A stretch of DNA of 64,000 bases from Neptunomonas japonica JAMM 1380. GTDB lineage: Bacteria; Pseudomonadota; Gammaproteobacteria; Pseudomonadales; Balneatricaceae. Below are positions 1-64,000 of this stretch, in pieces; position 1 is the first letter of the stretch, and every line of letters starts with the position of its first letter. The notes beneath the pieces are model-generated. The model did not search any database, was not told where the DNA came from, and was given only the letters and a program-made list of their open reading frames with translations. The stretch covers positions 992,001 to 1,056,000 of the forward strand of contig NZ_AP014546.1 of the NCBI RefSeq assembly GCF_016592555.1, given 5' to 3'. The position numbers and the translations under genes are program-made.

Positions 1-2379
1 TCGATGCGTTATACGCTGGTCGATGGACAAGGTAACTTCGGTTCCGTCGATGGCGATTCAGCAGCAGCAATGCGATATACCGAAATTCGCATGGATAAAA
101 TCTCCCATGAGCTGCTATCTGACTTAGATAAAGAAACAGTCGACTTCGTACCTAACTACGATGGCACAGAATTTATTCCAGAAGTGCTGCCTTCGCGTGT
201 TCCTAACCTATTGGTTAATGGCTCGTCCGGTATTGCCGTAGGTATGGCGACTAATATTCCGCCACATAACTTGCGCGAAGTTGTTAACGGTTGCCTTGCA
301 CTGATAGATAACTCAGAACTCACCGTTGATGAGTTAATGGAACATATTCCAGGACCTGACTTTCCAACGGGCGCTATTATTAATGGGCGCGCAGGTATTC
401 TTGAGGCGTATCGTACCGGCCGTGGCCGTATTTATATTCGCTCCAAGTACCATGTAGAAGAAAACAGTAAAGGTCGCAGCGCCATTATTGTGACTGAAAT
501 ACCTTACCAGTTGAATAAAGCCCGCTTGATTGAAAAAATCGCGGAGCTAGTTAAAGAGAAAAAACTAGAAGGTATCAGTGAGTTACGTGATGAATCCGAT
601 AAAGATGGTATGCGAATCTATATCGAATTAAAACGTGGCGAAATGCCAGAAGTTATTGCTAATAACCTGTTTGCCCAAACACAGATGGAAGGTGTTTTTG
701 GTATAAATGTGGTGGCATTGGTTGATGGTCAGCCGAAAATTCTGAACCTAAAAGAATTGATCGAAAACTTTATCCGTCATCGCCGAGAAGTGGTGACGCG
801 TCGTACTGTTTACTTGCTGCGTAAAGCGCGTGAGCGAGGTCATGTTCTAGAAGGTTTGGCGATTGCATTAGCTAATATTGATGAAGTTATCCAGCTGATC
901 AAGCAGTCTCCAACACCATCAGAAGCTAAAGAGCGACTGACAGAGATGGCATGGGCGCCAGGTTCTGTTGTCGATATGCTTGAGCGCGCGGGTGAGAATG
1001 CTTGCCGTCCTGATGATCTAGATCCTCAGTATGGTATGCGCGAAGGTAAATATTACCTTTCTCCAGTGCAGGCTCAAGCTATTCTGGATCTTCGACTCCA
1101 TCGTTTGACTGGCCTTGAACATGAGAAGCTGATTAACGAATACCAAGAATTGCTGGTTAAAATTGCTGAGCTACTTGAAATCTTGGGTTCTTATACGCGT
1201 TTGATGGAAGTGATTCGCGAAGAGCTAGAAGCGATTGTGGCCGAGTTTGGCGATGAGCGCCGTACTGAGATTATCGCGTCTCGACGTGATTTGACCGTTG
1301 CTGACCTAATCACAGAAGAAGATATGGTGGTAACCATCTCTCATGGTGGTTATGCGAAGACGCAACCGTTAACGGATTACCAGTCACAACGTCGTGGCGG
1401 TAAGGGTAAATCAGTAACTGCAGTAAAAGATGAAGATTTTGTTGAACACCTTCTTATTGCCAGTACGCACGCCACTATTTTGTGCTTTACCAATAAAGGG
1501 AAGGTTTACTGGTTGAAGGTATATGAGATACCGCCAGCGAGTCGGGCTGCTCGTGGTCGCCCAATTGTAAATATTTTGCCATTGGATGAAGGTGAACGTA
1601 TATCGACTATTCTTCCGGTAAATGAATACAGTGAAGAGCGCTTTGTCTTTATGGCAACAGCGAGTGGTACCGTTAAGAAGACCTCTTTGGTTAACTTCTC
1701 ACGCCCAAGGTCATCTGGCTTAATTGCTGTTGATCTACTCGACGATGATGCGCTAATTGGTGCTGCTATCACTGAGGGAGATGACGATATTCTACTGGTA
1801 ACAGATGCCGGTAAAGTAGCGCGTTTCCATGAAGGTGAAGTTCGTGCGATGGGCCGTACAGCGCGTGGTGTACGCGGTGTTAAGATGAAAGGTGCCGCAC
1901 GTGTGATCTCTCTGATTATTCCTCAGGAAGGTGGCAAGGTATTAACAGCGTCTGAGCGTGGTTTTGGTAAACAGACGGCAGTTGAAGACTTCCCTTGTAA
2001 AGGGCGTGGTAACCAGGGTGTGATTGGTATGCAGTGTACTGATCGTAATGGTAACTTGGCGGGTGCAGTGCAGGTCTTTGAAGGCGATGATGTGATGCTG
2101 ATCAGTGATCAGGGCACTATGGTTCGTACACGCACTTCTGAGATATCTGTCTTGGGTCGTAACACGCAGGGTGTAATGCTAATTCGCGTTGCCGGAGATG
2201 AAAATCTGGTGAGTCTGGCGCGTATTGAAGAGCCAGAAGTGCCAGATGAAGCTGTTTTGGATGCCGAAGGTAATGTTGTTGAAGGTAGCGTAGTTGACGG
2301 TACTGAAGAGGTAGTGGCAGCGCAAGATGCTGCAATACCGTCTGATGATGAAAGCGACGTAGAACCCGACGCAGAGTAA
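1..2379 (+). CDS. gyrA: DNA gyrase subunit A, 5'-truncated by window edge
   Basis: GyrA is the breakage-reunion subunit of DNA gyrase (A2B2), which introduces negative supercoils. The frame is open from base 1, so the gene starts upstream; by comparison with E. coli GyrA about 96 N-terminal residues, including the quinolone-resistance-determining positions 83 and 87, are outside the window. The catalytic tyrosine is visible in AAAMRYTEI (Tyr codon at 76-78). The GyrA box QRRGGKGK, which allows DNA wrapping, is present at the start of the C-terminal beta-pinwheel, and the protein ends in an acidic tail as in other gammaproteobacterial GyrA. A strong hairpin follows the stop codon. Identity is certain; quinolone susceptibility cannot be judged from this fragment. 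Confidence 0.98.
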
Positions 2380-2382
2380 GTT

Positions 2383-2410
2383 AATAAGCGCGGCTCAGGC
2401 CGCGCTTATT
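2383..2410 (+). terminator. hairpin terminator after gyrA
   Basis: A perfect 12-bp stem (AATAAGCGCGGC / GCCGCGCTTATT) with a TCAG loop starts 4 bases after the gyrA stop. The T-tract after it is weak (ATTTATG), so it may be leaky or act with Rho. It separates gyrA from the serC operon. Confidence 0.75.
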
Positions 2411-2445
2411 ATTTATGCTTGGTAAATTTAAGAGAAAAAGTAGAA

Positions 2446-3528
2446 ATGATCCGTAAGTTGAATTTCAGTGCAGGGCCTGCAGCTCTTCCCGAAGAGGTTT
2501 TGAAACAGGCACAGGAAGAGATGCTCGATTGGCATGGGCATGGCCTCTCCATTATGGAGATGAGCCATCGCAGCAAAGAGTATGTTTCAGTTGCCGAACA
2601 AGCAGAGCAAGATCTTCGTGATCTCATGCAGATACCTGACAACTATAAAGTGTTGTTCTTGCAAGGTGGTGCAACTACTCAATTTTCGATGATTCCGCTG
2701 AACCTCTTACGCGATAAAAAGACAGCTGATTATATCAATACCGGCGTGTGGTCTAAAAAGGCTATCGCTGAAGCGAAGCGCTATTGTGAAGTGAACATTG
2801 CAGCAACAACGGAGCATAATAACTTTACATCAGCACCCTCTCAGGATGAGCTTAAATTGAATCTTGAAGCGGCTTATGTGCATTACACACCAAATGAAAC
2901 GATTGGTGGTGTTGAGTTTGACTATATTCCTGAGACTGGTGACGTACCATTAGTAGCGGATATGTCATCCAGTATTCTGTCGCGGTCTATCGACGTGTCT
3001 CGTTTTGGTTTGATCTATGCGGGCGCGCAAAAAAATATCGGCCCTGCTGGTTTAACCGTTGTCATTGTGCGTGATGATTTGATTGGTCAAATGCTACCTA
3101 GCGCACCGACTATGTTTGATTATTCAATACATGCTGCAGCAGATTCAATGAATAATACCCCGCCAACGTTCGGCTGGTATTTAGCGGGTTTGATTTTTCA
3201 ATGGCTTAAACGTCAAGGTGGCGTTGAAGGGATGCAGATGATCAATCAGCGTAAAGCAGAAAAACTCTATGCTGCTATTGATCGAAGTGCTTTCTATGCC
3301 AACCCTATTGCGGTTGCTAATCGCTCTTGGATGAATGTTCCTTTCACGCTTGCAGATGCGAACCTAGATAAGCGCTTTATTGAGGAAGCTGATCAAGCCG
3401 GGCTACTGAATTTAAAAGGGCATCGCTCTGTAGGGGGGATGCGTGCCAGTATTTATAACGCAGTACCCGAATCCGCTGTGGACGCTTTGATAGCATTTAT
3501 GGCTGAGTTTGAACATAAACATAGTTAA
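2446..3528 (+). CDS. serC: phosphoserine aminotransferase
   Basis: SerC converts 3-phosphohydroxypyruvate to O-phosphoserine with glutamate as amino donor, and also acts in pyridoxal phosphate synthesis. It is a cytoplasmic class V aminotransferase. The N-terminus KLNFSAGPAALP is typical, and the PLP-binding lysine lies in YAGAQKNIGPAG at about residue 196. I chose ATG 2446, giving 360 residues against 362 in E. coli; a TTG at 2419 would add nine residues not typical of the family. It is the first gene after the gyrA terminator and heads the serC-pheA-tyrA::aroA-cmk-rpsA series, an arrangement known from pseudomonads. Confidence 0.96.
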   Translation: MIRKLNFSAGPAALPEEVLKQAQEEMLDWHGHGLSIMEMSHRSKEYVSVAEQAEQDLRDLMQIPDNYKVLFLQGGATTQFSMIPLNLLRDKKTADYINTGVWSKKAIAEAKRYCEVNIAATTEHNNFTSAPSQDELKLNLEAAYVHYTPNETIGGVEFDYIPETGDVPLVADMSSSILSRSIDVSRFGLIYAGAQKNIGPAGLTVVIVRDDLIGQMLPSAPTMFDYSIHAAADSMNNTPPTFGWYLAGLIFQWLKRQGGVEGMQMINQRKAEKLYAAIDRSAFYANPIAVANRSWMNVPFTLADANLDKRFIEEADQAGLLNLKGHRSVGGMRASIYNAVPESAVDALIAFMAEFEHKHS

Positions 3529-3550
3529 TCTGTTGAAATAGGATCTTTGG

Positions 3551-4648
3551 ATGACTGAACAAGAACAGGCGCTCAAAGTACTGCGCGACCAGATTGATTC
3601 GATCGATAAGCAAATCCATGTGCTGCTGAATCAGCGAGCTATGTGTGCGCAAAATGTAGCGGAAGTGAAAGAGCAGTATCAGGGTGAAGAGGTTGCTGTT
3701 TTTTATCGCCCAGAACGTGAAGCGCAGGTGCTTAAGCGGGTAATGGAACGCAACGAAGGCCCTCTTGCTGATAAAGAAGTGGCGCGTTTATTTCGCGAAA
3801 TTATGTCTGTTTGTCTCGCGCTTGAAAAGCCCATGCGAATTTCGTTTCTTGGGCCTGAAGGGACTTTTACTCAGCAGGCTGCACTCAAGCATTTTGGTCT
3901 TTCCGCTGAAAGTGCGCCCATGGCTACATTGGATCAGGTGTTTAGAGAAGTAGAAGCCGGTGCTGCTCATTATGGTGTTGTACCAATTGAAAATTCATCT
4001 GAGGGTATGGCAACTCATACACTAGATCTGTTTAAGCGTTTCAGTTTGCGTATTTGTGGTGAGTTGGAGTTGAAAATTCACCACCATTTACTGGCGCAAG
4101 AGAATACGGATTCAGAACTCATAAATCGTATCTATGCTCATCAGGAATCGTTTGCTCAGTGTCGAAGCTGGCTAGATACGAATTACCCACAAGCAGAGCG
4201 AATAACGGTTAGCTCTAACGCAGAAGGGGCAAGACTTGCGGCTCAAGAAGTCGGTACGGCTGCGATTGCTGGCGATATGGCTGTTGAATTATATGGCTTA
4301 CAGATCCTAGAACGTAATATCGAAGACCAGTCTGATAACACCACACGTTTTCTCATTATTGGCGATCAAGATGTTGGCCCAAGCGGTGATGATAAAACAT
4401 CAATATTGATGTCTGCACATGACACACCGGGTGTTCTTTATACACTTTTAGAGCCTTTCCATCGCCATGCGATTAGCCTTACTCGAATAGAAACACGGCC
4501 AGCCAGACAGGGCGGCTGGAGTTATATGTTTTATATAGACTTTGAAGGTCATGTAGAAGAAGAAAAAGTGCAGAGCGTGCTTTCAGAGTTAGAGTCTAGT
4601 TCTGTAGAGTTAAAGCTATTGGGGTCTTACCCTAAAGCGGTATTATAA
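3551..4648 (+). CDS. pheA: bifunctional chorismate mutase / prephenate dehydratase (P-protein)
   Basis: PheA channels chorismate to prephenate and then phenylpyruvate for phenylalanine synthesis. Three parts are visible: an AroQ-type helical chorismate mutase (about residues 1-90), a prephenate dehydratase domain starting at FLGPEGTFTQQAA (about residue 99) with the catalytic DNTTRF motif, and a C-terminal ACT domain (from about residue 278) with LTRIETRP, a variant of the ESRP phenylalanine-binding motif. The ACT domain implies feedback inhibition by phenylalanine. It starts 22 bases after serC with an AGGA ribosome site. In Pseudomonas a hisC-type aminotransferase gene follows pheA; here only a 65-base gap separates pheA from tyrA::aroA. 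Confidence 0.96.
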   Translation: MTEQEQALKVLRDQIDSIDKQIHVLLNQRAMCAQNVAEVKEQYQGEEVAVFYRPEREAQVLKRVMERNEGPLADKEVARLFREIMSVCLALEKPMRISFLGPEGTFTQQAALKHFGLSAESAPMATLDQVFREVEAGAAHYGVVPIENSSEGMATHTLDLFKRFSLRICGELELKIHHHLLAQENTDSELINRIYAHQESFAQCRSWLDTNYPQAERITVSSNAEGARLAAQEVGTAAIAGDMAVELYGLQILERNIEDQSDNTTRFLIIGDQDVGPSGDDKTSILMSAHDTPGVLYTLLEPFHRHAISLTRIETRPARQGGWSYMFYIDFEGHVEEEKVQSVLSELESSSVELKLLGSYPKAVL

Positions 4649-4713
4649 AAATTATAAAGAGCGCATATGAAGCCAATTTTTCTAGTAGTTAGGCTGCAGC
4701 GGAGCATGACCCT

Positions 4714-6939
4714 GTGAGCTGTATGGCCAATCGTGTATTAATTATAGGTCTGGGCCTGATTGGTGGGTCTTTAGCTAAAGCACTCAAAAAGAAGCATTTT
4801 GTAAATGTCGTAGTGGGTTACGACCGTAACCTTGATGAGCTTCAGCAAGGTATTGATCTTGGTATCATCGATGAGGGCTGTAGTGACTTTTCTAGTGCGG
4901 TAAAAACGGCAGATATTATTGTTTTAGCTGTTCCCGTTAAAGCAACTGAAGCTGTTTTATTTGATATAAAACCTTATCTTCAGCCTCATACTGTTATTAC
5001 TGATGTTGGTAGTACTAAGGGCAATGTCATTGTTGCAGCACAAAATGTATTCGGCTCAGTTCCCCGTAATTTTATTCCTGGGCATCCCATTGCGGGTTCA
5101 GAAAAGAGCGGCGTTGCGGCGGCTGATGATACGTTATTTGTAAAGCACAAGGTTATACTGACGCCGTTGCCTGATTCGGATAAAAGTGCAACACGCTTGA
5201 TCGCTCGGATGTGGCAAAGTACGGGGGCAGAAGTGTTACAGATGGCAATAGAACGCCATGATGAAGTGCTTGCAGCAACGAGTCATCTACCGCACCTCCT
5301 TGCGTTTTCATTAGTTGATACCTTGGCTAAAGAGCAAGACAGTACTGAGATCTTTCGTTATGCCGCGGGTGGTTTTCGGGACTTTACTCGTATTGCCGCT
5401 TCAGATCCGACGATGTGGCATGATGTCTGCCTAGCAAATAAGAAACAAATATTGGATCAAATTGATAATTTCACCGCAGGTTTAGCGTCATTACGCCGGG
5501 CTATTGTTGACGGTGACAGTCAGTCGATGTTGGGTGTATTTACACGCGCAAAATCTGCCAGAGAGCATTTTAATAAAATGCTAAGTGGTACCGCATATTC
5601 ACAAACACATCATAATTTACAGGTAACCTTCCACATTCGCTCCGCCGGGCCGTTACAAGGTCGAATTAGCGTCTCGGGTGATAAGTCTATGTCTCACCGG
5701 GCCATAGTCTTGGGTGCATTAGCGGAGGGCGTGACAAATATTAATGGTTTTCTAGAAAGTGAAGACAGTTTGGCAACAGTTCAAGCTTTTCGAGATATGG
5801 GTGTTGTTATAGAAGGGCCTCATCAAGGTGCTGTAAAAATTTATGGCGTGGGCCTTCATGGATTGTACCCACCTCCGGGGCCTTTGTATTTAGGTAACTC
5901 AGGCACGTCGATGCGACTATTAAGTGGTTTGTTAGCCGCTCAAAAATTTGATACAGAGTTGCTAGGTGATAGATCCTTGTCAAAGCGGCCGATGGAGAGA
6001 GTTGCGGAACCTTTACGTGAAATGGGTGCCTCTATCAATACATCAGAAAATGGAAGCGCACCTGTTTATATATCAGGCGGTCAGCAATTATCCGCTATTA
6101 ATTATCAGATGCCAGTAGCCAGTGCTCAGGTTAAATCAGCTCTGCTGCTGGCTGGGTTATATGCTCAAGGTGTTACGCAAATCAAGCAATCTGCTATTAC
6201 GCGTGACCATACTGAGCGGATGCTAAAAAACTTTGGTGTTGAATTAACCACACAGAACAGTGTCGTCAGTATTGCTTCAGGGCAAATACTGAGAGCGACA
6301 AATTTAGATATACCTGCTGATATTTCTTCAGCTGCATTTTTCATAGTAGCGGCGGCTATTAATCCGGGCTCTGATTTAGTAATTGAGCAGGTGGGGGTAA
6401 ACCCGAGTCGCTCTGGTATTTTAGATATCATGAAAATGATGGGGGCCGACCTTACACTAGAAAACCCAATGACACTCAATGGCGAACCCGTAGCAGATGT
6501 ACATGTGCGTTACACGCCATTGAAAGCGATTACTATTCCTGAAGAGCTAGTGTCGGTTGCTATTGATGAGTTTCCTGTGATCTTTGTAGCAGCCGCTGCT
6601 GCTACAGGAGTGACCTGTTTAACAGGCGTTGGAGAGTTACGGTATAAAGAAAGTGATCGTATTGAAGCAATGCAGCAAGGACTGCTGCGAATGGGTATAA
6701 ATGTTGTCGTTGAAGGTGACAACATTCTTATTACCGGTGGTGAACTACAGGGAGCAAATATTAGTAGTTATGATGATCATAGAGTAACAATGGCATTTGC
6801 TGTTGCAGGTACCATTGCTAAAGATGAAGTAAGGATTGAAGCCTGCAGTCACGTAGCAACCTCATTTCCAGAGTTTATTGAGGTTGCTCAAAAAGCAGGT
6901 ATACGCATTCATAAGGAGGAGACGAATGTCTCAAGTTAA
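4714..6939 (+). CDS. fused prephenate dehydrogenase / EPSP synthase (TyrA-AroA)
   Basis: Two shikimate-pathway enzymes in one 741-residue chain. Residues about 6-290 are a prephenate dehydrogenase (NAD-binding [18 protein letters not shown] and the histidine-rich ATSHLPHL motif). Residues about 305-735 are 5-enolpyruvylshikimate-3-phosphate synthase, with [30 protein letters not shown] and [10 protein letters not shown]. This fusion is known in Pseudomonas and relatives. Three of the four motifs described for class II (glyphosate-tolerant) EPSP synthases are present (RxHTE, GDKS, SAQxK); the fourth is NPSR instead of NxTR, and the glycine of the glyphosate site is retained. GTG 4714 has a GGAG site at good spacing; ATG 4723 (MANRVLIIG) is a reasonable alternative. 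The end overlaps cmk by 14 bases. Confidence 0.95.
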
Positions 6940-7615
6940 CACTAGTGTGCCCGTTATTACCGTTGATGGACCTAGTGGTTCAGGTAAGGGAACTGTGTGT
7001 AGGTTACTGGCAGAAAAATTAGAGTGGAGACTGTTGGATAGTGGTGCGCTATATCGATTAACAGCTCTGGCGGCCAGTCACCATGGTGTATCAATTGATG
7101 ATGTAGAAGCTTTGGTGGTATTGGCAGCTCATTTGGACGTACAGTTTTCTACACGTGATGACGGTGTTCAAATTGTGCTCGAAGGTGAGGAAGTCACTCA
7201 AGCTATTCGTAATGAAAGCATCGGAAATGATGCCTCTAAAATTGCGGCTATAGGTCCAGTAAGGCAGGCTTTACTTGAGAGGCAGCGTGCTTTTGCAGAG
7301 TTACCAGGTTTAATTGCAGATGGTCGAGACATGGGGACCGTTGTCTTTCCTGCCGCTACCTTAAAAGTCTATTTAGATGCGAGTGTGCAAGAAAGAGCAA
7401 CTAGACGATATAACCAGTTGATAAATAAGGGGCTCGATGCTAGCCTTGAAGTGATATTGGAAGACTTGCAAGAACGTGACACGCGTGATATGAACAGAAG
7501 TGTGGCACCATTAAAGCCTGCAAGTGATGCGATGGTACTGGATTCAACCAGTATGAGTATTGAAGAAGTTCTGAGTGCGGTCCTAGAAGAAGTACGTCAC
7601 AAGGGGTTGCGTTAG
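6926..7615 (+). CDS. cmk: cytidylate kinase
   Basis: Cmk phosphorylates CMP and dCMP to the diphosphates with ATP, recycling nucleotides in the cytoplasm. The P-loop GPSGSGKG is at residues 15-22, followed by the LLDSGALYR substrate segment and the [11 protein letters not shown] motif. ATG 6926 was chosen because it has a strong AAGGAGGAG site and gives 229 residues against 227 in E. coli; the frame is open further upstream but that extension lies within tyrA::aroA. The start overlaps the end of tyrA::aroA by 14 bases, implying translational coupling. rpsA follows 52 bases downstream, the usual cmk-rpsA pair. Confidence 0.96.
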
Positions 7616-7667
7616 AACGTTAAAAACGGATGTGATAACCAACAGCGAACGTTGTGAGGGTATTTAG

Positions 7668-9350
7668 ATGAGTGAAAGTTTTGCTGATCTCTTCGAAGAG
7701 AGTCTGCAAGGGCTGAATATGGCGCCTGGATCCATTGTGACAGGCACAGTAATAGCGATAGAGAATGATTTCGTTGTTGTTCATGCAGGACTTAAATCTG
7801 AAGGTGTAATACCGCGAGTACAATTTCACGATGACAAAGGTGAACTTACCGTCGTTGTTGGTGATGAAGTTCAAGTTGCACTAGAAAGTGTTGAAGATGG
7901 TTACGGTGCAACAAAACTTTCCCGTGATAAAGCAAAACATGCCGAAGCCTGGGCTGTGCTTGAGCAAGCCTTCGAAAAAGGTGAAACCATTAATGGGACG
8001 ATTACAGGTAAGGTTCGAGGTGGTTTCACGGTAACCGTTGGTAACGTAGATGCTTTTTTGCCAGGTTCATTGCTAGATATTCGACCGCTACGAGACAGTA
8101 CTCATCTTGAAGGTAAAGAGCTTGAGTTTAAGTTAGTTAAACTCGATGCAAAACGTAATAATATTGTTGTTTCGCGCCGTGCCGTTCTTGAAGAATTAAA
8201 CAGTGCTGATCGTGAGCAGTTGATTGCAACGCTAGCGGAAGGTATTGAGTTAAAAGGTATTGTTAAGAACCTAACAGACTACGGTGCATTTATAGATTTA
8301 GGTGGCGTTGATGGCCTGTTGCATATTACCGATATTGCTTGGAAGCGTGTTAAGCACCCAAGTGAAGTATTGACGGTTGGCGACGAAATTAATGTCAAAG
8401 TACTGAAATATGACCCTGAGCGTACCCGCGTCTCTTTAGGTATCAAGCAGTTGATGGCTGATCCATGGGAAGAAACTATCGCTACGATTAACGTAGGTGA
8501 CAGAAAAAGTGCCCGCGTAACCAATCTGACTGAGTATGGTTGTTTTGCTCAAATAGCTGATGGCATTGAAGGTTTGGTGCATGTGTCTGAAATGGATTGG
8601 GCGAATAAAAATATCCATCCTTCCAAAGTGGTGCACGTAGGACAAGAAGTCGATGTGATGGTGTTAGCAATCGACAAAGAGAGGCGCCGTATTTCGTTAG
8701 GCATGAAGCAGTGCCAGCAGAACCCATGGGATGCATTTTCTCAGAAGTATAAGAAGGGTGATAAGTTAACCGGCCGCATTAAATCTATTACTGACTTTGG
8801 AGTTTTCCTTGGTCTTGATGGCAATATTGACGGTCTGATTCATCTTTCAGACTTATCTTGGGATTTGCCAGGAGATGAGGCTGTTAAGCAATACCATAAA
8901 GGCGCTGAGGTTGAAGCCGTTGTTGTATCAATCGACATTGAGCGCTCCCGTATAGCGTTGAGTATTAAGCAATTAGAAAGTGACCCTTTTAGTGAATTTG
9001 TATCATCTAAAGGAAAAGGGCATGAGGTAAGCGGCACGGTAACGGCTGTTGATAAGCAAAGAGCTAACGTGCAATTAGCAGACGGTGTTGATGCTGTTTT
9101 GAAAGTTGCAGACTTCTCGCAAGACCGCATTAACGACCTTTCTGAGCACCTAAGCGTTGGAAGTTCGTTGTCGGCATTTATTTCGGCCATCGATAGCAAG
9201 AATAGAATAATCAATCTTTCTATAAAACAGAAAGAACTGCAACAAGAGAAAGAAGCGTTGCAAGCAGTACAGCAGCAAGTGGTTGAGGCCGCAGGGCCTA
9301 CCACAATTGGTGATCTGATAAAGCAACAGATGAGTAAAAAGGACTCCTGA
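7668..9350 (+). CDS. rpsA: 30S ribosomal protein S1
   Basis: S1 is the mRNA-binding protein of the small ribosomal subunit and unfolds structured 5' leaders during initiation. At 560 residues it has the six S1 repeats expected (E. coli 557). Later repeats carry the recurring pattern [18 protein letters not shown] / [19 protein letters not shown] / [19 protein letters not shown], each followed by an [12 protein letters not shown] segment. ATG 7668 has a GAGGG site. It sits in the conserved cmk-rpsA-ihfB order and is followed by a hairpin. Confidence 0.98.
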
Positions 9351-9356
9351 ACCCTG

Positions 9357-9375
9357 AGGCGCTATAGGCGCCTTT
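9357..9375 (+). terminator. short hairpin after rpsA
   Basis: A 6-bp stem (AGGCGC / GCGCCT, loop TATAG) followed by TTCTAATTT begins 7 bases after the rpsA stop. It is a plausible weak terminator or attenuator between rpsA and ihfB. Confidence 0.6.
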
Positions 9376-9433
9376 CTAATTTACAGGGCATGTTAGGAGA
9401 TATGATAGTGTATGAGGCAGCGGAGGGAGTATA

Positions 9434-9730
9434 ATGACAAAATCAGAATTGATAGAGCATCTGATTGATCGGCATCCTGAACTTTCTGTAAAAGATGTAG
9501 AGCTGGCAGTTAAAGCAATGCTTGACCATATGACAGAATCACTGGCCAATGGTGACCGCATAGAAATTCGCGGCTTTGGTAGTTTTTCTCTTCATTTTCG
9601 AGCCCCTCGTATAGGGAGAAACCCTAAAACGGGTGATTCTGTATCGCTAACGGCCAAATATGTTCCTCACTTTAAACCAGGAAAGGAACTACGGGAGCAG
9701 GTTAATGAGAGTATTGAACAAGGCTTTTAA
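9434..9730 (+). CDS. ihfB: integration host factor subunit beta
   Basis: IhfB pairs with IhfA to form IHF, a nucleoid protein that bends DNA sharply at specific sites. At 98 residues it matches the HU/IHF family, with [12 protein letters not shown] leading into the beta-arm and the DNA-intercalating proline in IGRNPKTGD (about residue 64). The beta-type N-terminus [10 protein letters not shown] and the position directly after rpsA identify it as the beta subunit rather than HU. A strong GGAGGGAG site precedes ATG 9434. The tail is slightly longer than in E. coli (94 residues). Confidence 0.97.
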
Positions 9731-9773
9731 GCGGTGTTGAGGCCGTTATAAAGTAGTATCTGGAGGTTACATA

Positions 9774-10079
9774 GTGCGTTGGTTAAAAATCTTAATAGTA
9801 TTCCTGCTATCAGCTGTTATTTTGATGGTTGGTATTATGTTTACGATACATAACACTGAAAAAGTATCGATTGATTTAGTGTTTCTTACATTGCCTGAAG
9901 CGAGCTTGTCGCTTTGGTTGATAGCTGCTTTTGTTTTGGGTGGTATCTCTGGGATCTTGCTGAGCAGTGTGGCTGTTGTTTCTCTTAAGGCTCGCTTGAT
10001 GGGCAGCCGTCGTAAAGTTAATGCGACTAACAAAGAGCTTGATCAATTGAGGACGGCAACGCTTAAAGACGCTGCATAA
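9774..10079 (+). CDS. lapA: lipopolysaccharide assembly protein A (DUF1049)
   Basis: LapA is a small inner-membrane protein that works with LapB in LPS assembly and LpxC control. The 101-residue product has two membrane segments (about 4-24 and 43-66) separated by the family-typical HNTEKVSIDLVF segment, and a charged C-terminal helix on the cytoplasmic side. The GTG start at 9774 is supported by a GGAGG site. It is followed after one base by lapB, the conserved pair downstream of ihfB in many gammaproteobacteria. Confidence 0.92.
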   Translation: MRWLKILIVFLLSAVILMVGIMFTIHNTEKVSIDLVFLTLPEASLSLWLIAAFVLGGISGILLSSVAVVSLKARLMGSRRKVNATNKELDQLRTATLKDAA

Positions 10080-10080
10080 C

Positions 10081-11262
10081 GTGCAAAATATTTGGCTTAT
10101 CGTACCGTTAGTAATCGCTATTTTTATTGGCTGGTTACTCGGTCGAAAAAGCTTTAGCCAAGAAATGAAACCTGCATCTGAAGGTGTGTTGGGCCGCGAT
10201 TATTTTATAGGGCTTGATCATCTTTTAAATGAAAAAACAGATGCAGCCATAGAAAGCTTTATTCGCGCGCTTGAAGTAAATAGTGAAACCATTCCTGCTC
10301 ACTTAGCTTTAGCTAAATTGTTCCGGCGTAAAGGTGATGTTGAGCGTGCTATTAATATTCACCAAAATCTCTTAGCTCGGCCAGACTTATCACGTCAAGA
10401 TTCACTAAGAGTGCAGATGGCGCTTGCACTAGACTATGATGCTGTCGGTTTATTAGATCGCACTGAGAATCTTCTTAAAGATATTGTTAAGCAAAACCCT
10501 CCACGTGAAACTCGTCGTAAAGCACTAACTGTGTTAACCAAACTGTATGAAAAAGAACAGGAATGGCACGACGCGTTGAGTACAGCACAAAAGCTTAGTC
10601 CTGATGAAACGCTCGATATCCGCCATGAATGCGCACACTACTATTGCGAGTTGGCTGAAAAAAGCTTAAAAGATCAGCAGTATAAAGAAGCTGCAGATTT
10701 TACAAAGCAGGGGCTGCAGTTAGACCCTCTGTCAGTGCGTGGATCACTGTTACAATCACGTATTGCGATAGATCAGCAACAATGGAAAACGGCGATTCGA
10801 GCTTTGCGTAATGTTGAAAAGCAAAATGTAAAGTTTGTATCTGAAACGATTAAAGACCTAGAGTGTTGTTACTCTGCGCTACAAAATCGTACAGAGTATG
10901 AAGCTTACTTGCGTCACTGTTTATCAGCTGCGCCCTCGGCAACCGTGATTTTAGCATTAGCTGAAGTGATCAAAGATGATCGAGGAGTATATGCTGCAGG
11001 TTCGTTTATTACTGATGAGCTAAAACATCGTCCATCAATTAAAGGTTTTAACCGTTTAATAGCGATGCATATTGAGCACGGAAGTGAAAATGCCAGAGAC
11101 AGCCTAAAGGTGTTACGTAGCTTGATTGGTACACTGGAAGCGAGTAAACCGCGTTACCTTTGTCAGCAATGTGGGTTTTCTGGACGGGCGCTGGTATGGC
11201 AGTGCCCATCTTGTAAAAGCTGGAGTACAACCAAACCCATTCAAGGTTTGGAAGGCGAGTAA
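10081..11262 (+). CDS. lapB: lipopolysaccharide assembly protein B (LapB/YciM)
   Basis: LapB is an inner-membrane-anchored TPR protein that presents LpxC to FtsH and so limits LPS synthesis. The 393-residue product has one N-terminal membrane helix (about 3-20), a cytoplasmic series of TPR-like repeats, and a C-terminal rubredoxin-type metal site with two CxxC pairs (CQQCGF and CPSCKSW). E. coli LapB has 389 residues. The GTG start lies one base after the lapA stop, so the two are probably translationally coupled. Confidence 0.95.
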
Positions 11263-11318
11263 ATAGTAGTGGTTTCGTACTACAAAAGTCAGTTAATAGT
11301 GAAAGAGAGCAGAGTAAA

Positions 11319-12029
11319 GTGACCCTTGATAAAAAGCGCATCATTGTTGCATTGGATTACCCGACTGTTGAACAGGCCCTTGATATGGCTAATCAACTTG
11401 ACCCTATGCGTTGTAGATTGAAAGTGGGTAAAGAGCTATTTACTCGTGGCGGTCCTGCAATAGTTGAGCAGTTACAGCGTAAAGGCTTTGAGGTTTTTCT
11501 TGATCTGAAATTCCATGATATTCCTAATACAACAGCAAAAGCAGTAAGAGCCGCTGGTGAGTTAGGCGTGTGGATGGTGAATGTTCACGCTACCGGTGGA
11601 CGCCGAATGATGGAAGCTGCTCGTAACGAATTGAGCCAGGTAAAGAACAATAAAACCTTGTTAATTGCAGTGACCGTTCTGACAAGTATGGAACGTGAGG
11701 ATTTGCAAGAGGTCGGCTTGGACCTTGATCCTCTAGATCATGTAAAACGCTTAGCGGCGCTGACAGAGTCTTGTGGGTTAGATGGCGTAGTCTGTTCTGC
11801 TCAAGAAGTAACACCATTAAGAGCAATCATTTCACCAGAGTTTAGCTTGGTAACGCCAGGTATTCGCCCTGCAGACAGTGTTGCAGGTGATCAGCGCCGC
11901 ATTATGACGCCTTCTGAAGCATTACAAGCTGGCAGCACGTATCTTGTTATTGGACGTCCAATTACTCAGGCCGAAAACCCGTTACTCGCGCTAGAGTCGA
12001 TTGAGAAAGAGATTGCTGCATTTATCTAG
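11319..12029 (+). CDS. pyrF: orotidine 5'-phosphate decarboxylase
   Basis: PyrF decarboxylates OMP to UMP, the last step of de novo pyrimidine synthesis. The 236-residue TIM-barrel protein carries the catalytic DxKxxD motif as LDLKFHD (Asp62, Lys64, Asp67) and the phosphate-binding GIRP near residue 188. The start is GTG 11319. The gene ends 8 bases inside the convergent ROK kinase gene. lapB-pyrF adjacency is common in gammaproteobacteria. Confidence 0.96.
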
Positions 12030-13011
12030 TTGATTGCTCATAATTAGCAGGCCATAACCAAGCGGCGCCTCTAACGCCGCTTGAGTCTCCATGGACTGCT
12101 TTCGCTAATTGCGTGTTTACGGTATCTGAAAAGATATACTGCCCCCATGCCTTAGGTAATTCTTCATAGAGGCTGTGTATATTTGATAGCCCTCCACCTA
12201 ATACAATGATGTTAGGGTCAAGTATATTGATAACACTCGCAAGACTACGAGCAAGCCTGTCGATGTAAATACGGCAATAAGCTTGAGAGAGCGAACAACC
12301 TTTCTCCGCTCTCTGCCAAATAAGATCGGGGCTTGTTGCAAAGCTTAAAGGGTGGGTGAGGTTATTAATCTGGTTTTCTCTAAGAACCTCTGCATTGTAG
12401 CGTTGTATAGCACCCGGACCTGACAGATAAGTTTCAATGCAGCCCTGTTTTTTACAGTAGCATTCTTGGCCGGGTAACTCATCGTACTTTGGCGAGGGCA
12501 GTGGGTTATGCCCCCATTCGCCTGTTATTGAGTTTGCGCCATTAATGACCTGTTGATTCACGGTAATACCAGCACCTACGCCTGTTCCTAAAATAACACC
12601 GAAAACTACAGCGTGTCCTTTCCCCGCCCCATCGATAGCTTCAGAGAGAGCAAAGCAATTTGCATCATTACTTAAGCGCACTGGGCGATTAAGGGCGCTT
12701 TCAAGGTCCTGCTGTAGAGGCATTCCAATAAGGCAGGTAGAGTTCGCGTTTTTAATTAATTGTGTAGATGAAGAGACTGCTCCAGGAATACCGATGCCAA
12801 TAGTGGCGTGCTGTCCAATGTGTTTTTCAGTATCTAAAATCAAATTAGTGATGGCGAGAAGAGTAGCCTGATAATCGTGTTGTGGTGTTGCTATGCGTTG
12901 ACGATAAAGAATATCACCATTATTCGGTATGCCAGAGCTGTGTTGTTGAGCTTCGTCGTTAAGAGCAACGATCTCAATTTTTGTACCGCCAAGATCTATC
13001 CCAATGCGCAT
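12022..13011 (-). CDS. ROK family sugar kinase (fructokinase/N-acetylhexosamine kinase type)
   Basis: A 329-residue ROK-fold kinase. The N-terminal phosphate loop [12 protein letters not shown], the catalytic aspartate in SNDANCF (about residue 116), and the ROK zinc site are visible: His168 in GHNPLP, then [10 protein letters not shown] with cysteines near 184, 186 and 191. In the usual CxCGxxGC motif the glycine is a lysine here, which should not affect metal binding. Relatives phosphorylate fructose (Mak), N-acetylglucosamine (NagK) or glucose; the sugar cannot be decided from sequence. No DNA-binding domain is present, so it is not an Mlc/NagC-type repressor. It is the last gene of a minus-strand run that begins at the TRAP transporter. 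Confidence 0.88.
12059..12083 (+). terminator. hairpin downstream of pyrF, inside ROK gene 3' end
   Basis: A perfect 9-bp GC-rich stem (CAAGCGGCG / CGCCGCTTG, loop CCTCTAA) starts about 30 bases after the pyrF stop and lies in the last codons of the convergent kinase gene. There is no clear T-tract, so a termination role for pyrF is only an inference. Confidence 0.4.
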
Positions 13012-13079
13012 AGTTATTCACAGTGATGAAGTATGCTGTTTAGAATAGATCTAACGTCACAGAGAATAAAGCCAAGTAA

Positions 13080-13973
13080 TTAAAGAATAAAAAATAGGGT
13101 GGCAGGGATAATTATTAAGCTTCCGATATTACCTAATAGAACAATGGATGCTACTTGATGGGGTTCCTGTTGATAGCGCTCTGAAACCATGTAATTGAGT
13201 ACAGCGGGCGGCATAGCACCAAACAGGACAAGATAGGTAAAGTGGGCTGGTTCAAGTTGGAGTAAGGGTTGTAGAGCAAGCGCAATAACAAGGCCGCTAA
13301 GAGGGCATAAAATAGCACCCCAAATACCAATTTTCCAATGAGTAAGGTCGACATTGGTCATGCGTACGCCTAATGCAAATAGCATAAGAGGAATAGATAT
13401 TTGGCCTAACATATCAATAAAAGTAGCAGCGCCAACAGGAACATGTAAGTCAAAAGTGCTCCAGATTAAGCCTGCTATTGTAGCGATAATCATGGGCATT
13501 TTAAGTACATTGATCGGGTTAGTTTTATGATCAAGAATATATAAACCCACTGTAAAGTGCAGCAGATTCTCGACTAAAAAAAGTACCACGGCAGCCGGTA
13601 ATGCGTGTTCTCCAAAAGCGAGCACGGCTAGCGGTAATCCTAGATTTCCACTATTGCTGAACATCATTGGAGGAAGGAATGTTTTAGGGCTAACGCCTAA
13701 TAACTTACATACCGGTAAGAGTAATAAGCCTGATCCTAAAACAACGATAGCTGCCCCAATAGCTAGCATTTGAAATTGGGGTAAATCAAATGATTTTGCA
13801 GAGAGTACTGAAAAGATCAGTGCTGGTACAAATACATCGATATTAATAGTGTTCGCAGTCGACATGTCCGTATGACGTTTGCGAGCATAAAAAAAGCCCA
13901 CACTAACAATTGCGACAAGCGGGAAAACGGTTAAAAAGATCCGCTCAAGTAGTGCTAGTGTGGTGCTTTCCAT
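13080..13973 (-). CDS. AEC family permease (auxin/malonate efflux carrier type)
   Basis: A 297-residue inner-membrane protein with about ten hydrophobic segments, matching the AEC family. Typical features are the conserved SNSGNLGLPLA segment in the first half and GAMPPAVLNYMVSERY in the second. Family members move organic anions such as malonate or malate, but direction and substrate are not known for this protein. It follows the stress-protein gene by 21 bases and may share its transcript. Its position near an organic-acid TRAP transporter and oxidase suggests organic acid handling, which is inference. Confidence 0.85.
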   Translation of the reverse strand: MESTTLALLERIFLTVFPLVAIVSVGFFYARKRHTDMSTANTINIDVFVPALIFSVLSAKSFDLPQFQMLAIGAAIVVLGSGLLLLPVCKLLGVSPKTFLPPMMFSNSGNLGLPLAVLAFGEHALPAAVVLFLVENLLHFTVGLYILDHKTNPINVLKMPMIIATIAGLIWSTFDLHVPVGAATFIDMLGQISIPLMLFALGVRMTNVDLTHWKIGIWGAILCPLSGLVIALALQPLLQLEPAHFTYLVLFGAMPPAVLNYMVSERYQQEPHQVASIVLLGNIGSLIIIPATLFFIL

Positions 13974-13994
13974 AGATGCGTTTAATCCGTTGTG

Positions 13995-14483
13995 TTAGTC
14001 GTATTTTTTACCAGTAGGGACAATAACGACAGGCAGCTTAGCATGTTTAACAACTTGCGCTGTAGTATGGCTATGGCGGCCGAAAGTGTTCTCAGCGCCC
14101 ATAACAACCATCTGTACATTACGTTTTTTAGCTTCATTGAGAATGGAATCAGTGTGATTGCCTTCAACAATGACATATTCCATTTCCACGTTTATTTCTT
14201 CAGGCAGGCTGTTCATCTCTTCTGCACAGAATGTTTTGATTCTTTCATGCATTTCTTGATGGATTGTATTAATCCCCTCATCATGCATTTTCTTTACCAT
14301 ATCATCAGGCAAATAGTTTTTGATAAGCGCAGAACCCATTTCTCCGATAGGCTCTACCACGTGCAAGATAACAATCTTGGCATTAAGAGCACCGGCTAGT
14401 TTCACTGCATGGCGAAAAACCGGACGCGTATGCTTACCAAGAGATGTAGTGTAAAGAATGGTATTGATATCAGGTAAAGCCAT
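13995..14483 (-). CDS. universal stress protein (UspA family)
   Basis: A 162-residue single-domain Usp protein. It starts with the family beta-strand ILYTTSLGKHTRPVFRHAVKLA, has the internal KIVILHVVEP strand, and ends with VVMGAENTFGRHSHTTAQVVKHAKLPVVIVP, a variant of the G2xG9xG(S/T) ATP-binding signature. The second glycine is not in the canonical place, so ATP binding is uncertain. Usp proteins are small cytoplasmic stress or energy-status proteins. It lies 36 bases after the large oxidoreductase gene on the same strand. Confidence 0.85.
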   Translation of the reverse strand: MALPDINTILYTTSLGKHTRPVFRHAVKLAGALNAKIVILHVVEPIGEMGSALIKNYLPDDMVKKMHDEGINTIHQEMHERIKTFCAEEMNSLPEEINVEMEYVIVEGNHTDSILNEAKKRNVQMVVMGAENTFGRHSHTTAQVVKHAKLPVVIVPTGKKYD

Positions 14484-14519
14484 GTTGGCATCCTCACAAC
14501 GTTTTGTTTGAGTATTCGT

Positions 14520-17417
14520 TCAGGCCTTGTTGGCCTGAATACGATTGTTTTCTTCAGTCGATGGTGCGTCAGTCAGTTTAGACTGAGTACAGCGATCCAC
14601 CAGGTAAATAATAGATTTATAATCAATCCCACTATGATGGCTTAAACCAATTTCGCAGGTGCGACTGGTCGAATAGCCAACATCACAACTTTGTACAGCG
14701 CCTTTTAGCGTACGCAGTGCTGATGCATTTAGTTCAGGGGTTGAGAAGCCTTTGTCACCAGCAAAACCACAGCAGGTTATCTGATCAGGAATAACAACCT
14801 GTGTTGAGCATGCTGACATGATGCGTTTGAGTTTTTCTGCTTGTCCCATACGGGTTGCGCTACAAGTAATATGCAGTGCAACGGGCTCATTACCAGCGGT
14901 AAACAGCAAGCGATCCATCAGGAACTCATCAATGAAATCGACGGTATCGTAGAGTTTGATACGAGAGTCAATTTTATCCTTTAGTAGTAGGCTGCAAGGG
15001 CTGGTGTCAGAATACACAGGAAGCGCCCCGTTTTCTGTGATCTTAAGCAATACTTTTTCAATTTCAGACGATTTTGAATCAGCGGCGGCGAACATTCCTT
15101 TGGACTGGAACGGCATACCGCAGCATAGATTATCCATATCAGGTGGATAGATGACTTCAAAACCTGCTTTGCGCAGCAGTGCTTCAGTTTTATCTGCTAA
15201 AGGTGTTTGGTCAGCATCCCCTCTTGCGGGTCCCATTGTCCGGCTAGCGCAGCTAGGTAGGTAAACAACTTTTGGTGCATTGCTAGCTGTTTGGCTAAGC
15301 TGTGCTGCTGGCTTTGGTTTGATTTTAGGTGCACCGGTTGGCATTGACGGTGTCCATTGCTGGATGCGCCCGCCCGATAACTTACGAGACGCGCCAGTAA
15401 TAGCCGACATTGCCTTAGTGCCTATTAAACCATGGGTTACATCGGCTGCTGCGAAGGTAAACCGGCTGGCTTTTGCTAATGTACCGTAATGATCAGCTAA
15501 CCATTGAGCCAATTTAGAGTGTTTCTCGTTGTTCTGGCTGCGGATAGAGCGTGTTAAGTCGCCGGTATTAATACCGACAGGGCAGGTGGTAGAGCATAAA
15601 CCACAGGCTGCGCAGGTATCGGTTCCTTGGTATTTATACTCTTGGCGTAATTCGGCAAGTCGCTCGGGGTCTGCATTAGGGGTATCGCTGGCGGCTTCAA
15701 GGCGAGCAATCTCACGCCAAATAACGATGCGTTGTCGAGGTGTTAACGTCAATGCACGAGAGGGGCAGGTTGGCTCACAAAAGCCACACTCAATGCACTT
15801 ATCTACTAATGGATCGGCAGCGGGCAAAGGTTTAAGGTTTTCAAGATGTACATGGCTGTTTTTATTGAGTAATACACCTGGGTTCAAAATATTTTTTGGA
15901 TCTAAAAGCTCTTTTAGTTCCCACATTAGCTGGTAGGCATCTTTTCCCCACTCCAGCTCAACGAAAGGAGCCATGTTGCGGCCAGTACCATGTTCTGCTT
16001 TAAGAGAGCCATCATAGGTGCCCACTACCATATGAGCGACATCAGCCATTAAGCCGTCGTAGCGTTCTATTTCAGCTTGAGTATCAAAAGCTTGAGTGAA
16101 TACAAAGTGTAAATTACCCTCCAGAGCATGACCAAAAATAAGGGCTTCATCGTAATGCCACTTTTTGAACAGCTGGTGGAGGTCATTCACAGCATCGGCG
16201 AGCTGCTCAACAGGGAACGCAACATCTTCAATGATGACAGTTGTACCAGTAAGGCGAATAGCGCCTACTGCTGGAAACAAACCTTTACGAATAGCCCAGA
16301 ACTTTGCGTACTCTTCTGGTTTGTTAGTGAACTCGATAGGACGCGCTGTTTCTAGGTTAGCAATTGATGCCTTTATCTCTTCAACTTGCTTGGCCAGCGC
16401 ATCAGGGTCTGGTGAGCGAGTTTCAACCAATAACGCCGCTGCATCTTCAGGTAAGTCTTTGATGAAATCGGGCATGCCGGGCTTGTCTTCGACAGAGCGC
16501 AAACCTGCACGGTCCATTAGCTCTACGGCTGACACCGGTGTTTTCTTAAGAATGGCGACGGCATCACAGGTCGTGCGCACTGTATTAAAAAAGATTAGAG
16601 CAGAGGCTTTGTTAGGGTGCTCGTCTACGGTTCGGTAGGTTATCTCGGACATGAAACCAAGCGTACCTTCAGAGCCAATCATGAGGTGTTGAAGTATATC
16701 GATTGGGTCGGTGTAGTCTACCAATGAATTGAGCGCATAGCCGGTAGTGTTTTTTAAGCGGTATTTATGATGAATACGCTCATGTAGCGCTTGGTTGGCG
16801 CGTGTTTGCAGGCTGAGTGCCTCTAGAGCATCTAATAACGGTTTATGAGATTGTCTAAACTGTTTTATGGAATCAGGGCTGCCGGTATCCAGTTGTGCAC
16901 CATCGGCCAGTACAAGCTTCATGCTTTTGAGTGTTCGATAGCTATTTTGTGCTGTACCACAGCACATGCCGCTCGCATTATTGGCAGCAATACCACCAAT
17001 CATTGCCGCATTAATAGAGGCTGGGTCGGGTCCGATTTTTTTATTGAAAGGGGCAAGGTAGCTATTGGCCTGGCCTCCGATAACGCCGGGCTGGAGGCTA
17101 ATCTCTGTGGCGTCATTATTGATATGATAGCCTTTCCAGCCATCGCCTAGTTGAATCAAAACCGAGTCAGTAATGGCTTGTCCGGACAAACTAGTACCGG
17201 CGGCTCTAAACGTGACAGGGACTTGAGTTTTATCAGCGAGGGTAACGATGCGTGCAACTTCTTGTTCGCTTTCTGTTCTCACAACTATTTGTGGAATTAA
17301 ACGATAAAAACTCGCATCTGTACCGTATGCTAATGTACGCAATGGGTCAGTAATTAAGCGTTCTTCAGGAATAAACTGCTGTAGTTCAGCCAGAAATTTT
17401 TGATGTGTCTGTTTCAT
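14520..17417 (-). CDS. FAD/Fe-S oxidoreductase, D-lactate dehydrogenase (Dld-II) type
   Basis: A 965-residue flavin and iron-sulfur enzyme. Order: FAD-binding PCMH domain (about 35-260), FAD-oxidase C-terminal domain (about 270-530), a ferredoxin-like segment with CIECGFCEPTCP and CAACGLCSTTCP, then a CCG-type cysteine-rich domain with CCGMPF and CCGFAG motifs. This layout matches Dld-II of Shewanella (quinone-linked D-lactate oxidation) and YdiJ-type D-2-hydroxyacid dehydrogenases. ATG 17417 was chosen because an AGGGA site lies just upstream; a GTG 18 bases earlier is the only in-frame alternative seen. It follows the TRAP genes on the same strand, so the imported acid is probably its substrate. 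D-lactate is the best guess; D-2-hydroxyglutarate is an alternative. Confidence 0.87.
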   Translation of the reverse strand: MKQTHQKFLAELQQFIPEERLITDPLRTLAYGTDASFYRLIPQIVVRTESEQEVARIVTLADKTQVPVTFRAAGTSLSGQAITDSVLIQLGDGWKGYHINNDATEISLQPGVIGGQANSYLAPFNKKIGPDPASINAAMIGGIAANNASGMCCGTAQNSYRTLKSMKLVLADGAQLDTGSPDSIKQFRQSHKPLLDALEALSLQTRANQALHERIHHKYRLKNTTGYALNSLVDYTDPIDILQHLMIGSEGTLGFMSEITYRTVDEHPNKASALIFFNTVRTTCDAVAILKKTPVSAVELMDRAGLRSVEDKPGMPDFIKDLPEDAAALLVETRSPDPDALAKQVEEIKASIANLETARPIEFTNKPEEYAKFWAIRKGLFPAVGAIRLTGTTVIIEDVAFPVEQLADAVNDLHQLFKKWHYDEALIFGHALEGNLHFVFTQAFDTQAEIERYDGLMADVAHMVVGTYDGSLKAEHGTGRNMAPFVELEWGKDAYQLMWELKELLDPKNILNPGVLLNKNSHVHLENLKPLPAADPLVDKCIECGFCEPTCPSRALTLTPRQRIVIWREIARLEAASDTPNADPERLAELRQEYKYQGTDTCAACGLCSTTCPVGINTGDLTRSIRSQNNEKHSKLAQWLADHYGTLAKASRFTFAAADVTHGLIGTKAMSAITGASRKLSGGRIQQWTPSMPTGAPKIKPKPAAQLSQTASNAPKVVYLPSCASRTMGPARGDADQTPLADKTEALLRKAGFEVIYPPDMDNLCCGMPFQSKGMFAAADSKSSEIEKVLLKITENGALPVYSDTSPCSLLLKDKIDSRIKLYDTVDFIDEFLMDRLLFTAGNEPVALHITCSATRMGQAEKLKRIMSACSTQVVIPDQITCCGFAGDKGFSTPELNASALRTLKGAVQSCDVGYSTSRTCEIGLSHHSGIDYKSIIYLVDRCTQSKLTDAPSTEENNRIQANKA

Positions 17418-17489
17418 AGTATTCCCTGAAGCCACTTGGATGGGTTTGTTGAGTGGAGCGTGCTTGGGGAGCGAGCACGGCTATATAAG

Positions 17490-17515
17490 CCGCGGCATCA
17501 GCAGGGATGCCGCGG
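17490..17515 (-). other. intra-operon stem-loop between dctM and the oxidoreductase gene
   Basis: A perfect 10-bp stem (CCGCGGCATC / GATGCCGCGG, loop AGCAGG) lies between the dctM stop and the oxidoreductase start. No T-tract follows on the minus strand. It could be an attenuator or a 3'-end stabiliser of the TRAP mRNA. Confidence 0.5.
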
Positions 17516-17537
17516 TTGTACATCATGTGTTGGTGCA

Positions 17538-18929
17538 CTATTTAGCGTAGGCGATTGCCGGCAGCCATAGTACAAGTTGTGGCCAGAAAACCAGAATGAA
17601 CAAGGCAATTAGCTGTAGGCCGATAAATGGCAAAACACCCTTGTAAATATCTTTTAATTTGACGTTCGGAGGGCATACGCCTTTTAAGTAGAAAAGGGCA
17701 AAGCCGACCGGCGGTGTTAGGAAGGATGTCTGTAATGCCATGGCGACTAACATGACGAACCACACCAGTTCTGGATTATCTACTACGCCATAACCGTTAA
17801 TATCTAAGCCTAGGGCCGATATGACCGGTGCTAACAGTGGCAGAATAATCAGTGTGATCTCTATCCAATCTAGGAAGAAACCTAGTAAGAAAATCACGCC
17901 AAGAATAAAGAAGATAATGCCGTAAGGGCCAAATGGAAGGCCGGTTAGGAATGATTCAATAAGCTCATCACCACCGAGTTCACGTAATACCAAAGCAAAG
18001 CAGGTCGCACCAATAAAGATGGCAAAGATATATGCCGTAGTATTGAGTGTTCCACCCATAACTTCTCTTAGTACAGGAATGCTGAAGCGACGGTTATAGA
18101 TCGCCAGTAAGGTTGCACCCATTGCGCCCACACCAGAAGCTTCTGTTGGTGTAGCAAAACCACCAAAGATAGAGCCCAACACCACAAATATGAGTAATAG
18201 CGTAGGCAAAACCGCTTTCAGCACATTAGCGACAACAGGCCAAGTCACCGCTTTAGCATCTTCAGGAACCGGTGCAGCATTTGGTTTTACATAGGAGTAA
18301 ATCAGAATGTAAGTAATATACATACCCCCTAGCATTAACCCTGGGAATACAGCGCCCATGAACAGATCACCAACGGATAAACCGAGTTGGTCAGCCATGA
18401 TAACCAGCATGATGCTTGGTGGTATTAAAATACCCAGTGTGCCAGCTGAAGCAATCGTACCTAATGCCAATGGCATTGAATAACCCTGCTTGGTCATCGA
18501 TGGTAAAGACATAACAGCGAGTAATACAACCGAAGCACCGATGATGCCTGTTGATGCGGCCAAAATAATACCGATGGCTGTTACAGTAACGGCTAAACCG
18601 CCACGAACACGACCAAACAGTTCTTGCATTGAATGCATTAGTTTTTCTGCGACACCAGATTTATCAAGCATAATACCCATGAAAATAAACATAGGTAATG
18701 CGACTAGAATCCAGTTGTCCATGATTTTCCACAGACGGTTTACGACCAAGCCAAGCGTGGTGTAATCAAGCCCGGTCATGGTGTCTAAATTAGCATCGGC
18801 AAACTGACCGATAAAAGCAAAAATAATACCGACGCCGCCTAGAACCCAAGCAACAGGAATACCGGTAAAAAGAAGTGCGATGAATGATAAGAACATCGCA
18901 ATGACCATAATTTCATTGGCGTCCATCAT
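17538..18929 (-). CDS. dctM: TRAP transporter large permease (DctM)
   Basis: DctM is the ion-coupled translocating subunit of a tripartite ATP-independent periplasmic transporter. The 463-residue protein has about 12 membrane segments and family motifs such as PLFIFMGIMLDKSGVAEKL and GTLGILIPPSIMLVIMADQL. ATG 18929 overlaps the dctQ stop (TGATG), a coupling typical for dctQ-dctM; a second ATG follows immediately. It acts in the inner membrane with DctQ and the periplasmic DctP encoded upstream. Confidence 0.95.
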   Translation of the reverse strand: MMDANEIMVIAMFLSFIALLFTGIPVAWVLGGVGIIFAFIGQFADANLDTMTGLDYTTLGLVVNRLWKIMDNWILVALPMFIFMGIMLDKSGVAEKLMHSMQELFGRVRGGLAVTVTAIGIILAASTGIIGASVVLLAVMSLPSMTKQGYSMPLALGTIASAGTLGILIPPSIMLVIMADQLGLSVGDLFMGAVFPGLMLGGMYITYILIYSYVKPNAAPVPEDAKAVTWPVVANVLKAVLPTLLLIFVVLGSIFGGFATPTEASGVGAMGATLLAIYNRRFSIPVLREVMGGTLNTTAYIFAIFIGATCFALVLRELGGDELIESFLTGLPFGPYGIIFFILGVIFLLGFFLDWIEITLIILPLLAPVISALGLDINGYGVVDNPELVWFVMLVAMALQTSFLTPPVGFALFYLKGVCPPNVKLKDIYKGVLPFIGLQLIALFILVFWPQLVLWLPAIAYAK

Positions 18930-19453
18930 CACTCTCCACGTATTAGTAAAACAATATCACGATATAGGCGTGATAGAACGGCTAGGCCGAGTAAAGCAAA
19001 GCTAACAGGAATAACCCCTTTTATAACCCAGCGATAAGGTAAGCCAGATGGGGATTGAGAGCTTTCGCCGATACGATAAGAGTCGTAAAAGAAATCGAGA
19101 CTATGCGCAAAAATAATAAAAATGAAAGGTAAGACCAAGATCAAGATGCCCAGAATTTCGATGATGTGTTTCGTGCGTGCTCGAAAGTGAGAATAAAATA
19201 GATCTACACGAATATGTGAATTAGTGGTTTGCGCATAAGAAAGGCCAAACATAACGCCAACAGCATAAAGGTGCCATTGAAGCTCTTCTAATACGATTAA
19301 ACCGTTTGAAAATCCTTTTCGAAGTACGACCTGCAAAATGATTACAAGAACCAGCAGGACGTAGCACCAAGCAACTGACATACCGATACGCTGGATAAAG
19401 CGATCGATCTTATCGGCTAAAGGCACTGAGGGGAGAGTATCGTTCTCAGTCAC
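18929..19453 (-). CDS. dctQ: TRAP transporter small permease (DctQ)
   Basis: A 174-residue protein with four membrane segments, the small membrane subunit that partners DctM. The conserved segment with LEELQWHLYAVGVMFGLSYA and HIRVDLFYSHF is typical of the family. The start appears to be GTG 19453 with only a weak ribosome site. It is separated from dctP by a strong stem-loop, which suggests that the binding protein is made in excess over the membrane subunits. Confidence 0.93.
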   Translation of the reverse strand: MTENDTLPSVPLADKIDRFIQRIGMSVAWCYVLLVLVIILQVVLRKGFSNGLIVLEELQWHLYAVGVMFGLSYAQTTNSHIRVDLFYSHFRARTKHIIEILGILILVLPFIFIIFAHSLDFFYDSYRIGESSQSPSGLPYRWVIKGVIPVSFALLGLAVLSRLYRDIVLLIRGE

Positions 19454-19491
19454 AGGAAGGCACCTACATCGATTATTATTGTATGGAAATA

Positions 19492-19518
19492 AAGCAGGCA
19501 GTGAATCACTGCCTGCTT
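19492..19518 (-). terminator. stem-loop after dctP (partial terminator)
   Basis: An 11- to 13-bp perfect inverted repeat (AAGCAGGCAGTGA / TCACTGCCTGCTT) lies 30 bases after the dctP stop, and on the minus strand it is followed by TATTTCC. It probably terminates part of the transcripts or protects the dctP mRNA. Confidence 0.6.
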
Positions 19519-19547
19519 GAACTTACGTGTTGCGGTTAATAGAGCTA

Positions 19548-20615
19548 TTAACGGCTACGTGGTAGGAATGCGTTTGATTCCCACAAGTTATAACCTGTAC
19601 GGAATGTGTCTAGATCATCCCATACTTTTTTGAAGAACGGGTCAGCTGCAGATTTTTCATCAACAACTTCGCCCCATTTTTCTTCAAAGGCAGCAAGCAT
19701 AGTGTCATTCCAGTAGCGGATTTCAACACCGTTCTCTTTCGCTTTAGCCATAACAGGGAACTGCATTGCTTCACCTTCAGCAATCGCATTCGTCATAGAC
19801 GCTTTACAAGTGTTTTCAACCGTTGCTTGTTGCCCTGCAGACATTTTGCCCCACGCATCTTTGTTTACTAGCAATTCAAAGATAGTGGCTTGTTGATGCC
19901 AGCCAGGGAAGTAGTTGTACTTCATGATTTTATGGAAGCCAAGACGCTGATCGATAGCTGGCTGAGAGAACTCAGATGCATCGATTGCACCTTTCTCAAG
20001 AGCACCAAAGATTTCACCGCCAGGTAGCTGTGATGTAGAAACACCCATCTTTTCCATGACCGAAGCGCCAAGGCCGAAGAAGCGCATATTCAGACCTTTA
20101 AGGTCGTCTGGCGTGTTGATTTCTTTGTTGAACCAGCCTGATGTTTCTGGAGAAATAATCGCACAAGGAATAACTTTAACGTTGAAGCCGCTAGTGTCGT
20201 ACATTTCTTGATAAAGTTTCAGGCCGTTACCGTAGTACATCCAAGCCATATATTCGCCCGCTTCAGGGCCAAAAGGTACTGCAGAGAAGATAGCAGCGGC
20301 TGGCATTTTACCCTGCCAGTAACCTGCTGTAGCGTAACCTGAGTTCACTTTACCTGAAGATACAGCATCAAGAATTTCTGGAGGGCTAACGAGTTTACCT
20401 GGCTCATAGATTTTCATCTTCATTTTGCCATCAGTAACCAGTTTTAGCTGGTCAGCAACCCAAACAATAGGAGTACCGAGTGCAGGCAGGTGTGAGCCAA
20501 AAGCAATCGGGGTTTTCAGTAACATTTTATCAGCTGCTTGAGCAGGCATAATAGCAGTAGCGGCAACACCTGCCAAAACAGCAGCAGAGATCACAGACTT
20601 GGTAAACTTTTTCAT
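19548..20615 (-). CDS. dctP: TRAP transporter substrate-binding protein (DctP), 2-oxoacid/lactate type
   Basis: A 355-residue periplasmic binding protein with a Sec signal peptide (cleavage likely after AMPAQA, about residue 27). It has the DctP-family segments with GWFNKEINTPDDLKGLNMR and a conserved arginine, and LPGGEIFGALEKGAIDASEF. The latter and the YNYFPGWHQQ segment resemble the TakP/lactate-binding branch, so a 2-oxo or 2-hydroxy acid is likely; this rests on recalled family resemblance. A GAGGA site precedes ATG 20615. It is the first gene of the minus-strand operon, divergent from pdhR, with two FadR-type operators between them. Confidence 0.92.
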   Translation of the reverse strand: MKKFTKSVISAAVLAGVAATAIMPAQAADKMLLKTPIAFGSHLPALGTPIVWVADQLKLVTDGKMKMKIYEPGKLVSPPEILDAVSSGKVNSGYATAGYWQGKMPAAAIFSAVPFGPEAGEYMAWMYYGNGLKLYQEMYDTSGFNVKVIPCAIISPETSGWFNKEINTPDDLKGLNMRFFGLGASVMEKMGVSTSQLPGGEIFGALEKGAIDASEFSQPAIDQRLGFHKIMKYNYFPGWHQQATIFELLVNKDAWGKMSAGQQATVENTCKASMTNAIAEGEAMQFPVMAKAKENGVEIRYWNDTMLAAFEEKWGEVVDEKSAADPFFKKVWDDLDTFRTGYNLWESNAFLPRSR

Positions 20616-20710
20616 GTCTCATCCTCAATAACGATATTATTTTTTTTTATACTCGGTACTGAATATACAACAGATTCGTTGTTATAACAGTGTTAAAAAC
20701 GTGCTTGCTA

Positions 20711-20727
20711 AATTGGTATTACCAATT
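20711..20727. promoter_or_regulatory. PdhR/FadR-type operator, dctP side
   Basis: AATTGGTATTACCAATT is a perfect palindrome with 7-bp arms and a 3-base centre. It matches the known PdhR site pattern ATTGGTnnnACCAAT. It lies 96 bases before the dctP start, so PdhR could repress the TRAP operon. Confidence 0.8.
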
Positions 20728-20851
20728 TACCATCATCTAGATTGCTACTGTATTTTTTTTAACCAGTGCTTGTCAACGATTTTTATAAACTAAATATATA
20801 TTGGTTTTGTAGTTGATAAACGCTAGTTTCACATTTAAGTTAATATTTAAT

Positions 20852-20868
20852 TAGTGGTAAGACCAATT
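20852..20868. promoter_or_regulatory. second PdhR-like operator, pdhR side
   Basis: TTAGTGGTAAGACCAATTG contains the core TGGTAAGACCA and fits TNGTnnnACNA, with mismatches in the outer arms. It lies about 150 bases before the pdhR start codon and may serve autoregulation or looping with the site at 20711. Confidence 0.6.
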
Positions 20869-21017
20869 GTGCAAGTGCGTAATTTGAGTCTTTTTAGACG
20901 TTAGTTTTATAAAGATCTAAGTAGTAATACTGACTCAGTGAGAGTGTAGAAAGACTATGTGACAGTTTATCTGTGCTGAGAATTTTTAATTTAGTAAGTG
21001 GTTGGAAGAATAATAAC

Positions 21018-21776
21018 ATGGCGTATCAAAAGGTCAGACAGCCGAAAATATCAGATGTCATCGTTGATAGAATGGAAGAGATGATATTGGAAGGAACCTT
21101 AAAGCCTGGACAAAAGCTGTTGCCAGAAAGGGAGTTATCGACTCAATTTGAAGTATCTAGGCCCTCGTTGCGTGAAGCAATACAGAAGCTTACGGCTAAA
21201 GGCTTATTGGTTAGTCGCCAAGGAGGGGGTACATATGTTTCAGAGGATTTAGGTGGTTCCTTTATGGATCCGCTATTAGAACTCTTTAAAAGCCACCCGG
21301 AAGCGCAATATGATTTGCTTGAGTTTAGGCATGCACTAGAAGGGGTGACTGCATATTACGCAGCATTGCGTAGTACGCCAGCTGATAAAAAAGCAATAAA
21401 AACCAGCTACGACGCACTACAAGTGCACCACGCAAATAAAGATTTTGTAAAAGAAGTGGCAGCAGATGTTGATTTTCATCTTACCATCGCCGCCTCCACG
21501 CACAATATGGTGCTTCTTCATATGATGCGTGCTTTGTTTAGCTTACTACGACAGCATATTGGAGATAACTTACAAAATGTCTATCCCAAGCCTGGCTACC
21601 GACAAAAAATACATGATCAACACTTTAAGCTGATGGAGGCTATTTTCTCGGGTGAGCCTGATCTAGCACAAAAAGCAGCGCATGATCACTTGGCTTATGT
21701 AGAGGAGTCTTTATTAGAGCAGGGTAAAGAAAACACCCGAGTAGAAAGGGCTTTGCGTCGCTCTACTCATATCTGA
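21018..21776 (+). CDS. pdhR: GntR/FadR-family repressor PdhR
   Basis: PdhR is a pyruvate-responsive repressor. The 252-residue product has an N-terminal winged helix (PGQKLLPERELSTQFEVSRPSLREAIQKL) and a FadR-type all-helical C-terminal effector domain (FCD) with conserved EFRHALEG and DVDFHL. The start at MAYQKVRQPKISDVI (ATG 21018) closely matches the E. coli PdhR N-terminus and its 254-residue length; the upstream in-frame start at 20973 is unlikely. It precedes aceE on the same strand and is divergent from dctP, with TNGTnnnACNA sites on both sides. LldR is a close relative, but the N-terminus and the aceEF context favour PdhR. Confidence 0.93.
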   Translation: MAYQKVRQPKISDVIVDRMEEMILEGTLKPGQKLLPERELSTQFEVSRPSLREAIQKLTAKGLLVSRQGGGTYVSEDLGGSFMDPLLELFKSHPEAQYDLLEFRHALEGVTAYYAALRSTPADKKAIKTSYDALQVHHANKDFVKEVAADVDFHLTIAASTHNMVLLHMMRALFSLLRQHIGDNLQNVYPKPGYRQKIHDQHFKLMEAIFSGEPDLAQKAAHDHLAYVEESLLEQGKENTRVERALRRSTHI

Positions 21777-21875
21777 AATTAGACTTTAGGCTATTAATAC
21801 TTTTATGTATAAATACTACATAAATACCATTTTATGACCTGAATCAGTACGTTTTGTAGACAAGTTTTTCAAAAT

Positions 21876-21894
21876 TTTGTAGTATTACTACAAA
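21876..21894. promoter_or_regulatory. FadR-type operator upstream of aceE
   Basis: TTTGTAGTATTACTACAAA is a perfect palindrome with 8-bp arms and a 3-base centre, 152 bases before the aceE start. It fits TNGTnnnACNA but differs from the two TGGTnnnACCA sites near dctP at the symmetric inner position (TAGT/ACTA). A further inverted repeat, TTTATGTA/TACATAAA, lies at 21802-21824. Confidence 0.65.
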
Positions 21895-22045
21895 TCAAAA
21901 GAAGGAAGCAGATGTTGCGGTGCGGCATTAAAAGCTTCTCAAGATAAAGAACAGGCTCGGTTTGCACTATAAAAGCATTAAAAAAGAAGCCTGCTGTTTA
22001 TAACTACAAGGGATAAGTGCTTAAAGCATACGTGGAGAAGGCAAC

Positions 22046-24706
22046 GTGCAAGACAAATATATTGATGACATCGATCCAATTGAAACAACTGAATGGTTAG
22101 AAGCACTTGAGTCCGTCGCAAATAATGATGGCGATGACCGTGCTCGATTTTTATTAGCACAGCTAGGGCGTAAAGCGTCTGACATGGGTGTTGATAGCTT
22201 AGGTTCTGTTACTACCCCTTACCGCAATACTATTTCCTCCAAAGATGAAATCCGCATGCCGGGTGATCTGTTTATGGAGCGTCGCATCCGTTCATTCATT
22301 CGTTGGAATGCAATGGCAATGGTTATGCGAGCGAACGACAATAAAGATGGCCTTGGTGGTCATATTTCTAGTTTCTCTTCTTCTGCAACATTATATGACA
22401 TTGGCTTCAACTACTTCTTCCGTGGTAATGAAGGCGGGCAAGATTCAGATATGGTGTTTTTCCAAGGCCATATCTCTCCAGGTATTTATGCGCGTGCTTA
22501 CCTTGAAGGCCGATTAACAGAAGATCAGCTAGATAACTTTCGTCGTGAAGTAGATGGTCACGGTCTTTCTTCATACCCGCACCCGTGGTTGATGCCTGAT
22601 TTCTGGCAGTTCCCAACGGTATCTATGGGTCTTGGTCCGATCCAGGCAATCTACCAAGCGCACGTGATGCGTTACTTGTCTGCACGTAGCCTAATTAACC
22701 GTGGCGATCGTAAAGTATGGGCATTTTTGGGTGATGGTGAGTGTGATGAGCCAGAGTCTTTGGGTGCTATTGCATTGGCAGGTCGTGAGCAGCTAGAAAA
22801 CCTCGTATTTGTAATCAACTGTAACCTACAGCGTCTTGATGGCCCTGTTCGTGGTAACGGTAAAATTGTCCAAGAGCTCGAAGGTGTATTCCGCGGTGCT
22901 GGTTGGAATGTTATTAAGTGCTTGTGGGGCCGTCATTGGGATCCACTATTTGAAAAAGATGAGCACGGTTTATTGCAAAAACGTATGGATGAGGTTTGCG
23001 ATGGTGAATTGCAAAACTTTAAAGCCAACGGCGGCGCATACACGCGTGAGCATTTCTTCGGAAAATATCCTGAGCTACTAGAAATGGTTAAGGATATGTC
23101 AGATGACGAGATCATGAACCTTAACCGTGGTGGTCATGACCCGTATAAAGTTTATGCCGCTTATCAGCAGGCAATGAACAGCACAGGGCGTCCTACAGTA
23201 ATCCTAGCGCAAACGGTTAAGGGTTACGGTACAGGTAAGTCTGGCGAAGCGAAAAACGATACTCACTCAATGAAAAAAGTAGCGATCGACGATCTTAAAG
23301 ATTTCCGTGATCGTTTCTCTATTCCATTGAATGATGAGCAGTTGAAAGAGGTTCCTTACTACCGCCCTTCAGCTGAATCACCAGAAATGAAGTACATGTT
23401 AGAGCGCCGTAAAAAATTGGGTGGTTTCTACCCAGTACGCCGCAACGAAGTACAACAGCTTGAAACACCAGCACTAGAAGCTTTCTCTAACAACCTAAAA
23501 GGTAGTGGAGAGCGTGAGCTTTCAACGCAGATGTCTTTGAACCGTGTATTGAATACATTGGTTAAAGATAAAAATATCGGAGAGCGTATTGTTCCGATTA
23601 TTCCGGATGAAGCGCGTACTTTCGGTATGGAAGGTATGTTCCGTCAGCTAGGTATTTATACCTCGGAAGGTCAGCGTTATGTGCCACATGATAGCGACCA
23701 GATCATGTTCTACAAAGAATCTAAAACAGGCCAGATTCTTGAAGAAGGTATTAACGAAGCCGGTGCAACGTCTGCTTGGATTGCATGTGCAACATCTTAT
23801 GCAAACAACAACTGCCCGATGATTCCGTTCTACATCTTCTACTCAATGTTTGGTTTCCAGCGTGTAATGGACTTGATCTGGGCTGCTGGCGATATGCAGG
23901 CGCGCGGGTTCTTGATCGGTGCTACCGCAGGTCGAACAACGTTGAACGGTGAAGGCTTGCAGCATCAAGATGGCCACAGTCACTTGATGGCGCAGATGAT
24001 TCCTAACTGCGTATCTTATGACCCTACTTATGGTTACGAGCTAACCGTTATTGTTCAAGACGGTATTCGTCGTATGTATCACGAAGGCGAGAATCGCTTC
24101 TACTACATCACGACCATGAACGAAAACTACTCGCACCCAGAGATGCCTACTGGCGCTGAAGAAGGCATCATTAAAGGTATGTACATGCTCAAAGAAGGTA
24201 AAGATGCTGAGCTAAAAGTTCAGTTGATGGGCTGCGGTACTATCTTGCGTGAAGTTGAAGAAGCCGGTGTGATCTTGCGTGAAGAGTACGGTATTGAGTC
24301 TGATGTATGGAGCACAACGTCTATCAACGAATTGCGTCGTGATGCGCAAGGTGTTGAGCGATACAACCTACTGCATCCAGAAGCAGAGCCGCAAGTGGCT
24401 TATGTAACTGAGTGCTTGAAAGATCGTCAGGGTCCGGTGATTGCTGCTACAGATTACATTCGTTTGTATGCTGATCAACTACGTGAATACATTCCAGCAC
24501 GTTATAAAGTGTTGGGTACCGATGGTTACGGTCGTTCTGATACGCGTGCAAAACTACGTGAATTCTTCGAAGTTAACCGTTATTACGTAGTCGTTGCAGC
24601 GCTAAGAGCACTGCAAGAAGATGGCAAGGTAGAAGCTTCAGTCGTCGCTAAAGCCATGCAGAAATTCAATCTCAACCCAGAAAAACCAGCGCCGTGGACT
24701 GTGTAA
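22046..24706 (+). CDS. aceE: pyruvate dehydrogenase E1 component, homodimeric type
   Basis: AceE is the thiamine diphosphate-dependent E1 of the pyruvate dehydrogenase complex; it decarboxylates pyruvate and reductively acetylates the lipoyl group of AceF. The 886 residues match E. coli AceE (887). The ThDP-binding segment FLGDGECDEPES followed by the NCNLQRLDGPVRGN stretch is visible, as are the histidine-rich GEGLQHQDGHSHL and the N-terminal DPIETTEWLEAL that binds E2. Start is GTG 22046 with a GGAG site. It is followed by a hairpin and aceF. Confidence 0.98.
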   Translation: MQDKYIDDIDPIETTEWLEALESVANNDGDDRARFLLAQLGRKASDMGVDSLGSVTTPYRNTISSKDEIRMPGDLFMERRIRSFIRWNAMAMVMRANDNKDGLGGHISSFSSSATLYDIGFNYFFRGNEGGQDSDMVFFQGHISPGIYARAYLEGRLTEDQLDNFRREVDGHGLSSYPHPWLMPDFWQFPTVSMGLGPIQAIYQAHVMRYLSARSLINRGDRKVWAFLGDGECDEPESLGAIALAGREQLENLVFVINCNLQRLDGPVRGNGKIVQELEGVFRGAGWNVIKCLWGRHWDPLFEKDEHGLLQKRMDEVCDGELQNFKANGGAYTREHFFGKYPELLEMVKDMSDDEIMNLNRGGHDPYKVYAAYQQAMNSTGRPTVILAQTVKGYGTGKSGEAKNDTHSMKKVAIDDLKDFRDRFSIPLNDEQLKEVPYYRPSAESPEMKYMLERRKKLGGFYPVRRNEVQQLETPALEAFSNNLKGSGERELSTQMSLNRVLNTLVKDKNIGERIVPIIPDEARTFGMEGMFRQLGIYTSEGQRYVPHDSDQIMFYKESKTGQILEEGINEAGATSAWIACATSYANNNCPMIPFYIFYSMFGFQRVMDLIWAAGDMQARGFLIGATAGRTTLNGEGLQHQDGHSHLMAQMIPNCVSYDPTYGYELTVIVQDGIRRMYHEGENRFYYITTMNENYSHPEMPTGAEEGIIKGMYMLKEGKDAELKVQLMGCGTILREVEEAGVILREEYGIESDVWSTTSINELRRDAQGVERYNLLHPEAEPQVAYVTECLKDRQGPVIAATDYIRLYADQLREYIPARYKVLGTDGYGRSDTRAKLREFFEVNRYYVVVAALRALQEDGKVEASVVAKAMQKFNLNPEKPAPWTV

Positions 24707-24718
24707 GTCCTTATAAAT

Positions 24719-24738
24719 GCCTGAGCGTTTGCTCAGGC
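24719..24738 (+). other. stem-loop between aceE and aceF
   Basis: An 8-bp perfect stem (GCCTGAGC / GCTCAGGC, loop GTTT) 13 bases after the aceE stop, without a good T-tract. It may tune the E1:E2 ratio by attenuation or mRNA processing. Confidence 0.5.
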
Positions 24739-24797
24739 CTGCTGATTTTACAAGTTGAATTGAACGCAATGGCGAAAAACGAACAGAGGACATTATC

Positions 24798-26735
24798 GTG
24801 AGCACAATCACAATTACAGTTCCAGATTTAAGCGGCGCAGAAGATGTTGATGTTATCGAAGTATTGGTTAAGGCCGGTGACGTAGTCGCTGAAGGCGATA
24901 GCCTAATGGCTTTGGAAACAGATAAGGCATCGATGGAAGTCCCAGCAGAACAAGCGGGCACCGTCGTAGAAGTAATGATTAATGAAGGCGACACCTGCAA
25001 CGAAGGTGACGTTATCCTAACGCTAAGCACAGATACAGCAGAAGTTGCCGCGCCAGTGGCTGCCCCTGTTGAAGCGGCTCCGGTTGCTGCAGCACCTGCA
25101 CCAGCTGCAGTCGCGGCACCTACTGCCACATCAATCGAACAGGTTTTAGTGCCTGACTTGAGTGGCGCAGCAGATGTAGATGTTATCGAAGTAATGGTTA
25201 AGCCGGGCGATGTGATTGAAGAGGGTGATAGCCTGATCGCATTGGAAACCGACAAAGCATCAATGGAAGTGCCTGCTCCAATGGGCGGTAAAGTCGTTGA
25301 AGTGAAAATTTCAGAAGGTGGCACTTGTAGTGAGGGCGATCTATTAGTACTGCTTGAAGTGGGTAGTTCTACAGCGCCAACAGCCGCACCTGTAGCTGCG
25401 CCGGCTCCAGCGGCTTCTGCTCCGGTAGCCGCGCCTGCTGCGCCGGTTGCTGGTGGTGTTGAAGACGTATTAGTGCCTGACTTGAGCGGTGCTACCGACG
25501 TTGATGTTATCGAAGTGATGGTTAAGCCTGGCGATGTGATTGCTGAGGGCGATAGCCTAATCGCACTAGAAACTGATAAAGCATCAATGGAAGTGCCAGC
25601 CCCTAAGGGCGGTACAGTTAAAGAAGTTAAGATCACTGAAGGCAGTACTTGTAACGAAGGCGACGTGCTTATCGTTCTGGAAGTTGCAGGAAGTGTTGCT
25701 CCAGTCTCTGCGCCAGTTGCAGCAGCGCCTGCATCGGCACCCGCTGCACCCGCGCCAGTTGCTTCTCCTGCAGCGCCGGCACCGGCTGTTAATCAGGTTG
25801 ATCTTGAGAAGAAAAATCGCAAAATCAATGCGGGGCCTGCTGTTCGTGCGGTGGCGCGTGAGTACGGCGTTGATCTGAGTGAAGTAAAAGGGAATGGCCG
25901 TAATGGCCGTGTTCTTAAAGAAGATGTGCAAGCGTATGTGAAAAGCGCACTGAAGCAACTGAAAGAAAAGCCAGTAGCGGCAGCAGTCACTGGTGGTTCG
26001 GGTATTCCGGCAATCCCCGCTGTTGATTTCAGTAAGTTTGGTGAAATCGAAAAAGTTAAGCTGAGCAAAATCGGTAAATTAACGGCAGCAAATATGTCTC
26101 GCTGCTGGTTGAATATTCCGCATGTCACTCAGTTTGATGATGCTGATATCACTGAGCTAGAAGCGTTCCGTAAAGGCATGAAAGAAGAAGCACTAAAAGC
26201 AGGTGTTAAATTGACACCGCTGCCTTTCATGATCAAAGCGGTTGCTAAAGCATTAGCTGAAAATCCAAAATTCAATGCATCACTGGATGCAGACGGTGAG
26301 CATGTCGTCTACAAAAAATACATCAATATTGGTTTGGCTGTTGATACGCCAAATGGCTTGATGGTACCCGTGATCAAAGATGCGGATAAAAAATCAATTT
26401 ATGAGTTGTCTTTGGAAGCAAACGAATTGGCGGGTAAAGCGAAAGATCGCAAGCTCAAGCCAAACGAAATGCAGGGTGCATGCTTCACAATTTCTAGCTT
26501 AGGCGGTATTGGCGGAACTGGCTTTACGCCAATCGTCAACGCACCTGAAGTAGGAATCTTGGGTGTCTCTAAAGCAGATATCAAGCCGCGCTGGAACGGT
26601 AAAGAGTTTGAGCCACGTATGATGTTGCCATTGTGCTTATCATACGATCATCGTGCCATTAATGGCGGTGATGCAGGCCGGTTCCTTACTTACCTGAACA
26701 GCTTGCTGAGTGATATTCGTCGCTTGATGCTGTGA
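24798..26735 (+). CDS. aceF: pyruvate dehydrogenase E2, dihydrolipoamide acetyltransferase
   Basis: AceF forms the core of the pyruvate dehydrogenase complex and transfers acetyl groups from lipoyl arms to CoA. The 645 residues contain three lipoyl domains with ETDKASMEVP and lipoylated lysines near 43, 153 and 261, joined by long Ala/Pro linkers; a peripheral subunit-binding domain (about 342-382, INAGPAVRAVAREYGVDL); and the catalytic acyltransferase domain with the DHR motif at His618. Start is GTG 24798 with an AGAGGA site. No lpd (E3) gene follows: a strong terminator ends the operon, so E3 must be encoded elsewhere. Confidence 0.98.
   Translation: MSTITITVPDLSGAEDVDVIEVLVKAGDVVAEGDSLMALETDKASMEVPAEQAGTVVEVMINEGDTCNEGDVILTLSTDTAEVAAPVAAPVEAAPVAAAPAPAAVAAPTATSIEQVLVPDLSGAADVDVIEVMVKPGDVIEEGDSLIALETDKASMEVPAPMGGKVVEVKISEGGTCSEGDLLVLLEVGSSTAPTAAPVAAPAPAASAPVAAPAAPVAGGVEDVLVPDLSGATDVDVIEVMVKPGDVIAEGDSLIALETDKASMEVPAPKGGTVKEVKITEGSTCNEGDVLIVLEVAGSVAPVSAPVAAAPASAPAAPAPVASPAAPAPAVNQVDLEKKNRKINAGPAVRAVAREYGVDLSEVKGNGRNGRVLKEDVQAYVKSALKQLKEKPVAAAVTGGSGIPAIPAVDFSKFGEIEKVKLSKIGKLTAANMSRCWLNIPHVTQFDDADITELEAFRKGMKEEALKAGVKLTPLPFMIKAVAKALAENPKFNASLDADGEHVVYKKYINIGLAVDTPNGLMVPVIKDADKKSIYELSLEANELAGKAKDRKLKPNEMQGACFTISSLGGIGGTGFTPIVNAPEVGILGVSKADIKPRWNGKEFEPRMMLPLCLSYDHRAINGGDAGRFLTYLNSLLSDIRRLML
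24801..25685 (+). repeat. three tandem lipoyl-domain repeats inside aceF
   Basis: Three in-frame copies of the roughly 75-residue lipoyl domain (about 24801-25037, 25137-25361, 25458-25685) share nearly identical blocks such as SLIALETDKASMEVPAP. Copies two and three are the most alike. Such similarity allows recombination to change copy number, as known for aceF in other bacteria. Confidence 0.85.
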
Positions 26736-26773
26736 TGCCATGTAACGTTTTAGCAAGTCCCTTGGCTTAGCTT

Positions 26774-26805
26774 ACGGGGTTCCTTTTAGGGACCCCGTTT
26801 TTTTT
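26774..26805 (+). terminator. intrinsic terminator after aceF
   Basis: A 10-bp stem (ACGGGGTTCC / GGGACCCCGT, one G-U pair, loop TTTTA) followed by eight Ts. It is a canonical Rho-independent terminator ending the pdhR-aceEF unit and separating it from the polysaccharide locus. Confidence 0.93.
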
Positions 26806-26899
26806 GTCTGAAACTCTGCTAAGGCGCTGTTGTGCCTTGCAACATTTTGCTTAAAAAGTTAATTTAGCTGAGATAAAATTTTTACTCTGTAAGGATACT

Positions 26900-28021
26900 A
26901 TGAAAAAGATATTGACGGTTTTCGGAACGCGTCCCGAAGCGATTAAAATGGCTCCTCTCGTAAAAGCGCTGGCAAAAGAGGGTGAGTTAGAAAGTCGCGT
27001 GTGTGTGACCGCCCAGCATCGTGAAATGTTAGATCAAGTTTTGGGGCTTTTTGAAATAAAGCCTGATTATGATCTAAATATTATGAAGCCCGGCCAAGAT
27101 CTTTTTGATGTAACCTCGCGTATATTATTAGGCATTCGCGAAGTTCTGCGTGAATTTAAGCCGGATGTTGTTTTAGTTCACGGTGACACCAGCACTACTT
27201 TTTCGACCGCCTTAGCTGCATTTTACGAGCAGATTCCCGTAGGGCATGTTGAAGCAGGGCTAAGAACTGGTGATATATACTCGCCATGGCCAGAAGAAGC
27301 CAACAGAAAGCTGACAGCAACGCTAACTAAATGGCACTTTGCACCTACGCAGCTATCGTATCAAAATCTCGTCGATGAAAAAGTACCCGCACAATACCTG
27401 TCGATTACCGGTAATACGGTTATTGATGCGTTGCATTGGGTTGTGGATAAAATTGCCACGGATAGCTCGCTTGAATCAACATTATCGTCGCGCTTTCCTT
27501 TTCTTGATGAGAGCAGAAAGCTCATTCTAGTGACAGGCCATCGACGTGAGTCTTTTGGCGGTGGTTTTGAGCGTATTTGTGAAGCATTGGCTGATATCGC
27601 CAAACGTTACCCGGAGTCACAAATTGTTTACCCTGTTCACTTAAACCCTAATGTACAAGAGCCTGTCAATCGGCTTTTAAAGGGTGTTGATAATATCTAT
27701 CTAATCGACCCGCAAGACTACCTGCCATTTGTTTATCTGATGAATCGTAGTCACCTTATCTTGACGGACTCGGGTGGTATTCAAGAAGAAGCACCCTCGC
27801 TAGGTAAGCCGGTATTGGTCATGCGAGATAACACAGAGCGCCCTGAAGCAGTCGATGCAGGAACCGTTGAGTTAGTGGGTACTGACTACGAAAGAATAGT
27901 CGCGGGGGTTGTTGAGTTAATGGAATCGCAAGAAAAGTATGATTCTATGGCGAGAGCCATAAACCCTTATGGTGATGGTACGGCATGCCAGAAAATTGTA
28001 GATACGCTTAAGTGCAGTTAA
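26900..28021 (+). CDS. wecB: UDP-N-acetylglucosamine 2-epimerase (non-hydrolysing)
   Basis: WecB interconverts UDP-GlcNAc and UDP-ManNAc in the cytoplasm. The 373-residue GT-B-like protein shows the family motifs [28 protein letters not shown] and [11 protein letters not shown]. coli WecB has 376 residues. An AAGGA site precedes ATG 26900. With the next gene it forms the wecB-wecC pair that makes UDP-ManNAcA, a precursor used in enterobacterial common antigen and many capsules. Confidence 0.96.
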
Positions 28022-28117
28022 GTAAGCAGTATTAAGCGGCATTAAGTATATCTAAAGCATCTTTTTATTATGCTTAGTATCAGTAGCGAATTTCATTTTT
28101 AAACAGGTAAGTAAACA

Positions 28118-29371
28118 ATGAGTTTTGAAACAGTATCGGTTATCGGCTTAGGTTATATCGGGTTACCAACAGCGGCAATTATCGCATCGCGTGGCATTAA
28201 TGTTATAGGTGTTGATGTTGTGCAGTCGGCGGTTGATACCATTAACGCGGGTAAAATTCATATTGTAGAACCTGATTTAGATATCGTTGTACGCAGTGTG
28301 GTAACAACAGGTAACTTGCGCGCAACAACGACACCAGAACCTGCAGACGTATTTATGGTAGCAGTACCAACACCCTTTATTGCAAGTAATGATGGTGAGC
28401 ATAAGCCAGATCTGTCTTATATTGAATCTGCAGTAAAACGTATAGCGCCGGTGTTAGAAAAAGGTAACTTAGTCGTGCTTGAGTCGACTTCACCTGTCGG
28501 TACAACAGAGAAGATGTCGGCGTGGTTAGCAGAAGCTCGCCCAGATCTTAGCTTCCCGCAGGATAAAGGTAGCGCCGCAGATATTAAAGTAGCGCATTGC
28601 CCGGAGCGTGTTTTACCGGGTTACGTCCTGCAAGAACTTGTATCAAACGACCGTGTTATTGGTGGTATGTCTAAAGCATGTAGTGATAGAGCAGTTGAGC
28701 TTTACAAAACGTTTGTACGCGGTGAGTGTATTGTAACAAACGCACGCACAGCAGAGATGGCCAAGCTAACAGAGAACTCGTTCCGCGATGTGAACATTGC
28801 TTTTGCAAATGAGCTTTCAGTTATCTGCGACAAGTTAAAAATTAACGTATGGGAGTTGGTAAAACTCGCTAACCGCCACCCGCGTGTCAATATTCTTAAC
28901 CCGGGGCCAGGTGTGGGCGGACATTGTATTGCTGTTGATCCATGGTTTATTGTTGATAGCTGCCCTGAAGAAGCAAAAATCATCAAGCAAGCACGTTTAA
29001 CGAACGATGCTAAGCCGCATTATGTGATTGATCAAATCACTAAAGCAGCTGATGAGTTTAAGCGCCCGGTGATTGCCTGCCTAGGTTTAGCATTTAAAGC
29101 CGATATTGATGATCTACGTGAAAGCCCAGCGCTACACATTGTAGAAGAGTTGGTTAAACGTAATGTAGGTGAAATTATTGCTGTTGAGCCTAACATTGGA
29201 GCTTTGCCCGCTAAGTTGGCTGAATCAGAAATTGAGCTATCTAGTCTTGAGAATGCATTAGATAAAGCCAATGTGATTGTCATTTTAGTGGATCACAAAG
29301 AGTTTAAATCAGCAGATAAAACTCAGTTCGCCACTAAAGTCGTGATAGATACTCGCGGTATTATTGGTTAG
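28118..29371 (+). CDS. wecC: UDP-N-acetyl-D-mannosamine dehydrogenase
   Basis: WecC oxidises UDP-ManNAc twice with NAD+ to UDP-ManNAcA. The 417-residue enzyme has the Rossmann start VIGLGYIGLPTA, the central helix with the conserved lysine and asparagine in AEMAKLTENSFRDVNIAFANE, and the catalytic cysteine in GVGGHCIAVDPWF. The GHC form of this motif distinguishes the WecC/hexosamine branch from UDP-glucose dehydrogenases (GSC). It lies 96 bases after wecB. A hairpin follows the stop. Confidence 0.95.
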   Translation: MSFETVSVIGLGYIGLPTAAIIASRGINVIGVDVVQSAVDTINAGKIHIVEPDLDIVVRSVVTTGNLRATTTPEPADVFMVAVPTPFIASNDGEHKPDLSYIESAVKRIAPVLEKGNLVVLESTSPVGTTEKMSAWLAEARPDLSFPQDKGSAADIKVAHCPERVLPGYVLQELVSNDRVIGGMSKACSDRAVELYKTFVRGECIVTNARTAEMAKLTENSFRDVNIAFANELSVICDKLKINVWELVKLANRHPRVNILNPGPGVGGHCIAVDPWFIVDSCPEEAKIIKQARLTNDAKPHYVIDQITKAADEFKRPVIACLGLAFKADIDDLRESPALHIVEELVKRNVGEIIAVEPNIGALPAKLAESEIELSSLENALDKANVIVILVDHKEFKSADKTQFATKVVIDTRGIIG

Positions 29372-29380
29372 TTTTATTGG

Positions 29381-29415
29381 CTTGGCATGTGCTTTATTAA
29401 AAGTGTCATGCCAAG
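29381..29415 (+). terminator. stem-loop after wecC
   Basis: A perfect 9-bp repeat CTTGGCATG / CATGCCAAG encloses a 17-base loop with a second small stem (CTTT/AAAG), starting 10 bases after the wecC stop. The T-tract is poor (CTATCCTTTT). Probable transcript-end or processing structure before the PEP-CTERM gene. Confidence 0.5.
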
Positions 29416-29493
29416 AGGCTATCCTTTTGGGTGCTGATAGGTTAAGTTTTAAACATCTGTTTTTTCTGCCAATAATTTACATGGAGGTACGCA

Positions 29494-30075
29494 ATGGCTC
29501 GTACGTTTATTAAATCAATTCTGATTGCGTTTATTGTTTACAGTGGAAGTGCAGTTGCTTCTATTATTCCTTTTTCACAAAACCCTAATGTATCGCCTGG
29601 TGCGACTGTATACAGTGCTGCAGCTGGGTTTCCTACGCCGCATAATGTAGCAGGGCCTGCTGCTGGTGGCCATTTTGGTGCTGGTGATGAGGTCCGTATT
29701 TCTGAGATGCTCGACTTGCAAGCGCTAGCGCAAGCAACGGATGAAACGTTCGGAAGTGCTTCTACATTCCAATGGCTTGTTTTTTGGTATGAAGATCCTT
29801 TTGCTGCAACGTATTCGCATTTTAATAATATCGAAATTCTTTGGAGTGACATTAATGCGTGGCAAGCAGGTGGCCAGCAAGCTTTAGCTTTTTGGACAGA
29901 TGCCTATACGCTGCCAACAGCTGGTAACTGGATTGTAGATACTTATTTTGAAGGTGTATTGACTGCTACATCAGCACGCTTTGATGTACCTGAGCCCTCT
30001 AGCCTGTTGTTGCTGTCGTTAGGCTTGTTGGGTGTTGCTGCGCGTAAGCGTATATCGCGTGAGATGACTGCATAA
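29494..30075 (+). CDS. PEP-CTERM sorting domain-containing secreted protein
   Basis: A 193-residue exported protein. It has an N-terminal signal peptide (cleavage probably after SAVA, about residue 23) and a C-terminal PEP-CTERM tripartite signal: VPEPSS, a hydrophobic run LLLLSLGLLGVAA, then basic RKR. Such tails are processed by exosortase in EPS-producing Gram-negative bacteria. The middle part is small and rich in aromatic and small residues, with no recognised domain and no cysteines. A strong TGGAGG site precedes ATG 29494, and a perfect terminator follows. No exosortase gene is seen in the window. Its function is unknown; cell-surface or EPS association is inferred from the tail. Confidence 0.88.
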   Translation: MARTFIKSILIAFIVYSGSAVASIIPFSQNPNVSPGATVYSAAAGFPTPHNVAGPAAGGHFGAGDEVRISEMLDLQALAQATDETFGSASTFQWLVFWYEDPFAATYSHFNNIEILWSDINAWQAGGQQALAFWTDAYTLPTAGNWIVDTYFEGVLTATSARFDVPEPSSLLLLSLGLLGVAARKRISREMTA

Positions 30076-30131
30076 AGCTAAACTAGTTTTATGAGTACTT
30101 TTATCTAGTTAAAAGTATGTAGGTAAGACAT

Positions 30132-30163
30132 AAAAAAGCCTGAAATCACTTTCAGGCTTTTTT
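30132..30163. terminator. bidirectional terminator between PEP-CTERM gene and ugd
   Basis: A 14-bp perfect stem (AAAAAAGCCTGAAA / TTTCAGGCTTTTTT, loop TCAC) with A and T tracts on both sides. It serves the convergent PEP-CTERM gene (+) and ugd (-). Confidence 0.95.
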
Positions 30164-30177
30164 GTTTGTATAGTGAG

Positions 30178-31521
30178 CTAGATGCTATCTTTTAATGAAT
30201 CACCACGGCCAACAGCGTAATACATTAAGCCTGCTTTTTTAACTTCTTCTGGGTTGTAAAGGTTGCGGCCATCAACAATAACAGGGAAGTTGAGCTTCTC
30301 TTTTAGCCAGCTAAAATCCACTGCACGAAACGCTTTCCACTCAGTACAAATGACTAATGCATCAGCACCTTCGGCGGCGATCTCGCGTGTGCCCACTAGG
30401 GTTAAGTCATCACGCTTGCCATAAATTCTGTGTGTTTCGTTCATGGCCTCAGGGTCGTAGGCAATAACCTTGGCGCCGGCTTCCCAGAGTGACTCCATTA
30501 ATACGCGGCTTGGTGCTGCGCGCATATCATCGGTATTGGGTTTAAATGATAAGCCCCACAATGCAATGGTTTTGCCTGCAAGGTCGCCATCAAAAGCGCG
30601 TTGCAGTTTTGCAAATAAAGTTTCTTTCTGGCGGTAGTTTACGGCTTCAACAGCTTTAAGCAGTTGAGCATCGTAACCAGCAGAGTCGGCGGTGCGTGCG
30701 AGGGCTTGTACATCTTTAGGAAAGCAAGAGCCACCGTAGCCGCAGCCAGGATAGATAAACTGATAACCAATACGTGGGTCAGAACCAATACCTAAGCGTA
30801 CCTGTTCAACATCAACGTTAAGATGTTCAGCTAATTGAGACATCTCATTCATAAAGCTAATCTTAGTTGCCAGCATGGCGTTGGCGGCATATTTGGTTAG
30901 CTCTGCAGCGCGAACATCCATAAAAATTAATTTGTCATGGTTGCGGTTATAAGGCCCATAACATTCATGCATTAACTCGCATACTTGCTCAGAATCGGTG
31001 CCCACAACAATACGTGAAGGCTTGCTGAAATCTTCAATGGCAGCACCTTCTTTTAAAAACTCGGGGTTAGAGCAAACAGCGTAATCTGTTTGGTAATCGC
31101 GTTCTGCTAGGACACCAGCAATAGCGATATTAACTTTATCGGCAGTGCCAACAGGCACGGTAGACTTATCAATAATGACTTTATAGCCGTCCATATGCTG
31201 GCCAATAGTCTTGGCAACCGCTAACACATATTGTAAGTCGGCAGAGCCGTCTTCATCAGGAGGAGTGCCTACCGCAATAAACTGTAGCGTACCGTGTTTA
31301 ACGGCTGTTTCTGCATCGGTTGTAAAGTTAAGGCGGCCTTCTTTATGGTTGCGCACAACCATGGGCTCAAGACCCGGCTCGTAGATGGGAATAATGCCGT
31401 TTTTAAGCCCTTCAATCTTGTCTTCATCAATATCGACACAAAGTACATCGTGACCCACATCAGCCAAACATGTACCAGTCACCAAGCCCACGTAGCCAGT
31501 ACCAAATACTGTAATCTTCAT
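30178..31521 (-). CDS. ugd: UDP-glucose 6-dehydrogenase
   Basis: Ugd oxidises UDP-glucose to UDP-glucuronate with two NAD+. The 447-residue protein has an intact catalytic set: Rossmann [10 protein letters not shown], Thr121 in KSTVPVGT, Glu154/Glu158 in [10 protein letters not shown], Lys210 and Asn214 in [10 protein letters not shown], and Cys266/Asp270 in GGSCFPKD. It supplies glucuronate for the polysaccharide. It is on the minus strand, 56 bases downstream of the O-antigen ligase-like gene with which it is probably cotranscribed. A second, degenerate paralogue lies at 50430-51698. Confidence 0.96.
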
Positions 31522-31577
31522 GAAAGACTATTCCTGAAAAATAAAATGATTATACCGAAAAAACATAAGGGATGCTT

Positions 31578-32921
31578 TTAACGATTAACGACAGTGTTAG
31601 GCCCTTTTTGTGGCTTAAAATATAAAGAGATCCAGCCAAAAGCCAGTATCAACATAAAGGACGCAGCGTTAGCGGGTATTTGCAAATTAAAGTCGACAGT
31701 TGCATGTAGCCCCATGGCGATCATCGACATTAAGCAGCCGAATGAGAGCCCCCTCATCAGAGGGCTTTTACGCATCCATTGGGCTTTAAGGGCAATAATA
31801 AAAGTTAATAAGGCTGCAATAAGTAGCGGGGTAAAGCCAATGAGACCACGCTCAGTCAAAAACTCTAAATAGTCGTTATGCGCATGGTCAATAAATAGTG
31901 TTATATCTTTTTTTCGTACTTCAGGAAAGGCGGTATAAAAAGTACCGGAGCCTGTTCCCATTAACAGGTTATTGTTAAAAAGCTCAAGGCTATAAAGATC
32001 TACCTCGTCGCGGCTCTCTCTTGTTGCGGTTGTTTGTTCTAGCCTGTCTACCACTTTCTCGATACCAAAAAACGTACCCACAATAAAAACATCAATAACA
32101 AGTAGGCTGGTTAGCAGAATAATGGTTGAGCGCGAAGCACGACGCCCTAATAGCAAAGCAAGAGCGCCGGTAATCATCATGGCAGCAAAAAATGAAGTGT
32201 TGCCCATTCGAGAGTGTGTGAGCACTAAGGCAATGACCATCATAACAAGGGTGATGCGTAGTAGTGCCTTGGTGCCTAGTAAGGCGTTCATCCAGCGCCG
32301 TAGGCGGTTGCGCCAGTTGCCTGATGCAGTTGATTTAAGTGTAGCGATCATCATACCTAAGCCAATAGAAAGGCAAATAACTAGGTAGCCAGCGAGGTGG
32401 TTTCTGTTTATGAATGTGCCAGTCGCAACGCCGTTGTAACTGTCTTTATGGGTGAAGAAACCAAACTCGGTACCGGTTAAGGTCATTAGGCTGCCATAAA
32501 TTGCTTGGAATAGGCCGCATGCAATTAATGTATAGGCGGCAAGTTTTATACGTTTGTGGCTATTAAGAAGCGCCAGAGACAGTGTGAAAAAAGCAATTAA
32601 AGCAAAGCTGAGCAGTGTTTGCTGTTGTGATCTAAAGGGCTCTACAGAAAGCGATAAACCGGGTATTGCCTGGAACGTGCTGGCAAACGCAGCCAAAAGA
32701 AGTAGGGCAATGGCTGGCCATGCTTTGCGCAATGGTCTGGAGCTACTAACGCGCTGATGCAGAAAAAGAAAACACCAGTATGAAAGTAGTAAGAGGGCGG
32801 CCGCACTAAAAAAAGCTAATGACCACAATCTATTGCTGCCCATCGGGAGAGGAAGCCAAACCAATAACCCTAAAAAAGCGTAAAAAATAGAGTTGTCTGC
32901 TGTGGAGTGGGGTTTGTCCAT
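31578..32921 (-). CDS. O-antigen ligase / Wzy_C family membrane protein
   Basis: A 447-residue integral membrane protein with roughly 11-12 hydrophobic segments and a large periplasmic loop with the Wzy_C-type motif HAHNDYLEFLTERGLIG (about residues 341-357). Members of this family either join lipid-linked O-antigen to lipid A (WaaL), polymerise repeat units (Wzy), or attach glycans to proteins; sequence alone does not separate these. It shares the minus strand with ugd. Because the Wzy gene at 35933 is frameshifted in this sequence, this protein could be the working polymerase; that is a hypothesis. Confidence 0.85.
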   Translation of the reverse strand: MDKPHSTADNSIFYAFLGLLVWLPLPMGSNRLWSLAFFSAAALLLLSYWCFLFLHQRVSSSRPLRKAWPAIALLLLAAFASTFQAIPGLSLSVEPFRSQQQTLLSFALIAFFTLSLALLNSHKRIKLAAYTLIACGLFQAIYGSLMTLTGTEFGFFTHKDSYNGVATGTFINRNHLAGYLVICLSIGLGMMIATLKSTASGNWRNRLRRWMNALLGTKALLRITLVMMVIALVLTHSRMGNTSFFAAMMITGALALLLGRRASRSTIILLTSLLVIDVFIVGTFFGIEKVVDRLEQTTATRESRDEVDLYSLELFNNNLLMGTGSGTFYTAFPEVRKKDITLFIDHAHNDYLEFLTERGLIGFTPLLIAALLTFIIALKAQWMRKSPLMRGLSFGCLMSMIAMGLHATVDFNLQIPANAASFMLILAFGWISLYFKPQKGPNTVVNR

Positions 32922-33004
32922 AAATGCCTAAAGCCTAATATCATCAATAAATTAGGCATAATCTAAACCAGTGATAACTGGGTGGGTTCGTAATAAACAA
33001 TCAT

Positions 33005-33029
33005 AAAAAAAGGCATCCTTAAGATGCCT
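33005..33029 (-). terminator. intrinsic terminator of the small secreted-protein gene
   Basis: On the minus strand, AGGCATC / GATGCCT forms a 7-bp stem with a 5-base loop followed by a run of Ts, 21 bases past the stop codon of the gene at 33050. Confidence 0.9.
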
Positions 33030-33049
33030 CTAATTGGTTTAGCTAATAC

Positions 33050-33595
33050 TTAGCTTGGGCTGGCGTTACCGCCGCCGCCACCGCCGGCATTAGAACCGAA
33101 AGGTGGAGGAGTAACAGGGCGGCCTCTTTGGCCTGGAGCAATGTTCAGCCCTGGCGCTTGTGGGTTACCGGCGGCTGTAGCTTCAAGCAACGTAGTCGGA
33201 TCTTGCCCGGCTTCTAATGCAGAGGCTAAAAGCTCATCATTAGGTACGCCTAACTCTTGCATACGAGAGAAAACAGCAGGTGCTTGCTCTGGTGCGCATT
33301 GCATTGCAGATGTAGCAACAGCAGAGCTAGGTAAGCCACTAGCAATAGCAAATTCAGCAAGAGAGGCCGCATTGGCAGGTTCTAATGTGACAGCAGAACA
33401 TACTGCTTCTGCACCTAAACCGCTGTTAGACGCGATAACCGAACCAAGAATACTCTCAACGCTAGAGCCTTGTGCTTGAGCATTAGAAAAAATGCTGGCC
33501 ATAGGTTGCCCAGTTTCTAGATCGGAAGCTACATCAGCGAAGGCAGAAGTAAACGGTAAAATCCCTACCACAACACCTAGTAATAGTCGGCGCAT
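33050..33595 (-). CDS. hypothetical secreted alanine-rich protein with Gly-rich tail
   Basis: A 181-residue protein with a clear Sec signal peptide (cleavage after SAFA, about residue 20). The mature part (about 21-145) is Ala-rich and looks like repeated short helical hairpins, with recurring segments such as LAEFAIASGLPSSAVATSAM and LLASALEAGQDPTTLLEATA. It has two cysteines (in EAVCSAV and MQCAPEQ), which could form a disulfide in the periplasm. The end is Pro- and Gly-rich (FGSNAGGGGGGNASPS). An AAGGAG site precedes the ATG and a terminator follows, so it is a single-gene unit divergent from the sugar-transferase gene. I do not recognise a family. Confidence 0.75.
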   Translation of the reverse strand: MRRLLLGVVVGILPFTSAFADVASDLETGQPMASIFSNAQAQGSSVESILGSVIASNSGLGAEAVCSAVTLEPANAASLAEFAIASGLPSSAVATSAMQCAPEQAPAVFSRMQELGVPNDELLASALEAGQDPTTLLEATAAGNPQAPGLNIAPGQRGRPVTPPPFGSNAGGGGGGNASPS

Positions 33596-33859
33596 TGCAT
33601 GCTCCTTGCAAAATCAATTAAATGAAAGATGAGTCGGAATGCTAACAAGCTTATAACCTAGATGCAAAGAAAAACTGATCAAATGTTGCACAGCAGCAAC
33701 CGAGTGCATTATGATAGCGCTAATTGAAAACATTTGTTTAATTTAGACTGTCGCTTAAAATAGCATAGTACAAATATTAAATATTTGTTGATACTGAAAT
33801 AGAGTTGTCACGCTGCTTCAGTAAAATGGAATAATTAGAAGTTTTTAGGGATGAGAGCG

Positions 33860-35305
33860 ATGGATTTTAGTCTACATCAATCACCTGCGCCATCTATACA
33901 GCGTGGCCGTCGTTTATTGCGAAATCACCAAACGCTTATGTTTTGGATACAGTTGTTCGCAGACCTGTTTATGGTTACAGGCTCCTTAGCTGTACTCACT
34001 TTTGTTAAATTGCAAAGCATCCCTGCTCACTATCGTTTTTTAGCCATTATTACGGTATTGGCACTTTTTGCCATTTACTCTGCGCGTGGTGTGTATCGAC
34101 GCTCGTCTAGCCAGTGGCGCCTAATGGGGCGTGTAACAGCGGCGTGGTGTTTTTTGTTATTAATTTTATTGTTGTTAGGCTTTTTAACAAAAACTACAGA
34201 GATGTTCTCGCGCCAAGTATTAATTTTATGGGTGCCAACGGCGCTTGGGCTGCAATTGTTTAACCATCTCTGCTTAAATAAAGCGATTAAGCATTACAAC
34301 GACCGCTCAACACAACAGCTCCCTGTTTTAGTCATTGGCGATGGAGCCATCGCGCAGCACCTTGCTAAAAGCCTAATGGAAAATCGTTGGTTGCCAGATC
34401 GTGTTATGGGCATGATAGTGGCTAATAAAGAAACAGCAGACGCTGCGTCGGTAGCGGCCATGCCAGCTCCGATACTGGGTACGCTACTTGAATTAAGATC
34501 AATCATTAAAGAAAGCGGAATCCGGCGTATCTATGTTGCACTGCCGCTAGGTGCATCACAACAAATTGAAAACTTGCATATTGATCTACTGGATATGAAC
34601 GTAGATGTAATATGGGTACCCGATATTTTTGCGCTCAATCTACTTAACCACTCCGTAAGAGAGGTGGCCGGTGTGCCGCTTATATCGCTGAACGAAAGCC
34701 CGCTTACCTCATCGCGAGTGCCTATTGTACTTAAGGGCATAATGGACAGGGTTATTGCTGTGATTGCTTTAGTAGCGTTGTCACCATTATTGCTTGGTAT
34801 TGCTATCGCGGTTAAGCGCTCATCACCCGGGCCGGTATTTTTTAAACAGCAGCGCCATGGGTTTGATGGCAAAATTATCGAGATCTATAAATTCCGCAGT
34901 ATGAAACTCCATGCCGATGCAGATGTAGTGCAGCAAGCAACAAAAGAAGACCCGCGTGTCACTAAAATAGGCAGCTTTATACGTAAATCATCTATCGATG
35001 AGCTACCACAGCTATTTAACGTATTAAATGGAACAATGTCGCTTGTTGGGCCAAGGCCTCATGCGGTATCGCATAATGATTATTACTCAGGCAAGATTGA
35101 TGCCTACCTTGCGCGGCATCGCATTAAACCGGGTATTACGGGGTTAGCACAGGTAAAAGGCTACCGTGGCGAGACTGAAACACTTGATAAAATGCAAAAG
35201 CGCGTAGAGTTTGATTTAGCATATATCAATAATTGGTCATTGGCGTTGGATATTAATATATTAATGAAAACACCGTTGAGCCTAGTGTCAAAAAATATCT
35301 ACTAA
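33860..35305 (+). CDS. undecaprenyl-phosphate sugar-1-phosphate transferase (WcaJ-like)
   Basis: A polyisoprenyl-phosphate hexose-1-phosphate transferase that loads the first sugar, usually glucose-1-P, on undecaprenyl phosphate and so starts repeat-unit synthesis. The 481-residue protein has four N-terminal membrane segments, a Rossmann-like central part (VLVIGDGAIAQHLAKSL), a re-entrant helix near residue 295, and the catalytic domain with IYKFRSM, SSIDELPQLFNVL and MSLVGPRP. ATG 33860 has AGGG at good spacing; ATG 33851 sits directly behind AGGG and is less likely. The 264-base AT-rich gap before it must hold the promoter of the biosynthetic run. Confidence 0.93.
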   Translation: MDFSLHQSPAPSIQRGRRLLRNHQTLMFWIQLFADLFMVTGSLAVLTFVKLQSIPAHYRFLAIITVLALFAIYSARGVYRRSSSQWRLMGRVTAAWCFLLLILLLLGFLTKTTEMFSRQVLILWVPTALGLQLFNHLCLNKAIKHYNDRSTQQLPVLVIGDGAIAQHLAKSLMENRWLPDRVMGMIVANKETADAASVAAMPAPILGTLLELRSIIKESGIRRIYVALPLGASQQIENLHIDLLDMNVDVIWVPDIFALNLLNHSVREVAGVPLISLNESPLTSSRVPIVLKGIMDRVIAVIALVALSPLLLGIAIAVKRSSPGPVFFKQQRHGFDGKIIEIYKFRSMKLHADADVVQQATKEDPRVTKIGSFIRKSSIDELPQLFNVLNGTMSLVGPRPHAVSHNDYYSGKIDAYLARHRIKPGITGLAQVKGYRGETETLDKMQKRVEFDLAYINNWSLALDINILMKTPLSLVSKNIY

Positions 35306-35384
35306 GAAGTTACGATAAAATAGTCAAGGCCTTTAATAAATATGTTATTTTTTTGTTAGTGTTTTTTTCGTTTCTTTTTTATGT

Positions 35385-35933
35385 ATGACTGTATTCGCTT
35401 ATTTGAATAAAGGGATTTTTTATAGCTATTGTATTTCTGCTAGTGAGAGAAGAGGAATAAAAAAGATAAATTACCTGACAGTTGTTAGCTTGATACTGCT
35501 GGATAGGTCCATGTTAGCTTTATTTCTATATAGATTGAATTATAGATTATCAAAACCCTTGATTGGCCGGGTTATAACAAATTTAGGATATTTTTTAACT
35601 GGAATCGAAATATACTATAATGCAAAAATTGGAGAAAAAGTCCAAATATGGCATGGGCAGGGAACTGTAATAGGACAGAATAGCGTAATAGGTGAGGGCT
35701 GTTTAATTCTACACCAAGTAACATTAGGAAGTGGGTTTGTTGTTATTGAAAGTGGAGTTAAAATCGGTTGCGGTGCAAAGATATTAGGCAATGTTACAAT
35801 TGGTAAATCTTCCGTAATATCCGCAAATGCAGTCGTTACGAAAAATATTGATAAAAGAAGCTTAGTAAAAAGTAATGGCGATGTTGTTATTTTAGAACTA
35901 GAGAAAGAAGTAGTTTTTGGAACAAAACGATAA
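35385..35933 (+). CDS. serine acetyltransferase-like (CysE/LbH) acyltransferase
   Basis: A 182-residue protein whose C-terminal two thirds is a left-handed beta-helix with hexapeptide repeats: TGIEIYYNAKIGEKVQIWHGQGTVIGQNSVIGEG, LHQVTLGS, then GAKILGNVTIGKSSVISANAVV. The set of motifs is that of the serine acetyltransferase group, which in polysaccharide loci usually O-acetylates a sugar. Unlike housekeeping CysE the N-terminal helical domain is short. The start is uncertain: ATG 35385 lacks a clear ribosome site, and ATG 35511 (MLALFLYRLNYRL) is a plausible alternative. Its stop overlaps the next start (TAATG). Confidence 0.82.
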   Translation: MTVFAYLNKGIFYSYCISASERRGIKKINYLTVVSLILLDRSMLALFLYRLNYRLSKPLIGRVITNLGYFLTGIEIYYNAKIGEKVQIWHGQGTVIGQNSVIGEGCLILHQVTLGSGFVVIESGVKIGCGAKILGNVTIGKSSVISANAVVTKNIDKRSLVKSNGDVVILELEKEVVFGTKR

Positions 35934-37071
35934 TGAGGTTCGTTAGCTTTTCATGTAAATACATATACCTAATATACTTAGTTATTTTTGCCGTATTAGG
36001 ACGTGCATTAAGAGAATATGATTTAGATTACGCAGCCGCTATGCTTTTAATAATCTTAAGTATAGCTTTTCTTCCTTTTTTCAAAAACAAATTCACTAGC
36101 TATGACCTTCTTTGGATACCTGCATTCTTTATTGCTATTTGGTATTGCATTGTATATTCAGTAGATGTTGGTCTGCCAGCAGACCCTATTATTCAATCTT
36201 TAATTTTTTTATGCCAATAACTAGCTTAATGACAAGGAATATAAAACTAAAATCATTTCAAGCATCAAAACTTTGTTTCTTTTTACTTTTGCTGTGTTTG
36301 ATTGGAATGCTCCCATTTTATAAAGAGTTAGCATTTGCATTGACTAGCTCACATGAAAGGGCCCGATTTCATACGTATTTTTCAATATCAATATGCTTTG
36401 TTATGTTCGCTTTTTTGCTGTCAGGGTGGGTTTCTGGAAAAGTTAAAGTAGTATCTTCATTAATAATAATAATAATATTTTCGGGCGCTGCAGCACATCG
36501 GTCAATGTACTTGGCTTTTTGTGTGCAAATTTTATATTGGATTACAATTAATGGCAATATTAAAGCTCTTTATCGACCTTTGGCCGCAGTTTTTATTGGT
36601 TTCATTGTTATTATCTTCACAGATTTTGGTAATGTGATAATGAGTAAGTTTATTGATTCGTATTCTGGAGGTGATGGTAACACGGAGTCTAGATTGTTTT
36701 ATTATAAATCAATATTTATAAATTCGTTTGAAGATTTTTTTGGTGTTGGTTTTGGTGAATACTTCAAATATGGTTTAGATTCTAAAGGAGAGTCGGTATC
36801 CTATGCTCTGCAGCATAATTCATACTTAAGTTATTTGTATTTTTTAGGATGGGTTCCATTTGTCTTTGTAGTGTATTTTACTTTTAAATTATTTTCTAGA
36901 GGAGTAAATGTAAATGCTGACTCTAAAGTATATTTGACAGTGCTTGTTGGTATGAGCTTTTTTTCTATATTAAATGTTTACTTAGAACAGCCAACGTTTG
37001 GTATTCTTTACTGGGCGGTTTTTGGGATTGTTCTGGGTGATTTTAGGCAGTATAAGGCAATAAGGCATTAG
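35933..37071 (+). pseudogene. Wzy-like O-antigen/EPS polymerase, split by a -1 frameshift
   Basis: A polytopic membrane protein in two frames. The first frame (35933-36220) encodes about three membrane segments and stops after PADPIIQSLIFLCQ. The second frame continues as FMPITSLMTRNIKLKS through about eight more segments to 37071, with the family-like periplasmic LQHNSYLSYLYFLGW motif. Joining at the T-run 36204-36210 gives about 379 residues, normal for Wzy. The in-phase heptamer T TTT TTA (36205-36211) is a classical -1 slippery site, with a stop 6 bases later. Options are a real mutation, phase variation, programmed frameshifting, or a homopolymer sequencing error. It overlaps the preceding gene by one base. 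Placement between acetyltransferase and Wzx supports the polymerase role. Confidence 0.78.
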
Positions 37072-37133
37072 CTTTTTCAGTTTTCTAAGTGATATATCAC
37101 ATTTTAATAAGTGTATGATTCAATAGGGTGTTT

Positions 37134-38312
37134 ATGCTGAAAAGTTTTTTTAACTTTTATTTTTTATCATCAATTGGAAATGCTTTTATATCCTTTATTG
37201 TGATTGTTTATTTTTCGTATTATGCAACTAATAAAGAATATGTTCAGCTAGGTGTGTTTTCAGCGGTTCTGGGAATGATGCCTTCGATAATAGGAATGCA
37301 TACAAGAAGTTATTTTATCAGGCAGTCATCCACTAACGATAAAGTCGAAATTGAAGATGTTGATGTTTTAGTATCGACTTTTATATGGATGATTGTATCA
37401 GTAGCTTTTCTAACGTTCGTGCTGATTTTTATTGATCTTTCATTTCTTATTGAAAAAGAGCTAAGTTGGATTGTTTTAATTGTTGGTGTTGGGCAGTGGT
37501 GTCATCTAACAATAGTGGCTGTGTCCCATTCAAAGAATAATGCACGACGCTATTTTTTATTTACAATATATGCGTCAATTGTGTCTGGGTTAGGAGTTAT
37601 TGTACTAGGGCAAATTCATGCTTTGGTTTGGCAAGATCGGGCTTATGCACTTATGTTCGGTTATCTGTTATCAATTATTATTTTTATAACTTGGTATCGT
37701 GAAAGTATAGTAAAAAAAATACGTATTCCGGCCGTTAATTATAAAATTATTAAGTATTCAATTCCTCTTATTCCCTACAGTTTATCAGTATCAGCATTGA
37801 TATTTTTTGAGCGACAAGTCGTAGCTCAAAATTTTGACTCTAGTGTTGCTGCTAGTTATTTGTCACAAGTTCAAATAGTTTTAATTTTTTCAATATTTTT
37901 GGATTCTTTATATAAAAAAATCACCCCTGTTTATTTTTCAACGGGAAATATTGCGTGCTTATATAAAACATCGTTGGTTGCTGTGTGTGCATTTTTTATT
38001 TTTTATTTTATATCACCTTGGATATTTCATTTTGTTTTCCCTGCAACAATGTATTTTAATTCAAATCTTATGTTTTTTATGCTTGTTTCATCTGCAGTAA
38101 TATATATTCTTAAGTTAATATCATTGATTTTCAATTATAAAAGCAAAAACATTTTTCTTTCAGCAGTAGTCATTTTTTCAAATATTTTTACTGTAATGGG
38201 TTTATATTTTTATTCATATGGTTTAGGTGTTATCTCAATACCAATTATTATTTCTGTTTGTAATTTTTTAGCAGTTTTAGTTCTGACTTTTTTTATTTGG
38301 AGACATAAATGA
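37134..38312 (+). CDS. Wzx-like polysaccharide flippase
   Basis: A 392-residue protein with about 12 predicted membrane helices, of the MATE/PST flippase type that moves undecaprenyl-linked repeat units across the inner membrane. Supporting segments are the N-terminal FYFLSSIGNAFISFIV, and IIKYSIPLIPYSLSVSALIFFERQVV at the start of the second half, a hallmark region for this group. ATG 37134 has an AGGG site; a GTG two codons earlier is less likely. The end overlaps the pyruvyl transferase start (ATGA). It is very AT-rich, with A8 and T runs that remain in frame. Confidence 0.85.
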   Translation: MLKSFFNFYFLSSIGNAFISFIVIVYFSYYATNKEYVQLGVFSAVLGMMPSIIGMHTRSYFIRQSSTNDKVEIEDVDVLVSTFIWMIVSVAFLTFVLIFIDLSFLIEKELSWIVLIVGVGQWCHLTIVAVSHSKNNARRYFLFTIYASIVSGLGVIVLGQIHALVWQDRAYALMFGYLLSIIIFITWYRESIVKKIRIPAVNYKIIKYSIPLIPYSLSVSALIFFERQVVAQNFDSSVAASYLSQVQIVLIFSIFLDSLYKKITPVYFSTGNIACLYKTSLVAVCAFFIFYFISPWIFHFVFPATMYFNSNLMFFMLVSSAVIYILKLISLIFNYKSKNIFLSAVVIFSNIFTVMGLYFYSYGLGVISIPIIISVCNFLAVLVLTFFIWRHK

Positions 38313-39444
38313 CAAGGTTGTTGCATGTTGGATTAGCAGAGTGCTCAAATATCGGGGATCAAGCTATAACTGATTGTATAAGGTCAATGCTGTCTGATAT
38401 GAGCGATTATGAATATAAGTTTTTTAGGATTAACTTTAATCATGCCACTTCTAAAAGTGATGGTGTGGTTGAAAAAAATAAAATTAAGGAGGTTTTAAGA
38501 AGTATTCGGGTAATAAAGATTTTATACGATATTTCTTTGCCAGTTATTAAGTGGCGATATTATAAGTCTTTTTACAACGAAGCCAGAAAGTCAGAAAAAA
38601 TACTTATTGGCGGTGGTAATCTCTTGATGGATATAGACTTTATATTTCCTTTACATTTATTGATATTAGTCTTATTAAGTCGTTTGGCAGGAGCAGAGCC
38701 GGCGTTTTTCTTGGCAGGTATTGGTCCTTTAAATAGTAAGTTTGGTAGGTTTTTGGCTAAAAGAATTGCGCTTAGACTTAAATTTTCTATAGTTAGAGAT
38801 GAGCTTTCAAAATCAATATTAGAGAAATACAACCCTAAATTAAAAGTATCTGTTTTGCCTGATCCTGTATTTTTTGCCGAGGAACTTTTAAAGAGTGCAA
38901 AAAAAAATAATAAGACAGATAAATATAGAGTGTTAATTTCAGTCTTTCCTTATGGTAGTAAAAGAGTTTCTCATAATAAGTCGGATAGCGATTCTGATTT
39001 TTACTATTCATTTGTCGCTGATATAGTTAACTACTTCAAAAACAAAAAAATCATAATGTTGATATAGATTTTCTCGTTACGGATATCGTAAGGGATTATG
39101 AGGTAGCACATTACCTAAGAAAGAGTTGTGGAGGTGGTGGAGAAATTATAGCTCCTACTAACTCATTAGAGCTATTAAGTGTAATTAATAGGTACAATTT
39201 TGTTGTAGCAACACGAATGCACGCGGCTATTGGAGCTGCTTGTCTAGGTGTTCCTTTTGTTGCTTTAGCTTGGCAAGATAAATTTAAATATTGTTTTAAA
39301 GAAGTTCAGTTGGAACATCGTATATGTTCACTTAATGAGAAAGACGCTCTTGAAAAATTTGAATCTATAATGAAGATAGAAAAATATTCTCCGGTCATGA
39401 GTTTGAATCAATATTTAAATGATATAGAGAGACTTTTGTCATGA
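38309..39444 (+). pseudogene. polysaccharide pyruvyl transferase, split by a -1 frameshift
   Basis: Pyruvyl transferases add ketal-linked pyruvate to polysaccharide sugars. Frame one (38309-39067) covers residues 1-252, with LHVGLAECSNIGDQAITD, ILIGGGNLLMD and AFFLAGIGPLNSKFG motifs, and stops after NKKIIMLI. The missing C-terminus is in the -1 frame: KNHNVDIDFLVTDIV, then VVATRMHAAIGAACLGVPFV, the conserved C-terminal motif, to 39444. The switch falls at the A-run 39044-39050; joining gives about 378 residues. The phase gives C AAA AAA as a possible slip site. It overlaps its neighbours by ATGA at both ends, which argues that the full-length frame was the ancestral unit. Mutation, phase variation or sequencing error are all possible. 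Confidence 0.82.
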
Positions 39445-40511
39445 GAAAATTGCTTTTTGTTGGGCAGTTCCCGCCACCGAAACATGGTGTTTCTATTATC
39501 AATGAACTGCTTTGTAGTGAGCTAAAAAGTAGTTATGAAGTATCTAAATATGATTATAGATTTAGTAATGATTTAAAAGATATAGGTGGCAGGCTCTTAA
39601 GTAAATTAATTGTTTATATTAAACATTGTTTTTCCTTGTTAAGAATTATTTTTTTTTCTGATTCATTAGATGTTATTTATTTCACTCCGAATGTTAGAGG
39701 AGGTGTTTTTTTTAGAGATTTAATTGTTGTTTTAATTTTAAAATTATCTCGCGCTAAGATATTTTTACATTTACATGGTTTAGGGGTTGCTGATAGATCA
39801 TCGAGTAGAGTTTGGAGGGCTTTATATTTCGTCATGTTCTCGAGAACTTATATCGTTCATGTTAGTAAGAGAGTGGTGCTAGATGAATTTAAATATCATT
39901 ATGGTACAAAGGGACGGTTTTATTTAAATAACTCTGTGGACCTATCTTTACCTGAACAAATAGCTTCAAAAAAAGTAGATGGTTTTTATGGAAAAACTAT
40001 AGTACATATGTCTAATTTTCGCCCATCAAAAGGTATTATGGATGTTTTAAAAGCTTATAAAGAGTTAAAGAAAGAGATGCCTTGCTGTTTGAAAATGGTA
40101 GGCAGTTTTACCTCTAATGATTTTGAAGCTGAAGTTTTTAGCTATATCCACAAAGAAGAAATTGAAGATGTTGAGTTTCTAGGTTTTCTCGAAACAGATG
40201 AAAAAAATAAAGTTCTAGCTATGGCTGATTTGTTTTTGTATCCAAGTTATGACGATTCTTTTGGTTTAGTTGTTTTGGAGGCTCAAGTTTTAGGAGCACC
40301 AGTTGTAGCATATGATATTGGTTCTATGAAACAAATTGTAAATCCTAAGCAAGGTTTTGTTGCTGAATTAGGGGATTTTTACTCACTTCTTTCTGCTGGG
40401 AAAAAAATATTAAATTCTGATTATAAATCTATTGATTGGGATTTCCTAAAAGACTACGACATAAAAAACTATACGAGTAGACTTGTTGATATTTTGGAGA
40501 GTAGTAAGTGA
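39441..40511 (+). CDS. GT4-family glycosyltransferase
   Basis: A 356-residue GT-B glycosyltransferase. The N-terminal domain starts KLLFVGQFPPPKHGVS, typical for GT4; the C-terminal donor-binding domain has VHMSNFRPSKGIMDVLKAYK, VEFLGFL and the ExxxxE-type segment YPSYDDSFGLVVLEAQVLGAPVV. Donor and acceptor sugars cannot be told from sequence. ATG 39441 overlaps the pyruvyl transferase stop by four bases, and its own stop overlaps the next start (GTGA). It is the only complete glycosyltransferase in the AT-rich core, so the repeat unit may be short, or further transferases are encoded elsewhere. Confidence 0.9.
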   Translation: MRKLLFVGQFPPPKHGVSIINELLCSELKSSYEVSKYDYRFSNDLKDIGGRLLSKLIVYIKHCFSLLRIIFFSDSLDVIYFTPNVRGGVFFRDLIVVLILKLSRAKIFLHLHGLGVADRSSSRVWRALYFVMFSRTYIVHVSKRVVLDEFKYHYGTKGRFYLNNSVDLSLPEQIASKKVDGFYGKTIVHMSNFRPSKGIMDVLKAYKELKKEMPCCLKMVGSFTSNDFEAEVFSYIHKEEIEDVEFLGFLETDEKNKVLAMADLFLYPSYDDSFGLVVLEAQVLGAPVVAYDIGSMKQIVNPKQGFVAELGDFYSLLSAGKKILNSDYKSIDWDFLKDYDIKNYTSRLVDILESSK

Positions 40512-41845
40512 AGAAGTTTTTATTACTATATGCAAAAAAAATTGTAAGTAGGCTTCCTGCATTTGTCGGTACGAGGCTAGCCGGTATTCCATTTCAGTAT
40601 AGATTAGGAAATGATTATATTAAATACAATAAAGGCCTAGAGAAAAAAGCTAGTGAGCAAGATGTTTTTTTAAGCATGAAAAATTTAACGATACATGCTT
40701 ATGAAAATGTTTATTTTTATCGAAAGTTTTATGATAACCATGGCTTTAACCCCAATTCATTATCAGAATTTAAAGATCTTTGTAATATACCAATATTAAG
40801 AAAGTCGGATCTACGTGGTTATTCACTAGAGCAACGATCTGTTGTCGGTTCCGTCGGAATACCCACTAATACTGGAGGCACAAGCGGGCAGCCATTGAGC
40901 TTACTTATTGATTCTGAAGCATATGCTCGTGAATGGGCTCATATGCATAAAATATGGTCTAGGTTGGGATATACAACAAATGATGTAAAGTTAACTTTAC
41001 GGGGCATGAATATTGGAGATGAGCCTATTAGATATAATTTCATTCACAATGAGTTCCAGGTTAATGCTTACTGTGACTTTGATAAAGTAGTTAATGCTCT
41101 AGAATTAATAGTTAAGAAATATTCTATAAGTTATCTTCATGGCTACCCTAGCGCTATTTATGAATTCCTGCTTAAAGTATCTCAATCATATCCAGATGTA
41201 ATGACTGTTTTGAAGTCTTCTGTAAAAGGTGTTTTTTTGGGATCAGAACTCCCTGCTGGCATATATCGTAATTTTATAGAAGAGAGTTTAGGCGTTAAGG
41301 CTATATCTTGGTATGGACACTCTGAAATGTGTGTTCTGGCTGGAGAAATGGAAGAGAAGGATGTGTATTTTCCATTTCATAGTTATGGTTACGCTGAGGC
41401 ATGTAAAGTAGAAGAAAATTATCATTTGATCGGTTCTACTCTCCACAACTGGAGTAGTCCGCTTATTAGATATGACACCGAAGATTTGATTGAACCAGTT
41501 TCAGTGCAAAATGGTTTCCTTTCTTCTTTTAAGATTAAGCAGGGACGTATTGGTGAATTTGTTGAAGATTTTAATAGTAGAAAAATTTCTTTGACTGCTC
41601 TTATATTTGGAAGGCACCATAAAATTTTCGAATATGCTGACTTTATTCAAGTTAGCCAATTTGAACAAGGAGAGCTAACTATCTGGATAACATCTTCTAA
41701 AGACAATATATCATGGTCGAGCTACTTTGATTCTAAAGAGATTGCTATGAACATTGAATTTGTTGTTATTGATAAGCCTTTTAAAACCAGTGCTGGGAAG
41801 ACCCCTCTAATTGTAAATAAGCTCATTGAATTAGTTAATGATTAA
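40508..41845 (+). CDS. CapK / phenylacetate-CoA ligase-like protein
   Basis: A 445-residue member of the adenylate-forming superfamily related to PaaK and CapK. The nucleotide-binding segment is visible as TNTGGTSGQPLSLL (about residues 118-131), followed by the mid-domain segment GVFLGSELPAG and a substrate-region YGHSEMCVLAGEM. CapK-like proteins are common in capsule and EPS loci, where they are thought to activate or transfer an acyl group or amino acid for sugar modification; the substrate is unknown. Start is GTG 40508, overlapping the upstream stop. It is the last gene of the AT-rich core. Confidence 0.82.
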   Translation: MKKFLLLYAKKIVSRLPAFVGTRLAGIPFQYRLGNDYIKYNKGLEKKASEQDVFLSMKNLTIHAYENVYFYRKFYDNHGFNPNSLSEFKDLCNIPILRKSDLRGYSLEQRSVVGSVGIPTNTGGTSGQPLSLLIDSEAYAREWAHMHKIWSRLGYTTNDVKLTLRGMNIGDEPIRYNFIHNEFQVNAYCDFDKVVNALELIVKKYSISYLHGYPSAIYEFLLKVSQSYPDVMTVLKSSVKGVFLGSELPAGIYRNFIEESLGVKAISWYGHSEMCVLAGEMEEKDVYFPFHSYGYAEACKVEENYHLIGSTLHNWSSPLIRYDTEDLIEPVSVQNGFLSSFKIKQGRIGEFVEDFNSRKISLTALIFGRHHKIFEYADFIQVSQFEQGELTIWITSSKDNISWSSYFDSKEIAMNIEFVVIDKPFKTSAGKTPLIVNKLIELVND

Positions 41846-41869
41846 CAGTATTCCAAGGATAGTAATAGG

Positions 41870-44044
41870 ATGAAACAAGTAACACAAACTTTACGGACGG
41901 GTGTAGTCGAAGTAAATGAAGTACCTGTACCTACTTTAAATGATAAGTTCGTATTAGTTAGAAACACTGCTTCTGTTATTAGTGCTGGGACTGAGAAAAC
42001 TAAAATCGATATGGGAAAAAAAAGCCTTTTGCAAAAAGCAAAAGCTCGCCCAGATTTGGTTAAACAAGTCCTGCAAAAAATTAAAACAGAAGGCTTACAA
42101 AAAACCATACAAACGGTTAAATCCAGATTAGACTCTCCTTCACCGTTAGGCTATAGCTGCGCGGGTGAAGTTATTGCTGCAGGTGGTTTGGTCGAAGGTA
42201 TTCAGCCGGGCGATCGCGTTGCATGTGGCGGGGCTGATTATGCAAATCATGCTGAGTTTGTGGCCATTCCTAAAAATCTTGTAGTTAAAATACCTGCTAA
42301 TGTTACAGATGAAGAAGCAGCATTTACTACGGTGGGTTCCATCGCGATGCAAGGGGTTCGTTTAGCCGATCCTAAACTTGGTGAGACTTTCCTTATTTTA
42401 GGGCTTGGTTTATTAGGCCAAATCGCTGTCCAATTATTAAGAGCTAATGGATGTCGAGTTATAGCAACTGATTTAGATAGTGATTTAGTTCAGCGAGCCG
42501 AAGGCTTTGGCGCAATTGGTGCTTATCCAGGGTCTGATGTTGATGGATTGTGTAAAGAGTTAACTGCAGGCCATGGCGTTGATGGTGTTCTTGTATGTGC
42601 AGGGACTTCAAGTAACCAGCCAATAGAACTATGTGGTGCTTGCACTCGTGAGAAGGGCCGTGTCGTTGTTGTTGGCGCTGTTCGTATGGATATACCTCGA
42701 GAAGATTATTTCAAGAAAGAAATAAACGTTGTTATTTCACGCTCATACGGTCCTGGGCGTTATGATCCTTTTTATGAGGAAAACGGTAACGATTATCCTT
42801 TGGGTTACGTTCGCTTTACCGAACAACGCAATATGCAGTCTTTTCTTGAGCTGATTGCTGAAGAGAAAATGGATGTTAAATCCTTAATTTCTCATCGCTA
42901 TAACGTTGATGAGGCTGCAGAAGCTTATCAGTTAATTGAAGGTGCGAAAACAGAGCCTTACCTTGGTATCATTATGCAATACGATGCTAAAGCCTCCTCA
43001 CAGGTAGCGCTTTCGCGTATCTCTACTGCTAGTAAGCCTATTACATCAAGCAAAGTAGGTATTTCATTCTTTGGTGCAGGTAATTATGCGACAGCTAGTT
43101 TATTGCCGCCGCTAAAAGATGATTCTGATATTGAGCTTCGTGGTTTAGTGACCGCGAGTGGTCGTACAGCGCAAGGTGTTGCTAAGCAGTTTGGTTTTTC
43201 TTTTTGTGCAGGTGACTACGCAGAGCTATTAGAAAAAGATTCTGATGCCATTATGGTTGTTACACGACATGACACACATGCCGATTCAGTGAGTAGAGCG
43301 CTTGATGCGAATAAACATGTTTATGTTGAAAAACCACTAGCGTTAAATGTAGAAGAGTTGCAGATAGTTCAAGCTGCCAAGACGAAGTCTATGGCTACTG
43401 TTATGGTAGGTTTTAACCGCCGATTTGCCCCGTTGACTGTTGAAGCTATTAAGCACTTTGACACGGTTAAGTCTCCTTTAGTTGTTAATATTCGTATTAA
43501 TTCAGGGCAAATTCCTGCAGACCATTGGATTCAAGACCCAGAAGTTGGTGGCGGCAGAGTCATTGGCGAAGGGTGTCACTTTGTTGATCTTGCTTCAGCA
43601 TTAACACAAAGCAATCCTGTCAGTGTTTCTTGTATCGGTACAGCAAAAGCAGATAAGTCTGCGATGTTGAATGATAATGTTGTTATTACTTTAGCTTTCC
43701 AAAATGGCAGCATTGCGAACATCATCTACTGTGCTGATGGGTCAAAGGCGATGGCAAAAGAGTATGTCGAAGTTTTTGGTGGTGGTCGCAGTGCTATTAT
43801 TAAAGATTTCAAAGAGTTAGATTTATTTGCTGGTGATACTTCGGTTCAATCTACTAAACTCGGCGCTCAAGATAAAGGACAAAAAGCTATGCTCAAGTCT
43901 TGGCTTAAAGCGGTCAAAACTGGCAGTGAATGTATTGATCATTCGTGCCTGATGTCTAATAGCTTAGCGACGATCCTTGCTGTCGAATCGCTAGCATCTG
44001 GGTCTGCAATGAAAGTTGACTTGTCTATTTTAAACAATGAATAA
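41870..44044 (+). CDS. bidomain oxidoreductase: MDR alcohol dehydrogenase + Gfo/Idh/MocA
   Basis: A 724-residue fusion of two NAD(P)-dependent oxidoreductases. Residues about 1-370 are a medium-chain dehydrogenase (LGYSCAGEVIAAG, GDRVACGGADYANHAEF, coenzyme motif GLGLLGQIAVQLL). Residues about 385-710 are a Gfo/Idh/MocA oxidoreductase (ISFFGAGNYATASLL, VEKPLALNVEEL, GFNRRFAPL, GEGCHFVDLASAL). Such fusions occur in polysaccharide loci, often beside heparinase-like or six-hairpin proteins, and probably modify a nucleotide-sugar by oxidation and reduction; the reaction is not established. It returns to the base composition of the flank. ATG 41870 lies 24 bases after capK; the end overlaps the next gene by 8 bases. 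Confidence 0.88.
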   Translation: MKQVTQTLRTGVVEVNEVPVPTLNDKFVLVRNTASVISAGTEKTKIDMGKKSLLQKAKARPDLVKQVLQKIKTEGLQKTIQTVKSRLDSPSPLGYSCAGEVIAAGGLVEGIQPGDRVACGGADYANHAEFVAIPKNLVVKIPANVTDEEAAFTTVGSIAMQGVRLADPKLGETFLILGLGLLGQIAVQLLRANGCRVIATDLDSDLVQRAEGFGAIGAYPGSDVDGLCKELTAGHGVDGVLVCAGTSSNQPIELCGACTREKGRVVVVGAVRMDIPREDYFKKEINVVISRSYGPGRYDPFYEENGNDYPLGYVRFTEQRNMQSFLELIAEEKMDVKSLISHRYNVDEAAEAYQLIEGAKTEPYLGIIMQYDAKASSQVALSRISTASKPITSSKVGISFFGAGNYATASLLPPLKDDSDIELRGLVTASGRTAQGVAKQFGFSFCAGDYAELLEKDSDAIMVVTRHDTHADSVSRALDANKHVYVEKPLALNVEELQIVQAAKTKSMATVMVGFNRRFAPLTVEAIKHFDTVKSPLVVNIRINSGQIPADHWIQDPEVGGGRVIGEGCHFVDLASALTQSNPVSVSCIGTAKADKSAMLNDNVVITLAFQNGSIANIIYCADGSKAMAKEYVEVFGGGRSAIIKDFKELDLFAGDTSVQSTKLGAQDKGQKAMLKSWLKAVKTGSECIDHSCLMSNSLATILAVESLASGSAMKVDLSILNNE

Positions 44045-45242
44045 ATCATTTTCGGTAGAGATAATTAAAAATCAGATGTTGGACGGAGCTCGCAAAGATA
44101 GTTTTGCGGGCTACGATCCTTTCGATGGTTTGAATAGTAAGCTTTTCAATGTGATGCCTGTATTACGCAAAGGCATTGCAGGCCTTGCTTGGATTCAACT
44201 ATTTAAACAATCTCCCTTTAATCTTCGTCCGATATTGGGTGTGGCTAAAAAGAGAAACCCTAAAGGTATCGGTTTATTTATTCTTGGTTTATTACAAGAT
44301 TATAAACGAACATCTGATGCGTCTTATCTAGATGAAGCTGTCGCTCTTGCTGATTGGCTACTGACTCAGCAATGTGACCAGGATAAGTGGCAGCATGCTT
44401 GTTGGGGCTACCATTTTGATTGGAAGGCGCGTGCTTTCTATGTGCCACAAGGTAAGCCGAACGTTATTACTACTATTTATGTGTCTCAAGCTTTGTTTGC
44501 CTTAGCGAATATCCTTGAGCAGCAAGGCTCGGGTGAGGCAGAAAAGTTTCGTGAGCCAGCGTTAGACTCCGCTAGTTTTATCGTTAACACGCTTTACACC
44601 GAAGCAGACGGTCGATCTTTCTTTGCTTATATTCCAGGTGAGACAGCCTTTGTTCATAACGCTAGCCTTTGGGCTGCTGCGTGGGTTGCTGTTGTTGGTC
44701 GTTACACTCAAAACACGCTTTATTGTGATATGGCTTTAAAGGCTGCTCGTCAATCGGCTGGTGAGCAAGCAGAAGATGGATCGTGGGTGTATGGGGCGCG
44801 TCATCACCACCAGTTTATAGATGGTTTCCATACGGGGTATAACCTTGAGGCACTTGATCTGATTCGTAAAACACTCGATGTTTCTGAGTTCGATGAGCCC
44901 ATCGAAAAAGGGTTAGCGTATTACAAAACCCATTTTTTTGATGAAGATGGCACGGCTAAATATTACAACAACAACCGCTACCCGCTTGATATGCACTCCG
45001 TTGCCCAAGCTGTGATCACGCTATTAAAAGTGGGCGGTACACAAGAAGATTTTGATCTGGCTGAAAAGGTCATTGGTTGGTCTATTAATGAGCTTTACCT
45101 TTCTGATAAAAAGCGATTCGTCTATCAAAAAACAAAACGCTTTGTAAATAAGATTAACTATACACGGTGGACCCAGGCTTGGGTTTATTATTCTTTTTCA
45201 TACTTCAATCAAATGCAGGCTAAACGCAATGAATCGTATTAA
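44037..45242 (+). CDS. six-hairpin (alpha/alpha-barrel)-like EPS protein of unknown reaction
   Basis: A 401-residue protein rich in paired helices with repeated aromatic and His motifs (WQHACWGYHFDW, YNLEALDLI, DMHSVAQAVITLL, YTRWTQAWVYYSF). This pattern resembles the alpha/alpha six-hairpin fold of uronyl epimerases, hydrolases and lyases. No signal peptide is visible, so a cytoplasmic role is likely. Database entries for similar proteins sometimes carry an unrelated enzyme name, so I make no functional claim. It is translationally coupled to the bidomain oxidoreductase (8-base overlap) and to the WecG-like gene (14-base overlap); the tight coupling suggests a shared sugar-modification step. 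Confidence 0.7.
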   Translation: MNKSFSVEIIKNQMLDGARKDSFAGYDPFDGLNSKLFNVMPVLRKGIAGLAWIQLFKQSPFNLRPILGVAKKRNPKGIGLFILGLLQDYKRTSDASYLDEAVALADWLLTQQCDQDKWQHACWGYHFDWKARAFYVPQGKPNVITTIYVSQALFALANILEQQGSGEAEKFREPALDSASFIVNTLYTEADGRSFFAYIPGETAFVHNASLWAAAWVAVVGRYTQNTLYCDMALKAARQSAGEQAEDGSWVYGARHHHQFIDGFHTGYNLEALDLIRKTLDVSEFDEPIEKGLAYYKTHFFDEDGTAKYYNNNRYPLDMHSVAQAVITLLKVGGTQEDFDLAEKVIGWSINELYLSDKKRFVYQKTKRFVNKINYTRWTQAWVYYSFSYFNQMQAKRNESY

Positions 45243-45987
45243 TTTTCTGGGTAGCCCTATGGATTCCGGCAGCATGTCGGATACGGTTAGTGCGATTTCT
45301 GAAAGAATATTAAGCCAGCAGTTTACCCAGCATGTAGTCGTTAATGTTGCCAAGCTCGTTAATATGCGTAAAGACCCAGAGCTCGCAAAGTCTGTTACCG
45401 AATGCGATATCATTAATATTGATGGTATGGGTGTTGTATGGGGTGCGCGTTTTTTAGGCCATAACGTTGGCGAGCGGGTTTCGGGTGTTGATCTGTTTGC
45501 CGAGCTCAACGCTATGGCTGAGCGAGAAGGTTTTCCGGTGTTTTATTTGGGTGCAAAAGAAGAGGTTGTCACCAAAACCGGCGAAGTGATGCAAGCTCAG
45601 CATCCTCAGTTGACTATTGCAGGCACGCATCACGGTTACTTTTGGGATGATGAGCAGGCGGTGGTTGAGCAAATTAAAGCGTCTGGTGCACGCTTGTTAT
45701 TTGTAGCGATTACATCACCTAAAAAAGAGAATTTTATCAACCGTTGGAAAGATGAGCTCGGTGTAGATTTTGTTATGGGTGTAGGCGGTACCTTTGATGT
45801 GGTGGCCGGTAAGGTGAGCAGGGCGCCCGTCTGGATGCAAAAATATGGGCTAGAATGGTTGTATCGCGTTATTCAAGAGCCAAGGCGTATGTGGAAGCGT
45901 TACTTAGTGACTAATTCCCAGTTTGCTTGGTTACTTGTTCAGGCTAAGTTAGGGTTTTTGAAAGATACTAAGCATAATAACGTTTAA
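45229..45987 (+). CDS. WecG/TagA/CpsF family glycosyltransferase (GT26)
   Basis: A 252-residue glycosyltransferase of family GT26, typified by WecG (UDP-ManNAcA transferase) and TagA (UDP-ManNAc transferase). Motifs are VNVAKLVNMRKDPEL, IINIDGMGVVWGARFLG with the conserved Asp, ERVSGVDLF, and MGVGGTFDVVAGKVSRAP. Given wecB and wecC at the left end of the locus, ManNAcA is a likely donor sugar. ATG 45229 lies inside the end of the preceding gene. The C-terminal basic and hydrophobic part (RRMWKRYLVTNSQFAWLL) probably associates with the membrane. Confidence 0.9.
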   Translation: MNRINFLGSPMDSGSMSDTVSAISERILSQQFTQHVVVNVAKLVNMRKDPELAKSVTECDIINIDGMGVVWGARFLGHNVGERVSGVDLFAELNAMAEREGFPVFYLGAKEEVVTKTGEVMQAQHPQLTIAGTHHGYFWDDEQAVVEQIKASGARLLFVAITSPKKENFINRWKDELGVDFVMGVGGTFDVVAGKVSRAPVWMQKYGLEWLYRVIQEPRRMWKRYLVTNSQFAWLLVQAKLGFLKDTKHNNV

Positions 45988-46019
45988 ACGATTCAACACG
46001 ATTTATTTAGGATTTTCTA

Positions 46020-47438
46020 ATGATCCCTATCATTCTCTCTGGTGGTTCTGGTACACGTTTGTGGCCACTGTCTCGTACCCAATATCCAAAGCAGTTTTTA
46101 CCGTTAAATTCTGATTTAACCATGTTGCAAGAAACGGTAAAGCGCTTAAAAAAAGTCGATACCGTTAATGTGATCTGTAACGAAGAGCATCGCTTTTTGG
46201 CAGCAGAGCAAATGCGCCAGATTTCACAGGCGTGTTCTGTATTTTTGGAGCCTGTTGGGCGTAACACCGCGCCTGCTATTGCTTTGGCCGCCTTGGATGC
46301 CGTTGCTAAAGGGAAGGGTGAAGAGCCATTGTTAGTCTTGGCTGCTGACCATGTGATTGAAAACGAGAATGCATTTCGTGATGCCGTTGCATTAGCAGAG
46401 CCACTAGCCGTTGCCGGTAAGTTTGTGACTTTTGGTATTGTGCCAACACAGCCAGAAACGGGCTACGGTTATATTAAGCGAGGGAGCTACTCACAAGCCG
46501 GTGGTTTTCAGGTTGAGGGTTTTGTTGAAAAACCTGATATGAAAACAGCCGTGCAATATGTCGATTCGGGTGAGTATTATTGGAACAGCGGTATGTTTAT
46601 GTTCCGTGCCGATCGCTATTTAGAAGAGCTAGGTAAGTTTCGCCCCGATATTCTTTCTGCCTGCCAAGCCGCGATGCAAACTACCGCCGCGGATTTTGAT
46701 TTTATTCGCGTGGATGCCGATGCATTTAAAGCCTGCCCGGATGAGTCTATCGATTATGCAGTCATGGAGCCATTAAGTGCTGTTGATGGTGGTGATTCAG
46801 TGGCGGTTGTGCCATTGGATGCCGGTTGGAGTGATGTAGGTAGCTGGTCTGCGTTGTGGGATATCAAACCCAAAGATGAGCAAAACAATGTGCTGTCAGG
46901 CGATGTGATTGCACACGATACACGCGGCTCGTTAGTGATGTCTGACGATCGCTTGATCACGACTTTGGGTGTTGATGACCTCATTATTGTTGATACCAAA
47001 GATGCTTTGTTAGTTGCACACAAAGATAAAATTCAGAATGTAAAAGCGATTGTTGCCGAGATTAAAGACAACGACCGTTCCGAGCATTTCCAGCACCGTG
47101 AAGTGTATCGCCCATGGGGCAAGTACGACTCGATTGACACGGGTGAGCGTTATCAAGTTAAAAGGATTACGGTTAAACCCGGTGCTAAGTTGTCGGTGCA
47201 GATGCACCACCACCGTGCCGAACACTGGATCGTTGTTTCGGGTACTGCCAAAGTAACGGTCGATAATGAAGAGCGATACCTAACCGAGAACCAATCGGTT
47301 TATATACCCATTACTGCGGTTCATGCATTAGAGAACCCGGGTAAAGTTAATCTGGAGTTAATCGAAGTGCAGTCTGGTGCTTATTTAGACGAAGACGATA
47401 TTGTACGCTTTGAAGACCGCTATGGGCGTGTAGAATAA
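46020..47438 (+). CDS. manC: mannose-1-phosphate guanylyltransferase / mannose-6-phosphate isomerase
   Basis: A 472-residue bifunctional enzyme that makes GDP-mannose. The nucleotidyltransferase domain (about 1-290) has the signature [24 protein letters not shown] and FVEKPD; the C-terminal cupin-type isomerase domain (about 350-470) has [11 protein letters not shown], the metal-binding [15 protein letters not shown], and NQSVYIP. It supplies GDP-Man for the polysaccharide. It lies 32 bases after the WecG-like gene and is closed by an intrinsic terminator, ending the biosynthetic run. Confidence 0.95.
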
Positions 47439-47467
47439 ATAGTAACTTGTTTAACTACAGGTAGTGT

Positions 47468-47497
47468 AAAGCCCGATATGTCGGGCTTTTTATTTTT
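47468..47497 (+). terminator. intrinsic terminator after manC
   Basis: A 9-bp stem (AAAGCCCGA / TCGGGCTTT, loop TATG) followed by TTATTTTTT, 29 bases after the manC stop. Canonical Rho-independent terminator. Confidence 0.93.
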
Positions 47498-47563
47498 TCT
47501 ATTATTAACACATAACATAATGTGTACTAATAGAATTAGAAGCGAGTAGATAAGGGGTTTTAT

Positions 47564-48598
47564 ATGGCTATTTTAGTAACAGGTGGCGCTGGTTATATCG
47601 GTAGCCATACAGATATTCTATTACTGGAAGCGGGCTTTGATGTCGTGGTGCTGGATAATCTTTGTAATAGTGATCCTGAAGTGTTTAATCGCATCGAGAC
47701 AATCACCGGTAAGTGCCCGGTGTTTGTTGAAGGGGATATTCTTGATAAAGCGGCACTGAACCAAGTATTCACTGACCACAAGATTGATGCTGTCATTCAT
47801 TTTGCTGGACTCAAGGCTGTTGGTGAGTCTGTCGCTAAGCCAGTTATGTATTATCAAAATAATGTGGCGGGTTCTGTTAATTTATTCGAAGTGATGGCTC
47901 AGCATAACTGTAAGCGTATTGTTTTTAGCTCTTCAGCGACAGTTTATGGTGACCCTGCCTCTGTTCCTATCCGTGAAGATTTTCCGCTATCAGCAACTAA
48001 CCCTTATGGGCAGTCTAAGTTGATGATCGAGAATGTACTTAGGGATATTGCGTTGGCAGACCCACAATGGCAAATCTCTATTCTTCGCTATTTTAACCCC
48101 GTGGGTGCGCATGCCAGTGGCTTGATTGGTGAGGATCCAAACGGAATTCCCAATAATTTGATGCCTTATGTTGCGCAAGTAGCGATTGGTAAGCTAGAGC
48201 AGCTCAATGTGTTTGGTGGCGATTACCCTACCGTTGATGGTACGGGTGTGCGTGATTATATTCATGTTGTGGATTTAGCAGCGGGCCACTTAAAGGCGTT
48301 AGCTGCGCTTTCTGTAACAGACGCGAAAGGCTCTCTTACACATGGCTGCCAGGTGTATAACTTGGGTACGGGTAATGGGTATTCTGTACTGCAGGTTGTT
48401 AGTGCATTCGAGAAAGCCAGTGGCCGTCGCGTTCCTTATTTGATTGCGGGCCGCCGTGCCGGTGATATTGCTACTTGTTACGCAGACCCAGCCCATAGTG
48501 CTAATAAGCTGGGTTGGCGTGCTGAGTTTGGAATAGAGCAGATGGTAGAAGATCATTGGCGCTGGCAGTCTTCTAACCCGAGCGGCTACAAGGCTTAA
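47564..48598 (+). CDS. galE: UDP-glucose 4-epimerase
   Basis: GalE interconverts UDP-glucose and UDP-galactose. The 344-residue extended SDR enzyme has [12 protein letters not shown] at the N-terminus, the catalytic SSSATVYG and YGQSK (Tyr/Lys) motifs, and [19 protein letters not shown], which is specific to the GalE group. A GGGG-type ribosome site precedes ATG 47564. It follows the manC terminator, so it probably has its own promoter, and may be read together with the next two genes. Confidence 0.96.
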
Positions 48599-48646
48599 TC
48601 CATATTGTTAGCGTACCGCCTTGGGTGGTCGTAACAGGGAGGTTTT

Positions 48647-50059
48647 ATGGTATCTATTCAGCATCACGGCGCAGTACAGGGAGTCACTGGGTCGTGCCAT
48701 CAAATGACGTTATCTAGTGGCGAAGCATTGCTGGTTGATTGCGGTATGTTTCAAGGGGCTGAATCTGCAGGCCGAGAACTAGACGAAGAGTTTGGCGAAA
48801 AGCAGATTGATTTCCCGCTTGATAACATTAAAGCGCTGGTTGTTACGCACTGTCATATTGATCATGTTGGGCGCATTCCATTTTTATTGGCCGCCGGTTT
48901 TAATGGGCCTATTTATGCTACCCAAGCCACCGCGCATCTATTGCCATTAGTGATTGAAGATGCCATCAAGGTGGGCGTCTCTCGGGATAAAGACCTAATC
49001 AATAAAGTGCTGCAACGCCTACAGCAGTTACTAAAGCCTATTCCTTATGATCAGTGGTTTGTGGTAGATGGTTTGCCTAAAACACGCGGACGCTTTCGTG
49101 TTGCCGGTCATATTATGGGTTCTGCCTATGTTGAGTTTGACGCACAAGGTGAGCGGGTTTTATTTTCGGGAGATTTAGGCGCGCCCCATTCTCCGTTATT
49201 GCCTGCCCCTAAATCGCCGTATAAAGCGGATATTGTTGTTATTGAAAGTACGTATGGCGACAAACTTCATGAAGGCCGAAAAAAGCGCCGACAGTTATTA
49301 AAGTCGGTTATTGAGCGTTGCTTAAAAGATCGCGGTACGGTGCTTATTCCTGCCTTTAGTATTGGTCGCACTCAAGAGCTACTGTATGAACTTGAAGAGA
49401 TTATTCATCGTGCTACTAAACGCAGTAACGCTAAGCAACAAGAGAAAGCAGAAACGCAAAGCCCTTGGGAAACTATCGATGTCATTGTGGATTCTCCTTT
49501 AGCAGCAAAGTTTACGGCGCATTATCGGGATCTTAAGCACTTATGGGATGCAGAAGCGCAGAAAAAACTAGCGGATAACCGCCATCCACTGTCCTTTGAT
49601 CAGTTAATAACCATTGATAGCCATCAGCAGCATATGAAATTGGTGCAGCATCTTAAAGACTCAGGGCGCCCGTCCATTGTTATTGCCGCAAGTGGTATGT
49701 GTGCGGGTGGTCGTATACAAAACCACCTTAAGGCGTTGTTGCCAGACTCACGCACTGAGGTGTTGTTTGTTGGTTATCAGGCAAAAGGCACTCCTGGGCG
49801 TGATATTCAAACCTATGGGCCGCGCGGTGGTTATGTATTTTTGGATAATGAGCGGATAGATATCCGTGCCGGTATTTTTACGATTAGTGGTTACTCCGCA
49901 CATGCAGACCAAGCTAACTTGGTAAGTTTTGTTAAACGTATCTACAAAAAGCCCAGCGAAGTGCGTGTTGTTCATGGTGATGAAGAGGCAAAAGCAGCAT
50001 TGGTTAAAAAGTTACAAGCAATTGTACCCGGTGCAAAAGTGTGGGTACCGCATGAGTAA
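48647..50059 (+). CDS. MBL-fold / beta-CASP RNA-processing-type hydrolase
   Basis: A 470-residue metallo-beta-lactamase-fold protein with an inserted beta-CASP domain and C-terminal RMMBL motif. Visible are the metal ligands in VVTHCHIDHVGR (about 64-75), the motif GHIMGSAYV, FSGDLG, the beta-CASP VLIPAFSIGRTQELLYEL, and late motifs ASGMCAGGR and ISGYSAHADQ followed by VRVVHGDEEA. Relatives include exo/endoribonucleases and the human CPSF-73 group, so RNA cleavage is plausible. It lies between galE and a VanZ-like gene within the polysaccharide region, though no link to polysaccharide is obvious. Confidence 0.9.
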   Translation: MVSIQHHGAVQGVTGSCHQMTLSSGEALLVDCGMFQGAESAGRELDEEFGEKQIDFPLDNIKALVVTHCHIDHVGRIPFLLAAGFNGPIYATQATAHLLPLVIEDAIKVGVSRDKDLINKVLQRLQQLLKPIPYDQWFVVDGLPKTRGRFRVAGHIMGSAYVEFDAQGERVLFSGDLGAPHSPLLPAPKSPYKADIVVIESTYGDKLHEGRKKRRQLLKSVIERCLKDRGTVLIPAFSIGRTQELLYELEEIIHRATKRSNAKQQEKAETQSPWETIDVIVDSPLAAKFTAHYRDLKHLWDAEAQKKLADNRHPLSFDQLITIDSHQQHMKLVQHLKDSGRPSIVIAASGMCAGGRIQNHLKALLPDSRTEVLFVGYQAKGTPGRDIQTYGPRGGYVFLDNERIDIRAGIFTISGYSAHADQANLVSFVKRIYKKPSEVRVVHGDEEAKAALVKKLQAIVPGAKVWVPHE

Positions 50060-50083
50060 TCTTTTAATACAGCATGGTTTCTA

Positions 50084-50455
50084 ATGAATAGTCGGTTTTT
50101 ATCTTCTGCTTGGTTTCGCTGGGCAATTTTTTTGTTGTGTGCAGCGGCTGTGGCTTATGGGGTTTTTAGGCCTGTACCACCGCCACAGTTATTCCATGGC
50201 TCAGATAAAGTAGGGCATGTCTGTGGTTTTTTAGGTTTGTCGCTTACGGCATGGGTTGCGTTTAGGTCGGTGAGTTGGTTCTATTTTTGGCCTGTGTTGT
50301 TTGGTTTAGCGCCATTGTTAGAGTATCTTCAGGGGGCGTGGCGGCCATTGCGTGTTTATAGCATGGGCGATAGCTACGCCAACCTTGCTGGCGTAGCTAT
50401 TGCTTTGCTGTTTGTGCTCTCCTTTCGCGCTAGCGTCCGATTCCGTAATAGGTAA
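50084..50455 (+). CDS. VanZ-like small membrane protein
   Basis: A 123-residue protein with about four membrane segments and the VanZ-family pattern: an early basic/aromatic stretch, PPPQLFHGSDKVGHVCGFLGLS (the conserved DKxxH element, split here only by residues), and GDSYANLAGVAIAL near the end. Function is unknown; VanZ itself raises teicoplanin resistance in enterococci but distant members need not. It is 24 bases after the MBL gene. Its last 26 bases overlap the convergent UGD-like gene, and a perfect 12-bp hairpin lies in its 3' coding part. Confidence 0.8.
   Translation: MNSRFLSSAWFRWAIFLLCAAAVAYGVFRPVPPPQLFHGSDKVGHVCGFLGLSLTAWVAFRSVSWFYFWPVLFGLAPLLEYLQGAWRPLRVYSMGDSYANLAGVAIALLFVLSFRASVRFRNR
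50370..50400. terminator. strong inverted repeat in the 3' end of the VanZ-like gene
   Basis: ATAGCTACGCCA / TGGCGTAGCTAT, a perfect 12-bp stem with a 7-base loop, starts about 30 bases beyond the stop codon of the convergent UGD-like gene. It is well placed to end minus-strand transcription although it lies in vanZ coding sequence. T-tracts are weak on both strands. Confidence 0.5.
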
Positions 50456-51698
50456 AACCAAGGCTTTCGAGTAGTTCTTTGCTGAACAGGTTACGGCCAT
50501 CGATAATAAGCGGTGTGAGCATTCGCTCTTTCATCTCTTCGCAGTCAGGTGATGCATACTCTGGCCATTCTGTTAGCAGCAGCAGGGCATCTGCATTGTT
50601 GAGTGCTGCGTACTTATCTCGGTAGGTATGTACCTGCGGGTGCTCCCCGTAAAGCTTTTCGATATTCTCTAGTGCTTCCGGGTCATGTATGTGCACGCTT
50701 GCCTGTTGTGCGGTTAACGCGCTAATAATCTTTAAGCTGGGCGCACTATCCAGTGCTGCAGATCCGGGTTTAAATGATACGCCCCAAATCGCTATATTAA
50801 GGTTATGGATGTCGCATTCATAATGTCGCCACAGTTTACGAAACGGCTGTTCTTTCTGCTTTTCATTTTCTTCTAGTACGGTATCCAATAGTTGAGATTG
50901 GCGCTTTTCAGAGAGCAGGTTAGCCAGCCCTTTAATCGTTTGCGAAAAAGTATTACCGCCAAAACCACAACCCGGCGCAAGGTAATGATGCCCAATGCGT
51001 GGGTCGGCACCAAGGCTCTGCTTGATAACTTCGATATCAACATCCAGTTGTTCTGCTAAGTTAGCGAGTTCATTGATGTAGCCAATACGCAGTGCGAGCA
51101 TGCCAGTGATGGATAGTTTGGCAAATTCAGCTTCTTTAGGTGTCATAACCAGTAGCTGTTCAAGCTGGCTACTAAAAGGCCGCAATAATGAACGGGTCAT
51201 CATGCTGGCCCATTCGCTGGTGCTGCCTAAAGTGAGAGAGGTTGGTTTACGTATGTTTTTAAGTGCTTCACCTTCCGAAATGTTCTCTGCTAGATAGACC
51301 ACCACTTGGTCTTTTTCGATATCGAGAATCTTTTGTAATTTGTCAGTGTAGCCTACGCCAAAATGGCTTTGGTTGATGATCAGTACTTTCTCTAAACCTT
51401 GTTTGGCTATTTGGGAAACCGTATGTTGGGCGTGCTCAAACTCGGCGGGGTTCATGCTGAGAAAGTGCGTAGAAAATAAAGCCGCTGAGCTACTTTGGAT
51501 AAACTGTAAGTTTTGTTTGTCGAACTGCTGGTTAATAAGGTCTTTTAGGCCGGGTTCATTACTAATGCTACTTCCCATTAATGCGACAGGGTCAGTGATG
51601 TGTGTATCGTTAACAATAAAAACATCATTACCCGATTGTGCCAGCATGCCCGCTGTTGCCCAAGCGGTTAGTTCGAGCCCCCAGATAACGATTTTCAT
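50430..51698 (-). CDS. UGD-family paralogue lacking catalytic residues (probable pseudoenzyme)
   Basis: A 422-residue protein with the full UDP-glucose dehydrogenase domain order, alignable with the intact Ugd at 30178-31521. However, the catalytic motif GGSCFPKD is GGNTFSQT here: the nucleophilic Cys is Thr250, and the Asp is Thr254. The partner Asn of KxxxN is Thr198 (K194 is kept), KSTVPVGT has become NQSHFGVGY, and the N-terminal GxGYVG is GLELTA. PGCGFGG, DPRIGHHY and the C-terminal IDGRNLFS are kept. The reading frame is clean, so this is not simple decay. Loss of dehydrogenase activity is a strong inference; a scaffold or regulatory role is possible. It starts at the pgi stop (TAATG overlap), in the order galU-pgi-this gene. 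Confidence 0.85.
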   Translation of the reverse strand: MKIVIWGLELTAWATAGMLAQSGNDVFIVNDTHITDPVALMGSSISNEPGLKDLINQQFDKQNLQFIQSSSAALFSTHFLSMNPAEFEHAQHTVSQIAKQGLEKVLIINQSHFGVGYTDKLQKILDIEKDQVVVYLAENISEGEALKNIRKPTSLTLGSTSEWASMMTRSLLRPFSSQLEQLLVMTPKEAEFAKLSITGMLALRIGYINELANLAEQLDVDIEVIKQSLGADPRIGHHYLAPGCGFGGNTFSQTIKGLANLLSEKRQSQLLDTVLEENEKQKEQPFRKLWRHYECDIHNLNIAIWGVSFKPGSAALDSAPSLKIISALTAQQASVHIHDPEALENIEKLYGEHPQVHTYRDKYAALNNADALLLLTEWPEYASPDCEEMKERMLTPLIIDGRNLFSKELLESLGFTYYGIGR

Positions 51699-53383
51699 TA
51701 TTTCAGCTCCTTATCAAGAGTTTGTAGCGAAAGAATGCTGTTCAACAGCCCTGTGGTTGAGCTATCAAATGTGGCGGGTGCATCCTCATTAAGCAGCGGT
51801 TTGAGAAGCTCTGTCGCCATTTTTTTGCCTAGCTCTACACCCCATTGGTCAAACGGGTTAACTTCCCAGATAACAGATTGCACAAATACTTTATGCTCGT
51901 ACAAGGCAATGAGTTGGCCAAATGAGTATGGGGTCAGCTCATCAATTAAAACGGTAGTGCTTGGTTGGTTACCGCGGTAGCGTTTGTGGATCGGGGCTTT
52001 GTCGTTACCCTCAATCGCAGAGTCTCCCAGTGCCAGCAGGCGTGACTGGGCAAGGCAGTTAGCCAGTGATAATTGGTGTTGCTGTTGTAGTTCGGTATTT
52101 TCAAAACCATCATAACGTCTGGCAGGTGTAATAAAATCACACATGACAGACTCGGTGCCTTGATGGAGTAGCTGATAAAAGGCGTGTTGTGCATTAGGGC
52201 CAATCTCACCCCAAAGAATAGGGCAAGTGTGGTAATCAATGCTATTGCCTTGGCGATTAGCGCTTTTCCCGTTGCTTTCCATTTCTAGTTGTTCAAGGTA
52301 AGCGGGTAAGTGGCTTAACCGGCCATCATAAGGGAGGATGGCGTGAGCATGAATGTTCAGAAAATTAATATTCCAAATGCCGATCATCCCCAGTTGTACC
52401 GGTAGGTTCTCTTCAAAAGGTGCATTTTTGAAATGCTCATCCATAGCATGAGCACCACTAAGCATCTCTTTAAAACCGCTCATCCCTATACGTAACGCAA
52501 TAGGTAGACCAATAGCCGACCATAAAGAATAGCGCCCTCCGGTCCAATCCCAAAAGTTGAGCTGGCTTTTTTCGGGGATGCCCCATTGGCTCATTTTATC
52601 TGGGCTGGCCGAAACGCCAATAAAATGTCGGCGGTTCAGTAGCTCGTCTTTAACGCCACTGGCTGATTTTAACCACTGCCGAGCGGTATTCGCGTTAGAC
52701 AGAGTATCAATAGTGGTAAACGACTTAGACGAAATAATAAATAACGTCGTGGTCGGTGAAAGTTGGTCGAGTAGGTTGGCAATCTGGCTACCATCCATGG
52801 ATGATACAAAGTGCATTTTTAACTGCTGGCCAGCGGGTGGTTGTGAATCACTTAATGCTTTGCAGGCCATCAAGGGGCCAAGGTCTGAGCCGCCAACACC
52901 TATATTAACGATGGTATCAATGGGCAGGCCTGAATATCCTCGCCATTGTCCGGCGTGTATGCGCGCAACCATGCTGCTCATATGTGCCAGGTTTGCTTGT
53001 ATATCGGTCACAATGTTGTGGTTGTCGAGTGATAGCTGGCTGTTATACGGCAGGCGAAGCGCTGTGTGTAATGCTGGGCGGTTTTCAGATGTATTAATTG
53101 TGTCGCCAGAGAATAGCCGCTCTTTCCAGCGCTCTAGTTGGCAGTCTCTTGATAAGTTTTTTAACAGCGAAAGCGTTGTTTGTGTAATGCGTTGTTTTGA
53201 AAAATCGAGTAGTAAGCTGCCATTACTAACGCTGAATGTGTCAAATCGGCTGTTGGTCTTATCTATATTAGCGGGGGCGTCTACAGGTGTATCTTGTAAA
53301 AAAAGGTCGCGCAAATGCGTGGATTGCATTGTGTCAGCGTGTTGTTCGAGTGCTTTCCAGGCGGGTGATTCTTTTACGCTCAA
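51698..53383 (-). CDS. pgi: glucose-6-phosphate isomerase
   Basis: Pgi interconverts glucose-6-P and fructose-6-P, linking glycolysis to sugar-nucleotide synthesis. At 561 residues it is of usual length, with NIGVGGSDLGPLMA, the signature FWDWTGGRYSLWSAIGLPIA, and the region with GQ-type MESNGKSANRQG and PILWGEIGPNAQHAFYQLLHQGT. The start appears to be TTG 53383 behind a GGA element; the upstream in-frame ATG is blocked by a stop. It lies between galU and the UGD-like gene, all on the minus strand. Confidence 0.96.
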   Translation of the reverse strand: MSVKESPAWKALEQHADTMQSTHLRDLFLQDTPVDAPANIDKTNSRFDTFSVSNGSLLLDFSKQRITQTTLSLLKNLSRDCQLERWKERLFSGDTINTSENRPALHTALRLPYNSQLSLDNHNIVTDIQANLAHMSSMVARIHAGQWRGYSGLPIDTIVNIGVGGSDLGPLMACKALSDSQPPAGQQLKMHFVSSMDGSQIANLLDQLSPTTTLFIISSKSFTTIDTLSNANTARQWLKSASGVKDELLNRRHFIGVSASPDKMSQWGIPEKSQLNFWDWTGGRYSLWSAIGLPIALRIGMSGFKEMLSGAHAMDEHFKNAPFEENLPVQLGMIGIWNINFLNIHAHAILPYDGRLSHLPAYLEQLEMESNGKSANRQGNSIDYHTCPILWGEIGPNAQHAFYQLLHQGTESVMCDFITPARRYDGFENTELQQQHQLSLANCLAQSRLLALGDSAIEGNDKAPIHKRYRGNQPSTTVLIDELTPYSFGQLIALYEHKVFVQSVIWEVNPFDQWGVELGKKMATELLKPLLNEDAPATFDSSTTGLLNSILSLQTLDKELK

Positions 53384-53410
53384 AATTCCATCTCCGATGA
53401 GTAGTATGGA

Positions 53411-53437
53411 AGCCCGCTGTAAAGGTGCTAGCGGGCT
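53411..53437 (-). other. stem-loop between galU and pgi
   Basis: An 8-bp perfect stem (AGCCCGCT / AGCGGGCT, 11-base loop) in the 78-base gap between galU and pgi. No T-tract, so attenuation or mRNA processing is more likely than full termination. Confidence 0.45.
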
Positions 53438-53461
53438 GTAATACAGAAAGAAACTAGACCG

Positions 53462-54346
53462 TTAAACTAAGCCTTTTATAAAATCCTTAAAATCATTAGC
53501 GGTTTCACTGTGATGCAAGCCAAACACAACATTGGCTTGTAAAAAGCCTAGTTTATTACCGCAATCGTATGTTTTACCACGCATGCTGTAAGCATTAATA
53601 GGCGCTTCTTTGATCAACTGATCAAGCGCATCGGTGAGTTGTATTTCGCCGCCAGCGCCAGGTTTAGTGTCTTTTAATAGCTCCATAACTCTGGCAGGGA
53701 GAATGTAGCGCCCAACGATGGCTTGGTTAGAAGGCGCTTCTGCTTGTGGTGGCTTTTCTACCATGCCAACGATAGGTTGGCTTTGCCCGGGCGCGAGTGG
53801 TTTGCCTGCACAGTCAACAACACCGTAACGTTCTACATGTTCTAAGGGAACCGCTTCAACCATAATTTGGGCTGCGCCGCTATTGTGGTAGTCGGCGACC
53901 ATCTCTGTTAAGTCACATTGCTCTGTTTGTGTACTATGAATCAGCATGTCAGGAAGCATAACTGCAAAATCATCATTGCCGATGGCTGGTGCTGCACATA
54001 AAACGGCATGGCCTAGCCCAAGCGGTTGGTTCTGGCGCACTGCACAAATAGACACATCTATTGGTAGTATGTCGCGTACGGCTGTTAGTAATGCGTCTTT
54101 ACCTTTTCGAGCAAGTTCGGCTTCTAGTTCATAATGCTTATCAAAGTGATCTTCAATCGAGGATTTACCGCTACGCGTAACCAAAATGATCTCTGTAAAA
54201 CCTGCCTTGATTGCTTCTTCGACAACGTGCTGAATAACCGGTTTATCAACAACGGTTAACATCTCTTTAGGAATAGCTTTACTTGCAGGTAGTACTCGTG
54301 TGCCCAGCCCTGCAACAGGTATGACGATTTTGGTTAGTGCGGACAT
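53462..54346 (-). CDS. galU: UTP-glucose-1-phosphate uridylyltransferase
   Basis: GalU makes UDP-glucose from UTP and glucose-1-P, feeding Ugd and GalE. The nucleotidyltransferase signature VIPVAGLGTRVLPASKAIPKEM is near the N-terminus, with LGLGHAVLCA and GMVEKPP further on. ATG 54346 (MSALTKIV) was chosen because GGGAG lies 7 bases upstream, giving 294 residues; ATG 54370 adds eight unconserved residues. It is the first gene of the galU-pgi-UGD-like run, divergent from the export operon. Confidence 0.95.
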   Translation of the reverse strand: MSALTKIVIPVAGLGTRVLPASKAIPKEMLTVVDKPVIQHVVEEAIKAGFTEIILVTRSGKSSIEDHFDKHYELEAELARKGKDALLTAVRDILPIDVSICAVRQNQPLGLGHAVLCAAPAIGNDDFAVMLPDMLIHSTQTEQCDLTEMVADYHNSGAAQIMVEAVPLEHVERYGVVDCAGKPLAPGQSQPIVGMVEKPPQAEAPSNQAIVGRYILPARVMELLKDTKPGAGGEIQLTDALDQLIKEAPINAYSMRGKTYDCGNKLGFLQANVVFGLHHSETANDFKDFIKGLV

Positions 54347-54665
54347 CCATTTGCTCCCATTACCAATCAATTATTAAGAATGGCAGCATTCTAACATGGC
54401 TAGGCAACAAAAAACCTTTCCTTAATGTTCTGTGAAGTATTACCTATAAGGGCATTTTATTATTCTTTTTATTAAGTGAGACTGGCTGTGTAGGGCTATT
54501 AATTATTTGCGATAACAGATAAAATCGTAATAATTTTGCAGTGCAATACAGTTATACTTTTTTATAATCCTTTAATGATATTTTTAAAGTAAAACGGCGA
54601 CGCTGTCTGAACGCAAAATGACTGGTCTGTCATTATGGAATCTAAAGATAATAGGAGTTATCTGC
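54347..54665. promoter_or_regulatory. divergent control region galU / export operon
   Basis: About 320 AT-rich bases without a credible gene. A small hairpin GAATG/CATTC lies near 54376-54389 and a TATAAT-like box lies near 54564. I could not pair these with convincing -35 boxes. It should contain promoters for galU (-) and for the outer-membrane barrel gene (+). Confidence 0.5.
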
Positions 54666-55877
54666 ATGGAGTTTAAGAATACATACGCGTCGCTATTGGC
54701 TACGTCAGCACTGTTTACCTCGGCTATTGTTTCTCCCATGTTGGCGCACGCTATCGAGCCAGCCTCAATCTCTTTAGGCCCTGTTTCCATGATTCCTGCG
54801 CTAACTGTTCAAGCAGGTCATGATGATAATATTTTTCTTACGTCGACTAATGAAAAGAGCTCAGCGGTTACTGTTATTAATCCCACCGTGCAATTTATTG
54901 CAGAAGATGGTGCTAATGCCTATCAATTAACAGCGGATGTTAGACGTGGTATTTATCATAGTAGTCATGACGATAATTACACAGATATACAGCTACGCGG
55001 TGATGCTAACCTCGTTTTTGATGTGCGTAATAAATTAGACTTGCTCGCCGCTTACCTCAAAGCACACGAGGCGCGAGGCACGGGTTTAACGGAAGGTACT
55101 AATGCGACTGTTAACGATGCACCTGTTAAATATAACGAAAAAATAGTGGGCGCTACCTATACATACGGTGCCGATGAAGCGCAGGGGCGTATTGAAGGCA
55201 AGCTTTCTTACAACGTGCGTGATTATAGTAACTTTAGAAACCTAACTCGAAGTCGTGACCGCGATACGTTAAATACCGGTTTAACTTTTTATTACCGCGT
55301 CATGCCAAAAACCTCTTTGTTATTTGAAGCTCGCCGTACTGGTATTAATTATCAAAATGAGACAACGGGTGTTTCAAGCCTCGATAGTCATGAGTGGAAG
55401 TACCTGTTTGGTGCAACGTGGGATGCAACAGCCAAAACCACAGGTATCGTAAAAGCCGGTTATGCGCAGAAGAAATTCTCAGATGCAGGCCGAGATGATA
55501 AAGATGCATTTACCTGGGAAGCAGAGGTTAGCTGGGCGCCGCGCACATACTCTACTTTTGTTCTGCGTACAGGGCAGGAGCTAGAAGAGTCAAACGGTAC
55601 TGATAACTTTATTGATACTCGCTCTGCTAGCGTGACATGGGATCATGCTTGGAATGATCGTATGAAAACTGCATTAGCATATGGCTTTGCTAATGAAGAA
55701 TATGATTTAACCAATCGTAAAGATGATACCAATAGCTTTTCTGTTGGTGTGTCTTATGATCTTCGCCGTTGGTTGACTCTTGGCTTTGATGTTGAGCATG
55801 TTGAGCGTGATTCAAATCAGGCTGCATTTGATTATGATAATAATAGCGTATTCATGACAGTCCAGGGTTCTCTATAG
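54666..55877 (+). CDS. outer-membrane beta-barrel protein of the EPS export operon
   Basis: A 403-residue exported protein with a Sec signal peptide (cleavage probably after MLAHA, about residue 29). The mature part consists of alternating hydrophobic/polar strands with aromatic girdles, roughly 16-18 of them (for example NAYQLTADVRRGIYHS, TSLLFEARRTGINYQ, RTYSTFVLRTGQEL, WLTLGFDVEHVERD), ending near the C-terminus with FMTVQGSL. It looks like the EpsL/BBP2-type barrels found next to short Wza-like genes. ATG 54666 has AGGAG at 8 bases. As first gene of the export operon it probably forms the outer-membrane pore for the polysaccharide. Confidence 0.82.
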   Translation: MEFKNTYASLLATSALFTSAIVSPMLAHAIEPASISLGPVSMIPALTVQAGHDDNIFLTSTNEKSSAVTVINPTVQFIAEDGANAYQLTADVRRGIYHSSHDDNYTDIQLRGDANLVFDVRNKLDLLAAYLKAHEARGTGLTEGTNATVNDAPVKYNEKIVGATYTYGADEAQGRIEGKLSYNVRDYSNFRNLTRSRDRDTLNTGLTFYYRVMPKTSLLFEARRTGINYQNETTGVSSLDSHEWKYLFGATWDATAKTTGIVKAGYAQKKFSDAGRDDKDAFTWEAEVSWAPRTYSTFVLRTGQELEESNGTDNFIDTRSASVTWDHAWNDRMKTALAYGFANEEYDLTNRKDDTNSFSVGVSYDLRRWLTLGFDVEHVERDSNQAAFDYDNNSVFMTVQGSL

Positions 55878-55926
55878 CTTTAATGCTTTAGAGGGGTTGT
55901 CTGGTTTTATCGAGGTAATAGTTAAC

Positions 55927-56493
55927 ATGTGGCGTCGCGTTTTTGTGTATTTATGTCTGATTGCATTCAGTCAGTTATCGTATTCTGCCAGCGTATCGCA
56001 GGCTACTGAAGGCTCTCGTTCAGAAGGGTTGTCTGATTATCGTTTGGGTTCAGGAGACTTGCTAGGTATTAAGGTGTTTGGTGAGGAAGAGCTTAGCGTT
56101 GAAGTACGAATGAGTGACGCTGGTACTATCTCGTACCCTTTTCTGGGTGAGTTGCGAGTGAAAGGCCTTACTACGGGTGCGCTGGGTGATATGTTGGCAG
56201 CCCAGCTCAGAGATGGCTACTTAGTTAACCCTAGTGTGAGTGTAACTGTGCTTGAGTACCGTGAGTTTTATATTAACGGCGCTGTAAAAACCCCTGGCGC
56301 TTATCCGTATCAACCCGGTTTGACGCTGCAGCGTGCAGTGTCATTGGCGGGTGGCTTTACTGAAAGAGCGTCGTCTAGCAAGTTTTACTTATCTCACGAG
56401 AAAAGCGCCAGTAATGCTAAACCGTCAAAAGTGAAGTTAAATACGCGTGTTGCTCCTGGTGATGTGATCACTATCGAAGAAAGCTTTTTTTAA
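55927..56493 (+). CDS. short polysaccharide export (OPX, Wza-like) protein
   Basis: A 188-residue periplasmic protein with a signal peptide (about 1-22) and no lipobox. It has the Poly_export domain (DYRLGSGDLLGIKVFGEEELS, ISYPFLGELRVKGLT) and one SLBB domain (YINGAVKTPGAYPYQPGLTLQRAVSLAGG). E. coli Wza is about twice as long, with several SLBB-like repeats and a C-terminal helix that forms the outer-membrane pore; those parts are absent here. This fits the class of OPX proteins that rely on a separate beta-barrel, which is encoded immediately upstream. ATG 55927 gives a proper signal peptide; the in-frame TTG 55897 seems too early. Confidence 0.88.
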   Translation: MWRRVFVYLCLIAFSQLSYSASVSQATEGSRSEGLSDYRLGSGDLLGIKVFGEEELSVEVRMSDAGTISYPFLGELRVKGLTTGALGDMLAAQLRDGYLVNPSVSVTVLEYREFYINGAVKTPGAYPYQPGLTLQRAVSLAGGFTERASSSKFYLSHEKSASNAKPSKVKLNTRVAPGDVITIEESFF

Positions 56494-56524
56494 TTCCTGC
56501 TTATTTAAGAGTACGAAAAACAAC

Positions 56525-58735
56525 ATGGATATTCAGAAAGAGCAGGGAGCGATAGATCGCATGCTGCAAGAAGATGTGATTGATTTACGCCAATACTGGC
56601 AAACAATTATGCGCCACAAATGGGGTATTATTGGGTTTGCTTTTATTGTGACCTTGCTAACCGCGCTGGTGGTGGCATCGTTAACACCTATTTATAGAGC
56701 GACAGCAACCTTATTGATTGAGTCGCAGCAGGCCAATATCGTTTCTATTGAAGAAGTGTATGGGCTTGATGGCGGCAATTCTGAATATTTCACCACGCAG
56801 TTTGAAATCTTAAAGTCACGAAATTTGGCTGAAAAAGTGGTGGCTAAGTTAGATCTAGTCAATCACCCTATTTTCAACAAGCCAAAAGAATCGTTGCTGC
56901 CTTTTGATTTTAACTGGCGTGACTGGCTGCCGTTTGAGTTGCCGGCAGCTCCTGTTGTTGTCGAAACGCAAGAGATTAAATTTCGCAATGTTGTTGATCA
57001 GTTTATGGGGGGGTTGACGGTTTCACCACTCAGAAAAACCCAGCTTGTAAAGCTCACTTATGAGTCTTCAGATGCACTATTGGCAACAAAAATTGCCAAT
57101 GCGGTTGGCGAAAGTTACATCGAGAGTAACTTAGATGCAAAGTTGCAGTTAACACTAAAAGCTTCCTCTTGGTTGAGCGGTCAGCTTGAAGGGCTTCGTT
57201 CTGAGTTAACAAAAGCTGAGCAGCGTTTACAGGAGTACCGTGAGCAAGAACAAATTGTTGGCGAGAAAGGCGGCTTAAATATAGCTGGGCAAGAGCTCGA
57301 GTTGGTTGCCGGTAAATTGGTTGATGCACGCCGTGATCGATTAGAAGCAGAAAGCTTATATAGCCAGGTGCGTGCTATTGGTAAAAAGAACCCTGCTCGG
57401 TTGGAGTTGGTGCCTACAGTATTACAGCATCCTTTAGTACAGCGTATGAAAGAATCATATGCTCGCGTCGAATTAAAGCGTTCTGAGTTAGCAAAACGTT
57501 ATGGTGCGAAGCATCCAACAATGCGGGCGGTGAACTCAGAATTAGCTAATGCGAGATCGGCTCTGCATAGGCAGATATTGTCTGTGGTAAACGGTATAGA
57601 AACCAACTACAAGGTTGCTGTTGCTAATGAGAACTCTTTAAAGTCTGCACTTGAAGGCACTAAAGGTAATATTCAAAACCTTAGCCGTAAAGAGTATAAG
57701 TTGAGTGAGTACCAGCAGGATGTAGAGACTAAGCGTACTGTATTTAATACGTTTTTAACGCGTTTTAATGAGACCTCAGCTACGGGCGATCTTAAAACGG
57801 CTAATGCACGTGTTTCTGACCCAGCAGTGGTTCCATTGCATCCTGCTAAACCTAAGAAAAAGCTCATTGTTGCATTGGCTTTTGTAGTAAGTGCTATGTT
57901 TGGGGTGATGTTTGCATTTGTGTTGCAGGCGCTTAATAACACCGTTAAAAGTGCTTCTGAAGTTGAGAGTAAGCTCGGTGTTGTTATGCTAGGTTTACTG
58001 CCGTTGTTGCCTAAAAAGAAGAAAACGCCTAACCAGAGTTATGGTCAATTTATTGATGACCCTCAGTCTGCTTATGCTGAGTCGTTGCGTACTATTCGTA
58101 CCGGTTTGATTTTATCGGCACTTGATAATCCCCATAAAACAGTTTCTATTACCTCCTCTGTACCAGGGGAAGGTAAGACCTCGTTAGCGCTGGGTTTGGC
58201 ATTTTCTACTGGGCAAATGGAAAAGGTGTTATTGGTTGATGCTGACTTGCGTCGTCCTTCTGTCGCCAAGGCGCTCGGGTTGGATCGTGCGGCATCTGGC
58301 TTGTCTAATTTAGTGGCCGGCACTGCTTCGGTTGATGAATGTATTCAACGTTACGAAGAAGGTAATATTGATGTGATTTGTGCAGGCATTATTCCTCCGA
58401 ATCCTTCTGAGCTACTTTCTTCTAAGCGCTTTGCTGATGTTTTGGCAATGTTGGAAACAAAGTATGATCGAATCATTATTGATACTGCGCCATCTCAGGC
58501 AGTTAGTGATGCAATGGTGCTAGCGCCATTAGTGGGTGCGATGATTTATGTTGTAAGGTCTGATTCCACGCCTTATCAGCATGCGAAGAACGGTTTGAAG
58601 CGTCTACGCGAAGTCAATGCGCCAATTATTGGTGTTGTGCTTAACCAGGTTGATGTGAAAAAGGGCGCTAAGTACTACGGTCAGGAGTACGGCGGTTACT
58701 ATGACGTCTATGGTTACAGCAGCGAAAAAGCATGA
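56525..58735 (+). CDS. polysaccharide co-polymerase / BY-kinase (Wzc-like)
   Basis: A 736-residue inner-membrane protein. It has an N-terminal Wzz domain with two membrane segments (about 35-58 and 445-468) enclosing a long periplasmic coiled-coil region, then a cytoplasmic bacterial tyrosine kinase domain: Walker A SSVPGEGKTSLAL (about 549), Walker A' LLVDADLRRPS (about 571), Walker B IIIDTAPS (about 653). The C-terminus is a tyrosine cluster (YYGQEYGGYYDVYGY), the usual autophosphorylation site. It controls chain length and export together with the OPX protein upstream and the phosphatase downstream, whose start overlaps its stop (ATGA). Confidence 0.95.
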   Translation: MDIQKEQGAIDRMLQEDVIDLRQYWQTIMRHKWGIIGFAFIVTLLTALVVASLTPIYRATATLLIESQQANIVSIEEVYGLDGGNSEYFTTQFEILKSRNLAEKVVAKLDLVNHPIFNKPKESLLPFDFNWRDWLPFELPAAPVVVETQEIKFRNVVDQFMGGLTVSPLRKTQLVKLTYESSDALLATKIANAVGESYIESNLDAKLQLTLKASSWLSGQLEGLRSELTKAEQRLQEYREQEQIVGEKGGLNIAGQELELVAGKLVDARRDRLEAESLYSQVRAIGKKNPARLELVPTVLQHPLVQRMKESYARVELKRSELAKRYGAKHPTMRAVNSELANARSALHRQILSVVNGIETNYKVAVANENSLKSALEGTKGNIQNLSRKEYKLSEYQQDVETKRTVFNTFLTRFNETSATGDLKTANARVSDPAVVPLHPAKPKKKLIVALAFVVSAMFGVMFAFVLQALNNTVKSASEVESKLGVVMLGLLPLLPKKKKTPNQSYGQFIDDPQSAYAESLRTIRTGLILSALDNPHKTVSITSSVPGEGKTSLALGLAFSTGQMEKVLLVDADLRRPSVAKALGLDRAASGLSNLVAGTASVDECIQRYEEGNIDVICAGIIPPNPSELLSSKRFADVLAMLETKYDRIIIDTAPSQAVSDAMVLAPLVGAMIYVVRSDSTPYQHAKNGLKRLREVNAPIIGVVLNQVDVKKGAKYYGQEYGGYYDVYGYSSEKA

Positions 58736-59466
58736 TTGATCTGCATTGTCATCTGTTACCAGGTGTCGATGATGGTGCAGAGAATTTATCGGATGCAATT
58801 GAGCTTGCTCGTATGGCGGTTGCCGATGGTATTCGTCATATGGTGCTTACTCCGCACCTGCATCCTGGGCGTTATGACAATTCTTTGGCAGGTTTGCAGC
58901 CACACTTTGATGCTTTTCAGCAGGCTTTGGTTGAGCAGCACGTTCCGTTATCGGTGTCTTTGTCATGTGAGGTTCGCTTAAGCGCCGAGGTGCTACAGTT
59001 AGCCGCTACTCATGTGTTGCCATTTATTGGAAAGTGGAATGGCCAAGATGTTTTGTTGCTAGAATTGCCGCACAGTCATATACCACCGGGTAGTGATAAG
59101 TTAGTTAAGTGGCTGTTAGCGCGTAATATTATTCCCATGATTGCGCACCCTGAGCGCAATAAAGATATTGTGCACAACCTCGATAAAATCCTCCCTTTTG
59201 TTGATTTGGGGTGTTTATTCCAAGTTACCGCTATGTCTGTAACGGGTGAATTTGGTGCGCCTGCTCATCAGAAGGCGCATGAAATATTGGAAAACGATTG
59301 GGTAACGGTTATTGCAACCGATGCGCATAATCGCCAGCACCGTCCACCTTTACTTTCTAAAGCGCGAGATTTAATTGAGCAGATGTATGGTACTAAACGT
59401 GCGCAAGACTTGTTTGTTAATCATCCGTCTAAAATTGTTGGTATTGCTACCAGCGGCGAAGCGTAA
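58732..59466 (+). CDS. CpsB/CapC-family PHP tyrosine-protein phosphatase
   Basis: A 244-residue metal-dependent phosphatase of the PHP superfamily that removes phosphate from Wzc-type BY-kinases. The PHP motifs are visible: MIDLHCHLLPGVDDG (metal ligands His5 and His7), VLTPHLHPGRYD, LLELPHS, MIAHPERNKDI and VIATDAHNRQHRPP. The start overlaps the kinase stop by four bases, so the kinase/phosphatase pair is translated together. This type replaces the low-molecular-weight Wzb phosphatase of E. coli. Confidence 0.92.
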   Translation: MIDLHCHLLPGVDDGAENLSDAIELARMAVADGIRHMVLTPHLHPGRYDNSLAGLQPHFDAFQQALVEQHVPLSVSLSCEVRLSAEVLQLAATHVLPFIGKWNGQDVLLLELPHSHIPPGSDKLVKWLLARNIIPMIAHPERNKDIVHNLDKILPFVDLGCLFQVTAMSVTGEFGAPAHQKAHEILENDWVTVIATDAHNRQHRPPLLSKARDLIEQMYGTKRAQDLFVNHPSKIVGIATSGEA

Positions 59467-59469
59467 GCG

Positions 59470-60159
59470 GTGAGTGCGAGTGTAAAAAACCGCCTTGCAC
59501 GGCTGTTAGCAATGCTGGTTATTCTTGTTTCTATTCCTTTGGTTTATTTCGCATTTCGTTGGGCGGTTGCAGATATCAGTGCATATCCTGTGCGTTATGC
59601 TATTGAGCGTTGGCAAGCTAAACCGGGCACGGTTGATTTGCTCTCGTTAGATAAGGCTGAGCAGGACATTAACTCAGCATTGAGTTGGAATTCGGGCAAT
59701 GCTGAGTATTACGAGTTAAAAGCACGCTTGATGTTTTATCGGGCTTCACTGTCAGACAGTTCGTCAGAATCACCTTTATCTATGAATGAGGTTCGCCAGG
59801 CGTTATCCCTTCATGAGTCTGCTATTAAACTGCGGCCTAATTGGGCTTATAGCTGGGCTAATAAGAGCTTGATGAAAGCTTATTTGGGTGAGTTTGATGA
59901 GGTGTTTTTTGACGCTATAAAACGTGCAGAAAAAACAGGGCCATGGGAATTAAGTGCAAATCTTGCGGTGCTTGAGGCGGGTTTGTTGGGGTGGAGGCAA
60001 TTGTCTTCTGAGTCGCGCGCGGTTATCGTTGGTGCGGCCGGGCGTGCGACAGAGCATCGGCCGAAAGTGGTGCGTTCGTTGTTGGATAGTTATGCGTTAC
60101 GAGTAGCTGTTTGCTCTCGCATGCTGCGCACTACTAAGCAGGCAAAAGTCTGTCAATAA
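59470..60159 (+). CDS. VpsP-like polysaccharide biosynthesis protein
   Basis: A 229-residue protein with one N-terminal membrane helix (about 13-33) followed by a helical, TPR-like domain facing the periplasm (EQDINSALSWNSGNAEYYELKARLM, then SALH-type repeat HESAIKLRPNWAYSWANKSLM). It resembles the VpsP family, found in vps-type EPS operons beside Wza/Wzc genes; its molecular role is not established. The GTG start at 59470 lies three bases after the phosphatase stop. It is the last gene of the export operon, before moaB. Confidence 0.78.
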   Translation: MSASVKNRLARLLAMLVILVSIPLVYFAFRWAVADISAYPVRYAIERWQAKPGTVDLLSLDKAEQDINSALSWNSGNAEYYELKARLMFYRASLSDSSSESPLSMNEVRQALSLHESAIKLRPNWAYSWANKSLMKAYLGEFDEVFFDAIKRAEKTGPWELSANLAVLEAGLLGWRQLSSESRAVIVGAAGRATEHRPKVVRSLLDSYALRVAVCSRMLRTTKQAKVCQ

Positions 60160-60174
60160 TATTGAGGAGTTGTG

Positions 60175-60687
60175 ATGGGGTCGGTTGAATTGCAGTCGTT
60201 AAATATTGCTGTGTTAACAGTGTCTGATACCCGTGTTCCTGAAACGGATAAATCTGGCGATACTCTGCAAAAAGGTATTGAAGAGGCAGGGCATAAAGCT
60301 GCTCAGCGTTGCATTGTGAAAGATGATATCTATCAAATTCGTGCGGTGCTTTCTCAATGGATTGCCGACACTGATATTCATGCGGTGTTAGTAACTGGCG
60401 GTACAGGTTTTACTGCGAGAGATAGTACACCTGAGGCAGTCATCCCTTTATTGGATAAACAGATCGAAGGGTATGGTGAGTTGTTTAGGTCGCTCTCTTA
60501 TGATGAGATCGGTACTTCAACTATTCAGTCTAGGACTGTTGCTGGCGTTGCTAATAGAACGGTTATCTTTTGTATGCCGGGCTCAACGGGTGCTTGTAAA
60601 ACGGCTTGGCATCAAATTATTCGTGAGCAATTGGATAGTCGTCATCGGCCGTGTAACTTTGTAGAGATGGTGATGCAAAGAGGTTAA
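60175..60687 (+). CDS. moaB: molybdenum cofactor biosynthesis protein B
   Basis: MoaB belongs to the MogA/MoaB family that adenylates molybdopterin. The 170-residue protein (same as E. coli MoaB) contains AVLTVSDTRVPETDKSGDTL, LVTGGTGFTARDSTPEAV and CMPGSTGACKTAW, the family motifs. ATG 60175 has GAGGAG at 5 bases; a GTG just before it is less suitable. It lies 15 bases after the VpsP-like gene but is functionally unrelated; a terminator follows. Confidence 0.95.
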   Translation: MGSVELQSLNIAVLTVSDTRVPETDKSGDTLQKGIEEAGHKAAQRCIVKDDIYQIRAVLSQWIADTDIHAVLVTGGTGFTARDSTPEAVIPLLDKQIEGYGELFRSLSYDEIGTSTIQSRTVAGVANRTVIFCMPGSTGACKTAWHQIIREQLDSRHRPCNFVEMVMQRG

Positions 60688-60748
60688 TGAGGCGCGTTTC
60701 GTTCTAAACTATGTTGCGCTGCAGTACATATTGATAGTGATCATGTAT

Positions 60749-60776
60749 AAAGCCGGTTTATAATACCGGCTTTTTA
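60749..60776 (+). terminator. intrinsic terminator after moaB
   Basis: AAAGCCGGT / ACCGGCTTT, 9-bp stem with a 7-base loop followed by TTATTG, 61 bases after the moaB stop. Confidence 0.88.
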
Positions 60777-60810
60777 TTGCCTGTAATTTGTATCTAAGCT
60801 AAGCGAGCGC

Positions 60811-61413
60811 ATGTTGATAGATTTCTTTTCGCCATTCTTGGAAGCTTTTTTCCTAGTGTTTATGGCTGAGTTTGGTGATAAGAGTCAGTTAGTAGCAATG
60901 ACGCTTGCTGTGCGTTACCGGCCAATACCCATCGTTATTGCTTCTGTCGCTGCGTTTGCTGTACTTAATTTTTTCGGTGTTGTATTTGGTGCAATGGCCG
61001 CTCACTGGTTGCCGATGTGGCTGGTTGCCGTCGTTGTTGCCTTGTTGTTTTTTGTTTTTGGTGTTCAATCATTTTCTGTTGTTGAGGATGATGCTGCAAG
61101 TATGGATGCAAAGATGGGTAAGCAGTTATTACTGTCTGTGTTTTTGCTGATGTTGATGGCTGAGTTTGGGGATAAAACTCAATTAGCCGTCGCTGCACTT
61201 GGCGGTATTAATAGCTTGTGGCCGGTATGGTCTGGTGCGACTGCAGCTTTGGCGGTGACCACTGTGCTCGGAGTGGTAGTAGGAAAAAAACTGTTGGGCT
61301 GCATATCGTTAGTTTGGGTTCATAGGGGAGCGGGCGTTCTCTTTATTGTATTTGGTTGCGTTGCTTTGTATGAAGCGATTACTCAGTTTGTGCTCATTAA
61401 TGGGGAAGTGTAG
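60811..61413 (+). CDS. TMEM165/GDT1 family cation transporter
   Basis: A 200-residue inner-membrane protein with six membrane segments in two homologous halves, each with the family signature ExGDK(S/T): MAEFGDKSQL at residues 19-28 and MAEFGDKTQL at 117-126. Bacterial members such as MneA of Vibrio export Mn2+; yeast Gdt1 moves Ca2+/Mn2+. Manganese export is therefore likely. ATG 60811 follows the moaB terminator. The lrgA start overlaps its stop by one base. Confidence 0.92.
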   Translation: MLIDFFSPFLEAFFLVFMAEFGDKSQLVAMTLAVRYRPIPIVIASVAAFAVLNFFGVVFGAMAAHWLPMWLVAVVVALLFFVFGVQSFSVVEDDAASMDAKMGKQLLLSVFLLMLMAEFGDKTQLAVAALGGINSLWPVWSGATAALAVTTVLGVVVGKKLLGCISLVWVHRGAGVLFIVFGCVALYEAITQFVLINGEV

Positions 61414-61802
61414 TGCTTAACGGTTTTTTAGCGTTGTTGCTTTGTCAGTTATTAGGTGAGCTGGTGGTGTTGGCATCGGGTGTGCCAGTACCGGGCCCTG
61501 TTGTCGGTATGGTCTTGTTATTACTGGCGCTTGTTGTTTTTAAAAGAACCCCTAAGTCGGTGCGGTTGGTTTCAGAAGGCTTGTTGCGACACTTGGCTTT
61601 TTTATATGTGCCAGCAGGTGTTGGCTTGATGGTGCATCTGGAGATGATTTCTCACTATTGGTTGGCTATTTTGGTTGCTCTGTTGGTCAGTACATTCGTC
61701 ACTCTGTTGGTAACCGTTCTCATATTTCGCTTGTTGGGTCGGCTTAATGGGCCTACAAAAGGTAGTTCAGCGTTGAGCGGCTCATCAGGGGAGGCGAAGT
61801 AA
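61413..61802 (+). CDS. CidA/LrgA family holin-like membrane protein
   Basis: A 129-residue protein with four membrane segments and the CidA/LrgA signature LLCQLLGELVVLASGVPVPGPVVGMVLLLLAL, followed by the conserved LRHLAFLYVPAGVGLM. Family members form holin-like or metabolite-transport units with LrgB-type partners. The GTG start overlaps the preceding stop by one base, and the lrgB-like ATG overlaps its own stop by one base. Confidence 0.92.
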   Translation: MLNGFLALLLCQLLGELVVLASGVPVPGPVVGMVLLLLALVVFKRTPKSVRLVSEGLLRHLAFLYVPAGVGLMVHLEMISHYWLAILVALLVSTFVTLLVTVLIFRLLGRLNGPTKGSSALSGSSGEAK

Positions 61803-62512
61803 TGGAGTTTTGGGTATATTTTGCTGCCAAACCGTTATTTTGGTTGATTGTCACTTTAGCCGTTTTTATGTTTGCTTTAGCGCTAAATAGGCGCTCAGGT
61901 GGTACGCCGTTTTTGCATCCTGTTTTGGTCTCCATGGCGGTTATCATCAGTTTTTTGTTGGTTACAGGCACGCGCTATGAAACCTACTTTGAGGGCGCGC
62001 AGTTTATTCACTTTTTACTGGGGCCAGCCACGGTAGCTCTTGCGGTCCCTTTGTTTGATCATTTTGAGCGCATTAAAAAGATGTGGTTTGTGTTGTTAGT
62101 GGCTTGTATTAGTGGTGCTGTGACAGCCATTGTGTCGGTGCTGTTGGTCGGCTTGATGTTTGATTTGCCAACTGAGGTGTTGTTGTCTTTAGCGCCTAAG
62201 TCAGTTACCTCTCCTATTGCCATTGGGATTGTTGAGAAAATAGGTGGTTATCCGTCGTTAGCTGCTGGCCTTGTGTTAATTACAGGTGCGATGGGGTGCT
62301 TGATGTCTGCGCTTGTTTTTAAGTTGCTCAATGTGACAGATGACGCGGTTAAAGGTTTTACGCTTGGTTTGGCTGCTCATGGTTTTGGGACGGCATATGC
62401 GTTCGAGACAAGTGCGGTAGCGGGTGCTTTCGCGGGGTTGGCGATGGGGATGACAGGATTGTTAACAGCCTTTTTGTTGCCTGTTGTTATTTCGTTGATG
62501 GGTTTTAATTAG
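61802..62512 (+). CDS. CidB/LrgB family membrane protein
   Basis: A 236-residue protein with six or seven membrane helices. LrgB-family motifs are visible: LGPATVALAVPLFDHFERIKK, LAPKSVTSPIAIGIVEKIGG, and GLAAHGFGTAYAFETSAVAGAFAGLAMG. It pairs with the LrgA-like protein; in plants and some bacteria this pair transports glycolate or pyruvate, while in staphylococci it affects lysis. The exact role here is unknown. The start overlaps the lrgA-like stop by one base. Confidence 0.94.
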   Translation: MEFWVYFAAKPLFWLIVTLAVFMFALALNRRSGGTPFLHPVLVSMAVIISFLLVTGTRYETYFEGAQFIHFLLGPATVALAVPLFDHFERIKKMWFVLLVACISGAVTAIVSVLLVGLMFDLPTEVLLSLAPKSVTSPIAIGIVEKIGGYPSLAAGLVLITGAMGCLMSALVFKLLNVTDDAVKGFTLGLAAHGFGTAYAFETSAVAGAFAGLAMGMTGLLTAFLLPVVISLMGFN

Positions 62513-62636
62513 TGTGATGTGTGTAAGTTTTAAAGGCTGAATGTTGTTTAGCCTATTGTTGAATTTGAATGTGGGGCGCTTCTGGTACAGTTCGCCCCTG
62601 TATTTTAGTGCCTACTGATCAGGGTGATGTGGAAAA

Positions 62637-63743
62637 ATGACTCCATTAGAGCGTTATAAAAAAGACTTGTTGCGAGATGACTTTTCATACGATCCTGCAC
62701 AGGAGATTGCTATCGGCCATCTTCAACGTTTGTATGATGATCTGATTGCGGTTGACAATGTTCAGCCTCAAACGTTGATGCAGCGTTTTAGTGGAAAGTT
62801 TAAAAAGCAGACGGTTGAGCCTGTGCAGGGTTTGTACTTTTGGGGTGGAGTCGGTCGTGGCAAAACTTACATGATGGACACCTTTTATGACAGCCTACCG
62901 TTTAAGCAAAAAAGGCGTACTCATTTTCATCGCTTTATGCAGGGCGTGCATGCCGATTTGCGTTTGCTTGATGGTACTAAAAACCCGCTCACTGAAATCG
63001 CCCGTAAATACGCAGATGAAGCGCGTATTATCTGTTTTGATGAGTTTTTTGTTTCGGACATCACCGACGCGATGATTTTGGGGAGTTTGTTTGAGCAGTT
63101 GTTTGCTAATGGTGTTTCGTTGGTGGCGACTTCGAATATTGTTCCTGATGGTCTGTATAGAGACGGTTTGCAGAGGGCTCGCTTTCTGCCGGCAATCGCA
63201 CTGTTAAACAAGTATACCGATGTTGTTAATGTAGATGGCGGTGTGGACTATCGGTTGCGAGCGTTGGAGCAAGCTGAGCTATACCACTATCCGTTGGATG
63301 CGACGGCAGATGAAAGCTTGAATACGAGTTTTGAAAGTTTGGCGCCTGACTTGGAAGAGGCGCTAGATAATGAGCTGGTCGATATTAATGGTCGTGGTAT
63401 CCCATCAAGAAGAACATGCGAAGATGTTGTCTGGTTTGACTTCCCTGCATTGTGTGAAGGGCCGCGTTCGCAGAATGACTATATTGAAATTGCTAAAATT
63501 TACCATGCCGTCGTTATTTCTAATGTTCCGCAGCTGGGGACTAAAAATGATGATGCGGCGCGTCGCTTCATTAATCTCGTTGATGAGTTTTATGATTGTG
63601 GTGTGAAGTTGATTGTATCTGCTGCCGTACCTATTCATGAAATCTATACAGGTGGGCGTTTGTCTTTTGAGGTAGAGAGGACGCAAAGTAGGCTTTTAGA
63701 GATGCAATCTCACGATTATTTAGCAAAAGCCCACAAAGCTTAA
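62637..63743 (+). CDS. zapE: cell division protein ZapE (AFG1-like ATPase)
   Basis: ZapE is an AFG1-type P-loop ATPase that associates with the Z ring under stress. The 368-residue protein has Walker A WGGVGRGKTYMMD (about 69-81), Walker B IICFDEFFVSD, the sensor-like LVATSNIVPDGLYRDGLQR, and a C-terminal part with DEFYDCGVKLIVSA and RTQSRLLEMQS. E. coli ZapE has 375 residues. In gammaproteobacteria zapE is usually next to rplM-rpsI, in line with the promoter/leader sequence to its right. Confidence 0.94.
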   Translation: MTPLERYKKDLLRDDFSYDPAQEIAIGHLQRLYDDLIAVDNVQPQTLMQRFSGKFKKQTVEPVQGLYFWGGVGRGKTYMMDTFYDSLPFKQKRRTHFHRFMQGVHADLRLLDGTKNPLTEIARKYADEARIICFDEFFVSDITDAMILGSLFEQLFANGVSLVATSNIVPDGLYRDGLQRARFLPAIALLNKYTDVVNVDGGVDYRLRALEQAELYHYPLDATADESLNTSFESLAPDLEEALDNELVDINGRGIPSRRTCEDVVWFDFPALCEGPRSQNDYIEIAKIYHAVVISNVPQLGTKNDDAARRFINLVDEFYDCGVKLIVSAAVPIHEIYTGGRLSFEVERTQSRLLEMQSHDYLAKAHKA

Positions 63744-64000
63744 TTTATTGTTGTGCTTGTTAATTAAATGCGTAGGCGTGGGTTTAAATGCTTTGTAGTT
63801 TTTATATTAAATAAGTGCACAGAAATACTCGCATTAGCTGGGTAATTTGACTATAATTCGCGCTCCTCATTTCAGGATGAGGTTTCGTACGTTGTTTATT
63901 GCTGTTTTCAGTAGTTAACAACTAATAATTATAAGGTAAGTCGGACGCGGAAATTCTGATCTTCAGGTCCGTTATCTAGACTTAATTAAAGTATAGGCGA
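63744..64000 (+). promoter_or_regulatory. promoter and leader region, probably of rplM
   Basis: No gene is seen in these 257 bases. A TATAAT box at 63852-63857 is followed by a GC-rich discriminator (CGCGC), typical of ribosomal promoters under stringent control, though no good -35 box is found at 16-18 bases. Just after lies a 6-bp hairpin (CCTCAT / ATGAGG, 63865-63882). The remaining sequence would be the 5' leader of the next gene, expected to be rplM from the zapE context; that gene is outside the window. Confidence 0.55.

What the first reader, a model, noticed from the sequence alone, without database searches (positions are those of the whole stretch)
36204..36211. Wzy polymerase interrupted at a canonical -1 slippery heptamer
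The polymerase reads in one frame to 36220 and continues one base back from the T7 run onward, with membrane helices continuing across the join. The zero-frame codons ATT TTT TTA place the heptamer T TTT TTA exactly in phase, with a stop 6 bases later. This is the same type of slip site used in -1 programmed frameshifting. It could also be a T7/T8 phase-variable switch turning polymerisation on and off, a fixed mutation, or a base missed in a homopolymer. No clear downstream stimulatory hairpin is seen, which weakens the programmed model.
Basis: partly seen in the sequence, partly recalled or inferred. Interest (0 to 1): 0.72.

Follow-up and report, generated by a model that had tools for sequence, protein, structure and literature searches.

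The report
Sugar-polymerase gene broken by homopolymer slip
A gene for a membrane enzyme that probably strings sugar units into a surface polysaccharide is interrupted by a one-letter shift inside a run of seven Ts; the ribosome-slippage motif seen there comes automatically with that kind of mutation, so this is most likely an ordinary, recent loss of the gene rather than programmed frameshifting.

Summary
ORF1 (35933-36220, 95 aa) and ORF2 (-1 frame, open 36112-37071) are two pieces of one Wzy_C-type membrane protein. ORF1 matches residues 4-91 and ORF2 residues 91-374 of an intact 376-aa homologue, so the break lies in the T7 run 36204-36210. The in-phase T TTT TTA heptamer is real but uninformative. 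A one-base loss in codons reading xxT TTT TTT ATG always creates it, and 2 of 6 intact homologues have Phe-Phe-Met there. It lies in phase at 14 sites in 11 of 53 window ORFs and in 28 of 287 ORFs of a 400-kb sample. There is no SD-like stimulator or unusual hairpin, and U UUU UUA is not among the motifs reported efficient in E. coli. The one homologue with readable DNA lacks it at the site. The pieces keep 115 of 117 residues invariant in six homologues, so the break is recent or the product still matters. I favour a recent homopolymer indel that switches the gene off apart from perhaps trace slippage, as reported for wzy in phage-selected Pseudomonas. Tract-length switching and base-calling error remain open; programmed -1 frameshifting is unlikely (about 5%).

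The parts
35933..36220 (+). ORF1: N-terminal piece (95 aa) of the Wzy_C-type protein; start overlaps the stop of the preceding gene (TAATG, 35931-35935)
   Evidence: 49% identity to residues 4-91 of intact P0003; keeps 12 of 13 residues invariant in six homologues, the one difference being the start Met, offset in the alignment
36112..37071 (+). ORF2: frame holding the C-terminal piece; homologous sequence starts at the T run (about 36205)
   Evidence: PF04932 Wzy_C 36.4 bits, cut-off 31.7; 60% identity to P0003 residues 91-374; keeps 103 of 104 invariant residues
36204..36210 (+). T7 run where the frame is lost
36205..36211 (+). T TTT TTA heptamer in phase with ORF1
36211..36220 (+). ATGCCAATAA: ORF2-frame ATG overlapping the ORF1 stop; possible but unsupported reinitiation start
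   Evidence: none of five SD-like patterns in 36175-36205
33851..35305 (+). WcaJ-type initiating sugar transferase of the same locus
   Evidence: TIGR03023 478.2 bits, cut-off 410.75
35385..35933 (+). hexapeptide acetyltransferase just upstream
   Evidence: PF00132 54.6 bits
38309..39067 (+). polysaccharide pyruvyl transferase downstream in the same direction
   Evidence: PF04230 63.6 bits

Best explanation
The locus makes a surface or exopolysaccharide, and the split gene is its probable Wzy-type polymerase. A one-nucleotide change of tract length in the T run, inside the codons of about the fourth predicted membrane segment, recently put the gene out of frame. Translation ends three codons after TTT of the tract, leaving a 95-aa stub, so polymerisation by this enzyme is lost or nearly lost. 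The T TTT TTA heptamer arose from the indel itself. It may let a small fraction of ribosomes slip into the downstream frame, but it is not a dedicated device. Shown: the split, its place, uninterrupted homologues, lack of further decay, ordinariness of the heptamer. Inferred: the ancestral codons, recency, loss of function, and polymerase rather than ligase activity.
For: Both pieces align end to end to uninterrupted 376-387-aa homologues and meet at one Phe. No second lesion; 115 of 117 invariant residues kept. Heptamer common in other ORFs. No SD-like element, no special hairpin. The site lies inside a hydrophobic segment in 5 of 6 homologues, which argues against a working two-piece protein. 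Precedent: in P. aeruginosa, phage-resistant wzy loss-of-function mutations are mainly single-base indels in homopolymeric stretches (PMC10714927, passages).
Against: No reads, no second strain and no expression data, so recency and loss of function are unproven. The codons of the close homologues were not seen. The lack of decay equally fits a product still made by slippage or by a subpopulation, or a wrong base call. In-phase TTTTTTA and runs of 6 or more A/T are mildly in excess over synonymous shuffles in this locus (9 against 5.6, 39 of 500 shuffles reach it; 49 against 39.7, 15 of 1000), and TTTTTTA on both strands of the window too (57 against 31.7).
Confidence: 0.6

Rival explanations
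1. Phase-variable switch: tract length changes often by slipped-strand mispairing, turning polymerisation on and off; the assembly caught the off state.
For: Frame break exactly in a homopolymer; surface-polysaccharide gene; both pieces otherwise intact. Runs of 7 or more A/T in the locus are slightly above synonymous shuffles (20 against 14.9; 51 of 1000 reach it).
Against: Seven Ts is short and ordinary here: 30 other A/T tracts of 7 or more lie in the 53 window ORFs, up to A9 and T9. Tracts of 8 or more and 9 or more in the locus do not exceed synonymous shuffles (6 against 4.6, 299 of 1000 reach it; 2 against 0.9, 227 of 1000). Homologue L008 has no T run at the site, though it has T7 and T8 runs elsewhere in the gene.
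Confidence: 0.2
2. Base-calling or assembly error in a homopolymer; the real gene is intact.
For: Frame break in a homopolymer; no sign of decay in either piece; reads not available.
Against: In 864 kb of this genome, 88 of 111 same-genus proteins with a hit aligned in one frame over at least 85% of their length, across 24 A/T tracts of 7 or more, and no frame break was detected among the 111, nor among 180 at looser limits. The method is only about half sensitive: with the six homologues as queries it flagged the known break with 3 of 6. Single contig, 99.91% complete.
Confidence: 0.15
3. Programmed -1 ribosomal frameshifting at T TTT TTA makes a controlled, low amount of full-length polymerase.
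For: Heptamer exactly in phase; the -1 product would be colinear with the homologues; no decay in either piece. Known or suspected frameshift genes do not necessarily use efficient motifs (PMC4066793, passage).
Against: The heptamer is a necessary by-product of the indel and common in other ORFs; no stimulator; not in L008. The efficient motifs ending in UUN in E. coli are H_HH.U_UU.Y, whereas D_DD.U_UU.H, which covers U UUU UUA, is efficient in the eukaryotic assay (PMC4066793, passage). [quoted passage not shown] coli (PMC5009743, passage).
Confidence: 0.05

Closest known systems
wzy loss-of-function indels in homopolymer stretches in phage-resistant P. aeruginosa (PMC10714927, passages)
   Same: Single-base indel in a homopolymer of a Wzy gene
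   Different: There selected in the laboratory with known parents; here one genome, ancestor unseen
Reversible excision of the wzy locus in Salmonella Typhimurium (PMC12074656, listing and start of abstract only)
   Same: Loss of the polymerase linked to phage exposure
   Different: Excision of a locus, not a homopolymer frame change
HIV-type U UUU UUA programmed -1 site (PMC4373837, listing and start of abstract)
   Same: Identical heptamer, in phase
   Different: HIV has a stem-loop stimulator; here none found, no conservation seen, and protein relatives are uninterrupted
Frameshift mutations partly suppressed by slippage (rpoB in E. coli, PMC7022156; oligoA tract in chloroplast atpB, PMC8254509; passages)
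   Same: A slip-prone sequence at or near the mutation could give some full-length product
   Different: Those were measured; here nothing shows product
PF04932 Wzy_C / O-antigen ligase family
   Same: ORF2 scores over the family cut-off
   Different: Coding region split; polymerase versus ligase not decided by this model

Membership tests
Programmed -1 frameshift gene | In-phase X XXY YYZ heptamer before the zero-frame stop | tested here: met
   T TTT TTA 36205-36211
Programmed -1 frameshift gene | Stimulator: SD-like motif upstream or structure downstream | tested here: not met
   No GAGG/GGAG/AGGA/GGNGG/AGGKG in 36175-36205; hairpin z -0.52, -0.40, +0.50 downstream. Pseudoknots were not tested.
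Programmed -1 frameshift gene | Site and split conserved in relatives | tested here: not met
   6 of 6 close protein homologues are single proteins of 376-387 aa, their DNA not seen; DNA readable for one distant homologue (L008): TTG ATG TTC TTT ATT CCT, no heptamer
Programmed -1 frameshift gene | Measured frameshift product | not testable with these tools
   Needs a reporter or proteomics
Phase-variable contingency gene | Tract-length heterogeneity between cells or strains | not testable with these tools
   No reads; no other strain of the species found
Phase-variable contingency gene | Unusually long tract for the local composition | tested here: not met
   This tract has 7 bases; tracts of 8 or more and 9 or more in the locus are not in excess over synonymous shuffles, tracts of 7 or more only slightly
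Wzy_C (PF04932) protein | Profile score over the gathering cut-off | tested here: met
   36.4 bits against 31.7 for ORF2; ORF1 alone has no Pfam match
Wzy polymerase (as against ligase) | Sits in a polysaccharide locus with initiating transferase, glycosyltransferases and flippase | tested here: inconclusive
   WcaJ, acetyltransferase, pyruvyl transferase, Glycos_transf_1 and WecG-type transferases present; the flippase candidate 37128-38312 matches no family

The most novel reading that the evidence does not exclude
The heptamer is kept by selection as a low-efficiency valve: ribosomes slip at T TTT TTA often enough to give a small, dose-limited amount of full-length polymerase, so chain growth is throttled rather than lost, possibly combined with tract-length switching.
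Probability: 0.05. Interest if true: 0.6.

Novelty: new member of a known kind. Interest (0 to 1): 0.15.

Why it matters
Mainly as a caution: a canonical slippery heptamer at a frame break is not independent evidence of recoding when the break lies in a T run of Phe-Phe-Met codons, because the indel creates the motif. If product were nevertheless made, it would be a clean natural case of leaky rescue of a surface-polymer gene.

Tried and rejected
Second lesion or gradual decay: rejected, one frame break only and 115 of 117 invariant residues kept. Two-piece functional protein or reinitiation at ATG 36211: not favoured, no SD-like motif, site inside a hydrophobic segment in 5 of 6 homologues. 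The upstream hairpin in the fold of 36165-36300 lies in codons for VGLPADP, which P0003 also has, so it needs no separate explanation.

Comparison at DNA level: genome-contig scans with ORF2 and with alignment A2 confirmed no relative, viral contigs none, plasmids by tblastn with P0003 none. With A2, 2 of 116 family genomes matched (the own one and G105, locus L008), 1 of 390 of the order and 1 of 369 of the class, the own genome each time (the samples overlap). ORF2's homologous part was found in 1 of 8 genomes of the genus, the own one. Naming the organism: 16S against plasmid records gave about 88% over the full length at the top of the list (Halomonas, Vibrio, Pseudoalteromonas); 8 of 554 records have a better-than-90% place, none of them among the 15 listed, so probably over a part only. 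A text search for the genome length found nothing relevant. No solved structure matches A2 or the 394-aa ORF. Literature: one search had no hits; the listings (15 of 19; 4 of 4; 3 of 3) show no paper on a wzy gene with a programmed -1 site. Papers were seen as listings, abstracts or passages only, none in full.

Full report
What is there. The window is part of a 4,095,481-base single-contig genome of an unnamed bacterium. Its 16S rRNA is about 88% identical over its full length to the best-covering plasmid records, of Halomonas, Vibrio and Pseudoalteromonas, so I take it for a gammaproteobacterium without being able to name it. Between a WcaJ-type sugar transferase (33851-35305), an acetyltransferase (35385-35933), a pyruvyl transferase (38309-39067) and a Glycos_transf_1 protein (39441-40511) lie two overlapping ORFs. 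These are 35933-36220 (95 aa) and, one base back, a frame open over 36112-37071. The second matches PF04932 Wzy_C at 36.4 bits, cut-off 31.7; the first matches no Pfam family. The genes 35385-39067 have 30-33% G+C against 43% for the window, which is usual for such loci (recalled).

A database search with ORF2 found six uninterrupted homologues of 376-387 aa besides the window's own protein. Compared piece by piece, ORF1 matches residues 4-91 of P0003 at 49% identity and ORF2 residues 91-374 at 60%. The two matches share a single Phe, in the T7 run 36204-36210. The zero-frame codons are ATT TTT TTA TGC CAA TAA, so T TTT TTA at 36205-36211 is in phase and the stop is two codons later.

Why the heptamer is weak evidence. 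First, it is implied by the lesion: if codons reading xxT TTT TTT ATG lose one base from the run, the result is always an in-phase T TTT TTA. P0002 and P0003 have Phe-Phe-Met at this place; P0004 and P0005 have FFL, P0006 FFI and P0007 FLI. Their codons were not seen, so the ancestral codons are inferred. Second, it is common: 14 in-phase sites in 11 of 53 hand-picked window ORFs (98 ORFs of 80 aa or more were listed; count), and 32 sites in 28 of 287 ORFs of at least 150 aa in a 400-kb sample of the same genome. TTTTTTA occurs 57 times on both strands of the window against 31.7 in shuffles. Third, stimulators are missing: none of five SD-like motifs in 36175-36205, downstream folds at z -0.52, -0.40 and +0.50, and -0.06 for a stretch spanning the site; pseudoknots were not tested. 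Fourth, the one homologue whose DNA I could read, the distant L008 in G105 (200.7 bits to the A2 profile), has TTG ATG TTC TTT ATT CCT at the site, with neither heptamer nor T run there, though T7 and T8 runs occur elsewhere in that gene. Fifth, in E. coli the efficient motifs ending in UUN are H_HH.U_UU.Y, while D_DD.U_UU.H, which covers U UUU UUA, is efficient in the eukaryotic assay (PMC4066793, abstract and passages). U_UU.U_UU.A is also absent from that paper's list of 18 motifs that are under-represented and give over 0.10% without stimulators. No single value for it was found in the main text. [quoted passage not shown] Against this, PMC4066793 also says that frameshift genes do not necessarily use efficient motifs.

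Age and effect. Of residues invariant in the six homologues, ORF1 keeps 12 of 13 (the exception is the start Met, offset in the alignment) and ORF2 103 of 104. There is no second stop or shift. So either the lesion is young, or product is still made, or the sequence is wrong. By a plain hydropathy scan the site falls inside a predicted membrane segment in 5 of 6 homologues (not in P0002), which makes two separate half-proteins an unlikely way to work. The ORF2-frame ATG at 36211 overlaps the ORF1 stop but has no SD-like motif before it.

Sequence error. As a control I compared 649 ORFs from 800 kb of a same-genus genome (G002) with 864 kb of this genome, window included. 111 had a hit at 40% identity or more, 88 of these aligned in a single frame over at least 85% of their length, 23 were partial (several cut by stretch ends), and no frame break was detected; 24 A/T tracts of 7 or more lie inside the 88. 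A first run on 464 kb gave 52 of 63 and no break; looser limits gave 113 of 180 and no break. As a positive control the six homologues were run the same way: the known break was flagged with 3 of 6 queries, so the test is only about half sensitive. Error is therefore not frequent, but one wrong tract cannot be excluded.

Switching. The tract is short. 30 other A/T tracts of 7 or more lie in the 53 window ORFs, up to A9 (38899) and T9 (39649) in ORFs that stay open. In 11 ORFs or pieces of the locus (33851-45987), tracts of 8 or more (6 against 4.6; 299 of 1000 shuffles reach it) and 9 or more (2 against 0.9; 227 of 1000) are not in excess over synonymous shuffles. Runs of 6 or more (49 against 39.7; 15 of 1000) and of 7 or more (20 against 14.9; 51 of 1000) are mildly so, as is the in-phase heptamer (9 against 5.6; 39 of 500). 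No second strain was found in which the tract could be compared.

Mechanism and verdict. The best account is a recent one-base homopolymer indel that truncates the polymerase. Phage-resistant P. aeruginosa shows the same event type: there, wzy loss of function is mainly by single-base indels in homopolymeric stretches (PMC10714927, discussion passage). Trace full-length product by slippage is possible: an rpoB frameshift in E. coli is suppressed at 5% on a heptanucleotide (PMC7022156, abstract passage), and chloroplast atpB indels in an oligoA tract are partly corrected (PMC8254509, passages; in its reporter test the single-A and double-A deletion constructs were not effectively corrected). 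Nothing shows it here. I put a fixed or recent indel at 0.60, switching at 0.20, sequence error at 0.15 and programmed frameshifting at 0.05; the checks did not move these.

Limits. PF04932 does not separate polymerases from ligases; calling it Wzy rests on the locus. A second Wzy_C ORF lies at 31578-32921 on the minus strand and three more matches elsewhere in the genome, so another enzyme might cover for this one.

Noticed in passing
window 31578-32921 (-): A second, uninterrupted Wzy_C-family ORF (447 aa, 64.9 bits) lies about 3 kb upstream of the split one on the other strand; it could be a ligase or a backup polymerase.
   Followed up: partly
window 38899-38907 and 39649-39657: A9 and T9 tracts lie inside the pyruvyl transferase and Glycos_transf_1 ORFs downstream, both open; longer than the finding's T7, though not in excess over synonymous shuffles.
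   Followed up: partly
window 37128-38312 (+): 394-aa ORF directly after the split gene, at the place of a flippase, matches no Pfam, NCBIfam or PDB entry at the limits used.
   Followed up: partly
window 36112-37071 and P0002-P0010: This polymerase type looks rare: 2 of 116 family genomes including the own one, only the own genome among 390 of the order and 369 of the class, and nine other proteins in a 5.8-billion-protein collection, where only 8000 candidates were scored.
   Followed up: partly
window 29494-30075 (+): A PEP-CTERM protein lies near the polysaccharide genes, suggesting an exosortase-linked system.
   Followed up: no
window 35931-35935: TAATG overlap: the preceding acetyltransferase stop shares a base with the ORF1 start, suggesting coupled translation.
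   Followed up: no
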